DNA of 39,783 bases from an uncultured Bacteroidota bacterium (GTDB lineage Bacteria; Bacteroidota; Bacteroidia; Chitinophagales; Chitinophagaceae), in the NCBI GenBank assembly GCA_903887005.1, contig CAISOH010000421.1, positions 1-39,783 of the forward strand. The letters are read 5' to 3'. This document shows positions 1-39,783 of this stretch, piece by piece. The position numbers and the translations under genes were made by a program. Below the pieces are notes generated by a model. That model was not told where the DNA came from, made no database searches, and saw only the letters and a list, made by a program, of their open reading frames with translations. Within the stretch, counting starts at the first letter, position 1; the number at the start of each line of letters is the position of its first letter.

Positions 1-148
1 GCTACGTTTAAATTGTTTCATGTGGAACAATTGCTTGATTTACAGTAACAAATATAATACAATAAATAAAAATAAATTGTTAAATTTATATTAAATATTA
101 CTAACTTTAGTTTTTAGAGGTGCCCTAAAAACAATTCTTCTGATTTAA

Positions 149-631
149 TCAGGCAGTAGCATAGTCTTTAAGCTCCAGTTTATGTTTTACATGATCGCGG
201 ATTTTACGCACATAATCGAAATAACCCATTTGCATCCGCACATAAAATACAGTGAATATAAATGCACTCATACCCAATAACGAATAGGTAATCTGTAGTT
301 GTCCGCCTACATATAACAGAATAAAGGAAGCCAGTAACAGGAATGTGCAAAAGATGACGATCAGCAATGGCCCGCCTGAATCAAGCTTCCGCATATTGGA
401 AGTGATAACCACATCTGTTTTGTCCCCTTCATTTTTAAGGTCTATATGAGTGATAGGTAATGTTTTAATGCTATCCACCTGCTCCGCATGTGGAATGATC
501 CGCAATGAATTACCCTTTTCAAACACTTCAAAATCTAAATTATGGATCCTGACATGATTGCCAATTAACCTGCTGATAAATACTTCTTTTGGAATGGAGG
601 AGTGATACCTCTGTGTTCTTGTAAAAAGCAT
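149..631 (-). CDS. Small two-TM membrane protein, unknown function
   Basis: This 160-residue protein has a soluble N-terminal part of about 86 residues, rich in beta-strand-like sequence, and two hydrophobic segments at roughly residues 89-109 and 114-132. A short basic tail follows (KIRDHVKHKLELKDY). There is no signal peptide, so it is probably an inner-membrane hairpin protein with most of its mass in the cytoplasm. I do not recognise the family. It stands alone, transcribed divergently from the PEGA-like gene at 880, and no clear intrinsic terminator follows it. Codon use looks like the neighbouring genes, which supports its being real; function is unknown. Confidence 0.7.
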   Translation of the reverse strand: MLFTRTQRYHSSIPKEVFISRLIGNHVRIHNLDFEVFEKGNSLRIIPHAEQVDSIKTLPITHIDLKNEGDKTDVVITSNMRKLDSGGPLLIVIFCTFLLLASFILLYVGGQLQITYSLLGMSAFIFTVFYVRMQMGYFDYVRKIRDHVKHKLELKDYATA

Positions 632-798
632 AATATAAATTTTAAGAGGTGAAGAAATAAACCTTGTTACTTATATAGACGCATAAATTGTGCCAGAAGT
701 TTGTATTTCTGAATAATTTTCTAAAAGTGTTAACACCAGGCAGGTTTACCAGCTAACTTCTATTTGCGGCAAAATGTACCTAAAATGAATAACAGCCA

Positions 799-831
799 TT
801 GTATTTTGTAGATAGTTTTACATTATCTTTG
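799..831 (+). promoter_or_regulatory. Bacteroidota-type promoter for the PEGA-like gene
   Basis: TATCTTTG at 824-831 matches the -7 consensus TAnnTTTG exactly. A TTG at 799-801 lies 22 bp upstream, within the usual -33 spacing. It sits about 48 bp before the ATG at 880 and lies inside the longer open frame that could start at 799, so it supports the start at 880. Confidence 0.55.
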
Positions 832-879
832 TCAGTATCTACCATAAAAAGATTCAAAATAAAATTAAAATCATCAGTT

Positions 880-1578
880 ATGAAACTATTGATTAATCAT
901 CTGGCATTTAAGCACATTGTGTGTTTCATCATTGCAGGTTCCATGATTTTTTTCCTGCCTTTTAAAACGCTGGCAGGCGTTAAGTCTAAAAAAATAACCA
1001 TCAACACGGAGGCAGGGGCAAAAATTCTGGTTGACGGTAAAGAAATAGCGGTTACTACTACGGAAATCAAAATTGAACCCTATACCAGCGCCCATGTGAG
1101 GATCGAAAAACCGGGATATATCACGGAAGAAAGGAATTATCTCAATGACGGAAAAAATGAAATACCCAGGGCTGAATACATAAAGCTGGAAATTGACGAT
1201 GCGTATGCCAATTCATTTACAACAGACCTTGCTAACCACGATATAGACATAAAAACCAACCTGAAAGAAGACGATGCCTGGAAACTGATCAGCCGCATCA
1301 TTACCGGCACTTTCGACGTCATAGAGGTTACTGACAAGGCTACAGGCTATATGCGTACTGCCTGGGTAATTAAAACGTTTAAATCAGCCACTGTGCGTAC
1401 ACGGATGATCATTAAAACCGGTAATTCAGACCCACTGGTGTATAAAGCAAAACTTGTTTCTGAAATCGGCAGACCGGGCGCTACCGCCAGCCAGGATGAA
1501 AACTTCAAACCCTGGGACAGGGTACTCCGTACTTTTGAAAATGTAATCCCCGACTTACAAAGCCGGTTAGGAAAGTAA
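880..1578 (+). CDS. Secreted PEGA-like domain protein
   Basis: I start the protein at 880 (232 aa) because this Met opens a typical signal peptide (hydrophobic stretch around residues 10-31, likely cut after LAG), whereas the longer frame from 799 overlaps the promoter. Residues ~35-85 resemble a PEGA-type beta domain: a strand pair, 'ILVDGKEIA', then 'VRIEKPGYITEERN'. The remaining ~140 residues look like an alpha/beta domain related to small lipoprotein or envelope proteins that I cannot name. The protein is probably periplasmic or surface-anchored. It is monocistronic, with its own promoter and terminator. The PEGA assignment rests on pattern only. Confidence 0.75.
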   Translation: MKLLINHLAFKHIVCFIIAGSMIFFLPFKTLAGVKSKKITINTEAGAKILVDGKEIAVTTTEIKIEPYTSAHVRIEKPGYITEERNYLNDGKNEIPRAEYIKLEIDDAYANSFTTDLANHDIDIKTNLKEDDAWKLISRIITGTFDVIEVTDKATGYMRTAWVIKTFKSATVRTRMIIKTGNSDPLVYKAKLVSEIGRPGATASQDENFKPWDRVLRTFENVIPDLQSRLGK

Positions 1579-2103
1579 TCATTTCAATCCCGGAATAGTC
1601 ATTTAAGCGTATTGTACCTAGCGTATAATGCGCTTTTTTCTTATGGGGAATGAGAAGCTTTATGGTTGTCATTATTCAAAGCGAAGAAATAATGCGACCT
1701 GAAATAATATTATAATAAATTAATAAACAAGTTTTTCTGCGCAATTTATCTTTAAATTTTTTTTTGGGTGATTGAAAATAGGTATGTAATTGATATTCAA
1801 TGAAATAGACAAATTTTATCCACATTTTCTTGCTCATTCTTTGCGCTCGGTTGAGCATTTCCTGCCCGTTTCCTGCGCTATGATATTCTTTAATATTTTA
1901 AATGTTCGTAATAATATTCTAATTTCACAACAAAAGTAAACAATATTATTGACATTTCCAAATATTTTGGCTAATTTATTTTTATTGAATATCAGAGATT
2001 GGCTGCCACCGCGACCCTTCGATACCTCAGGGCAGGCTCCGTCGAAGACTACTGTTTTTTTTATTTTTGGAAGACCACAGACAATATGGGACTGAATTGT
2101 TAG
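1579..2103. other. AT-rich intergenic region with a REP-like palindrome
   Basis: Apart from the terminator at 1606-1640 I see no gene here; the only open frame (1676-1858, minus) is a low-complexity lysine-rich shadow. Near the right end is a GC-richer patch in which CTTCGA (2017-2022) and TCGAAG (2042-2047) form an inverted repeat around 'tacctcagggcaggctccg'. This resembles the dispersed CTTCGA/CAGG palindromes common between genes in this phylum. It marks the boundary of the AT-rich Abi-like gene patch. Confidence 0.5.
1606..1640 (+). terminator. Intrinsic terminator after the PEGA-like gene
   Basis: AGCGTATT (1606-1613) pairs with AATGCGCT (1627-1634), including one G-U pair, over a 13-nt loop. 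Five T residues follow directly. It lies 28 bp after the stop codon at 1578. Confidence 0.65.
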
Positions 2104-2910
2104 CTAAAATGGAAGGTCATCCACAGTTTGCTGTTTCTTAGAATCAATTTTCATTTCAACAGAATTAATAAAGGCTATTACGCTGGACACTGTTCTGAAG
2201 ATTAGTAAGCTTTCATCATAACCCAATAATTTGTTAGCATGTGCTAAACTCTTATTATTTCTTACGTCATTGAAAGCTTCAATAATACTGATACTATTTT
2301 TCAGAATCCGCTCTGACATAACCGATTCCAATAGCCCTTTACTATTCAAGCATTTTATATACTCTCCAAGCAAACTATGGACAGCTTTATTACTATCAAA
2401 AGTAATATTGTGCTTAATACACAACTCCCGGATAAACATTGTAAAATAGGTATGCAGTCTATCTATTGCTTCTTCTGGTTTATTTTCATGAATCAATTGT
2501 CTTAGGGACTTCCCAACAGTTTCAAAGTTTTTATCTTCAGATGTAATTTTAATTGCTTCAATATGCTCATTAAATGTGCCTTCCAACCGTCGAGCAATCC
2601 CAAATGCAGTTTTGTATAAATCCTCTACCTCTTCTGTCCAGCCGGTGGATGGAATAATAATCTCTCTATAATATTCCAACAATGCAAATAATAGTTTTGC
2701 AACCAATGGATTGCCTTCTTTTTTCCAGAATGTTCTTAATCGATGTGCTTTTGATTCACCACTATCGGAATATTTTTCACTATAAATGTCAATGCCAATG
2801 TTTTCATAAACAAAGTCAGCGAATGTGCGGTTAGAAAAATCAAGCACATAGCCATTATTTACCAATAGCTTTTCCAACTTGATTCTTTCAATATTATTTA
2901 TATCTGACAT
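2104..2910 (-). CDS. Abi-C / HEPN-like abortive infection family protein
   Basis: This 268-residue cytoplasmic protein appears to have two parts. The N-terminal ~80 residues carry the pattern 'GYVLDFSNRTFADF' and 'SKAHRLRTFW', which I associate with proteins annotated as abortive infection family. The C-terminal half (residues ~130-250) is all-helical and resembles the Abi-C domain, ending in R217-NNKSLA-H224. That is an R-x6-H arrangement fitting the R-x4-6-H active site of HEPN ribonucleases. By family analogy it could be an RNA-cutting, growth-arresting phage defence protein. It has no obvious partner gene, and both flanks are AT-rich intergenic DNA, suggesting horizontal gain. The RNase activity is inference. 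Confidence 0.65.
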   Translation of the reverse strand: MSDINNIERIKLEKLLVNNGYVLDFSNRTFADFVYENIGIDIYSEKYSDSGESKAHRLRTFWKKEGNPLVAKLLFALLEYYREIIIPSTGWTEEVEDLYKTAFGIARRLEGTFNEHIEAIKITSEDKNFETVGKSLRQLIHENKPEEAIDRLHTYFTMFIRELCIKHNITFDSNKAVHSLLGEYIKCLNSKGLLESVMSERILKNSISIIEAFNDVRNNKSLAHANKLLGYDESLLIFRTVSSVIAFINSVEMKIDSKKQQTVDDLPF

Positions 2911-2951
2911 CTATTCCTATTTATTCTACATAAATCTATAACTAATTAGTC

Positions 2952-2987
2952 TAAAAAAAAACCACCACACTCCCGCATGATGGTTTT
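2952..2987 (-). terminator. Intrinsic terminator of nrdJ
   Basis: On the minus strand AACCATCA (2985-2978) pairs with TGGTGGTT (2967-2960) with one G-U pair, and a long T run follows. It lies about 45 bp beyond the nrdJ stop. Confidence 0.75.
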
Positions 2988-3031
2988 AACTTCTTCACTC
3001 CTCAACTTCCTCATTTCCCAACTCAATTAAA

Positions 3032-6000
3032 TTAACTGCACCCAGTAGTCGTCCCGCAATTCGGGCACATATAGCAGGTGCCGTTTCTTAATGTTATATT
3101 TCCGCAGTTGCGGCATAAGGGCGCATCGGCACTGGTACCCATCATCTTTTTAATGTCCGCACTGTTTTGTGCATTTACGCCTACTGCTGTTGGTGCAAGA
3201 TTATTCTTAGTTTTTTGTGCCGGTTGCGGCGATTGCGGCGCTGTAACTCTTACCTGTGATAGTTCCAGTTTCAGGGTTTCCATTTCCTGCTCGTGTGTTT
3301 TCCTGGTTGGGTCAGGTACATGAACCAGGTCATCGCGGTCGAGGTATTCATAAGCTAAAAGGCGGAAGATATAATCGAGTACAGACGTTGCTGTCTTGAT
3401 ATTCGGATGCTCCACTATACCGGCCGGCTCAAACCTGCTGAAAATGAATTTGTCCACATACTCCTCCAATGGCACACCATATTGCAGGCCAATGGATATT
3501 GCTATGGCAAAACTGTTGAGCATACTCCTCATAGTAGCGCCTTCCTTGGCCATGTCTATGAATATTTCTCCCAGCGTGCCATCTCCATATTCACCGGTGC
3601 GCAGGAACAACGCCTGGCCGCCTACCTTGCCTTTTATGGTATATCCGCGGCGCTTGGCGGGCAGTTGCTTACGCTCCACGATGTTGCTCAGCGCACGTTT
3701 CAGTTGTGTATCAGGGCTGGCTTGTACACGCCTGTTCACTTCGTCCAGCAGTTCGTTAACAGTCAGCTTGCTCATGTCCACGATCTGGCTGTTTTCAGGT
3801 ATTGCTATTTCTTCTTTTGCTTCTTTCTTTTCTTTTTTATCGCTTTTATTGCTCAGCGGCTGGCTGAGTTTAGAGCCATCGCGATACAGTGCGCAGGCTT
3901 TCAGGCCCAGCTGCCAGCTCAGGTAGTAGCAGTCTTTTATCTCATCAACGGTAGCCTCGTTTGGCAGGTTGATGGTCTTGGATATGGCGCCGCTGATAAA
4001 TGGCTGCACGGCAGCCATCATGCGGATGTGCCCATGGGCATGTATAAACCTCTGGCCTTTCTTGCCGCACTTATTGGCACAATCGAATACGGAAAGATGC
4101 TCGTTTTTCAGATAAGGAGCGCCTTCTACCGTCATAGTACCACAGGCGTAATCGTTGGCCGCGTCTATCTCTTCATCTGAGAACCCTAATGATTCCAGCA
4201 GGTTGAAATCCGGTGCGAAATATTGCTCCGGTATGAAGCCGAGGCGTTGCAGGCATTCCTCGCCAAGATTATATACATTGAATACAAACCCGATCTCAAA
4301 AGCGCTTTCTACCGCAGTATCCAGCTTTTTCAGTTCTTCCCCTATAAATCCTTTTTCACTCAGGCTCTGGTGATTGATGTAAGGCGCGCCTGCAAAAGTG
4401 CCATGCCCTTTCGCGTATTTTACAATAGCGTCCTGTTGCTCCGGTGTATAACCCAGTTTCTTTAATGCCGCAGGTATAGACTGGTTGATGATCTTAAAGT
4501 AACCACCACCGGACAATTTTTTGAATTTAACCAATGCGAAGTCGGGCTCCACTCCGGTAGTATCACAGTCCATCACCAGGCCTATAGTACCTGTTGGCGC
4601 TATAACGGTAGCCTGTGCGTTACGGTAGCCATATTGCTCGCCCATCTGCACTGCATCATCCCATGCTTTGGTAGCTGCTTTGAGCAGGTAATCGGGGCAA
4701 TATTTCGCATTGATGCCAACCGGCTTTATTTCTATTCCCTCAAACGCTTCTGATGCATCGTATGCAGCAGCACGGTGGTTGCGCATTACGCGCAGCATGT
4801 GTTCTTTGTTTTCCTGGTAGCGGGGGAAAGTGCCGAGGCAGGCGGCCATTTCAGCCGATGTTTTGTAGGCAACGCCATTCATGATAGCGGAAATAGCGCC
4901 CGCTATTGCACGCGATTCTTCACTGTCATAAGCAATACCGCTCACCATCAGCATAGATCCAAGGTTGGCATAGCCTAATCCCAATGTGCGGTAATCATAA
5001 CTAAGCTGTGCTACTTCAGGCGAAGGGAACTGCGCCATCAGCACAGATATTTCCAGTACCACCGTCCACAGGCGTGTCATGTATTCAAAGCCCTGCACGT
5101 CAAACCTGCCGGTTTCTTCATTAAAGAAACGGCGAAGATTGAGCGATGCGAGGTTGCAGGCAGTATTGTCGAGGAACATATACTCCGAACATGGGTTAGA
5201 AGCCCGTATTTTTCCTCCTTCGGGGCATGTATGCCATTCATTGATAGTAGTATCGTATTGCGTACCGGGATCAGCGCAGCGCCATGCGGAATAAGCTATT
5301 TTTTCCCACAGCTCCTTAGCAGGGATCGTCTTCATTACCTTGCCTGTGCTGCGCGCGGTCATTGCCCAATCGGCATTGTGATCCAGCGCATGGAAAAATT
5401 CATTGGGTATGCGTAACGAATTATTGGAGTTTTGCCCGGATACCGTTTTATAAGCTTCGCCTTCATAGTCAGAAGCGTAACCTGCAGCTATCAGCGCGGC
5501 TACCTTCTTTTCTTCTTCCACCTTCCAGTCTATGAAGCTGATCACTTCCGGATGGTCAAGGTCAAGGCATACCATCTTGGCAGCGCGGCGTGTAGTGCCG
5601 CCGCTTTTTATTGCTCCGGCGGCGCGGTCGCCTATTTTGAGGAAGCTCATCAGTCCGCTCGATGTGCCGCCGCCACTCAGTTTCTCCCCTTCCGCACGTA
5701 TATTGGAGTAGTTAGTGCCTACGCCTGAGCCATATTTGAAGATACGCGCCTCACGCACCCAAAGATCCATGATACCGCCTTCATTCACTAAGTCGTCATC
5801 CACACTGAGTATAAAGCACGCATGAGGTTGCGGGCGCTCGTAAGCATTTTTAGAACGCTCCAGTTTGCCTGTTTTAGGGTCCACATAAAAATGCCCCTGT
5901 GCTTTGCCATCTATACCATAGCTGTCAAACAGACCGGTGTTGAACCATTGCGGGGAATTGGGCGCGCAGCTTTGCATCATGATGCTGAATATCAGCTCAT

Positions 6001-6364
6001 CATAAAATACCTGCGCGTCATTTTTTGTGGCGAAGTAGCCATACTTCTCGCCCCATGTGCGCCAGCAATGTGCAAGGCGGTGGGCTACCTGCTTAATAGA
6101 GGTTTCCTTGCCAAGGCTGCCGTCCGGTTGCGGCACGCCCGCTTTACGGAAGTATTTTTGCGCTAAAATATCAGTAGCTATCTGCGACCAGTGCTTTGGC
6201 ACTTCCACATTGGTCATTTCAAAAACTTTTTCCCCGTTGGGGTTACGGATCACGGAAGTACGGTAATCGTACTCAAACATATCGAATGCGGAAACTCCGT
6301 CGCGTGTATATTGGCGGTCGAAGGAAAGTCCTTTTTTAGTATGGGTGCTCATATTTATAAACAA
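3032..6364 (-). CDS. nrdJ: Vitamin B12-dependent ribonucleoside-diphosphate reductase (class II)
   Basis: This 1110-residue enzyme reduces ribonucleotides to deoxyribonucleotides using adenosylcobalamin to make the active-site thiyl radical, so it works with or without oxygen. Visible family features are 'SCAPNSPQWFNTG' near residue 135, the core 'NPCSEYMFLDNTACNLASLNL' region near residue 390 (split here only by memory of the family), 'APTGTIGLVMDCDTTG' near residue 590, and a C-terminal zinc-ribbon-like tail with Cys pairs at residues 1084-1109, typical of long NrdJ proteins. The start may be Met1 or Met5 (MSTHTKK). No nrdA/nrdB/nrdR lies nearby, and I see no cobalamin riboswitch upstream. 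A terminator follows. Confidence 0.97.
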   Translation of the reverse strand: MFINMSTHTKKGLSFDRQYTRDGVSAFDMFEYDYRTSVIRNPNGEKVFEMTNVEVPKHWSQIATDILAQKYFRKAGVPQPDGSLGKETSIKQVAHRLAHCWRTWGEKYGYFATKNDAQVFYDELIFSIMMQSCAPNSPQWFNTGLFDSYGIDGKAQGHFYVDPKTGKLERSKNAYERPQPHACFILSVDDDLVNEGGIMDLWVREARIFKYGSGVGTNYSNIRAEGEKLSGGGTSSGLMSFLKIGDRAAGAIKSGGTTRRAAKMVCLDLDHPEVISFIDWKVEEEKKVAALIAAGYASDYEGEAYKTVSGQNSNNSLRIPNEFFHALDHNADWAMTARSTGKVMKTIPAKELWEKIAYSAWRCADPGTQYDTTINEWHTCPEGGKIRASNPCSEYMFLDNTACNLASLNLRRFFNEETGRFDVQGFEYMTRLWTVVLEISVLMAQFPSPEVAQLSYDYRTLGLGYANLGSMLMVSGIAYDSEESRAIAGAISAIMNGVAYKTSAEMAACLGTFPRYQENKEHMLRVMRNHRAAAYDASEAFEGIEIKPVGINAKYCPDYLLKAATKAWDDAVQMGEQYGYRNAQATVIAPTGTIGLVMDCDTTGVEPDFALVKFKKLSGGGYFKIINQSIPAALKKLGYTPEQQDAIVKYAKGHGTFAGAPYINHQSLSEKGFIGEELKKLDTAVESAFEIGFVFNVYNLGEECLQRLGFIPEQYFAPDFNLLESLGFSDEEIDAANDYACGTMTVEGAPYLKNEHLSVFDCANKCGKKGQRFIHAHGHIRMMAAVQPFISGAISKTINLPNEATVDEIKDCYYLSWQLGLKACALYRDGSKLSQPLSNKSDKKEKKEAKEEIAIPENSQIVDMSKLTVNELLDEVNRRVQASPDTQLKRALSNIVERKQLPAKRRGYTIKGKVGGQALFLRTGEYGDGTLGEIFIDMAKEGATMRSMLNSFAIAISIGLQYGVPLEEYVDKFIFSRFEPAGIVEHPNIKTATSVLDYIFRLLAYEYLDRDDLVHVPDPTRKTHEQEMETLKLELSQVRVTAPQSPQPAQKTKNNLAPTAVGVNAQNSADIKKMMGTSADAPLCRNCGNITLRNGTCYMCPNCGTTTGCS

Positions 6365-6881
6365 TTTTGGAGAGTTAGTAATTTTCGGGTTGGGGACAGC
6401 TAAATTATCACAAAGAATATCCCCTGCGAAAAGAAAGAACTAACACCCCTGTGGAAAACTAATGAACAGCAAGCGGGTTCAGCAAAATAATTATTATTAA
6501 AATATCATTAACAACATTGTTCTTTGTTTTTCAATTTAAATTACTATATTTTCCCGGCATAGCCAAAAAAACTTTGCCTTATTTAACTTTTTATTTCACG
6601 CGCTATTGCATCAGGGAAGGTCTGTTTGTAGTCTATTTTGGGTTATATCCGGAATTGCAGCGATTGTTTTTGGTATAAAAACCAATAATCATTTTAAATT
6701 AGTCTAAACTCGTTTTCCGAAAAACAGAATCTAAAGGGAGGTGTTATCTATGACCCGCATTTTTGGGGACTAATTTATCGCAGGTATTGGTATAAAACGC
6801 TCAAAAACATACCAGTTAATGATTGGCAATAGCTGGAATAATCAGGCGGGGGTGCGATTTTGTTTGCCGGCAAGTGCAATC
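6365..6881. other. Intergenic region upstream of nrdJ
   Basis: This stretch is AT-rich with no convincing gene. The sequence TTGGTATAAAA occurs twice (6670-6680 and 6787-6797), and each copy is part of a small hairpin. A plus-strand open frame from 6819 runs into the region but is antisense to the better minus-strand candidate at 6882. No recognisable riboswitch or tRNA was seen. Confidence 0.4.
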
Positions 6882-7127
6882 TCAATTTTTTCCAATCACA
6901 AAAACGAAAGGAACATTTGCACGGTCGCGCAAGGCAAGGCAGACTTTTTGACGTTGTTTTATGACTTTATATTTCTGCAGGTCAATAATTTCAATGGCGT
7001 GGGCGTAGTCTTTATTAAGATCGGAATAACGGAGGTAAGAGGCAAGGAATACCGCGGACGGCACATCGGCGGCGATGATATTTTTTACATAATGCAACCA
7101 TGCATGTTTTTTGCGCTCCCCTTTCAT
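6882..7127 (-). CDS. Small hypothetical protein downstream of the small lipoprotein
   Basis: This 81-residue frame starts 17 bp after the stop of the small lipoprotein gene at 7145-7297, on the same strand, so the two could be one transcript. Its composition is balanced (many aromatic and aliphatic residues, 'VFLASYLRYSDLNKDYAHAIEI', then a basic region and a hydrophobic C-terminus). That looks more like a globular protein than the overlapping plus-strand frame (6819-7148), which is rich in Phe, Cys and Gly. There is no signal peptide and I do not recognise a family. The call rests on position and composition only. Confidence 0.4.
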   Translation of the reverse strand: MKGERKKHAWLHYVKNIIAADVPSAVFLASYLRYSDLNKDYAHAIEIIDLQKYKVIKQRQKVCLALRDRANVPFVFVIGKN

Positions 7128-7144
7128 GTTCCCGGTTTTTGTTT

Positions 7145-7297
7145 TTAATATCCTCCTTTTTTGTGAGACTTATAATTACCCATAATATCACCCATGCAAC
7201 CGCATTTCTTACCGCCATAACAACTTTGTGCCATAAGGCCAATCATTATTGCCAAAACAATATAAATACCTGCTTTCCCTGCTTTTGTTCGTTTCAT
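7145..7297 (-). CDS. Tiny predicted lipoprotein (50 aa)
   Basis: This 50-residue protein begins MKRTKAGKAGIYIVLAIMIG and has the hallmarks of a lipoprotein signal peptide: a basic start, a hydrophobic core, then 'LMAQSC' with the lipidation cysteine at residue 26. The mature part is only about 25 residues, rich in Gly, Cys and Lys ('GGKKCGCMGDIMGNYKSHKK'). The two close cysteines (C-G-C) could bind metal or form a disulfide. It is transcribed divergently from the glycosyltransferase gene and sits 17 bp before the small gene at 6882-7127. Its role is unknown. I judge it real because the signal peptide is so regular. Confidence 0.65.
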   Translation of the reverse strand: MKRTKAGKAGIYIVLAIMIGLMAQSCYGGKKCGCMGDIMGNYKSHKKGGY

Positions 7298-7311
7298 AAA
7301 ATATACTTTTG
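7285..7311 (+). promoter_or_regulatory. Promoter for the glycosyltransferase gene
   Basis: TACTTTTG at 7304-7311 matches TAnnTTTG exactly; a TTG at 7285-7287 lies 16 bp upstream. The predicted transcript start falls about 10 bp before the TTG start codon at 7327, and the box overlaps the upstream region of the divergent small lipoprotein gene. Confidence 0.5.
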
Positions 7312-7326
7312 TAAAAATAAGGATTA

Positions 7327-8433
7327 TTGGTTACCAACAAACCTAAACATATATTAATTGCCCCCCTTGACTGGGGGTTAGGCCATACCTCCCGTTGTGT
7401 GCCCATAATCCGCTACATACTAAGCCTGGGGCACATTCCATTGGTTGCAGGCAATGATTCGCAACGGTCCTTTATAGAGGAAACCTTTGGCAATATAGAA
7501 ATTATCCATCTCAACGGGTATAATATTTCTTACTCCGGATGGAATATGCTGGCACAAATGGGCATGCTATCGCAAATGCCTCGGATTTTGAAAACCATAA
7601 AAGAGGAACATCAATGGTTAGTGAAACTGTGTGGTGAACGGCAAATTGATGGTATAATATCAGACAACCGTTACGGCTTGTATCATCCGGGCATACCATC
7701 TGTTATCCTTACTCACCAGTTACAGGTAAGGACAGGGTTGGGAAATATCCCCGACCGTGCGGTACAAATACTTCACTATCAACACCTGGAGCGATTCAGC
7801 GAAACATGGATTGTTGATGCACAAGGCATTCCAAACCTGGGAGGAAAGCTCTCTCACCCGTCTTCATTACCAGCTCATACAACTTATTCAGGGCTGCTGT
7901 CCCGCTTTGAAAATGACGGGGAACCAGGATTGGAAAGTGATTCTGCATTTTCCCCTTTAGTGATATTGCTGTCAGGGCCAGAACCCCAGCGAAGTACCCT
8001 TTCCCGTATATTATGGCAGCAGGCTATCCACTATAAAGGAAAGGTCGTTTTCATTGAAGGGAGCGATAGCGTAATACCGCCACCTGCCATTCCTCCGGCC
8101 ATCAGTTATTATAAACGGTTAACTGATGAACGGTTAGCCCCGCTGTTACGAAGCGCAGGTATGGTTATCTGCCGCAGTGGTTACTCTACTCTCATGGACC
8201 TTGTAACGCTAAGAAAAAAAGCGATCCTTATCCCTACGCCGGGGCAAACAGAACAGGAATATCTCGGCAGACATTTGCATAAGGAAGGAATATTCTATTG
8301 CACAAAACAAAAAGGGTTCGATATAAATGCAGCACTCAATGAAGCCCGCATGTTCCCATATCATTCACCTGCTCTTGAAGGAGCATATACTATCTATAAA
8401 AAAGTGGTGGAAAAGTGGATAAACAAGCTATAG
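7327..8433 (+). CDS. MurG-like (GT28-type) glycosyltransferase family protein
   Basis: The 368-residue protein has the two-Rossmann-fold layout of GT-B enzymes. The N-terminal 'HILIAPLDWGLGHTSRC' carries the glycine-rich acceptor-side loop seen in MurG-like proteins. The C-terminal 'MVICRSGYSTLMDL' and 'IPTPGQTEQEYLGRHL' (residues ~280-320) match the nucleotide-sugar binding half. It is likely cytoplasmic or membrane-associated and transfers a sugar from a nucleotide donor to an envelope acceptor; the substrates cannot be read from sequence. The start is TTG at 7327, placing the HILIAP strand at the expected distance from the N-terminus, and a promoter lies just upstream. Confidence 0.85.
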   Translation: MVTNKPKHILIAPLDWGLGHTSRCVPIIRYILSLGHIPLVAGNDSQRSFIEETFGNIEIIHLNGYNISYSGWNMLAQMGMLSQMPRILKTIKEEHQWLVKLCGERQIDGIISDNRYGLYHPGIPSVILTHQLQVRTGLGNIPDRAVQILHYQHLERFSETWIVDAQGIPNLGGKLSHPSSLPAHTTYSGLLSRFENDGEPGLESDSAFSPLVILLSGPEPQRSTLSRILWQQAIHYKGKVVFIEGSDSVIPPPAIPPAISYYKRLTDERLAPLLRSAGMVICRSGYSTLMDLVTLRKKAILIPTPGQTEQEYLGRHLHKEGIFYCTKQKGFDINAALNEARMFPYHSPALEGAYTIYKKVVEKWINKL

Positions 8434-8464
8434 AAAGATATTTTTACAACTATATATAAGTTTA

Positions 8465-8499
8465 CACCTGATTATAAAAAAGCACCTGATTATAAAAAA
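8465..8499 (+). repeat. Short tandem duplication after the glycosyltransferase gene
   Basis: CACCTGATTATAAAAAA occurs twice with an 18-bp period (8465-8481 and 8483-8499), 30 bp after the stop of the glycosyltransferase gene. Confidence 0.7.
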
Positions 8500-8574
8500 A
8501 AGTTTGATAATTAACAACTTATTTAACAGAATAGAAGATTATTTATTAAATTGCATCCAATAAAACCAATTAAT

Positions 8575-8805
8575 ATGAAAAACTTAAAAACAGTTCTTTT
8601 GCTTGTCTTTACGACAATTGCTTTTAATGCAAGTGCTACCCAGTACATAATTATCAAACCGGCCTTTTTTGGATATAAATTAGTTTATGTTGCTAAGCCA
8701 GCCGATTTAAGCAAATGGCATTATGATAGTAAAAATGATGTTTATTACAGAGGGAATACTGTCTTTGGAACACCTCTTCCAATAAAGATTAAAAACAGAG
8801 GTTAA
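8575..8805 (+). CDS. Small secreted protein, unknown function
   Basis: I start at the ATG at 8575 (76 aa), because it opens a clean signal peptide (MKNLKTVLLLVFTTIAFNASA), rather than at the upstream TTG at 8551. The mature protein of about 55 residues is rich in Tyr and Lys ('YIIIKPAFFGYKLVYVAKPADLSKWHYD') and would be mainly beta. It is followed directly by the 44-bp tandem repeat array. I do not recognise it; it is probably periplasmic or extracellular. Confidence 0.6.
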   Translation: MKNLKTVLLLVFTTIAFNASATQYIIIKPAFFGYKLVYVAKPADLSKWHYDSKNDVYYRGNTVFGTPLPIKIKNRG

Positions 8806-9343
8806 AATAATAAAATAACTCCATTCAGATCCTGATTTAATGAAGGTAAAGACTGTTGTTTTTACCTACCAGTGCTTCTTTTTATGTAGGTAAAGACTGT
8901 TGTTTTTACCTACCAGTGCTTCTTTTTATGTAGGTAAAGACTGTTGTTTTTACCTACCAGTGCTTCTTTTTATGTAGGTAAAGACTGTTGTTTTTACCTT
9001 CCAGCCTTTCTATTGTATCGGAAAAATCAATTTGTATCTTTTCTCCAAATATTTTTTTCTAATCATGCCAACAACATCCATTAATACCAGGTTAACAAAG
9101 AAAATGCTGGTTTATTAAAGAAATTTCATAACTTTATTTTTTAATAAAAATGTGGTATTAGCTTTAGTTTATGTCTTTACGTTTTAAGACGGGCTTCGCA
9201 TTTAAAAACAACTACAAATTCCTATACTTTTTATAGTAAATCGCATGACTGAAAAAATATGCTCTATAAACTGCTCTCTTAATACCTCTTGCGAAAACCG
9301 GGAACCGCACTGCCATATAAATACAGGACTGTCAATAAAGGCA
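8806..9343. other. Intergenic region with repeat array and upstream leader of the adhesin gene
   Basis: Besides the 44-bp array this region holds AT-rich sequence and a near-consensus -7 box, TACTTTTT at 9225-9232 (one mismatch to TAnnTTTG). That box could drive the PKD adhesin gene. No other gene is visible. Confidence 0.4.
8843..9005 (+). repeat. 44-bp tandem repeat array, four copies, each with a hairpin
   Basis: The unit containing GGTAAAGACTGTTGTTTT starts at 8845, 8889, 8933 and 8977, exactly 44 bp apart. The three internal spacers are identical; the last copy diverges after TTTTTACCTT. Each copy contains the inverted repeat AGGTAAA / TTTACCT around GACTGTTGTT. The array lies 38 bp after the small secreted protein gene. 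Confidence 0.95.
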
Positions 9344-12300
9344 ATGAAATTTCTTTTGATTTTTCTGTTATCATTTAGTTCATTATTAGTTAATGGCGCG
9401 GTTGGATTTAAAGCTACCGATACCGCAGGCTGCGCGCCGCTTGTGGCCCGTTTTACCAATACTACGACGGGAGCTACCAGCTATTCCTGGAATTTAGGGA
9501 ATGGCGTCACTCCAACATCAACTGATGCATCCACTACCTATCTGGCCGCCGGTACATACACCGTAACCTTAACCGCATATAATGGTAGTGTGCTTTTGGG
9601 CACGAGTAGTATGATTGTCAGGATTTACGGGAAACCAAGCGTAAATTTTTCGGTCAGCGACAGTACCGCGTGCAAGAACACCTCTGTTACTTTTACCAGT
9701 ACCAGCACCCCAAATGCGTGGGGAGGAATAAGTTATATCTGGAATTTCGGAGATGGCAGTTCAAGTACGGCCACTTCCCCTGTTTATGCCTATCCCGCTC
9801 CGGGCAATTATAATGTTACCTTATTCGCTACCAACGTCAAGGGTTGCAGCAATTCATTCACGAGGAGCGGCTATATGACTGTATTTCCATCCCCGGCGGC
9901 AAATTACAACGCAGTTACCACTACTTTATGCAGCGCGCCCGGCACTGCTTCGTTTATAAACACCACCACGGGTAAAGCGCCGATGACCTATACCTGGCTT
10001 TTTGGCGATGGGGACGTTTCAACAGCTTCCAGCCCGGCCCATACTTATACCGCCCCTGCACAGTATGATGTAAAGCTGATAGTGAATGATGGCAATGGCT
10101 GTTATGACAGCTTAATGCAGCTTAATTATATCACAATCGGAAATTTAAAGGCGGGATTTGCCGCCGTAACAAATTCCTGTTTATTTACCCCCAATACATT
10201 CATCAATACCAGCACTCCTCATATTTCCAGCCAGTGGGATTTCGGAGACGGAGGCATGTCTTTTTCTGATACCCCGGTATATTCATATGCTTATACGGGT
10301 ACTTATAAAGTGAAGCTGGTAATTTATGATGGCAGTTGTTATGATTCGGTTACACATACTATTACAATTACCAAACCAACCGGTAGTTTCACTATTTCCC
10401 CAATTTGCGGGCCTCCTTATTCTGTGCAAACATTTACCGGGACCGTACCTTCAGGCTGTACTATAGCCTGGGATTTTGGAGATAAATCCACCGGAACGGG
10501 AGCTACTGTTACGCATACTTATCACCCACCTGCTTTAGGTACGCTCCCCCCACCTAACCCTGATCCGGTTTATACGGTATCAATGATCATAACGAGTAGT
10601 CTTGGTTGCAATGACACTGTTAAAATGATTGATACGGTCAAAAACATGATCCTCAATCTGGCAAGCACCCTCAATACGGCCGGATGTATTCCGCTTAAAC
10701 CCGTTTTTGTGGCTATAGCGCAGTATAACATAATAAATCCATCGCCGCCATGTTACAAATGTGATCTTCTTACTTTGCCTTATCCAAAAAGTATCATTTC
10801 TTATTTGTGGGATTTCGGGGATGGATCGCCCAAGTCAACAAGCCCGTCCCCGGCTCACTACTATACCATCCCCGGCATTTATTATGCCAAATGTCATGTA
10901 GTTACTGCAGATGGCTGCAGTGCTGACCAGACAACTGAAATTGACGTTGGTACGCCTCAAAGCGCATCGTTTACTATGTCCAAAACCCATGTTTGCGCGG
11001 GGCAACCAATAACCTATACCAGTACCTCTACTTCTGTAGCCCTGATAGATCATTATTCATGGACTTTCGGCGATGGCAAATCTTACGAAAGTGATGTAAC
11101 CGCGATAACCACTGTTCACAAATCTGAAATGCCAGGGATACATACCAGTTCGTTAACGGTAATATATAATGGCTGTAAATCCATTGATGTTGGTATGGTT
11201 GATACGATTGATGCGCCCAACGCAACTATCAGTAACCAGTACACCTGCATACCCGATAATGGTATGACCTATACCGATGGTTCTATAGGAGATGATACCC
11301 ATCTGTGGCAACTTGGAGACGGCGATACTTCTACTGCCAAAAGCCTTGTTCACTATTATGCTTCCTTATCCTCTTACCCGGTTTCGCTGACTACTTATAA
11401 TAAGACGACAGGATGCAGGGATACCAGTAATATTCTTATCGAATTACAGCGGCTGGCACCAACAATAACACCTTATCATTCCAATATCTGCCATGATCTT
11501 ATTGATACCATTACTACTTATATAAAAACAACTGACAGTACAAATCCGGTAAAAGCAGTATGGTATAATAATGGCGTAATTACAGATACGCACATGCCGG
11601 TACCCATTGCTATGCCTCCTCCTGCCCCTGCTCCATTTGCTGATACCATTTATCATGCCTTGCGCAATAAGGGCAATAATAATATAACCCTTATTCTCAC
11701 TGATAACCATGGATGCTTAGACACCGCAGCAAAAAATATTGTAGTGGTAAAACCAACAGACAGTTTCAGCTTTACGCCTGCAACAACCTGTCCATCAACA
11801 GCTGTTAATTTTACTGATTATTCAACCGATGTAACCGGGTTTTCAGTAACCAAATACCATTGGTCGTTTGGCGATGGAACTGTTTCCGCCTCAGGCCCTG
11901 CGGTTTCCCATACTTACACTGCCGCGGGGACCTATACTGTTAAAACAATGGTTACCGACAATCTCGGCTGCACAGATACACTTACGGGCCCCATACATCC
12001 TTTAGTCCATAAGCCCGCCGCCGGATTTATTGCCAGCAGCACTTATACCTGTAAGGGCGCTACTATCAGTTTCAATAATACATCAACCGGTGGCGTCAGT
12101 TGGTTATGGGTGTTTGGAGATGGCGGGACCAGTACCCTTGCTTTACCAACACACACCTTTACTGCTGTAGGTAAATACACCGTTCAGCTTATTGCATTTG
12201 ATACCTATGGGTGTACAGATACTTTGACAAAAAAAAATCTTATCAGCATTAACCCACTCCCGAAAGCTTCGTTTTATATGGACGATTCTTTTGCAGTTTG

Positions 12301-15300
12301 CGCCCCGCTTAATGTTAATTTTATTAACACCAGCACCGGCTCCTCCTTCTGCACCTGGTCATTTGGAGATGGCGCCACTTCTGTATCCGTCTATCCAAGC
12401 GATATTTATACCGCCCCCGGAGTTTATAAGATAATACTAAAGGTCTCCAACTCTTATGGTTGCATAGATACCGCTATAGGCCATGCCGTTGTTTTTGGTT
12501 ATGCAGGCGCATTTTCTTATACCCCTTCATCCGCATGTGCATCATTGCCTGTACATTTCAGCTCCAAAGTATCAGGCGTTACCAGCATTGTATGGGATTT
12601 CAATGACGGGCTTATTACCCTGCCATCCCTGTCAGATACTATATCGCATAGCTACAGGCCGGGCGCTTATATTCCAAAACTGATATTAACGGATGTTTTA
12701 GGCTGCACAAATATCAGCGAGGGTATTGATACTATAAAAGTGGATACTGTAATCGCGAAGTTTGGATCAATACCTAACCCGGTTTGTCAAAACAGCAGCG
12801 TTACATTTCATGACTCATCTTCCTGCAAATATTCATCTCCGGAGGCCTGGTTATGGACATTTGGTCCCGGAGCTACCAGCACGGCAAGAACCCCGATTTA
12901 CTCCTACACTGTATCGGGCACAATCCCGGTAACCTTATTAGTAACTGACACCTTTGGATGCACCGGCTCCATTACCGGCAATATTACGGTAAACCCTGTT
13001 CCCGCAGCGATTGCAGGGCCCGTGAATATATGCCTGGGCCTGGCAACAACATTAAGTGACGATACCACAGGTGGTAAATGGAGCAGTGGCAATACTGCTG
13101 TTGCCACCATTGGCCCCGGTACAGGGCTTGTAACAAGCCACGCAACAGGTACGTCAACTATAACCTATACTTTAGTTACCGGTTGCAAAACAACAGTGAC
13201 CGCAACCGTTAATCCATTACCATCTCCAATAGCAGGCGTTAAAAAAATGTGCATAGGGGATACTATAAGATTAAGTGATCTTACTCCCGGAGGCACATGG
13301 AGCAGCAGTGAAACAACAATAGCCGCCATTGGCCCGGGCCCGGGCGTTGTTACAGCAGTAACTGCCGGCACTGCAACAATAACTTACCAGTTACCAACCG
13401 GATGCCTTGCCGCTGTTATAATAAAAATTGATTCCACGCCGGTTGTTATATCCGGCCCTTTAATGGTCTGTACAGGGGATACCATAACATTGAGCGATGC
13501 ACCAGGCGGAGGCGCCTGGTCAGCCAGTAATACTTCAGTAACTGTAGGTTTAATATCCGGTACTGTTACCGGGAAGGCTGCGGGCACATCAACAATAACC
13601 TATACTTTGCCAACAGGGTGCAAAACTACAACAACTGTAAAAACCAATCCATCACCATCCGGAATAACCGGGAAAACAGATGTTTGCGCAGGTTTAACAA
13701 CCGTATTATCTGATACCACCACAGGCGGGACCTGGAGCAGCAACAATACTGCATCAGCAACAGTAAGCACAGGTATGGTAAGTGGGATTGCGGCAGGCAC
13801 AACAACCATAACTTTTGCACTTGCTACCGGGTGCTTGGCCGTAAAATCAATAACCGTTAACCCGCTGCCATCCCCGATAAAGGGTATTACTAATGTTTGT
13901 GTGTCGCAAACGGATACTTTCACAGATGCCACTGCCGGCGGTAAATGGAGCAGCCCGTACCCATCAGTCGTTATTGATACAGTTGGCATTGTTACCGGGA
14001 TATCATCAGGTACTGCGACAATTACTTATACACTAAGCACCGGGTGTATAGCTACAAAACCCATAACTGTTAATCCTGTTCCATCAGTGATAACGGGAAC
14101 CGGAAATATATGTATAGGCCTCACAACGACATTACATGATGATACAACAGGCGGCAACTGGTATAGTCCTGATTTGTCAATTTCTATAGGCGCCGGTACA
14201 GGTATTGCCACTGGTATAGCTATAGGTACTGCAACAGTATCCTATACGCTGTTCACCGGCTGTTATGCTACCACTACCGTCACCGTGAATCCATTACCAC
14301 CGTCAATTAAAGGCATTACAAAAGTATGTGCAGGAGATACCACTCCCTTAAGCGATTCCGTTAGCGGAGGCAACTGGAGCAGCAGCTCATTATCTATCGC
14401 TTCTGTTGATGGCTCCGGACTGGTAAAGGGTGTATCCGCAGGCACAGCCACTATTACCTATACATCCGGTGTTGGTTGTATCGCGATGACTACGGTAACA
14501 GTGAATGCCCTGATTGCCCCTATTACCGGTAAAAATGCCCTCTGTAAGGGCGCAACAACAACGCTTTTTGACCCTACTACAGGCGGCACATGGAGCAGCA
14601 GCGACAGTACCATTGCAAGTATTGACGCAACGGGCAATGTGACCGGGCTGGCAACAGGCAGCGCAGTAATAACCTATATCGCTGTAAACACCTGCAGGAT
14701 CGCCACTTCAAATATGGTTGTTAATCCATTGCCCGACGCAGGAGCAATAACCGGTAAGACAAAACTCTGTTCAGGCGCATCGGAAATATTAAAAGACTCC
14801 GTAAAAGGCGGAATATGGACAAGCGGCAATAACAGCATAGCAACTGTTAATGCATCAGGGGCTGTAACAGGCATTTCTGCAGGAATTACCAACATCACTT
14901 TTTCTTATACCAATAGCTGTGGCACAGCTAAGACGTCCATAACGCTTACTATTAACCCGACCCCTGCCATCGCGCATATTATTACACATCCCGATTCTTC
15001 TTTATGCGCCAGGACACTGTACCAGAATTTTGGCGCAGATGCCCCGGAACCAGCAGGCGCATATTATGCATGGAGCGCTGATAACGCATCCATATATGCC
15101 ACCTCTTCCACGAGGCAATATTGCCTTGCAAGCTTTAATTCACCGGGAATTGCAACTATCAGATTATCAACAGCACTGTCCACCACTGATTGTGCCAGCT
15201 ATGACAGCCTAATATTCAATATAAGCTCCGGCTATTCCCCTGACCCGGTTGTTGTCTATTATGCCCCGGAGTTTGTATGCAAAGACAATACCTCTGAAAG

Positions 15301-15739
15301 TTACCAGTGGGGATACGATGATGTAACCACACTGGATTCTGCTCTTTTACCAGGTTTTGTAAATCAGAATTACTATAATCCCAACCCGGATTTTCTGAAA
15401 AAGTACTATTGGGTGCTGACTTACCATAACGGTTGCCTGCAAAAGTCTTATTACAATGCGCCAACAGGAATAAACATTACTTCCACTGAAAATAATGCGG
15501 ACATAATTATATTTCCCAATCCTGCCGGTCTGGAAATACATATGGAATTGAAAGGTATTAACAAGCAAGGCAAAACAGATGTTAAACTGTTTGACATATT
15601 GGGAAAAGAAAGAAAAGTATGTATTATTGATGATGGAACCGGAAGTATGATATTATCCGGATTACCACAGGGGGTTTATATGTTGCGTTTCAGCAGAAAC
15701 GGGATTAATTTCGGTTCAAAAATATTTGTAAAGAATTAA
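9344..15739 (+). CDS. Giant PKD/Ig-like repeat adhesin, T9SS cargo
   Basis: I place the start at 9344, where MKFLLIFLLSFSSLLVNG is a good signal peptide; the longer frame begins at 9245 with a non-secretory stretch. The 2131-residue protein has about 14 PKD domains (residues ~20-1214), seen as repeats of 'WxFGDG...Y...G.Y.V.L...D..GC'; the ninth is degenerate. Nine Ig-like/BIG2-type units of ~73 residues follow (~1215-1872), each with 'ITG...C.G', 'GG.WSS', 'G.ATITYT..TGC'. After a linker comes a T9SS type A sorting domain (~2049-2131, 'IIIFPNPAG...LSGLPQGVYMLRF'). It should be exported by the type IX system and attached to the cell surface as an adhesin or motility-type protein. A beta-barrel gene follows after 9 bp. 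Confidence 0.92.
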   Translation: MKFLLIFLLSFSSLLVNGAVGFKATDTAGCAPLVARFTNTTTGATSYSWNLGNGVTPTSTDASTTYLAAGTYTVTLTAYNGSVLLGTSSMIVRIYGKPSVNFSVSDSTACKNTSVTFTSTSTPNAWGGISYIWNFGDGSSSTATSPVYAYPAPGNYNVTLFATNVKGCSNSFTRSGYMTVFPSPAANYNAVTTTLCSAPGTASFINTTTGKAPMTYTWLFGDGDVSTASSPAHTYTAPAQYDVKLIVNDGNGCYDSLMQLNYITIGNLKAGFAAVTNSCLFTPNTFINTSTPHISSQWDFGDGGMSFSDTPVYSYAYTGTYKVKLVIYDGSCYDSVTHTITITKPTGSFTISPICGPPYSVQTFTGTVPSGCTIAWDFGDKSTGTGATVTHTYHPPALGTLPPPNPDPVYTVSMIITSSLGCNDTVKMIDTVKNMILNLASTLNTAGCIPLKPVFVAIAQYNIINPSPPCYKCDLLTLPYPKSIISYLWDFGDGSPKSTSPSPAHYYTIPGIYYAKCHVVTADGCSADQTTEIDVGTPQSASFTMSKTHVCAGQPITYTSTSTSVALIDHYSWTFGDGKSYESDVTAITTVHKSEMPGIHTSSLTVIYNGCKSIDVGMVDTIDAPNATISNQYTCIPDNGMTYTDGSIGDDTHLWQLGDGDTSTAKSLVHYYASLSSYPVSLTTYNKTTGCRDTSNILIELQRLAPTITPYHSNICHDLIDTITTYIKTTDSTNPVKAVWYNNGVITDTHMPVPIAMPPPAPAPFADTIYHALRNKGNNNITLILTDNHGCLDTAAKNIVVVKPTDSFSFTPATTCPSTAVNFTDYSTDVTGFSVTKYHWSFGDGTVSASGPAVSHTYTAAGTYTVKTMVTDNLGCTDTLTGPIHPLVHKPAAGFIASSTYTCKGATISFNNTSTGGVSWLWVFGDGGTSTLALPTHTFTAVGKYTVQLIAFDTYGCTDTLTKKNLISINPLPKASFYMDDSFAVCAPLNVNFINTSTGSSFCTWSFGDGATSVSVYPSDIYTAPGVYKIILKVSNSYGCIDTAIGHAVVFGYAGAFSYTPSSACASLPVHFSSKVSGVTSIVWDFNDGLITLPSLSDTISHSYRPGAYIPKLILTDVLGCTNISEGIDTIKVDTVIAKFGSIPNPVCQNSSVTFHDSSSCKYSSPEAWLWTFGPGATSTARTPIYSYTVSGTIPVTLLVTDTFGCTGSITGNITVNPVPAAIAGPVNICLGLATTLSDDTTGGKWSSGNTAVATIGPGTGLVTSHATGTSTITYTLVTGCKTTVTATVNPLPSPIAGVKKMCIGDTIRLSDLTPGGTWSSSETTIAAIGPGPGVVTAVTAGTATITYQLPTGCLAAVIIKIDSTPVVISGPLMVCTGDTITLSDAPGGGAWSASNTSVTVGLISGTVTGKAAGTSTITYTLPTGCKTTTTVKTNPSPSGITGKTDVCAGLTTVLSDTTTGGTWSSNNTASATVSTGMVSGIAAGTTTITFALATGCLAVKSITVNPLPSPIKGITNVCVSQTDTFTDATAGGKWSSPYPSVVIDTVGIVTGISSGTATITYTLSTGCIATKPITVNPVPSVITGTGNICIGLTTTLHDDTTGGNWYSPDLSISIGAGTGIATGIAIGTATVSYTLFTGCYATTTVTVNPLPPSIKGITKVCAGDTTPLSDSVSGGNWSSSSLSIASVDGSGLVKGVSAGTATITYTSGVGCIAMTTVTVNALIAPITGKNALCKGATTTLFDPTTGGTWSSSDSTIASIDATGNVTGLATGSAVITYIAVNTCRIATSNMVVNPLPDAGAITGKTKLCSGASEILKDSVKGGIWTSGNNSIATVNASGAVTGISAGITNITFSYTNSCGTAKTSITLTINPTPAIAHIITHPDSSLCARTLYQNFGADAPEPAGAYYAWSADNASIYATSSTRQYCLASFNSPGIATIRLSTALSTTDCASYDSLIFNISSGYSPDPVVVYYAPEFVCKDNTSESYQWGYDDVTTLDSALLPGFVNQNYYNPNPDFLKKYYWVLTYHNGCLQKSYYNAPTGINITSTENNADIIIFPNPAGLEIHMELKGINKQGKTDVKLFDILGKERKVCIIDDGTGSMILSGLPQGVYMLRFSRNGINFGSKIFVKN
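12990..14960 (+). repeat. Nine in-frame Ig-like coding repeats in the adhesin gene
   Basis: About nine units of ~220 bp encode 'ITG-x4-C-x-G ... GG-x-WSS ... G-x-ATITYT' modules. Their similarity at protein level is strong, while the DNA has drifted, so this is an old expansion with Thr/Ser/Gly-rich content. Confidence 0.85.
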
Positions 15740-15748
15740 AGGATAATT

Positions 15749-16804
15749 ATGCGACGTTTTTTGTGGATGTTATTAATTTTTGGAGTAACCAGTTATGCAC
15801 TCTCCGGGCAGGTGATGGGAGACCATGCACTGCACTTCTTTTTTGACGCTGATATTAAATTCGGAACTATTACCCCAAATTGTACCTCCATCCCGCTCGC
15901 ATCTAATTATCCGGCCCTTGTCAATCCTTATGAAGGGAAATTAAAATTCACGAATGCTACTTCATTCGGTTATAATGCGCAATTTGGGTATTATTTTGGC
16001 AATAACAGTCATTTCGGAATCAGTGCCGGACTTTTGTACCTGACGCAGCAGGGCAATGTAAGCATGGACACATTCCATATAGAATATAAAGCTACAGACT
16101 ACAAAGGAAACACCTTCAGGCAGGTAATCAGTTCAGACAAAGGTATCCACGAGTCTTACTCAGCTCTTAATGTTAATATTCCCCTTTTATTGAGATACCG
16201 GCAGGCGTTTTCAGACAAAATATCATGGACTCTTGATGCCGGTGTGCTCTGCAATATCCAGATGCAGAATAATTACAACTCCAATTCGCGGTTTGATTAT
16301 GAGGCTATTTACCAGCTCCAGGGAACAGGGACCAACCTTACCTATGTTTATGATAACGGATCACATCCCGGCGCCCAGGACTGGCTGATCACAAAGGCTG
16401 AATTCACGAAAGACAATCCAAAGGGCAACATCCAGGATTATTTCAATAGTTTAAAAACAGTAGGATTTAACGTCGGTTTAAACCAGGATATCGCAAAAAA
16501 ATCAGGCCAGGTTATGTACCAGATGACATCTTTAGGCATTATGCTGCAAACCGGGATCAATATAAAATTAAACGGAAGGACCGAACTAAAAGTGGGGGCA
16601 TATTATTTATCGCAATCCTTTTCAAACCCCGCAAATACCAAAAGATTACTTTTGACAAATAACTTAGGAGATTACAATTCATTATTAAATTACATTAAAA
16701 ATATCCAAAGTGATAACGCAGGATTCACCCTGGGGATTAACTTTCTTTTCTATTCCTATAAAGACAGGACTTATAGCGAATCCTATGAGGAAACCAGGAA
16801 GTAA
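15749..16804 (+). CDS. Outer-membrane beta-barrel protein next to the adhesin
   Basis: The 351-residue protein has a signal peptide (MRRFLWMLLIFGVTSYALSG). It then shows alternating amphipathic strands such as 'FGYNAQFGYYFGNNSHFGISAGLLYL' and 'LNVNIPLLLRYRQAF', and ends with repeated strand-turn segments ('TELKVGAYYLSQSF', 'AGFTLGINFLFYSYKDR'). This fits the PorT-like/outer-membrane beta-barrel families of Bacteroidota. It begins 9 bp after the adhesin stop, so the two genes almost surely share a transcript, and it may anchor or help display the adhesin. It lacks the features I expect of PorP/SprF, so I do not use that name. It converges with murI, stop to stop with 5 bp between. Confidence 0.75.
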   Translation: MRRFLWMLLIFGVTSYALSGQVMGDHALHFFFDADIKFGTITPNCTSIPLASNYPALVNPYEGKLKFTNATSFGYNAQFGYYFGNNSHFGISAGLLYLTQQGNVSMDTFHIEYKATDYKGNTFRQVISSDKGIHESYSALNVNIPLLLRYRQAFSDKISWTLDAGVLCNIQMQNNYNSNSRFDYEAIYQLQGTGTNLTYVYDNGSHPGAQDWLITKAEFTKDNPKGNIQDYFNSLKTVGFNVGLNQDIAKKSGQVMYQMTSLGIMLQTGINIKLNGRTELKVGAYYLSQSFSNPANTKRLLLTNNLGDYNSLLNYIKNIQSDNAGFTLGINFLFYSYKDRTYSESYEETRK

Positions 16805-16809
16805 AATTG

Positions 16810-17634
16810 CTACAAGTGCAGATGCACTGACCGCATTTTTGCCCCAAAGAAAGCGGTAGCATGATTATCAAAATCAGAGGTATCGTCTGTAGTATAAAAA
16901 CTCATATTACCGTGTTTTGTCAATACGCTTTCTATTTCTGTATGCCGTTGCAGATATCCTGCAAGGCTGTTGGCGACAATATCACCCTGAGACACAACAT
17001 TAATCCCGGCAGGCAGGTATTTTTTTATTTTACCCAGCAGCAAAGGATAATGGGTGCAGGCCAGAAGTATAGTATCAATATCCGGGGCCTGAGCCAGCAA
17101 TTCATTTAAGTATTTCTGAACGAAATAATCGGCGCCGTCAGAGTTATATTCTCCATACTCCACCAGCGGCACCCACATGGGGCAGGCGAGCTGGTGAACT
17201 TTTACTTCCGGGAAAAATTTATTGATCTCTATTTCATATGAACCGGAGTTAATAGTGCCTTTGGTACCTAATACTCCCACCGACCTGGTATGCGTAAAAG
17301 TCCCTATTATCTCGGCGGTGGGCCTTATGACGCCCAGAACCCGTTTATCAGGGGCGATACGTGGCAGGTCTATCTGCTGTATCGTGCGCAGCGCCTTGGC
17401 CGAAGCTGTATTGCAGGCAAGCACCACCAGCGGGCAGCCCATTTTAAAGAACCACTCCACACATTCCAGCGTATATTGATGAACGGTCTCAAACGACCGG
17501 TTTCCATACGGTGCACGCCCGTTATCACCAAGGTATATATAATCATAACCGGGCAGCAATGCGGCAATTGATTTAAAAACCGTAAGGCCGCCATAGCCTG
17601 AATCAAAAATACCAATCGGGTGGGATGATTCCAT
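16810..17634 (-). CDS. murI: Glutamate racemase
   Basis: This 274-residue enzyme interconverts L- and D-glutamate to supply D-Glu for peptidoglycan. The signatures are clear: 'IGIFDSGYGGLTVFKSI' with Asp11 and Ser12, 'VVLACNTASA' with catalytic Cys74, and 'LLACTHYPLL' with catalytic Cys193 and His195. Length is normal. Its minus-strand upstream region carries TAACTTTA (17647-17640), one mismatch from the -7 box but very close to the ATG. The end converges with the beta-barrel gene. Confidence 0.97.
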   Translation of the reverse strand: MESSHPIGIFDSGYGGLTVFKSIAALLPGYDYIYLGDNGRAPYGNRSFETVHQYTLECVEWFFKMGCPLVVLACNTASAKALRTIQQIDLPRIAPDKRVLGVIRPTAEIIGTFTHTRSVGVLGTKGTINSGSYEIEINKFFPEVKVHQLACPMWVPLVEYGEYNSDGADYFVQKYLNELLAQAPDIDTILLACTHYPLLLGKIKKYLPAGINVVSQGDIVANSLAGYLQRHTEIESVLTKHGNMSFYTTDDTSDFDNHATAFFGAKMRSVHLHL

Positions 17635-17660
17635 GACCTAAAGTTAGTGAAGTTGACATA

Positions 17661-17694
17661 AAAAAAGAGCGCCATTTAAGACGCTCTTTTTACT
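17661..17694 (-). terminator. Intrinsic terminator of the T9SS cargo gene
   Basis: AAAAAGAGCG (17663-17672) and CGCTCTTTTT (17683-17692) form a perfect 10-bp stem around a 10-nt loop. The A and T runs on its two sides make it able to end transcription in either direction. It lies just beyond the stop of the gene at 17710-19029. Confidence 0.85.
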
Positions 17695-17709
17695 CATTAA
17701 TAAAATGAA

Positions 17710-19029
17710 TTATTTTGAAACTACGATTTGATTTTCAATCTGCCCGTTTGCTCCGTTTATTTTGACAATGTAATTGCCGGAAGCGAGGTTATTTACTGAA
17801 AGCGCTGTATGGTATTCAGTTGAGGCTGGTATATCCATTAACGGAGTTACGATTCTTCCTGCCATATCATATATAGCAATAGTGGAAGACTGGGCTTCAT
17901 TCCATTTCAGGTCTATATGCAACATGTTTTGTGCAGGTACCGGAAACATATTTGCAGATCCATTATTGCTGACAATATTCTTTACTCCATTTATTACTGA
18001 ATAAGTAGAATAATAATAATTAGTCATTGGGTCGCCATTGGCATATTCAAAAATGCCAACCACATTCCATGACTGGCCGATGGACGATGTCATTTGATTA
18101 TAGCTGTTATAGCCGTAAGTATATTGAATAGAATTCACCCATGAACCGCTACCTGCAGAATTCCACCATTGGTCAATCTCCAAAACCGGCATGTGACTGG
18201 CAGTAAAGCTGCTGTAAATGCTATAGGTAACATTTACCCATGCAGAAGTAGGAACATCCCACACCTGGTATAACTGAGTAATTTTATTGAATGAAACGTC
18301 ATAAGCATTAGTGGTCATATTGCTGTTTACCCAACCAGAACTCCAGGTACTGAAAGTAGTCGTCAGCACCTGATTAGCACTTGTATAGGTATAAACATAT
18401 TCACCGGTATAAGTAGGAGTGCCGCTAAACAAATCCTGATCTGTTTCATTGAGCAATTTATGAGTTACCGGATCATAAGAATAAGTTTTCTGACTGTAAG
18501 GGTCAAAAGTACTGGTAAGTGAATTCCAGGTTTGGTATAAGTCTAATATCAGATTATTGGAACCATCATAAGTATATACATCTCCCCATACCGGCACCCA
18601 TGATGAACCACCCCATGATTGCCATATCTTAGTGAGCATCATGTTTGCACTGTTATAAGTATAAAGAATTCTGTTAACAGGTACCCATGCGGAAGTTGAT
18701 GAAGACCAATTTTGAATGGTTGTCATGGTAATATTATTATTCGCATCAAATGTTTGCGTATAATATAATGAATCATGATAATTTGACGAAGTATCCTGGT
18801 ACTTCCAGGTTGTAAAATTATCATACTTCAAGGTGTGAGTAAGGTCTCCACCCCTCAAAACAGAACTATAATTATAGCTTGCGGAATCCTTAGGTGTAAA
18901 CATTACACCATTATGGCTCCAGTGAGCTTGAGCAGTAAGTCTTGAATTAGTTTGTGCCTGTATGTTCTGGCAAAGAATTACAGGTAATGCAAGTGTGAAG
19001 AGTAGCTTCATTCTTTTCATAAAAGGCAT
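17710..19029 (-). CDS. Secreted repeat protein with T9SS sorting domain
   Basis: The 439-residue protein starts with a signal peptide (basic MKRMKLLFTLALPVILCQN, cut near 'IQAQ'). Its body consists of about seven units of ~40 residues with the pattern 'YxYDxxNNxxxxxxQxWxxxxxxWV', rich in Tyr, Trp, Ser and Thr; these recall RHS/DUF3836-like beta repeats. The last ~75 residues form a T9SS type A sorting domain ('NMFPVPAQNMLHIDL', 'IAIYDMAGRIV', 'LASGNYIVKI'). It is therefore predicted to be secreted or surface-attached. It stands alone with its own terminator. The ligand is unknown. Confidence 0.85.
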   Translation of the reverse strand: MPFMKRMKLLFTLALPVILCQNIQAQTNSRLTAQAHWSHNGVMFTPKDSASYNYSSVLRGGDLTHTLKYDNFTTWKYQDTSSNYHDSLYYTQTFDANNNITMTTIQNWSSSTSAWVPVNRILYTYNSANMMLTKIWQSWGGSSWVPVWGDVYTYDGSNNLILDLYQTWNSLTSTFDPYSQKTYSYDPVTHKLLNETDQDLFSGTPTYTGEYVYTYTSANQVLTTTFSTWSSGWVNSNMTTNAYDVSFNKITQLYQVWDVPTSAWVNVTYSIYSSFTASHMPVLEIDQWWNSAGSGSWVNSIQYTYGYNSYNQMTSSIGQSWNVVGIFEYANGDPMTNYYYSTYSVINGVKNIVSNNGSANMFPVPAQNMLHIDLKWNEAQSSTIAIYDMAGRIVTPLMDIPASTEYHTALSVNNLASGNYIVKINGANGQIENQIVVSK

Positions 19030-19339
19030 TTTATTTTGAAATTGTTAACGGTACCAATAGAAAATCCATACAATGATAGTAATATTTTTTTGTAAAGTAC
19101 AAATTTTTGAAAAAAATTAGTTCATTATAATTAATTATTAACCCTGATGTTTATTTAAAAATAAACCTGTTCTGAATGATGAAATTTATTGTTTGGAAAA
19201 GATATGAAAAACGATTTTGGGCTGCGTTTCTGTAGAAGGAAGATAAATTTTAAAAATATTTATCAGCAATTGATTAAATCAATACATATCATGTTTATTA
19301 TTAATTTTTATATTTACAATAAATCCGTAAATTTGCCTT
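19030..19339. other. AT-rich intergenic region
   Basis: No gene or clear structure is visible apart from TAAATTTG at 19328-19335, an exact TAnnTTTG match. That box ends only 4 bp before the ATG of the antitoxin-like gene, which would give a leaderless transcript or may be coincidence. Confidence 0.4.
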
Positions 19340-19588
19340 ATGAATATCCAATTAGAGAAAATTGAACTTATCAAACGTCTTGCGGATGTAAATAATGAAG
19401 CTATTATTAATAAGCTCAAGACTATCCTTATGCCTGAAAAAAAAATGGATGAAACCGAACGATTAATGTCAAATCCCGAACTTGTCAAAAAAATCAGGGA
19501 AGCACGGGAGGAAATAAAAGAGGGTAAAGGAGTAAAATATAACAGCATAATCGGGAAATTAAAGTCAGATAATCCTTCCGCATACTGA
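19340..19588 (+). CDS. Antitoxin-like protein, apparently without its toxin
   Basis: The 82-residue protein begins 'MNIQLEKIELIKRLADVNNEAIINKL', the N-terminal pattern of small Bacteroidota antitoxin/addiction-module proteins, followed by a charged linker and a helical C-terminus ('LVKKIREAREEIKEGKGVKY') that usually binds a RelE/ParE-type toxin. Such proteins normally lie just upstream of the toxin gene. Here the next gene, 7 bp away, is the convergent HisF-like gene, and no toxin frame follows. It is thus an orphan antitoxin or a remnant of a type II module. Confidence 0.65.
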   Translation: MNIQLEKIELIKRLADVNNEAIINKLKTILMPEKKMDETERLMSNPELVKKIREAREEIKEGKGVKYNSIIGKLKSDNPSAY

Positions 19589-19595
19589 TTATGAC

Positions 19596-20336
19596 TTAAG
19601 TTAAATAAGAAGGAAAACTGATAAGCACCGCCCGGTGTTTGCCATTGAAAAAAAACAGACTTCCTGCAGCCGCTGCAGATGCGCCATGTTTTAATGCAAT
19701 TGTCAAATCTTCTGTACACCCTGCTCCTCCGCAGGCAATGACAGGTATATTTACATTTGAGGATACCTGTTCTATCAAATCTGTATCATAGCCTTCCCGC
19801 GTCCCGTCCCGGTCAATTGAATTGAGCAGTATTTCCCCGCAGCCGTTTTGCGCAGCCTGATTAGCATATTCCTTTGGTCCAATCCCTGTGTTATGGCTCC
19901 CGTTTTTAGTAAAAACCCTGTACAAACCCGGCGAAGTTTGTTTAACATCCATTGATACCATTACACTTTGACTGCCATATATCTTTGCCACTTCTGAAAT
20001 AATACACGGGTTGAAAAACGCTGATGAATTCAATGAAATTTTTTCAACTCCACAATCAAATACTTTTTTTGCATTATCAGTTGTACTGATACCTCCACCA
20101 TAAATTAATGGTATGGAACATTCCCCGGCAATTGCAGAGATAAGATTATAATCCGGCTCCCTGTTATGTAATGTTGCAGCAATATCCAGAACTAATAATT
20201 CGGGTATATTTTTATCATTGAGAATGCGCACTGTATTGATAGGGTCACCTATATGAACAGGCCCTTTAAAACGAACAGTTTTTACCAACTGTTTGTTTTT
20301 TAACAGCAAAACGGGAATGATTCTGTTTACCGCCAT
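19596..20336 (-). CDS. HisF-like protein of an acetamidino-sugar cassette (HisF2/AglZ/WbuZ type)
   Basis: The 246-residue TIM-barrel protein aligns without gaps to the N-terminus of HisF ('RIIP' then 'LVKTVRFK'). The catalytic Asp11 of true HisF is Leu11 and Cys9 is Val9, while Lys19, Asp51 and Asp130 ('VSMDVK') remain. 'NSIDRDGT' and 'ACGGAGC' phosphate-binding loops are present. Proteins of this kind partner with a HisH-type glutaminase and an N-acetyl sugar amidotransferase to deliver ammonia for making an acetamidino group on surface sugars, rather than acting in histidine synthesis. It is the last gene of a three-gene operon, its start abutting the HisH-like stop. Confidence 0.85.
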   Translation of the reverse strand: MAVNRIIPVLLLKNKQLVKTVRFKGPVHIGDPINTVRILNDKNIPELLVLDIAATLHNREPDYNLISAIAGECSIPLIYGGGISTTDNAKKVFDCGVEKISLNSSAFFNPCIISEVAKIYGSQSVMVSMDVKQTSPGLYRVFTKNGSHNTGIGPKEYANQAAQNGCGEILLNSIDRDGTREGYDTDLIEQVSSNVNIPVIACGGAGCTEDLTIALKHGASAAAAGSLFFFNGKHRAVLISFPSYLT

Positions 20337-20951
20337 TTAAAAATATTCCACAAAATTTTTAAGCAATATCGCTCCGTATTTACCACTCTTTTCAGGATGA
20401 AACTGCACACCCGTAATATTATTTTTTTCAATCGCAGAAATAAAAGCCGGGCCATATTCTGTTGTGCATAAAACCTCTTCCTGATTATTGCATACTACTT
20501 GGTAGGAATGTGCAAAATAGAATTTACATCCATCATCAATATCATTAAACAACTTACTGCTTTTATGGATCCTTATATAATTCCACCCGATATGCGGAAT
20601 TTTAATTTTATGGCCTTCATTATTAAACCTCGTGGTAGTTGCATCTAACCACCCAAAACCCTGCTGATTACCTTCTTCGCTCGACCTGGTCATTAGCTGC
20701 ATACCGAGGCAGATACCAAGAAAAGGTGTTTGTCCCTCCCTGACTTTTTTCTCAAGCATTTCAGTAATGCCATTAACTTCCAGTTTTTTTACAGCTTCAT
20801 CAAAAGCGCCGATTCCGGGCAGAATTAATTTATCCGCTTGCTCCAGGGCTTTTGGGTCAGAAGAGATAAATGAAGAAATGCCAGCTTTTTTAAGTGTGGA
20901 CATTACAGATACCGGGTTGCCCGCGCAATAATCAATAATACCAATCCGCAT
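20337..20951 (-). CDS. hisH: HisH-like glutamine amidotransferase subunit
   Basis: The 204-residue protein is a class I glutaminase. The nucleophile elbow 'GICLGMQ' carries Cys81, and 'GVQFHPEKS' near residue 183 supplies His185 and Glu187, so the catalytic triad is intact. It should release ammonia from glutamine for its HisF-like partner, directly adjacent with no gap. The gene overlaps the stop of the upstream amidotransferase gene by one base. The context (no other his genes, sugar amidotransferase in the operon) indicates glycan modification and not histidine biosynthesis. Confidence 0.92.
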   Translation of the reverse strand: MRIGIIDYCAGNPVSVMSTLKKAGISSFISSDPKALEQADKLILPGIGAFDEAVKKLEVNGITEMLEKKVREGQTPFLGICLGMQLMTRSSEEGNQQGFGWLDATTTRFNNEGHKIKIPHIGWNYIRIHKSSKLFNDIDDGCKFYFAHSYQVVCNNQEEVLCTTEYGPAFISAIEKNNITGVQFHPEKSGKYGAILLKNFVEYF

Positions 20952-22081
20952 TAGTAACGATGAGATATTTTTAGATCCTTAGTCAAACTAAAAGTATTTC
21001 TGATAGCATTGTAAGCCTGCTTTATTATCAAATCCGTTTTATAATCTTCATGCTTTGCATTGGATAGAAGCATATATTGGTCCATTTCATGATCAGTAAT
21101 GCCGAATTTTTTCTGTACAAATTCTTTATCTGAATGGAATAAATGCGGGTCATACACTGGCATGAGTAATTCGTTTAGCGCCTCCTCTCTGGTAATCTGG
21201 CCGGAGCATATCAGGGTTGACAAATGAGCGCGTCTCTTATCTATTCCAAACCGGGCCGGCAAAATATAGCATTGATAAAATCTTGTCCATATAGATTCTC
21301 CATGCTTTACAGGATGCTGTTTCCAGTCAAATTGCTCTGCCAGGATTTTTGAAGCGGTTGATTTTACATAATCCGCATAGTTTAGTAAATGCACATTTTC
21401 TATTCGCTTTACATTGTAGTAATAGAATTTATTGATAAGGTTGATGACAGGGAAGGATTCAAGACGTTTGATCTTACCAAATCTCCGGTGAATATCCATT
21501 AAATTGACTGCATCGCCTTTGTTGTAAACCCAGCTGCGGGGCATAATGCCTTCTGTTACGAAATTGTGCCCGGTGAGTATGTATTTTACTTTAAATTTTG
21601 CAGCGGTTTTATAGAGCGATGCCATAAAAGAATGGTCTGTAGGGATTTCCAGGTCCACAACGCCGGCTTTAAGATAGGCAAGTTGCACATCCCTGAATTC
21701 TTCCCAGTTAACAACGTAAGTATATAAGTCAACTTTAAGTTGATTAACCAGTTTTTCTATATTGTTTACAGCGTTTTCTGTGTTCCATCCGCAATCATAA
21801 TGTACAGCCAGCGGATTAAGCCCTGATTGTTTTGCAAGATATAACAGCCAGGAACTGTCTAAACCGCCGCTGATACCAATAATGCAGTCATATTCAGATT
21901 GCTTCCTGCTTTTTTTTATCCGCGAAATAAATGAGTCGTAAACTTTGCTTTCTTTCTCCCTGATAAATTCCTTTTCCTTTTTTCTGTATTCATTACAGTA
22001 ATTGCAAACCCCCTTATCATCAAAGGTTATGAAACTATCGCTGACGTCTAAAACGCAATGAGTGCAACAGGTATAATTCAT
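20951..22081 (-). CDS. N-acetyl sugar amidotransferase (PseA/WbuX-like)
   Basis: The 376-residue protein has an N-terminal zinc-type cysteine cluster (Cys5, 6, 9, 26, 29), then the ATP-pyrophosphatase loop 'GISGGLDSS' at residues ~69-77. 'GHNFVTEG' near residue 170 and a long helical C-terminus follow. This matches the PP-loop N-acetyl sugar amidotransferases that convert an acetamido group on a nucleotide-activated sugar (pseudaminic, legionaminic or fucosamine-type) to an acetamidino group, using ATP and ammonia from the HisH/HisF-like pair. It is the first gene of the operon. Notably, no pseudaminic or O-antigen synthesis genes lie nearby, so the sugar is made elsewhere. Confidence 0.88.
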   Translation of the reverse strand: MNYTCCTHCVLDVSDSFITFDDKGVCNYCNEYRKKEKEFIREKESKVYDSFISRIKKSRKQSEYDCIIGISGGLDSSWLLYLAKQSGLNPLAVHYDCGWNTENAVNNIEKLVNQLKVDLYTYVVNWEEFRDVQLAYLKAGVVDLEIPTDHSFMASLYKTAAKFKVKYILTGHNFVTEGIMPRSWVYNKGDAVNLMDIHRRFGKIKRLESFPVINLINKFYYYNVKRIENVHLLNYADYVKSTASKILAEQFDWKQHPVKHGESIWTRFYQCYILPARFGIDKRRAHLSTLICSGQITREEALNELLMPVYDPHLFHSDKEFVQKKFGITDHEMDQYMLLSNAKHEDYKTDLIIKQAYNAIRNTFSLTKDLKISHRY

Positions 22082-22261
22082 GAAAGACAGATTGTATAAA
22101 ATAACGGATTATCTGATTTCTTATTGCCTGCGAGCCTGATAAAAAGATAAAATAGTCCTTATTGTTTTCAGATAATGACTTATCTGTTGAAGTTGGTTTT
22201 TATCAAAAATGAAAAACGGTTAAAGATCACTAACTTTAGGATTGTTTAATTTAATGATAGT

Positions 22262-22909
22262 ATGGCCTTAAGGAACATTGCCTGCAATATCATACTTACA
22301 GCATTTTTGTTTCTAGTTAGTTGTGGCCCTTCCGTCACTTTTAATGCGCCGCAGCCTGCAGATGCAAAAATACTATTAAGATTTCCAGGCGGAATACAAG
22401 GGAATTATTTAAGCTCCGATGGTGTATCCATCTTAAGCATTTCTGAAAATGCGATCATTAAAACAGAAGACATGGATGTGAGCATTCCCAAAGACAGCAT
22501 TGCAGGAAACGGTTATTCATTAAAAGACGATACACTGATAAATAATAATACATTGGAAAAGGAAAAAGTACATATTTCCGGCGATACTGTTTTTCAGCAT
22601 ATACATTGGGTGGATACATTATTTCAAATATCCGACAGGGATATTCTGAAAAAATTCAAGGGGTTTTATTTCTTAAATACCCGATATGATACAAATGTAT
22701 GGGTTATCAGAAAATTATGGCTGAAAAATGGCATCTTAATCATTTCAGAAATATCTGGTGAAGATGATATAAAAAATCTCAAAGAAATTACAGAAACTAA
22801 CGTTGATACTTCATTTTATAATTTTCAAATAAATAAAAAACAATTTAAAGAATTCCTTAAACGTGAGGGTTTTGAAAAAACAGATAGCTTTAGAAAAATG
22901 CGTAAGTAA
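22262..22909 (+). CDS. Predicted lipoprotein, unknown function
   Basis: The 215-residue protein has a lipoprotein signal (MALRNIACNIILTAFLFLVSC) with the lipidation Cys at residue 21 in an 'FLVSC' lipobox. The mature part is beta-rich with many Asp and Lys residues and the pattern 'DTLFQISDRDILKKFKGFYFLNTRYD', and ends in a basic helix. TAACTTTA at 22231-22238, one mismatch from the -7 box, lies 24 bp before the ATG. I do not recognise the family. It is divergent from the amidotransferase operon. Confidence 0.7.
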   Translation: MALRNIACNIILTAFLFLVSCGPSVTFNAPQPADAKILLRFPGGIQGNYLSSDGVSILSISENAIIKTEDMDVSIPKDSIAGNGYSLKDDTLINNNTLEKEKVHISGDTVFQHIHWVDTLFQISDRDILKKFKGFYFLNTRYDTNVWVIRKLWLKNGILIISEISGEDDIKNLKEITETNVDTSFYNFQINKKQFKEFLKREGFEKTDSFRKMRK

Positions 22910-22992
22910 ATAAAAATTTTCTACAATGCCTGGCTAACTTTGGCTGATAAAAATAAATCAATCTTATTTTGCGTTTGAATAAATTAGGCTTT

Positions 22993-23556
22993 ATGAAAAA
23001 CATGTACCTGAAAGGACTGCTGTTGCTTATTTTACTAACAGGTAACTCCCATCTGTTCGCACAGTCAAATAAAATACCCTGGGGGCACGGAACGAAACTA
23101 ACGTGGGAGGATTTTCAGGCGGCCCCTGATACAAGAAAAGATGCTTTTGCCTATACGGAATATACGCTGGATAATTCTTTCGGCCTGGATGGTTCCGGTA
23201 AGATCTTAGTGAAAGTAAATTGCAGTTTTGCAAAAAATAAGTCGTGGAAAAAAACAGATAAAAAACTCACCCCGGAATTACTAAAACACGAACAGGGACA
23301 TTTTGATATAGGTGAAATCTATGCAAGGAAATTGCGCCAGACTTTTGCCAATTATTCTTTAACCCACATATATAGCCCCAACACAAAAATGGAGATTGAA
23401 ATTATTGTGCAGAAAGCAATGGACGAAGCACATGCATTTGAGGCACAATATGACAAGGAAACAAACCGTGGTATTGTTGCTGCCAAACAGGAGGAATGGT
23501 GGCTGAAAATAGCTACTATGCTGAAAGACTTTAATCAATTTGAGGAACGATTGTAG
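22993..23556 (+). CDS. DUF922-type secreted putative metalloprotease
   Basis: I start at the ATG at 22993 (187 aa), which opens a signal peptide ending near 'LFAQ'; the longer frame begins with TTG at 22969. The mature protein has 'KLTWEDFQAAPDT' near the start, typical of DUF922, and the metal-site motif 'LLKHEQGHFDIGE' (His99-Glu-x-x-His103, then Glu108). This is the HExxH-x4-E arrangement behind the family's prediction as zinc-dependent peptidases. It is likely periplasmic or surface-exposed. No partner gene is evident; it converges with the DUF3800 gene. Proteolytic activity is a family prediction only. Confidence 0.82.
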   Translation: MKNMYLKGLLLLILLTGNSHLFAQSNKIPWGHGTKLTWEDFQAAPDTRKDAFAYTEYTLDNSFGLDGSGKILVKVNCSFAKNKSWKKTDKKLTPELLKHEQGHFDIGEIYARKLRQTFANYSLTHIYSPNTKMEIEIIVQKAMDEAHAFEAQYDKETNRGIVAAKQEEWWLKIATMLKDFNQFEERL

Positions 23557-23600
23557 CCGGTATCTGGCAAGTGAACGTTGTTATTCCGTTTTTTCTAAAG

Positions 23601-24535
23601 TTATTTGGTTTTGCAAATTTTTTTCAAAAAATGGTTGTACATTTGCATAGCCTGTTTTGCATGAAGGTCGGCTTCAAGCCGTTGAAGGGTATCCTTCTTA
23701 GTGCAATCACGGGCTTTTTTTATTTTAGAAAGTTCTCTTTTGTCAACTTCTTTTCTTTCGTATATAAGTTGCTGTTTCCCTGGGAATTTTCAATATCATA
23801 AAGGTCTAAAATAAAAGCTACTTTATCGCTGATAAAGTCATAATACCTTGTTTCACCCCTTTCAAATACACGTTGTATTGCCCAACAGAAATAATCAGAG
23901 ATGTTTAATAATGGTTCAGTAGTGGGATACTGAACATTAAAAACTATTTTGCAGCAATTAGATTTATCCGGATTTTGCGCTGCTGAAATTTCAATCGCTT
24001 TTGACAATCCTTTTTCCAGATTATGATGAGTTGTGCATTTGCTTCTGTGCGAAATATTTAATACTAAATCACTATCATTATTTAATTTATTTTTTAATAA
24101 GTGGGATAATAAATCTGCATAAAATTCCGCCTCTTTCCCATTGTGTTTCTTTTCGTAAAGTGAATAAATTTTTCTGCCAACAATTGCCTCAAAACAAAAA
24201 TCAATTGTATTGATGAATTCAAAAACCATTTTACGCACTTCCGGCAAATCATCTTTTGCATGTGCAAAATAGCCTGTGGTATTTTTCTTTTTAATAATAC
24301 TTAACACACCATTGTAATATGGGTCATCAGCTATTTTGTGCTGCAATGCGATTACTTTTCTTCTTACTTCATTTAAAGGTTCATTTATTCTTAACATGCC
24401 CAAAATGAAACATTTTGAAACACCAGCGCAACCCAATAAAGGAATCTTACCATTCCCATAGAAAGTAGTATCGCCTGCCTCATCTAAAAAGTAGTGATAA
24501 GAATACGGTGGTTGTTTTGTATAATTTTCTTGCAC
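23601..24535 (-). CDS. DUF3800 protein, apparently frameshifted near its end
   Basis: The uninterrupted frame is 23720-24535 (271 aa). The N-terminus carries 'YHYFLDEAGD' (Asp18, Glu19, Asp22), the conserved acidic motif of DUF3800 proteins. A later 'NISDYFCWAIQRVFERG' supplies the second conserved Asp and a basic helix. This family is thought to have an RNase H-like fold and is common on mobile elements, but its function is not established. After the TAA at 23720-23722 an open -1 frame continues for 37 more codons to a TAA at 23601-23603, reading as a plausible charged helical tail ('ARDCTKKDTLQRLEADLHAK'). A one-base loss in the AAAA run just before the stop would explain this. Confidence 0.7.
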
Positions 24536-24588
24536 AATTTAATGTTTTCGTTGTTAATATCTTCCTTATTACATACCAATTACGGCTT

Positions 24589-24620
24589 CAAAAATAGTAT
24601 GTAATTACTTATGATGTCAA
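24589..24620 (-). promoter_or_regulatory. Promoter for the DUF3800 gene
   Basis: On the minus strand TATTTTTG (24596-24589) matches TAnnTTTG exactly, and a TTG (24620-24618) lies 21 bp upstream. The gene's ATG at 24535 is about 54 bp downstream. Confidence 0.5.
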
Positions 24621-24760
24621 AAATAAGTAAACAATAATTTGGCATTCAGACATCCAGTGCATTTGAACACAATTTGACAAAAAGATATTGATTCCGATTG
24701 GTAAACTTTCTTTTTTCAACATAATTATTTCGTACATTTACAACAATAAAATATCTGTAT

Positions 24761-25351
24761 ATGGTTTTCCGGATCCTGAAAATTTCTCTGGCAGTATTGT
24801 GTATCGGAGTTCTTGTTTCTTATGATGTGCCCAAGAACTGGATAGTGGCAGGCAGCAAACCTTGATTATTACGAAATGGGAATAGTTTATGGGTCGGGGT
24901 ATAATGGTAAAAACGCCGCGACTATACGCTCCATAAAAAGAGAAATAAAAGGCTTCGGTACTTTAATGCAGAATTTTTCCCCGGACAAGTACAAAGGGAA
25001 AAGGCTGCGGCTGACCGGCTACGTAAAAACGAAGGATGTGGAAGATGGATGGGCGGGACTTGGGTTAAGGGTTGACGGCGATAAAGAAGCGCTGCCTGAT
25101 GGTAAACAATCACGAAAAATGCTGGCATTCGACAATATGCAAAACAGGCCTCTTAAAGGCACCATGGACTGTACAAAATGCGAGATAGTCATAGATGTGC
25201 CTGACAGCGCTACCAATATAGCATATAGCGTCCTGCTCCGCAGGGCGGACAAATCTGGTTCCACCGGCTGAAATTTGATATTGTTGATGCTACCGTACAC
25301 ACAACCAGTTATAAACTGGAAGAGCCGACTAATCTGGATTTTGAGAAATAA
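24761..25351 (+). pseudogene. Broken conserved secreted protein gene, two compensating frameshifts
   Basis: Three adjoining frames make one continuous protein. Frame 1 starts at the ATG at 24761 with a signal peptide (MVFRILKISLAVLCIGVLVS) and runs to 'VAGSKP', ending at the TGA at 24863-24865. Frame 2 continues 'DYYEMGIVYGSGYNGKNAAT' up to ~25245 ('IAYSVLLRR'). Frame 3, the same phase as frame 1, continues 'GQIWFHRLKFDIVD' to 'NLDFEK' and the TAA at 25349-25351. One extra base near 24862 and one missing base near 25246 explain it. I remember intact proteins of this shape in Bacteroidota and Firmicutes ('GKNAATIKSI', 'WFDNI.FEIV'), some annotated loosely as regulators; the function is not known to me. 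Only the middle frame (24876-25271) would be called as a gene by default. Confidence 0.75.
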
Positions 25352-25360
25352 AATGGAGGG

Positions 25361-25799
25361 TTACTGCTTGACAAACTTCCTGACTTCTGTGCCATATAAT
25401 TTAATGAAGTACACACCTGTAGGTAAGTCAGCTACAGTCACATGTACCTGTTCAGAGTTGTACTCATGGCTATATATTGTTTGCCCTAAGAGGTTGCTTA
25501 TGATTATTCTGGTGATTTTATTTGCTGACAGAATGGTTAGTTCTTTTGTGGCATTGTTCTATATCTGTAAGCGGTTTGTTGCCTGAACAGGTATGCACCT
25601 GTGGGTCAGCGTCCGGCTCATATCCCCAGGTCATCGGAGGGAAGAAGTTCTCTCCATATCATACGTTCTGTTTAATAAATATTTTCATTGTTGCGGATCG
25701 TCCGGTGAGGTTGTTCTGAAGAGTCACCATTGTCTGTATGCTGAGACTTGCAGCACATTTGGCAAATCCAAAGTTTAGCAGTTTGCCGCGCATTTTCAT
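25361..25799 (-). pseudogene. Remnant of a T9SS-exported protein
   Basis: On the minus strand the frame from the ATG at 25799 reads 'TMVTLQNNLTGRSATMKIFIKQNV', meets a TGA, then continues in frame as 'YGENFFPPMTWGYEPDADPQ' and 'CSGNKPLTDIE'. After a small deletion the reading moves to another frame (open 25361-25558) giving 'NNATKELTILSANKITRIII', 'SNLLGQTIYS' and 'LPTGVYFIKLYGTEVRKFVKQ' to the TAA at 25361. That last part is a T9SS type A sorting domain. The N-terminus with its signal peptide is missing. This is a decayed fragment of a surface or secreted protein gene. Confidence 0.72.
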
Positions 25800-25823
25800 T
25801 ACAATAAAATAATTAGATGATGG

Positions 25824-26243
25824 TTAGATGGGCTTTTCTGCCAACGATGTAAGAATCTGCTCAAAGCATTTTGTGAGTTCGGAATAGTTGCCTTTTTCGA
25901 GGAAATTGTTTGCTCCGTATTGGTAATACGTATTTACATTCTCATCGCCAAGAGAGGTTGAATATATTATTACAGGAATCCGCTTTAGTTTTTCATTGCA
26001 TTTTATTTCTGTAAGACATTCTAAACCGTTTTTCCGGGGCATGTTGATATCAAGAAAAAGAACATCAGGAAGGTGCTCTGAATTTTTAGAAAGATAATCC
26101 ATGAGCCGGGCACCGTCAGGAACCGTTTTAAGATTTATTGAAAATGGCAGTATTTTAAGTTCTTTCTCAAAGCAGTATCGTTCATCTGCATCATCATCTG
26201 CAAGCACTATATTAAGAGGCGTATTTTGTTGTATGTGTAGCAT
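25824..26243 (-). CDS. Single-domain response regulator (CheY/Rcp1-like)
   Basis: The 139-residue protein is one receiver domain with no output domain. The acidic cluster Asp16-Asp17-Asp18 ('LADDDADE') binds metal, Asp65 in 'VLFLDINMPR' is the phosphoacceptor, Ser95/Thr96 in 'IYSTS' is the switch residue and Lys117 in 'FLEKGNY' is the conserved lysine. It resembles the small receivers that pair with phytochrome-like or hybrid kinases. There is no histidine kinase in the window, so its partner is elsewhere. It is monocistronic and lies next to decayed DNA. Confidence 0.92.
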   Translation of the reverse strand: MLHIQQNTPLNIVLADDDADERYCFEKELKILPFSINLKTVPDGARLMDYLSKNSEHLPDVLFLDINMPRKNGLECLTEIKCNEKLKRIPVIIYSTSLGDENVNTYYQYGANNFLEKGNYSELTKCFEQILTSLAEKPI

Positions 26244-26373
26244 TGATAATTAATTAGCAGGATGGTAAAATTATTCCTATATGCAAGTTTTTCAAATGAC
26301 ACCAGTCATAGCTATGACTGTTCTTAATTAGTGGTCCCGCAAAGCCCTCAAAAAATCGATGCAGGTTATCCAA

Positions 26374-26416
26374 ACCTCCCCTATCACCGCCTTGCGCGGG
26401 TGTTTTGAAAGGAGGT
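26374..26416. repeat. REP-like hairpin
   Basis: ACCTCC (26374-26379) and GGAGGT (26411-26416) enclose a second stem CACCGC/GCGGGTG. Such intergenic palindromes are common in this phylum. No second copy was noticed in the window. Confidence 0.45.
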
Positions 26417-26649
26417 ACACGTCTGTAAAATCCAGCCAGTCTGCGACTGGAATTCAAAGACAAACAGTTGAAAGAATGAAAAAAGCCCTATAGAAATAAA
26501 CCTATTGTGCTTTCAAGTCGGGGAACCAGGCAATGTTCGGATTTTTTTCTTAGTCATTTGATGAAATTGCAGAAAATAAGTAATGTTTAAACTCACCACC
26601 TTAGGAACGTCAATGTTCCTTAGAGACTTGCTATTAATTAGTAGTTGAT

Positions 26650-26674
26650 AAAACCCCGTTTATGAGGGGTAAAA
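26650..26674 (-). terminator. Intrinsic terminator of the DUF5329 gene
   Basis: On the minus strand ACCCC-tcataaac-GGGGT is followed by TTTTA; it lies just after the stop codon of the gene ending at 26680. Confidence 0.6.
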
Positions 26675-26679
26675 TTTAG

Positions 26680-27102
26680 TTATTTCTTACGCTCTATTTC
26701 ATTTAGCTTATTATTGAAAAAGCTATTTGCAGATATAATTACGCCATTTTGCATTTTAATTTTATATGCTTCTCCCGAAAATGAAGATGATGTTGCAATT
26801 TTATCAATAAAATCGTGAGCTGTTTTAATCGTACCGCCGGCCCTGCGTAATTTAAATCGTAAATGTTCGGCAGCAGCCTTTCCATCATACCACGACCCAT
26901 TTCTGTAGAAATCAGCACCTTCCATATTCTGAACCGATTTTATCAGTATTTCAATTTTGTCTTTTTCCGATAAAGTGTTGGAATTTTGAACAATGGGTTG
27001 AGTAACCTGGGATGGAGAACGGACCGGATTATTTTGTGCATTACTATTTAAAAATAGAATACACAAAAAAAACACGGTAGCAGATAAAAAATTTATTGAC
27101 AT
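26680..27102 (-). CDS. DUF5329 family secreted protein
   Basis: The 140-residue protein has a signal peptide (MSINFLSATVFFLCILFLNSNAQ) and then a domain matching DUF5329: 'KIEILIKSVQNMEGADFYRNG', 'AAAEHLRFKLRRAGGTIKTA', 'DFIDKIATSSSFSGEAYKIK'. Proteins of this family are periplasmic and of unknown function. The minus-strand -7 box TATTTTTG (27130-27123) lies about 20 bp upstream of the ATG, without an obvious -33. A terminator follows. It is divergent from the membrane protein at 27306. Confidence 0.82.
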   Translation of the reverse strand: MSINFLSATVFFLCILFLNSNAQNNPVRSPSQVTQPIVQNSNTLSEKDKIEILIKSVQNMEGADFYRNGSWYDGKAAAEHLRFKLRRAGGTIKTAHDFIDKIATSSSFSGEAYKIKMQNGVIISANSFFNNKLNEIERKK

Positions 27103-27291
27103 GTAATTTTACAAACTGATTTCAAAAATAAAATAATAATTGAACTTTATCTTCCTTTTCCCACTGGTCTTGCTAAAAGCAAGCATCCGCTTGCGACAAA
27201 CAACGAGAAAGTCAGGCAATTCCCTAGAGCTATCAATAATAGCTTTCCCAAAATATAAAATGCTGATTATTATGTTTTTGTTAGTTTTGTA

Positions 27292-27299
27292 AAAAAATA
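27292..27299 (+). promoter_or_regulatory. -7 box close to the membrane protein start
   Basis: TAGTTTTG matches TAnnTTTG exactly, but it ends 6 bp before the ATG at 27306 and lacks a clear -33 TTG. If used, the transcript would be leaderless or nearly so. Confidence 0.3.
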
Positions 27300-27305
27300 A
27301 CTCTT

Positions 27306-27962
27306 ATGTATCAGCAAATGAAGTGGTTAGGGAAATGGGGCCGTAATCATATGTATCAGGCGCAGTTGATAATTGTTCTTTGTTATGCGCTATTGTTTGC
27401 ATTGTATCACTTTTACGGGCAGGTTTTGCAAGGCGGGGATATAAAGATACCCAAAGCATTGGTTTATGTTTGTCTTACTGTAGCTGCGGTAGTTTATACC
27501 GTCCACGAACTGGTACACAGGCATGTGTTTATTGGAAACAGGTTTGTTTTCCTCAAGCTTTCCTGCATGGTAATCCTTTCTTTTTCATTTTTTGGCTTAT
27601 TGGTAGTATCCACCCAGCCGGCCGGCACATTTCCGTTATATCAAGTCAAATCGTATGCAGCATATCCTGTCCCAAAAAAGTCTGGTATGGCGAATGCTTC
27701 GGGAATACTTAGTCATGAGGTGAAGCAAACAAACAAACCGTCAATTGGCGGACAGATTGCGCTAATTGCATTAGTGATTTTACTGTCTGCTTTGCTGGAG
27801 TTGGTGATTGCGGCATTATCTTGCTCGATAGCCTGCTCTGGCAATAGTTTTTTGGCTGTCGCAGTTTTAGTATTTGGAACTTCAGGTGTGGCTGTTCTTG
27901 CTGTTTACCTTATACGAAATATTTTGGGTAGGCCAAAACACCGAAATAGATGGCAGAACTAG
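27306..27962 (+). CDS. Membrane protein with four to five TM segments, unknown function
   Basis: The 218-residue protein has hydrophobic segments at about residues 20-38, 50-66, 80-100, 148-172 and 180-203, with a small periplasmic-type loop between the third and fourth. A 'VHELVHRHVF' segment near residue 65 contains HExxH, but it sits at a membrane edge and I do not treat it as proof of a protease. It is not a family I recognise. It stands alone between the DUF5329 gene and the transposon region. Confidence 0.7.
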   Translation: MYQQMKWLGKWGRNHMYQAQLIIVLCYALLFALYHFYGQVLQGGDIKIPKALVYVCLTVAAVVYTVHELVHRHVFIGNRFVFLKLSCMVILSFSFFGLLVVSTQPAGTFPLYQVKSYAAYPVPKKSGMANASGILSHEVKQTNKPSIGGQIALIALVILLSALLELVIAALSCSIACSGNSFLAVAVLVFGTSGVAVLAVYLIRNILGRPKHRNRWQN

Positions 27963-28409
27963 CGTACCAATCGCAATAACAAATTGTGTATCATCGTTGT
28001 TGCACTGAAATGACAATTGAAACTTCCATTACTGAAGTAAACTTTCAATCAGCAATTTTTACACCTTTGTCGTTGTAAATGGATTTTATGCATGTATCCA
28101 TACTCTATAAATGCCCCGGGAAGGGTACCATATGATTGTCTATGGCTGAAAGGTGCTTCTCCATTGAGATATGCACATAAAAAAACCTGATAATCAATTG
28201 ACTACCAGGTTTTTTAGTCGGGATGACTGGACATATTTCGAACGTGTTTATTAAGGACTTGATAGCGTTGCAAGCCTTAATGAGTAACATAGAGCATTTA
28301 TGGGTAAGAACAGTCTAATTCGTGCCTATTCGGGTATGGGTTGGCTGGACGATATTCGAACGGATTTGAATTTCTCGCTAACTTCATTGTAGTTCAAGAA
28401 TTAATTATC
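27963..28409. other. Left flank of the transposon-like gene with tRNA-like remnant
   Basis: The first 200 bp show no gene. At ~28181-28214 a hairpin AAAAAACCTG/CAGGTTTTTT lies directly before GTCGGGATGACTGG (28217-28230). That is the arrangement 'terminator then tRNA 3' end' seen on the minus strand at the intact tRNA-Pro 3 kb away. The T-loop heptamer TTCGAAC follows at 28237 and again at 28355, but the rest of a tRNA is absent. The open frame 28105-28290 (minus) runs through these structures and is probably not a gene. Confidence 0.5.
28181..28214 (-). terminator. Hairpin with A/T runs beside the tRNA-like remnant
   Basis: AAAAAACCTG and CAGGTTTTTT form a 10-bp stem around a loop that includes TAATCAATTGACTA. 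It could end transcription in either direction and probably served the tRNA whose 3' end remains at 28217-28230. Confidence 0.55.
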
Positions 28410-31116
28410 ATGCAAATTAGTGATGAAATTTTATCAGGCTTTATTAATTGCCAATATAAAGCCTATTTAATAAGCGAGAATAAAGCGGGAAGTATTTCTG
28501 AATACCAAATCCTTTATAATCAACTAAAGCAAAAACATAAAGCAAATTTTGAAAAAAATATTTCGAAGAACGAAACTCTGGTCTCGTCAAACTCTGTATT
28601 TGATAATATTATTTCGACTGCAGGAATCGCCTTAAATCTAAAATTTACAAACGCTAACATTGATCTGACGCTTGACGGAATTGAACTTAAAGGAAAGAAA
28701 AGCAGCATACCAATTTTTATCACACCATTTGAAAAAATTACTAAAACTGATAAGTTATTCCTTGCTTTACAGGTAACGCTAATCCAAAATGAATTTAGTC
28801 TACAGATTGAAAATTGCAAAATAGTTTCCGGAACAAATCTTAAGCAAACGAAATTTAAATTTTCATCTTTCGCAAAACCCATAAAGAAATTAATGAGTGA
28901 GATGAATAAACTTTTATTCAACTCAAAGCCTCCTGTATTCTTTAGGAACAGCCACTGCCAAGTTTGCGAATTTCAAAAAAGTTGCCTCGAAAAATTAATT
29001 GAGAGAGATGATTTAAGTCTTTTGTCTGGTATGAGTAAGAAAGAAATTGAGCAAAAAAATAATAAAGGATTATTTTCAGTAAAACAACTATCATATACCT
29101 TCCGTCCCAAAAAGAAATTAAACAGGAGAAGAAAATTCCTGCCTGAACTGAAAGCATATGCATTAAGAGAAAATAAGACTTTCATTCAAGACCTTCCTAT
29201 TTTCAAAGAAGTTACTACCGAATTGTATTTAGATTTTGAAGGACTTCCTGACCGATCTTTCAATTATTTAATTGGGTTAATAGTAAAGGATGAAAATCAA
29301 GAAAAAGAATATTCATTCTGGGCTGAAAATAAAAGTGAGGAAATAAAGATGTTCGTTGATTTATTAGATGTTATTGATAAGATTGATGACTATGCTATTT
29401 ACCATTTTGGGGCGTATGAAATACAAGTACTAAAAAGGATTTCTAAAAACCTCCCTGATAAATACCAGGAAGTAATAAAAACGGTCATTAATAAATCATT
29501 CAATATTCTAAACATATTCGCAAATAATGTTTACCCTCCCACATATTCAAATAGCTTAAAAGAAATTGCAAGGTATCTATCATTTAATTGGACGGAGGCA
29601 GATGCATCAGGTTTACAAAGTATTGTATGGAGATACCAATGGGAATCAACCGCCGACAAGGATGTGAAAGCTAAATTGATTACATACAATATTGAAGATT
29701 GCAGAGCTTTATTAATAATTAAAGATTGGGTAGCGCTAATTCCTAAAAATGATGATGATAATATTAGAAAAACCGAAAACATAAAGATTGATTCAATTAG
29801 AAAATGGGGTAAAGTTAACTTTCAAATTAAACAGCTTGAAAACATCAATAGCTGTGCATATTTTAATTATCAACGAGATAAAGTATTTGTTAAAACATAT
29901 CCTGAAATTGCCAAACAACAAAAGAAGTCAAGGCAAAAGAAACATTCAAAAAAATTAATTCCCAATAAAATAATAGAGCCAGAACGACCTAAAATTTGTC
30001 GAAAATGTAAAGGAAATAAATTTCTCAAACATGATAAACAACAGCACACAGTTATTGATTTGAAAATTGGAAAGACGTGCATCAAAAGACATATAATATT
30101 ATTTCATAATGATAGATACAGATGTACTCATTGCAGAACAATACATAACCCTGAAAATTTTATCAGAGGGAATAGTAAATATGGTTGGGATTTACAGTGC
30201 TGGATAATAAACCAGAATATTCAATATCGCATTAGTTTTAAAAAAATTGGGCTGCTATTAAAAGAAACATTTGATATTGATTTTCCTAATGTTGGTGTTC
30301 AAATTCGGTCAAAATTTTCCTTGTTTTATAAAACAACTTTCAAAGAAATATTTGACCAAATTAAAAGAAGTGCTTTAATTCATATTGATGAAACTACTTT
30401 CCATATTGGTAATGAGGTTGCCTATGTTTGGGTGTTTACCAATATAAACACCGTATATTACTTATTTAAACCAACAAGGGAAGCCGAATTTTTAAAAGAA
30501 CTGTTGTCTGAATTCAAAGGTGTATTAATTAGTGATTTTTATGCAGGATATGATGCGCTAACCTGTCCAAAACAAAGATGTTTAATTCATTTAATACGAA
30601 ATCTCAATGATGATTTAGTAAAGAATCAGTTGAATGTTGAGTTTCAAGTTATGGTTAATAATTTTTCAAAACTACTTAATGAAATAATATTGACAGTTAA
30701 TAAATTTGGTCTTAAAAAACGGCATCTTAATAAACATCATAAAATAGTTGATTTATTTTTTTCACAGCTTAAAGTAATAGAATTTGAAACTAATATATGT
30801 GAAACATGGAGAAAAAAATTTCTTTCTTATCAAAATGAATTGTTTACTTTTTTGAATTACGATGGTGTCCCTTGGAATAACAACAACGCCGAGGCTGCAA
30901 TAAAAGCAGTAGCCTTATATAGGAGAGATGTTGATGGACTGCCAACGCCAAATTCAATTCAAGAATATCTTGTTTTACTCAGCATTCAACAAACCTGTAG
31001 ATATAGGGGTATTAATTATTTTAAGTTTCTTCAATCCGCCAAAACAACCTTATCAAACTATTCTGAGGAACCGAGAAAAAATGCACCATTGTTGAATGTT
31101 GAAACTGGATTCGAAC
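28217..31116 (+). mobile_element. Transposon-like element at a tRNA T-arm (limits uncertain)
   Basis: The left side carries GTCGGGATGACTGGA (28217-28231), a tRNA 3' end up to the T-arm. The right side carries ACTGGATTCGAACC (31104-31117), the rest of a T-arm. The two share ACTGGA, as if an element had inserted into or beside a tRNA gene. No terminal inverted repeats were found by eye, so the limits are a guess. The cargo is the single 904-residue gene. Confidence 0.4.
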
Positions 31117-31124
31117 CAAGCTAA
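28410..31124 (+). CDS. Fusion of RecB/Cas4-like nuclease, DEDD exonuclease and IS66-like transposase
   Basis: I start at 28410 (904 aa); the longer frame begins with TTG at 28341 inside T-loop-like DNA. Residues ~1-200 resemble TM0106-type RecB nucleases: Cys14, and Cys183-x2-Cys186-x5-Cys192, the four-cysteine Fe-S pattern of Cas4/AddB-type nucleases. Residues ~270-445 look like a YprB-type DEDD exonuclease ('LYLDFEG' Asp275/Glu277, 'YHFGAYE', 'YNIEDC' Asp430). Residues ~530-880 are an IS66-like transposase: zinc finger CxxC at 530/533 and 572/575, then DDE residues Asp660 ('HIDET'), Asp709 ('ISDFYAGYD') and Glu828 ('NNNNAEAAIK'). The gene is clearly richer in A+T than its neighbours. IS66 TnpA/TnpB partners are absent. 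Confidence 0.85.
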   Translation: MQISDEILSGFINCQYKAYLISENKAGSISEYQILYNQLKQKHKANFEKNISKNETLVSSNSVFDNIISTAGIALNLKFTNANIDLTLDGIELKGKKSSIPIFITPFEKITKTDKLFLALQVTLIQNEFSLQIENCKIVSGTNLKQTKFKFSSFAKPIKKLMSEMNKLLFNSKPPVFFRNSHCQVCEFQKSCLEKLIERDDLSLLSGMSKKEIEQKNNKGLFSVKQLSYTFRPKKKLNRRRKFLPELKAYALRENKTFIQDLPIFKEVTTELYLDFEGLPDRSFNYLIGLIVKDENQEKEYSFWAENKSEEIKMFVDLLDVIDKIDDYAIYHFGAYEIQVLKRISKNLPDKYQEVIKTVINKSFNILNIFANNVYPPTYSNSLKEIARYLSFNWTEADASGLQSIVWRYQWESTADKDVKAKLITYNIEDCRALLIIKDWVALIPKNDDDNIRKTENIKIDSIRKWGKVNFQIKQLENINSCAYFNYQRDKVFVKTYPEIAKQQKKSRQKKHSKKLIPNKIIEPERPKICRKCKGNKFLKHDKQQHTVIDLKIGKTCIKRHIILFHNDRYRCTHCRTIHNPENFIRGNSKYGWDLQCWIINQNIQYRISFKKIGLLLKETFDIDFPNVGVQIRSKFSLFYKTTFKEIFDQIKRSALIHIDETTFHIGNEVAYVWVFTNINTVYYLFKPTREAEFLKELLSEFKGVLISDFYAGYDALTCPKQRCLIHLIRNLNDDLVKNQLNVEFQVMVNNFSKLLNEIILTVNKFGLKKRHLNKHHKIVDLFFSQLKVIEFETNICETWRKKFLSYQNELFTFLNYDGVPWNNNNAEAAIKAVALYRRDVDGLPTPNSIQEYLVLLSIQQTCRYRGINYFKFLQSAKTTLSNYSEEPRKNAPLLNVETGFEPS

Positions 31125-31183
31125 AACCTCTATAATCAAGGCTTTTACTAATTTATATGAAAATGCCATAATCATTTCGAACT

Positions 31184-31212
31184 AAAAACCCGCTACGAGA
31201 GCGGGTTTTTAA
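31184..31212 (-). terminator. Terminator of tRNA-Pro
   Basis: AAAAACCCGCT (31184-31194) and AGCGGGTTTTT (31200-31210) form a perfect 11-bp stem around ACGAG, just after the 3' end of the minus-strand tRNA. Confidence 0.85.
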
Positions 31213-31218
31213 TTTATG

Positions 31219-31292
31219 TCGGGAAGACAGGATTCGAACCTGCGACCACAAGACCCCCAGCCTTGTGCGCTACCGGGCTGCGCTACTTCCCG
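31219..31292 (-). tRNA. tRNA-Pro, anticodon GGG
   Basis: The minus strand folds into a full cloverleaf. The acceptor stem is CGGGAAG/CTTCCCG, the D stem GCGC/GCGC, and the anticodon stem CAAGG/TCTTG with loop CTGGGGG, so the anticodon is GGG. The T arm is CAGG-TTCGAAT-CCTG. The discriminator base is A, and CCA is not encoded. An intrinsic terminator follows. Confidence 0.93.
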
Positions 31293-31363
31293 AAAATCAT
31301 TAATAATAAAAACAAACTAACAATTTCCTTTTAAATGGGCTGCAAAGGTAATCTAAAAATCTT

Positions 31364-31960
31364 TTACGACAAATCTGTTGAAATAAGCTTTAAAAACTCG
31401 GAACGGGTTTCATTTTTCATAAACTGACCGCTGAATGCCGATGTGGTGGTAACACTGTTCTGTTTCTGCACGCCACGCTGCATCATACATAGATGCTGCG
31501 CCTCAATCACAACGCCTACACCCAGCGGATGCAGCGTTGCCTGTATCACATCCAGTATCTGGTGCGTCATCCGCTCCTGCACCTGCAGGCGGCGGGCGAA
31601 ACATTCCACCACATGGGCTATTTTGCTCAACCCTGTTATCCATCCGTCAGGTATGTACGCTATATGGGCCTTGCCAAAGAAGGGAAGCATATGGTGCTCG
31701 CACATCGAATACAGCTCTATATTTTTCACCAGCACCATTTCCTTATACGACTCATGAAATTTTGCGGAAAGCAATATTTCAGATGCATTCATATTATAAC
31801 CCTGCGTCATGAACTGCATCGCCTTTGCAATGCGTTCCGGGGTTTTCTGTAAGCCTTCTCTTTCAGGATTTTCACCGATAGCCGTTAAAACAGAACGATA
31901 TGCTGTCATAAGCTGATCAGTAGCTTCTTTGTCATAAACCTCTTTCTTGTGATAAGCCAA
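31364..31960 (-). CDS. folE: GTP cyclohydrolase I
   Basis: The 198-residue enzyme converts GTP to 7,8-dihydroneopterin triphosphate, the first step to folate and tetrahydropterins. Zinc ligands are visible as Cys87 and His90 in '[13 protein letters not shown]' and Cys158 in '[10 protein letters not shown]'; '[18 protein letters not shown]' is the conserved substrate-binding stretch. The length is normal for the family. The PTPS-type gene lies 64 bp upstream on the same strand, so the two may form a pterin operon read from the promoter at 32452-32482. Confidence 0.97.
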
Positions 31961-32024
31961 AATATGATGATTTATTGTTGATAATTGATGTTTTTACTAT
32001 AGCGGTTACGGATTAAAAACTATT

Positions 32025-32435
32025 TCACCCAAAGTACTCCACGTAAATCTTCTGAGTCTCAATCAATTTTACGCAGTGAAGTTTTACAGCGCCTTTTTCA
32101 ATATGGGGTTGTAACTCATTCCATATAGCAATTGCAAAGTTTTCAGCGCTGGTAAATTTCCCTTTCATAAAGTCCACGTCTAAGTTCAGGTTACGGTGAT
32201 CTACTTTTTCCACTATTATGTCTTTAATCAGATCGCCCAATGTTTTGGCATTGAAAATAAACCCGGTTTCCGGATCAGGCTCGCCTTTTATAGTAACGTG
32301 CAGCTCATAATTATGGCCGTGCCAGTTTGCATTGGCGCATTTTCCAAAGACTTTTTTGTTCTCCTCGTCACTCCAGTTTTTGTTTTCTAATTTATGAGCC
32401 GCATTAAAATACTCAACTCGTGTCAGGTGAACCAT
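32025..32435 (-). CDS. 6-pyruvoyl-tetrahydropterin synthase / QueD family enzyme
   Basis: The 136-residue protein belongs to COG0720. Zinc ligands are His14 ('FNAAHKL'), His39 and His41 ('WHGHNY'), and the catalytic Cys33 precedes them as C-x5-HGH ('CANANWHGH'). That spacing is the one usually linked to 6-pyruvoyl-tetrahydropterin synthase, whereas QueD proteins typically show C-x3-HGH. With folE next door, it probably acts on dihydroneopterin triphosphate, either toward tetrahydrobiopterin-like cofactors or toward the queuosine precursor. It has a good promoter of its own. Confidence 0.9.
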   Translation of the reverse strand: MVHLTRVEYFNAAHKLENKNWSDEENKKVFGKCANANWHGHNYELHVTIKGEPDPETGFIFNAKTLGDLIKDIIVEKVDHRNLNLDVDFMKGKFTSAENFAIAIWNELQPHIEKGAVKLHCVKLIETQKIYVEYFG

Positions 32436-32451
32436 TTTTATAATTTAAGTG

Positions 32452-32482
32452 CAAAATTAGGCTTACTATATGGTTTTCGCAA
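32452..32482 (-). promoter_or_regulatory. Promoter of the PTPS-folE genes
   Basis: On the minus strand TAATTTTG (32459-32452) matches TAnnTTTG and TTG (32482-32480) lies 20 bp upstream. The predicted transcript start is ~10 bp before the ATG at 32435. The -33 box overlaps the region upstream of the divergent mqnB start. Confidence 0.6.
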
Positions 32483-32502
32483 AAAAAGCGTTTAATTGCG
32501 TT

Positions 32503-33153
32503 ATGAACCTGCTTATTGTAGCAGCTACAGAAGCTGAAATAGCGCCTTTCCTGGCATACATAGATAATAGCTCCTCTCCTTTGGAGAGGCCGGGAGAGGC
32601 TCTTATTACCGGCATAGGTATTCTTGCCACCGCTTATTCGTTAACCAAACATCTTCAATCAAATAAGTACGACCTTGTAGTACAAGCGGGTGTCGGTGGT
32701 ACCTTTGACCATAGCATTCCATTAGGTGAAGTTGTATTCATTACCTGCGACCAATATGGCGACCTCGGCGCTGAAGACCATGACGATTACTTAGATATTT
32801 TTGAAATGGGCCTGATTCACAGAAATACTGATCCGCACAGGGATGGCAAATTACCAGTACCGCTTTTACCCCTTCATGAAAAAATACGTTTACCCCGTGT
32901 AAATGGCCTCACTGTAAATACAGTCAGCGGTAATGAACGTAGTATAAAACTCCGATCGGAGAAATATGGCTGCCAGGTAGAAAGTATGGAAGGAGCTGCA
33001 TTTCATTATGTTTGCCTCCGCGAAAATGTACCCTTTGCACAAATACGCAGTATCTCCAATTATGTAACCCCGCGGGATAAGAGCCAATGGAAAATGAAAG
33101 AGGCCATCATCAATCTCAATAACTGGTTAATAGACTTTGTTGAAACACTGTAA
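32503..33153 (+). CDS. mqnB: Futalosine hydrolase
   Basis: I start at the ATG at 32503 (216 aa), where 'MNLLIVAATEAEIAPFL' matches the family's N-terminus; the longer frame from 32470 would overlap the divergent promoter. The fold is that of nucleoside phosphorylases: 'VVQAGVGGTFD' near residue 65, 'VNTVSGNE' and 'QVESMEGAAFHYVC' (Glu-Met-Glu type active-site loop) in the C-terminal half. It removes hypoxanthine from futalosine in the alternative menaquinone route. mqnD follows on the same strand, with a MITE-like element between. Confidence 0.92.
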   Translation: MNLLIVAATEAEIAPFLAYIDNSSSPLERPGEALITGIGILATAYSLTKHLQSNKYDLVVQAGVGGTFDHSIPLGEVVFITCDQYGDLGAEDHDDYLDIFEMGLIHRNTDPHRDGKLPVPLLPLHEKIRLPRVNGLTVNTVSGNERSIKLRSEKYGCQVESMEGAAFHYVCLRENVPFAQIRSISNYVTPRDKSQWKMKEAIINLNNWLIDFVETL

Positions 33154-33187
33154 CTTCCAAACATCCTACCTTTGCTTTATACTTGAT

Positions 33188-33318
33188 AAGGGAGAAATTA
33201 GTGACTTTTATTGATAAAGTTAAATAGATAACCTGTCATGGTGAGCCGCGCCGAACCATGACATGCTGAATGATGAACTTAATCTGAACAAAATTCTGTA
33301 CTCACTAATTTATCCCTT
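33188..33318. repeat. MITE-like inverted-repeat element between mqnB and mqnD
   Basis: AAGGGAGAAATTAGTGA (33188-33204) is the reverse complement, with one mismatch, of TCACTAATTTATCCCTT (33302-33318). Inside is a second perfect inverted repeat, TGTCATGGT/ACCATGACA, with a GC-rich loop. A related, shorter copy begins near 39452. Confidence 0.75.
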
Positions 33319-33356
33319 GCGAAGGTATGATACTATCATTTTAAAATTTTTCAATA

Positions 33357-34187
33357 GTGAAACTAACACTCGGCTTCAGCCCATGCCCCAATGACACATT
33401 TATTTTCGATGCCATGGTAAATGGCAAGATAAATACAATGGGCATTACGTTTGATTATGTAATGGAGGATGTGGAGACGCTCAATATATGGGCGGAGCAA
33501 GGCAAACTGGACATAACCAAACTCAGTTACAATACATTTATCCATACCGTAAACCAATACGCCCTGCTGCATAGCGGCAGTGCATTGGGTGAAGGTGTAG
33601 GCCCGCTATTGGTATCGAAAAAGCCGCTTGACCTGGCAGAAATAGAAAATTTCAGCATCGCCATACCAGGCTTCAATACTACGGCTAATCTTTTATTATC
33701 GCTCGCCTTCCCGCAGGCCAGGAACAAAAAGGAATTAGTATTTAGCGACATAGAAACGGGCGTGCTCAACGGTGATTTTGACGCCGGGCTTATCATACAT
33801 GAAGGCAGGTTTACCTATGCTAAAAAAGGCCTCACAAAACTAATAGACCTCGGCGACTGGTGGGAACAGACAACTCATGCTGCCATACCGCTCGGTGGCA
33901 TCGTGATACGACGCAGCTACGATAAGGAACTCTGCACAGCAGTTGACAAAATCATCAAAGACAGCATTGCATATTCCTGGAAACGCTACCCTGAATTATC
34001 TCCTTTTATTACCTCAAACGCACAGGAAATGGAAGAAGATGTTATGCGCAAACATATTCAACTCTATGTAAACAGCTACACTACCGACCTTGGCGAAAAA
34101 GGCCGTAATGCCATTACTACTCTTTTTGAAAGAGCGAAACAGGGCGGAATATTAAAAGGGGAAATGCCCGGATCTATCTTTTATTGA
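33357..34187 (+). CDS. mqnD: 1,4-dihydroxy-6-naphthoate synthase
   Basis: The 276-residue enzyme works late in the futalosine route to menaquinone, turning cyclic dehypoxanthine futalosine into 1,4-dihydroxy-6-naphthoate. 'LGFSPCPNDTFIFDAM' at the N-terminus and the periplasmic-binding-protein-like fold ('GVGPLLVSKKPL', 'IPGFNTTANLLL', 'GLIIHEGRFTY') identify it. The start codon is GTG at 33357, the only one giving the family's usual N-terminus. mqnB lies upstream; other mqn genes are not in the window. Confidence 0.95.
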   Translation: MKLTLGFSPCPNDTFIFDAMVNGKINTMGITFDYVMEDVETLNIWAEQGKLDITKLSYNTFIHTVNQYALLHSGSALGEGVGPLLVSKKPLDLAEIENFSIAIPGFNTTANLLLSLAFPQARNKKELVFSDIETGVLNGDFDAGLIIHEGRFTYAKKGLTKLIDLGDWWEQTTHAAIPLGGIVIRRSYDKELCTAVDKIIKDSIAYSWKRYPELSPFITSNAQEMEEDVMRKHIQLYVNSYTTDLGEKGRNAITTLFERAKQGGILKGEMPGSIFY

Positions 34188-34437
34188 ACCGTTTCATAAC
34201 TTTGATGCTTATTTCTAAAGTAACTTTCCAGGTCTTTTTAGAATATCTTCATTAGCAATATCCGCAGCTTCTGATTTATCGTAAATAGAGAGGGACTGGC
34301 ATGCCCTCCAATATCGAAAATCTAAAAATGGAGTGGGCTTTTGCATAATTTATTGCCCAAAAATCCACTCCATTAAAATATTTTATCAAAATATAAAATA
34401 TAAAATCAACTGAGTACGCGCAATTTCAGGGGGAACC
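34188..34437. terminator. Bidirectional terminator between mqnD and the M28 peptidase gene
   Basis: Within this interval AATGGAGTGG (34327-34336) and CCACTCCATT (34365-34374) form a perfect 10-bp stem, extended inside by GGGC/GCCC. A or T runs lie on both sides. It separates the convergent mqnD and M28 peptidase genes. Nothing else is visible in the interval. Confidence 0.75.
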
Positions 34438-36093
34438 CTACTTACCCATGAGTTCTATAGGTAGTACTATTTCCTTTCCATCCCTTTTTATTATTACAGT
34501 AGTCTTATCGCCTGGAGAAAATTTCCCTAATGCTTCCATATAACTCTGCATACCGACAATTTTGATATTTCCAAGCTTAATAATAATATCTCCTTGCTTT
34601 ATGCCGGCGTTAAAAGCCGGCCGGTTATCACTTACACCATCCACGCGCACCCCACCCTCTTCAAAAGTATAATCAGGCATTATACCCAATGTCACTTTGA
34701 ATTTGGCATTTCCAACTGATTTCTGTTTAGTCATGGTAAACCTAGGTTTCACATTGTCCTTTTCCATTTTATCCAGAACCCGGTACACATAATTTATTAC
34801 CCGGACTTCTCCCGGATAATTGACAAATTCGGGTTTATCGCTTGGCTTGTGATAATCTTTATGGGAATTGGTAAAGAAAAACAATACCGGTATTCCGGCA
34901 TTATAGAAACTGGTATGGTCTGAAGGCCCCTGGCCGGCGCTGTCTAATGATAATTTAAATTCATCTCCCGCCATTTTCACTACATCATCCCATACCGGAG
35001 ATGTACCTACTCCGCCAAGGGTAAGTGCGTGTGTGCTGTCGTTAAGCCGGCCTACCATGTCCATGTTTACCATATAGGCAATATGTGCGCTGTCAATACT
35101 CTGGTCTTTAACAAACGCTTTTGAACCATAAAGCCCGAGTTCCTCTCCTGAGAAATTGACGAACAGGTAATTAAAATGATGCAGCTTTTTATGTTTTACC
35201 CATTTGGCTATTTCCAGCAAAGCGGCTGTGCCGCTCGCATTATCATCAGCGCCATGATGGATCTGATGTTCTTTTTTTGCGTTGGCAAAAAGGCTGTTGC
35301 CATCTTCACCATAACCTAAATGGTCATAATGCGCGCCAACAACAACCGTATATTTTGCATTATTGTCAATATATGCTGCAATGTTGTTTCCTGTGCGTTC
35401 TGCTTTATTAATAGAAATGTCCATATCAATAGAAATGCCGCCAGAACGACCAAGTTCCACAATATATTTCTGATAAGCATTTTTCGATAAAAAAGCTACA
35501 GGGATACCAAGCGCTTCATACTCGGAATGCCGGTTAAAAGAAGGTGTATATTTTCCGCTAAAATTATCAAAAAACAATACCCCTGAGGCTCCTTGTTTTT
35601 CCGCCTCTTTTGCGCGCTCATACATAAATTTTTCGGCTTCGAAATGCGGATTGTCTGCCTGGTCCTGGTCGGTATATAAGGATACCATCCAAATGCTTCC
35701 CTGTTCCATTACATCCGGCAATATTTCACTTTTAACATGTTTATTGGCGCTGAATGGCAATGCGAATGCATCATCATTTAAAGGCACATTGACATTGCTG
35801 ATGGTTATCCGGGTTGAACTTGCCATTTCTTTACCATAAATAAAATGAAACGGGTAACGGTACTGGTTTTTATATGGGCTTATTTTAATTTCTTTGTACC
35901 TTTTTTCTATATAGTCTGCTGCTTTTCGTTCACCTTCAGTGCTTGTGCGGCGGCCTTCCAGTTCATCTGATGCAAGAAAAGTAATATCAGACTGTAACCG
36001 TTTTGCCGCTTTGCGGTCTTCCTTGCTTTGTGCAAAGGAACCCTGGGCAAATGCAGTCAGCAGAATAAATAATGTAAAAATACGAGTGACCAT
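34438..36093 (-). CDS. Secreted M28-family zinc aminopeptidase with PDZ domain
   Basis: The 551-residue protein has a signal peptide (MVTRIFTLFILLTAFAQGSFAQ), an N-terminal domain and an inserted protease-associated region ('KQGASGVLFFDN', ~167-176). The M28 catalytic domain shows the complete two-zinc site: His255 ('GAHYDHLG'), Asp283 ('GADDNASG'), Glu317-Glu318 ('SGEELG'), Asp345 ('NMDMVGR') and His415 ('HKDYHKPSD'). The last ~85 residues (465-551) form a PDZ domain ('ARPAFNAGIKQGDIIIKLG'-like). It should trim peptides in the periplasm or at the surface. TACTTTTG (36116-36109) upstream matches the -7 box without a clear -33. Confidence 0.93.
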   Translation of the reverse strand: MVTRIFTLFILLTAFAQGSFAQSKEDRKAAKRLQSDITFLASDELEGRRTSTEGERKAADYIEKRYKEIKISPYKNQYRYPFHFIYGKEMASSTRITISNVNVPLNDDAFALPFSANKHVKSEILPDVMEQGSIWMVSLYTDQDQADNPHFEAEKFMYERAKEAEKQGASGVLFFDNFSGKYTPSFNRHSEYEALGIPVAFLSKNAYQKYIVELGRSGGISIDMDISINKAERTGNNIAAYIDNNAKYTVVVGAHYDHLGYGEDGNSLFANAKKEHQIHHGADDNASGTAALLEIAKWVKHKKLHHFNYLFVNFSGEELGLYGSKAFVKDQSIDSAHIAYMVNMDMVGRLNDSTHALTLGGVGTSPVWDDVVKMAGDEFKLSLDSAGQGPSDHTSFYNAGIPVLFFFTNSHKDYHKPSDKPEFVNYPGEVRVINYVYRVLDKMEKDNVKPRFTMTKQKSVGNAKFKVTLGIMPDYTFEEGGVRVDGVSDNRPAFNAGIKQGDIIIKLGNIKIVGMQSYMEALGKFSPGDKTTVIIKRDGKEIVLPIELMGK

Positions 36094-36108
36094 AAACTTA
36101 GTTTAGTA

Positions 36109-36116
36109 CAAAAGTA
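36109..36116 (-). promoter_or_regulatory. -7 box upstream of the M28 peptidase gene
   Basis: The minus-strand TACTTTTG matches TAnnTTTG exactly, 15 bp before the ATG at 36093. No TTG was seen at the -33 position. Confidence 0.4.
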
Positions 36117-36267
36117 ATAAAAAAGGAAGTAAGAGATTGATTAGTAATTACTGATAGGTAAGGCCTTGTTTATTTTTTTTGATTTCGGTTACAGCAATTT
36201 ATAAAAGCACTGCTGCCAGATAAATTCTCCATCCGTGAATCAAAATTGAACACCTTAATTTTCAAAC

Positions 36268-37212
36268 TTATTTTGACAAATGAAAACTATAGCCAAACAC
36301 CATCATTGGTTCAATAAAATCAAAATGCTGGCTGGCTTTTCCTCCGTATATAGTAGTATTTATATCCGGAAGATTAATATACCCTGCTTTTAAGCGTGCC
36401 AGTAAAAAGAAATGTTTGTAGAAATCGAACTGGAAACCCATAGTTGCTGATATACTATAACCTGCGAGGTGATATGCTTTTTTTCCTGCTTCCATATCAT
36501 GTTTGGGCGGTTGTCCTAAAACATCGGCATCAGAATCCGGGATTACCATGCCTAATCCTGCGCTACCCGTAACAGCAAGAGCATGTTTATGGTTTTTGGA
36601 TATCCATAACTGGCTCAACCTGCCAAATTCAGCGCTGAAATCATTCAATCCGTCGCAATGTTCAAAACCTGAAACAAATCCCTTTGGCAAACCATCTATA
36701 TAACCGGGGCCGGGATTATAATCATCACAGTCTTCCCCCACTGTTACTTCCGTATTATTATAAGTACCTGCCTTATCACCTGTTGCTATGGAGCCGGTAA
36801 GGCGTGTCGTTTGCTTTGCCATTGTATATTTCATATGGTCGCTGCCAAAAGAAATAAAATTCTGGTCGCTGATATAATAGGTTATCCGGTAATTAAACTG
36901 GGGTATGGTGAAAGTGGTAGGCCCGAAGTAAACTGAAGAAAAAGGAACCGGACCGTCAGTAGCCCTGATATCGGTAATAGTAAAATTATATCCATCTCCT
37001 TTAAAGTTCAGATTACTATGGGTATATGCGGAGCGGTTATATCCCCAGAAAATGGAAAATTTACCCTTCCTTGGATAAAGTTCTGTAGTTATCTTGTTCA
37101 GATTATCTGTAATGGCAGCAACCGCTTTGGTATTGTCTTTGTCGCTCTGTGCGATTCCATTGAATGAGGCCAGCAAAAATGCAAAACAAATAAGTAGTTT
37201 CTGATTGTTCAT
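36268..37212 (-). CDS. Predicted outer-membrane beta-barrel protein
   Basis: I start at 37212 (314 aa), at the Met opening the signal peptide MNNQKLLICFAFLLASFNGIAQ; an in-frame ATG lies five codons upstream. The rest shows amphipathic strands ('GKFSIFWGYNRSAYT', 'FTIPQFNYRITYYISDQNFISFGSDHMKYTM', 'AGYSISATMGFQFDFYKHFFLLARLKAGYINL') and ends 'MMVFGYSFHLSK', an aromatic-rich barrel-like C-terminus. The loop at residues ~160-205 contains 'DCDDYNPGPGYIDG' and two further Cys/Asp-rich turns that could bind metal. I know no named family; it is probably a small outer-membrane protein. Confidence 0.7.
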   Translation of the reverse strand: MNNQKLLICFAFLLASFNGIAQSDKDNTKAVAAITDNLNKITTELYPRKGKFSIFWGYNRSAYTHSNLNFKGDGYNFTITDIRATDGPVPFSSVYFGPTTFTIPQFNYRITYYISDQNFISFGSDHMKYTMAKQTTRLTGSIATGDKAGTYNNTEVTVGEDCDDYNPGPGYIDGLPKGFVSGFEHCDGLNDFSAEFGRLSQLWISKNHKHALAVTGSAGLGMVIPDSDADVLGQPPKHDMEAGKKAYHLAGYSISATMGFQFDFYKHFFLLARLKAGYINLPDINTTIYGGKASQHFDFIEPMMVFGYSFHLSK

Positions 37213-37407
37213 TTTAATGTCTTTCATATTGGTTTTTTAGAAATAATCCGGATAAAATTCCACTGAGTATTGGAATGTCCAATATGCCCGTTAACAGGAG
37301 ATTTTTATGAGGCCGGATTTTTTAGAATTGACGGCAAAAGTATTTTTGATCGGCATATTAAAACATGATAATTATCATGTTCAGGCGATTTGTAATAGAA
37401 TATGGCA

Positions 37408-37435
37408 TAAAAAAACCGCTCCAGAAGGAAGCGGT
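37408..37435 (-). terminator. Intrinsic terminator of scpB
   Basis: On the minus strand ACCGCT-tccttctgg-AGCGGT is followed by seven T residues, about 20 bp after the scpB stop. Confidence 0.88.
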
Positions 37436-37456
37436 AGGTTGCGAATTTAAAAATAT

Positions 37457-38098
37457 CTATGATGCCTGTCTTAATTCACTTTGTCCGTTTACCATAATGA
37501 TACCCGGAACTGAATCTTCCGGTCTTGCCTCCTCACCACTTGTTGGCATTACTATCTGCATATCTGTTATGTCTTTCATTTGAGGCAGTTGCGCAGGCGA
37601 ATTAATACCGAGGTAATCCATAAAGTTCTTGGAGGTATTATAGATCAGTGGCTTGCCCACCATATGCTCATTGCGGCCGGAAATAATAATCAATTCCTTT
37701 TCCAGTAGTTTCTGGATACTGTAATCTGCGCTTACGCCGCGTATATATTCTATCTCGCTCTTGGTGATCGGCTGCTTGTATGCAATAATAGATAAAGTCT
37801 CCATTGCCGCTGTTGACAGCTTTTTTATATGCTTGTCGCCATTGAGCTGCAATACTGTTTTATGAAAAGCTTTTTTAGTAAGGAACTGGAAGCCACCACC
37901 TATTTCCTTTAACTGGAACGGATAGTATTCCGCATCATATTTCTCACGGATTGCATCTATGCAGGTAGATATACGTTCAGATTCTATAACGGTTTCTAAA
38001 GCCTGGCCGAGTATTTCGGTCATTTCTATTTGTGTCAGTGGCCGTTCGCTGGCAAATATCAGCGCTTCTACATGCGGCATTAATTGTTCGATATCCAT
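37457..38098 (-). CDS. scpB: Segregation and condensation protein B
   Basis: The protein is the ScpB subunit of the SMC-ScpA-ScpB condensin that compacts and segregates chromosomes. I prefer the start at 38098 (213 aa; '[21 protein letters not shown]'), which matches the family; the longer frame reaches 38143. Two winged-helix domains are visible: residues ~1-85 ('[20 protein letters not shown]') and ~86-160 ('[28 protein letters not shown]', '[34 protein letters not shown]'). An acidic disordered tail follows. A strong terminator lies downstream. scpA is not in the window. Confidence 0.96.
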   Translation of the reverse strand: [213 protein letters not shown]

Positions 38099-38143
38099 GC
38101 TGTCTTCTTTCTCGTTTTCACTATCGAAATTAGTACACATCAC

Positions 38144-38527
38144 TTACTCATTAAGACAAAGTAATTAACAAGTGTGAATAACTCCCATTTGCCTGTACGG
38201 CTTTGATATATAAAGGTACGAAAAGACAGAATTCCACCATTGTCATACTGTAAACAGGATAAATTAGTACATTTATTAATTGAGGGCTTTGCTGTCTTGA
38301 CTTTTTAATCATTATCAATTAATCAAATAATTACACTCTGCGTCTTTGCGCCTTTGCAAGAGATTTTTATTGCCTTGTTTCACCAGGCGGGAAGTATAAT
38401 GAAAAATCACCGCGGGAAACGAATTTAATTACCTTCCTTTTCTTAATATTAAATTAACCTTCCGGTAATATTATAGTTATACAATAGTTGTCATTTTGTA
38501 TAACCAAATGCTTCATAGAAGAGAATA
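38144..38527. other. Divergent intergenic region with operator-like palindrome
   Basis: The region is AT-rich and without a gene. Near its right end GTTATACAA (38476-38484) and TTGTATAAC (38496-38504) form a perfect 9-bp inverted repeat around an 11-bp spacer, ending 23 bp before the phosphoesterase ATG. It could be an operator or a 5' leader hairpin. Confidence 0.5.
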
Positions 38528-39367
38528 ATGGCAAAGAGAGAAGTGGACATTGTAGTACTCTCAGATATACACCTTGGTACTTACGGCTGTCACGCAACCG
38601 AACTCCTCCGGTACCTTAAAAGCATCAAACCCAAAGCGGTAGTCCTCAACGGCGACATTGTTGATGTCTGGCAATTCAGCAAACGGTACTGGCCCGCGAC
38701 GCATATGATGGTGGTAAAGCACCTGGTAGGTTTAATAGCCAAAGATATCCCGGTATATTATATACCCGGCAACCATGATGAAATGCTGCGCCGTTTCAAA
38801 GGATTTCATCTGGGCTCCTTAAAAATAACCAACAAACTTTCCCTTAAAATTGACAATAAGCGGGTATGGATATTTCATGGAGATGTATTTGATGTGGTGA
38901 TGCAAAACAGCAAATGGCTCGCTAAACTGGGAGCTATCGGTTACGACATCCTGATTATCATCAACCGGATGGTAAATTTCATTTCCGAAAAGATGGGCAA
39001 GGGCAAGGTATCCTTTTCTAAAAAAGTAAAGAATACGGTAAAAAGCGCGGTAAAATTCATCAATGATTTTGAAGAAACCGTTTGTGGCATTGCCGCTGAA
39101 AATAAGTATGATTATGTTGTTTGCGGGCATATCCACCATCCGGAAATAAAAAATGTTATTACGCCTCACGGCAATGTCATTTACATGAATTCCGGTGACT
39201 GGATAGAGAACCTAACCGCATTGGAATATTCCGGTTCCAAATGGAGTATATACAACTACTTCCACGACCCGGTTGCACAGGCTATAGACATCAGCAAAAA
39301 CAAAAGGGAAAAAGAAACAGCAAAAGAACTTATGGCGAGCATGATGCTGGAGCTGAAGGTGGGTTAA
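38528..39367 (+). CDS. UDP-2,3-diacylglucosamine diphosphatase family phosphoesterase
   Basis: The 279-residue protein is a calcineurin-like metallophosphoesterase. All metal-binding motifs are present: 'LSDIHLG' (Asp13, His15), 'NGDIVD' (Asp43), 'GNHDEM' (Asn82, His83), 'FHGDVFD' (His117) and 'CGHIHHPE' near residue 205. The order and the helical insertion at residues ~125-185 fit the UDP-2,3-diacylglucosamine diphosphatase (LpxH-related) proteins that act in lipid A synthesis at the inner membrane. It is somewhat longer than classical LpxH, so the exact substrate is less certain. It stands alone behind the palindrome at 38476-38504. Confidence 0.88.
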   Translation: MAKREVDIVVLSDIHLGTYGCHATELLRYLKSIKPKAVVLNGDIVDVWQFSKRYWPATHMMVVKHLVGLIAKDIPVYYIPGNHDEMLRRFKGFHLGSLKITNKLSLKIDNKRVWIFHGDVFDVVMQNSKWLAKLGAIGYDILIIINRMVNFISEKMGKGKVSFSKKVKNTVKSAVKFINDFEETVCGIAAENKYDYVVCGHIHHPEIKNVITPHGNVIYMNSGDWIENLTALEYSGSKWSIYNYFHDPVAQAIDISKNKREKETAKELMASMMLELKVG

Positions 39368-39783
39368 GAGGGTAAAAAGCCCTTCGGCTAGGCTCAGGAT
39401 GACAATAAGGAAAAGGGTAAATAGTTGATGGCAATGTTATTATAATTGGTAAGGTATCAATTAATGACTTTGATAAAAATAGTTAAATAGATAATTTGTC
39501 ATTGTAAGTAAACAATTTGTTGCGCACAAGCTCTTTGAAAATGACAGTTCATAAGGAATAAATGCAAACAGCGCTCGCGCTAAATTTAGATTCTTTCGTT
39601 AAATCAAAGCCCCGCCAACAAGGGTAACCTTTAATAGCTTTCCCACACATTTCAGCGTAGAGCTATCTTTTTTTGTGCGGAGCATTTCAAAAAAAGGGCC
39701 CTTTTCTTTTGTTACTTTTCTGGCGCCTGTCCCGATTCTTTCTTCGGGAGGCAAGCAAAAGAAAAGTAAGATAATGAGGGCAA
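39368..39783. other. Right-end intergenic region with dispersed repeats
   Basis: No gene is visible. Three repeat-like segments occur. A CTTCGGCTAGGCTCAGGATGACA stretch follows the stop, recalling REP palindromes. A partial copy of the mqnB-mqnD element runs over ~39452-39560, with inner hairpin TGTCATT/AATGACA at 39497-39503 and 39540-39546. Near the end a double palindrome has TTACTTTTCT (39712-39721) facing AGAAAAGTAA (39760-39769) and CCCGA/TCGGG (39731-39748) inside it. Confidence 0.6.
39452..39560. repeat. Partial second copy of the mqnB-mqnD repeat element
   Basis: The segment sharing 'GTTAAATAGATAA..TGTCAT' with 33188-33318 keeps the left arm and the central hairpin (TGTCATT/AATGACA) but has diverged in the hairpin loop and lacks the right arm. 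Confidence 0.5.

What the first reader, a model, noticed from the sequence alone, without database searches (positions are those of the whole stretch)
28410..31124. One polypeptide joins a Cas4/RecB-like nuclease, a DEDD exonuclease and an IS66-like DDE transposase
The sequence shows three enzyme signatures in one 904-residue frame. There is a four-cysteine Fe-S nuclease pattern (C14; C183-x2-C186-x5-C192), a DEDD exonuclease pattern (DFE, YHFGAYE, YNIEDC) and a full IS66-type DDE set with zinc finger (D660, D709, E828). Known IS66 elements use separate TnpA/TnpB/TnpC proteins and are thought to copy or paste without an attached end-processing nuclease. A fused nuclease suggests the element cuts or trims DNA ends itself, in the way TnsA complements TnsB in Tn7. 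All active residues look present, so the protein is probably functional rather than an accident of decay. Whether this architecture is already described I cannot tell; RecB-like TM0106 proteins are known, but I recall no characterised transposon of this build.
Basis: partly seen in the sequence, partly recalled or inferred. Interest (0 to 1): 0.85.

Follow-up and report, generated by a model that had tools for sequence, protein, structure and literature searches.

The report
Nuclease-transposase fusion carried as tRNA-integrated cassette
A single bacterial protein really does join a Cas4-like domain, a DNA-trimming exonuclease and an IS66-type transposase; the fusion recurs across many phyla, but here it sits alone in a 3-kb insert at the end of a tRNA gene, with an insert end shared by unrelated genes, so it looks like cargo rather than its own mover.

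Summary
One 904-aa frame (28410-31124) joins a TM0106/Cas4-like Fe-S domain, a DEDDy exonuclease and an IS66-type DDE transposase. It is no one-off: all 80 relatives fetched match across both halves. One claim fails: the RecB/Cas4 nuclease core is lost (present in 0 of 75 fused, 14 of 14 stand-alone), while exonuclease and DDE residues are conserved.

"Self-cutting transposon" is not supported: low copy, no shared terminal repeat, no near-identical copies in six genomes compared. In the window the gene sits alone in a 3,001-bp insert (28217-31217) at the 3' end of tRNA-Pro; a 15-nt tRNA-end copy lies on the far side, beside a terminator resembling the one directly after tRNA-Pro in a same-genus genome. 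The insert's ~145-bp left end also bounds unrelated genes, mostly in genomes without the fusion. Five other relatives lie between tRNA-end repeats and seven look like integron cassettes; AbiE genes recur.

Best reading: a conserved DNA-processing payload moved by tyrosine recombinases. Its activity is untested.

The parts
28217..31217 (.). 3,001-bp insert at the 3' end of tRNA-Pro carrying only the fused gene
   Evidence: tRNA-Pro 3'-end copy at 28217-28231 and the tRNA itself at 31218; terminator on the far side matches the one directly after tRNA-Pro in same-genus L178; left end recurs in other arrays
28217..28231 (-). displaced copy of the tRNA-Pro 3' end, matching 13 of 15 nt of 31218-31232
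28217..28360 (-). conserved ~145-bp left end, with a CTGGACA-nn-TTCGAA-like motif at each edge
   Evidence: same-genus matches, two more in L181; 14-row alignment, in which rows L172 and L175 are weak
28176..28214 (.). hairpin terminator next to the displaced tRNA end
   Evidence: 34 of 39 nt identical to the sequence directly following tRNA-Pro in L178; weaker (79% over 33 nt, E 0.007) in L179 and L180
28410..31124 (+). 904-aa TM0106/Cas4-like - DEDDy exonuclease - IS66 DDE fusion protein
28410..28994 (+). residues 1-195: Cas4/RecB-fold domain with the four Fe-S-type cysteines C14, C183, C186, C192; catalytic triad lost
29217..29732 (+). residues 270-441: DEDDy 3'-5' exonuclease-type domain (D275, E277, E337, Y426, D430)
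29991..30140 (+). residues 528-577: four-cysteine, probably zinc-binding, site before the transposase core
   Evidence: C530, C533, C572, C575 in 75 of 75
30336..31064 (+). residues 643-885: IS66-type DDE core (D660, D709, E828)
   Evidence: PF03050; 75 of 75 residues; Foldseek 6xgx
31104..31119 (-). T-arm-like copy TTGGTTCGAATCCAGT in the right end; it overlaps the last codons of the fusion ORF
   Evidence: same motif after tRNA-Pro in L181 and, in variant form, L207
31180..31214 (.). hairpin terminator between insert and tRNA-Pro
   Evidence: inverted repeat I17
31218..31292 (-). tRNA-Pro (anticodon ggg), the target gene
   Evidence: ARAGORN, Rfam RF00005

Best explanation
The fused gene is the sole cargo of a small insert that entered the 3' end of tRNA-Pro by site-specific recombination, most likely by a tyrosine integrase acting in trans (inferred; such an integrase sits next to the same tRNA in a same-genus genome). 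Shown: tRNA-end repeat, displaced terminator, and a left end shared with inserts carrying other genes. The protein is a conserved payload in tRNA-anchored and integron-like cassettes, several times beside toxin-antitoxin or abortive-infection genes. Inferred mechanism of the protein: the Cas4-like domain binds a DNA end without cutting it, the DEDDy domain trims 3' ends, and the IS66 DDE domain cuts or strand-transfers that DNA; the likeliest role is action on foreign or damaged DNA rather than moving its own gene.
For: Insert anatomy: 15-nt tRNA-Pro end repeat, 13 of 15; terminator left of 28217 is 34 of 39 identical to that directly after tRNA-Pro in L178. Left end: 12 places in 10 of 35 same-genus genomes; one of these (G833) is a tRNA-Pro end itself and is dropped, while G847, missed there, has two, leaving 10 genomes. 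Fusion relatives occur in 3 of 35; 8 of the 10 site-bearing genomes show none. In L181 two such ends bound a 201-aa gene and a 507-aa WG-repeat gene; in L170 the left end bounds a DUF2442/DUF4160 pair. A tRNA-Pro lies in the held stretch of 4 of the 9 further site loci fetched (L202, L206, L207, L209). Integrase beside tRNA-Pro in L179; a 49-aa remnant 69% identical to it in the window's genome on contig C309, where a tRNA-Pro-like hit also lies. Relatives: repeats of a tRNA 3' end or its flank on both sides in L031 and L074 (22 of 22 nt), L036, L042, L070 (32-47 nt); direct-repeat score 16 or more in 7 of 81 loci against 0 of 324 swapped pairs (the other four are L014 attC-like, L017 gene end, L053 genomic REP, L078 unexplained). 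Probable integron cassettes: L006, L007, L009, L010, L014, L018, L027, with an integron-like integrase beside L006. AbiEii beside the fusion in L004 and in the same insert in L031; AbiEi-type (DUF6088) plus AbiEii in L006-L010. Low copy and purifying selection.
Against: The payload's biochemical role is not shown by any data here. For 67 of the 80 loci (80 less 5 tRNA, 7 integron-like, 1 gene-end case) no ends were identified, so cassette carriage is shown for a minority. The two tRNA-Glu inserts (L036, L042, one MAG) both carry the fusion, so cargo-independence is not shown there. The window's own repeat is short with 2 mismatches (13 of 16 against a best of 11 of 16 in one shuffle). The terminator match is to a palindromic hairpin. 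Support for attC is mixed: upstream hairpins beat at least 97% of shuffles in L005, L006, L007, L009 and L010, but not in L014 or L018, nor do the 3' sites of L027 and L009; L006 was examined at its 5' side only. Five of the 9 further left-end loci have no tRNA in the held stretch. No close full-length homologue of the L179 integrase in the window's genome (two distant ones, 29-30%).
Confidence: 0.62

Rival explanations
1. Autonomous transposon: the DDE domain moves its own gene and the nuclease parts process its ends.
For: DDE triad in 75 of 75; patchy distribution (2 of 395 genomes in a phylum sample) with wide spread; inserts in the window, L036 and L042 hold only this gene as far as ORF calls show.
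Against: No shared inverted repeats; no near-identical copies in the six genomes compared; repeats are tRNA-end copies of 15-47 nt, not a fixed short target duplication; left end shared with unrelated cargo; RecB core lost.
Confidence: 0.15
2. A selfish or homing-type gene that uses its DDE and exonuclease domains to copy itself into hot spots such as attC sites and tRNA genes, with very degenerate end requirements.
For: Repeated presence at tRNA 3' ends and attC-like sites; fusion-only inserts at tRNA-Glu in one MAG.
Against: Site-specific recombinase signatures explain both site types; PMC4383910 (passages read) states that only tyrosine-family integrases are known to target tRNA genes; the left end exists in genomes without a detected fusion.
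Confidence: 0.15
3. A host-domesticated DNA repair or end-processing enzyme that merely sits in variable regions.
For: Purifying selection; stand-alone TM0106 relatives occur once per genome, and COG2251 frequently carries AAA domains (PMC3985635, passages read).
Against: Patchy distribution: 3 of 35 in the genus, 2 of 395 in the phylum sample; repeated location in mobile cassettes.
Confidence: 0.06
4. Chance joining of two genes or an assembly artefact.
For: None found.
Against: 79 of 81 loci carry one ORF of at least 700 aa and all 80 relatives match across both halves; co-variation of halves.
Confidence: 0.01

Closest known systems
TM0106 / COG2251 RecB-like nuclease (TIGR03491)
   Same: Cas4-like domain with Fe-S-type cysteines followed by RNase_H_2 DEDDy domain; 202.9 bits against cut-off 97.45
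   Different: PD-(D/E)XK triad lost (0 of 75 against 14 of 14), the VDL aspartate replaced by N365 (75 of 75 N; 14 of 14 D in stand-alone); an IS66 transposase where COG2251 frequently has AAA domains (PMC3985635, passages)
IS66 family transposase (TnpC; PF03050, NF033517)
   Same: DDE core and cysteine site; Pfam above cut-off
   Different: NF033517 below its curated cut-off; no consistent terminal repeats, no recurrent TnpB neighbour among the families shown, nuclease module fused at the N-terminus
tRNA-integrated genomic islands (Islander definition, PMC4383910, passages read)
   Same: Regenerated tRNA, displaced tRNA fragment, insert between them
   Different: Only 3.0 kb, one gene, no integrase on board; Islander rejects candidates without an integrase
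Integron gene cassettes
   Same: Some relatives look like cassettes with GTT...AAC ends and attC-like hairpins
   Different: Window copy uses tRNA-Pro ends, not attC
CRISPR adaptation module (Cas4, DnaQ-type trimming, Cas1 integrase; roles recalled)
   Same: Analogous trio of folds: Cas4-like, DnaQ-like exonuclease, integrase; Foldseek hits Cas4-Cas1-Cas2 chains (E from 3.2e-5) and, weakly, a Streptococcus thermophilus DnaQ domain (E 0.014)
   Different: Integrase is a DDE RNase H fold, not Cas1; one chain; no CRISPR array was looked for; analogy only

Membership tests
IS66 family | DDE catalytic triad of the IS66 core | tested here: met
   D660, D709, E828 in 75 of 75; PF03050 86.7 bits against 23.1
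IS66 family | Score above the NCBIfam IS66 equivalog cut-off | tested here: not met
   159.9 bits against 180
IS66 family | Terminal inverted repeats bounding the element | tested here: not met
   Score 12 or more in 4 of 79 loci against 7 of 316 controls; 13 or more in 2 of 79 (one is the L053 REP) against 1 of 316; none in the window
IS66 family | Accompanying TnpA/TnpB genes (recalled: some subgroups such as ISBst12 lack them) | tested here: inconclusive
   No TnpB family among the families matched by two or more of 117 nearest ORFs; only 25 of 118 families were shown, ordered by member count
IS66 family | Fixed-length target duplication (8 bp, recalled) | not tested
   Transposon ends could not be defined
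TM0106 family RecB-like nuclease | TIGR03491 profile above cut-off | tested here: met
   202.9 against 97.45 bits
TM0106 family RecB-like nuclease | PD-(D/E)XK catalytic residues | tested here: not met
   0 of 75 fused against 14 of 14 stand-alone
TM0106 family RecB-like nuclease | Fe-S-type cysteines | tested here: met
   C183, C186, C192 in 75 of 75; C14 in 70 of 75, 4 gaps
TM0106 family RecB-like nuclease | DEDDy exonuclease residues | tested here: met
   D275, E277, Y426, D430 in 75 of 75; position 337 E in 68 and D in 7 of 75
tRNA-integrated genomic island | tRNA gene and displaced tRNA fragment flank the insert | tested here: met
   the fragment is short (13 of 15 nt)
tRNA-integrated genomic island | Integrase gene on board | tested here: not met
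   Of ORFs of 100 aa or more, only the fusion and a 133-aa minus-strand frame inside it lie in 28217-31217
Integron cassette (relatives only) | Complementary R'/R'' ends and attC hairpin | tested here: inconclusive
   Clear in L007 (score 19.5 against control maximum 16); L009, and L039 which I do not count, equal the control maximum; hairpin z-scores mixed

The most novel reading that the evidence does not exclude
The protein is a single-chain 'bind, trim, insert' machine: a cutting-dead Cas4-like domain holds a DNA end, the DnaQ-like domain trims it to size, and the IS66 DDE domain joins it to a target, analogous in folds to Cas4-DnaQ-Cas1 spacer acquisition but evolved on a DDE transposase. 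It would capture foreign DNA fragments, or help load cassettes, without needing terminal repeats.
Probability: 0.12. Interest if true: 0.92.

Novelty: new variant of a known kind. Interest (0 to 1): 0.6.

Why it matters
A transposase joined to an exonuclease and a Cas4-like domain, conserved with intact exonuclease and DDE residues across many phyla, is described in no title or abstract start listed by the searches. Its repeated carriage in recombinase-type cassettes, several times next to abortive-infection genes, suggests a mobile DNA-processing or defence activity that is directly testable. The same-genus tRNA-Pro arrays with a shared end and varied cargo may be a small integrase-less cassette system of a kind that island finders requiring an integrase would filter out.

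Tried and rejected
Transposon ends: ungapped inverted-repeat scans near the gene gave at most a slight excess over controls; the 24-bp perfect repeat around L053 occurs 118 times (up to 2 mismatches) in that genome and is a REP-like sequence. Integron scan with shuffled controls singled out only L007 clearly. Rfam gave no family at gathering score for the suspected group II intron fragments in L008, L010 and L018 and only sub-threshold matches besides the tRNA in window 27800-31500, so the intron reading is unverified. No folding signal for the left end in the window (z -0.90). ARAGORN on the 80 loci found a tRNA in 9, so a nearby tRNA is not general; of 8 such loci tested for a displaced 22-nt end, 3 had exact copies (L004, one side only; L031; L074) and 5 did not. 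Burkholderiaceae copies: 2 of 398 genomes, too few to define ends. Viral contigs: 9 pattern matches, none confirmed; phage records: one IS66-only match. Solved-structure sequence search: none. Defence-library scan of the 117 nearest ORFs showed AbiEi five times and other listed systems once or twice; no background rate was computed. Rows dropped: of 79 ORF-based rows plus the window, 75 went into the final alignment; L026, L037, L046, L050, L082 were left out as duplicates, partial or from another search.
Full report
Observation. A longer frame starts at a TTG at 28341; many relatives align from the ATG. Profiles give TIGR03491 (TM0106 RecB-like) at 4-440 and IS66 at 504-877, RNase_H_2 at 272-441 and DDE_Tnp_IS66 at 643-841. 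The AlphaFold model has mean pLDDT 88.1 and pTM 0.59. Foldseek's six PDB matches with E at or below 0.001 are the ISCth4 transposase and Cas4-Cas1-Cas2 chains; DnaQ-type and PolB exonucleases follow at E 0.014-0.03.

The fusion recurs. A pattern scan of bacterial and archaeal genomes gave 186 stretches encoding a relative, of which the best 80 were kept, at 31-68% identity, in Bacteroidota, Cyanobacteria, Acidobacteria, Verrucomicrobia, Planctomycetes, Nitrospirae, Proteobacteria and others as named in the record titles (many are MAGs, so the hosts of single contigs may be mis-binned). The other 106 were not seen, so whether they are fused is unknown. All 80 match across both halves. With one more, 79 of 81 loci have a single ORF of at least 700 aa; L055 and L058 are interrupted. 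L025 and L026 are identical, and L045 and L046 93% alike. Two plasmid records carry near full-length relatives, one annotated as TM0106 nuclease and one as IS66 transposase. No viral contig was confirmed and the one phage-record match is IS66 only.

Active sites. In 75 aligned fusion proteins the DDE triad, four cysteines of the zinc-type site, D275, E277, Y426, D430, C183, C186 and C192 are invariant; position 337 is E in 68 and D in 7. In the earlier, larger alignment of 80 rows D660 is D in 79. The PD-(D/E)XK triad is present in 0 of 75 fused proteins but in 14 of 14 stand-alone TM0106 proteins, and the stand-alone VDL aspartate is N365 in 75 of 75. So the Cas4-like domain probably binds rather than cuts. 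Identity of the exonuclease part tracks that of the IS66 part (r 0.85, 0 of 999 permutations). dN/dS is 0.05-0.29 in 11 of the 12 computable estimates; the N-terminal domain of L051/L068 gives 0.53, and three were not computable.

Not a typical insertion sequence. Of 34 carrier genomes searched (35 asked for, one not held), 23 have one match and 11 have two to six, some of them fragments. In six of the 11 multi-copy genomes I compared copies: none are more than 76% identical over any stretch longer than 110 nt (one of the three G399 matches was not included). Inverted repeats show at most a slight excess over swapped-flank controls (4 of 79 against 7 of 316 at score 12). In the window's genome there is one copy, in its genus 3 of 35 genomes, in a phylum sample 2 of 395.

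What the window holds. The gene ends 94 nt from the 3' end of tRNA-Pro(ggg), next to folE. Of 40 relatives, 37 match the tRNA-Pro/folE segment, and in the six fetched for that purpose tRNA-Pro lies beside folE. The first 15 nt of the tRNA 3' end recur at 28217 with two mismatches. To the left of that copy lies a hairpin terminator; in same-genus L178 a 34-of-39 match to it directly follows tRNA-Pro, with weaker matches in L179 and L180. This is the known signature of insertion at a tRNA 3' end, with the tRNA regenerated and a displaced fragment on the far side (PMC4383910, passages read). The insert is 28217-31217, 3,001 bp.

Shared end. The insert's ~145-bp left end was matched at 12 places in 10 of 35 same-genus genomes. 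One of them, in G833, is the tRNA-Pro end itself and is dropped; G847 was missed there but carries two copies. Of the resulting 10 genomes, 8 show no fusion gene at E 1e-20. Four of the other 11 matches cover 60 nt or less; the sequences around these four were aligned over the whole end, with divergence in the middle (L205, L206, L207, L209). A tRNA-Pro isoacceptor (ggg, tgg or cgg) lies in the held stretch of 4 of the 9 further loci fetched and in none of the other 5; it also lies in L170 and L181. L181 is a tandem array: tRNA-Pro, a 201-aa gene, left end, a 507-aa WG-repeat gene, left end. In L170 the left end bounds a DUF2442/DUF4160 pair. On the right, a T-arm copy TTGGTTCGAATCCAGT occurs in the window and L181 and in variant form in L207; the other tRNA-Pro flanks listed show it less clearly or not at all. 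In the window it encodes part of the fusion's last, low-confidence residues (pLDDT about 31). An end shared with unrelated cargo argues that the fusion is cargo here. A tyrosine integrase with an arm-binding domain lies beside tRNA-Pro in L179; the window's genome has only a 49-aa close remnant and two distant relatives (29-30% identity), so the acting integrase is inferred.

Other relatives. Five of the 80 loci have repeats of a tRNA 3' end or its immediate flank on both sides of the fusion: L031 (tRNA-Gly), L074 (tRNA-Asn), L036 and L042 (tRNA-Glu, one MAG), L070 (tRNA-like 32-nt repeat, integrase adjacent). L004 has two extra tRNA-Met ends on one side only; five other loci with a nearby tRNA showed no displaced end. 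L017 has a 143-bp duplication of the 3' end of its upstream Mg-chelatase-type neighbour. Seven loci look like integron cassettes (L006, L007, L009, L010, L014, L018, L027), with hairpin support in some and not in others and L006 seen at its 5' side only; beside L006 lies a tyrosine recombinase that matches integron-integrase models below their cut-offs, and an IS91 transposase. AbiEii lies beside the fusion in L004 and in the same tRNA-Gly insert in L031; an AbiEi-type DUF6088 gene and AbiEii follow the fusion in L006-L010. L006, L008, L009 and L007, L010 are related groups, so these are about four cases. For 67 of the 80 loci no ends were identified.

How it probably works. Shown: a conserved protein with intact exonuclease and DDE residues and a degenerate Cas4-like core, carried in a tRNA-anchored insert whose left end serves other genes. 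Inferred: mobilisation in trans by a tyrosine recombinase; the protein binds DNA ends, trims 3' strands and cuts or joins DNA, most plausibly acting on foreign DNA. No activity has been measured.

Novelty. Searches for IS66 with RecB or TM0106, IS66 with fused nuclease domain, TM0106 alone and IS66 with Cas4 and RNase H-like listed no title or abstract start describing the fusion; the library is open-access only. PMC3985635 (passages) treats COG2251 and IS66 as separate RNase H-like families and notes AAA domains as frequent in COG2251; the passages read do not mention this fusion. Nothing listed describes tRNA-anchored cassette arrays of this kind. Family annotation already names such proteins by one half or the other, so the fusion is uncharacterised rather than unseen.

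Noticed in passing
L170:4152-4227: Second tRNA-Pro copy beside the real one with a four-base anticodon call (gggg), apparently a degenerate duplicate inside a tandem insert array.
   Followed up: partly
L006:474-2521: IS91-family transposase next to a tyrosine recombinase resembling integron integrase, on the other side of an attC-like hairpin from the fusion gene.
   Followed up: partly
L008:7530-7585, L010:4957-5054, L018:4178-4278: Similar sequence directly after the cassette 3' core (GGTAA/GCATAA), reminiscent of group II intron ends inserted at attC; Rfam gave no match.
   Followed up: partly
L053:2432-2455 and genome of L053: A 24-nt motif occurs 118 times (two mismatches allowed) in this Verrucomicrobia genome and in 5 of 9 other genomes tested: a REP-like family.
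   Followed up: yes
L219 (G397) and G877:C221, C218: Fusion genes split into N- and C-terminal frames or cut at contig ends, suggesting decay or broken assembly in some genomes.
   Followed up: no
L036, L042 (MAG labelled Shewanella): Diverged fusion genes between repeats of the same tRNA-Glu 3' end; contig ends overlap, suggesting a tandem array.
   Followed up: partly
L014 (MAG labelled Thermoplasmatota archaeon): Short contig with the fusion gene between integron-like ends; the archaeal label may be a binning error.
   Followed up: no
L017:5588-5730: 143-bp duplicate of the upstream Mg-chelatase-type gene's 3' end beyond the fusion gene and a Gp49-type toxin-like gene, suggesting insertion into a protein-coding 3' end.
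   Followed up: partly
L002 flanks (-20 and just after the conserved end): Perfect 12-bp inverted repeat GTTATTTTTTTC tightly around the closest relative's gene; AT-rich and within the range of the controls.
   Followed up: no
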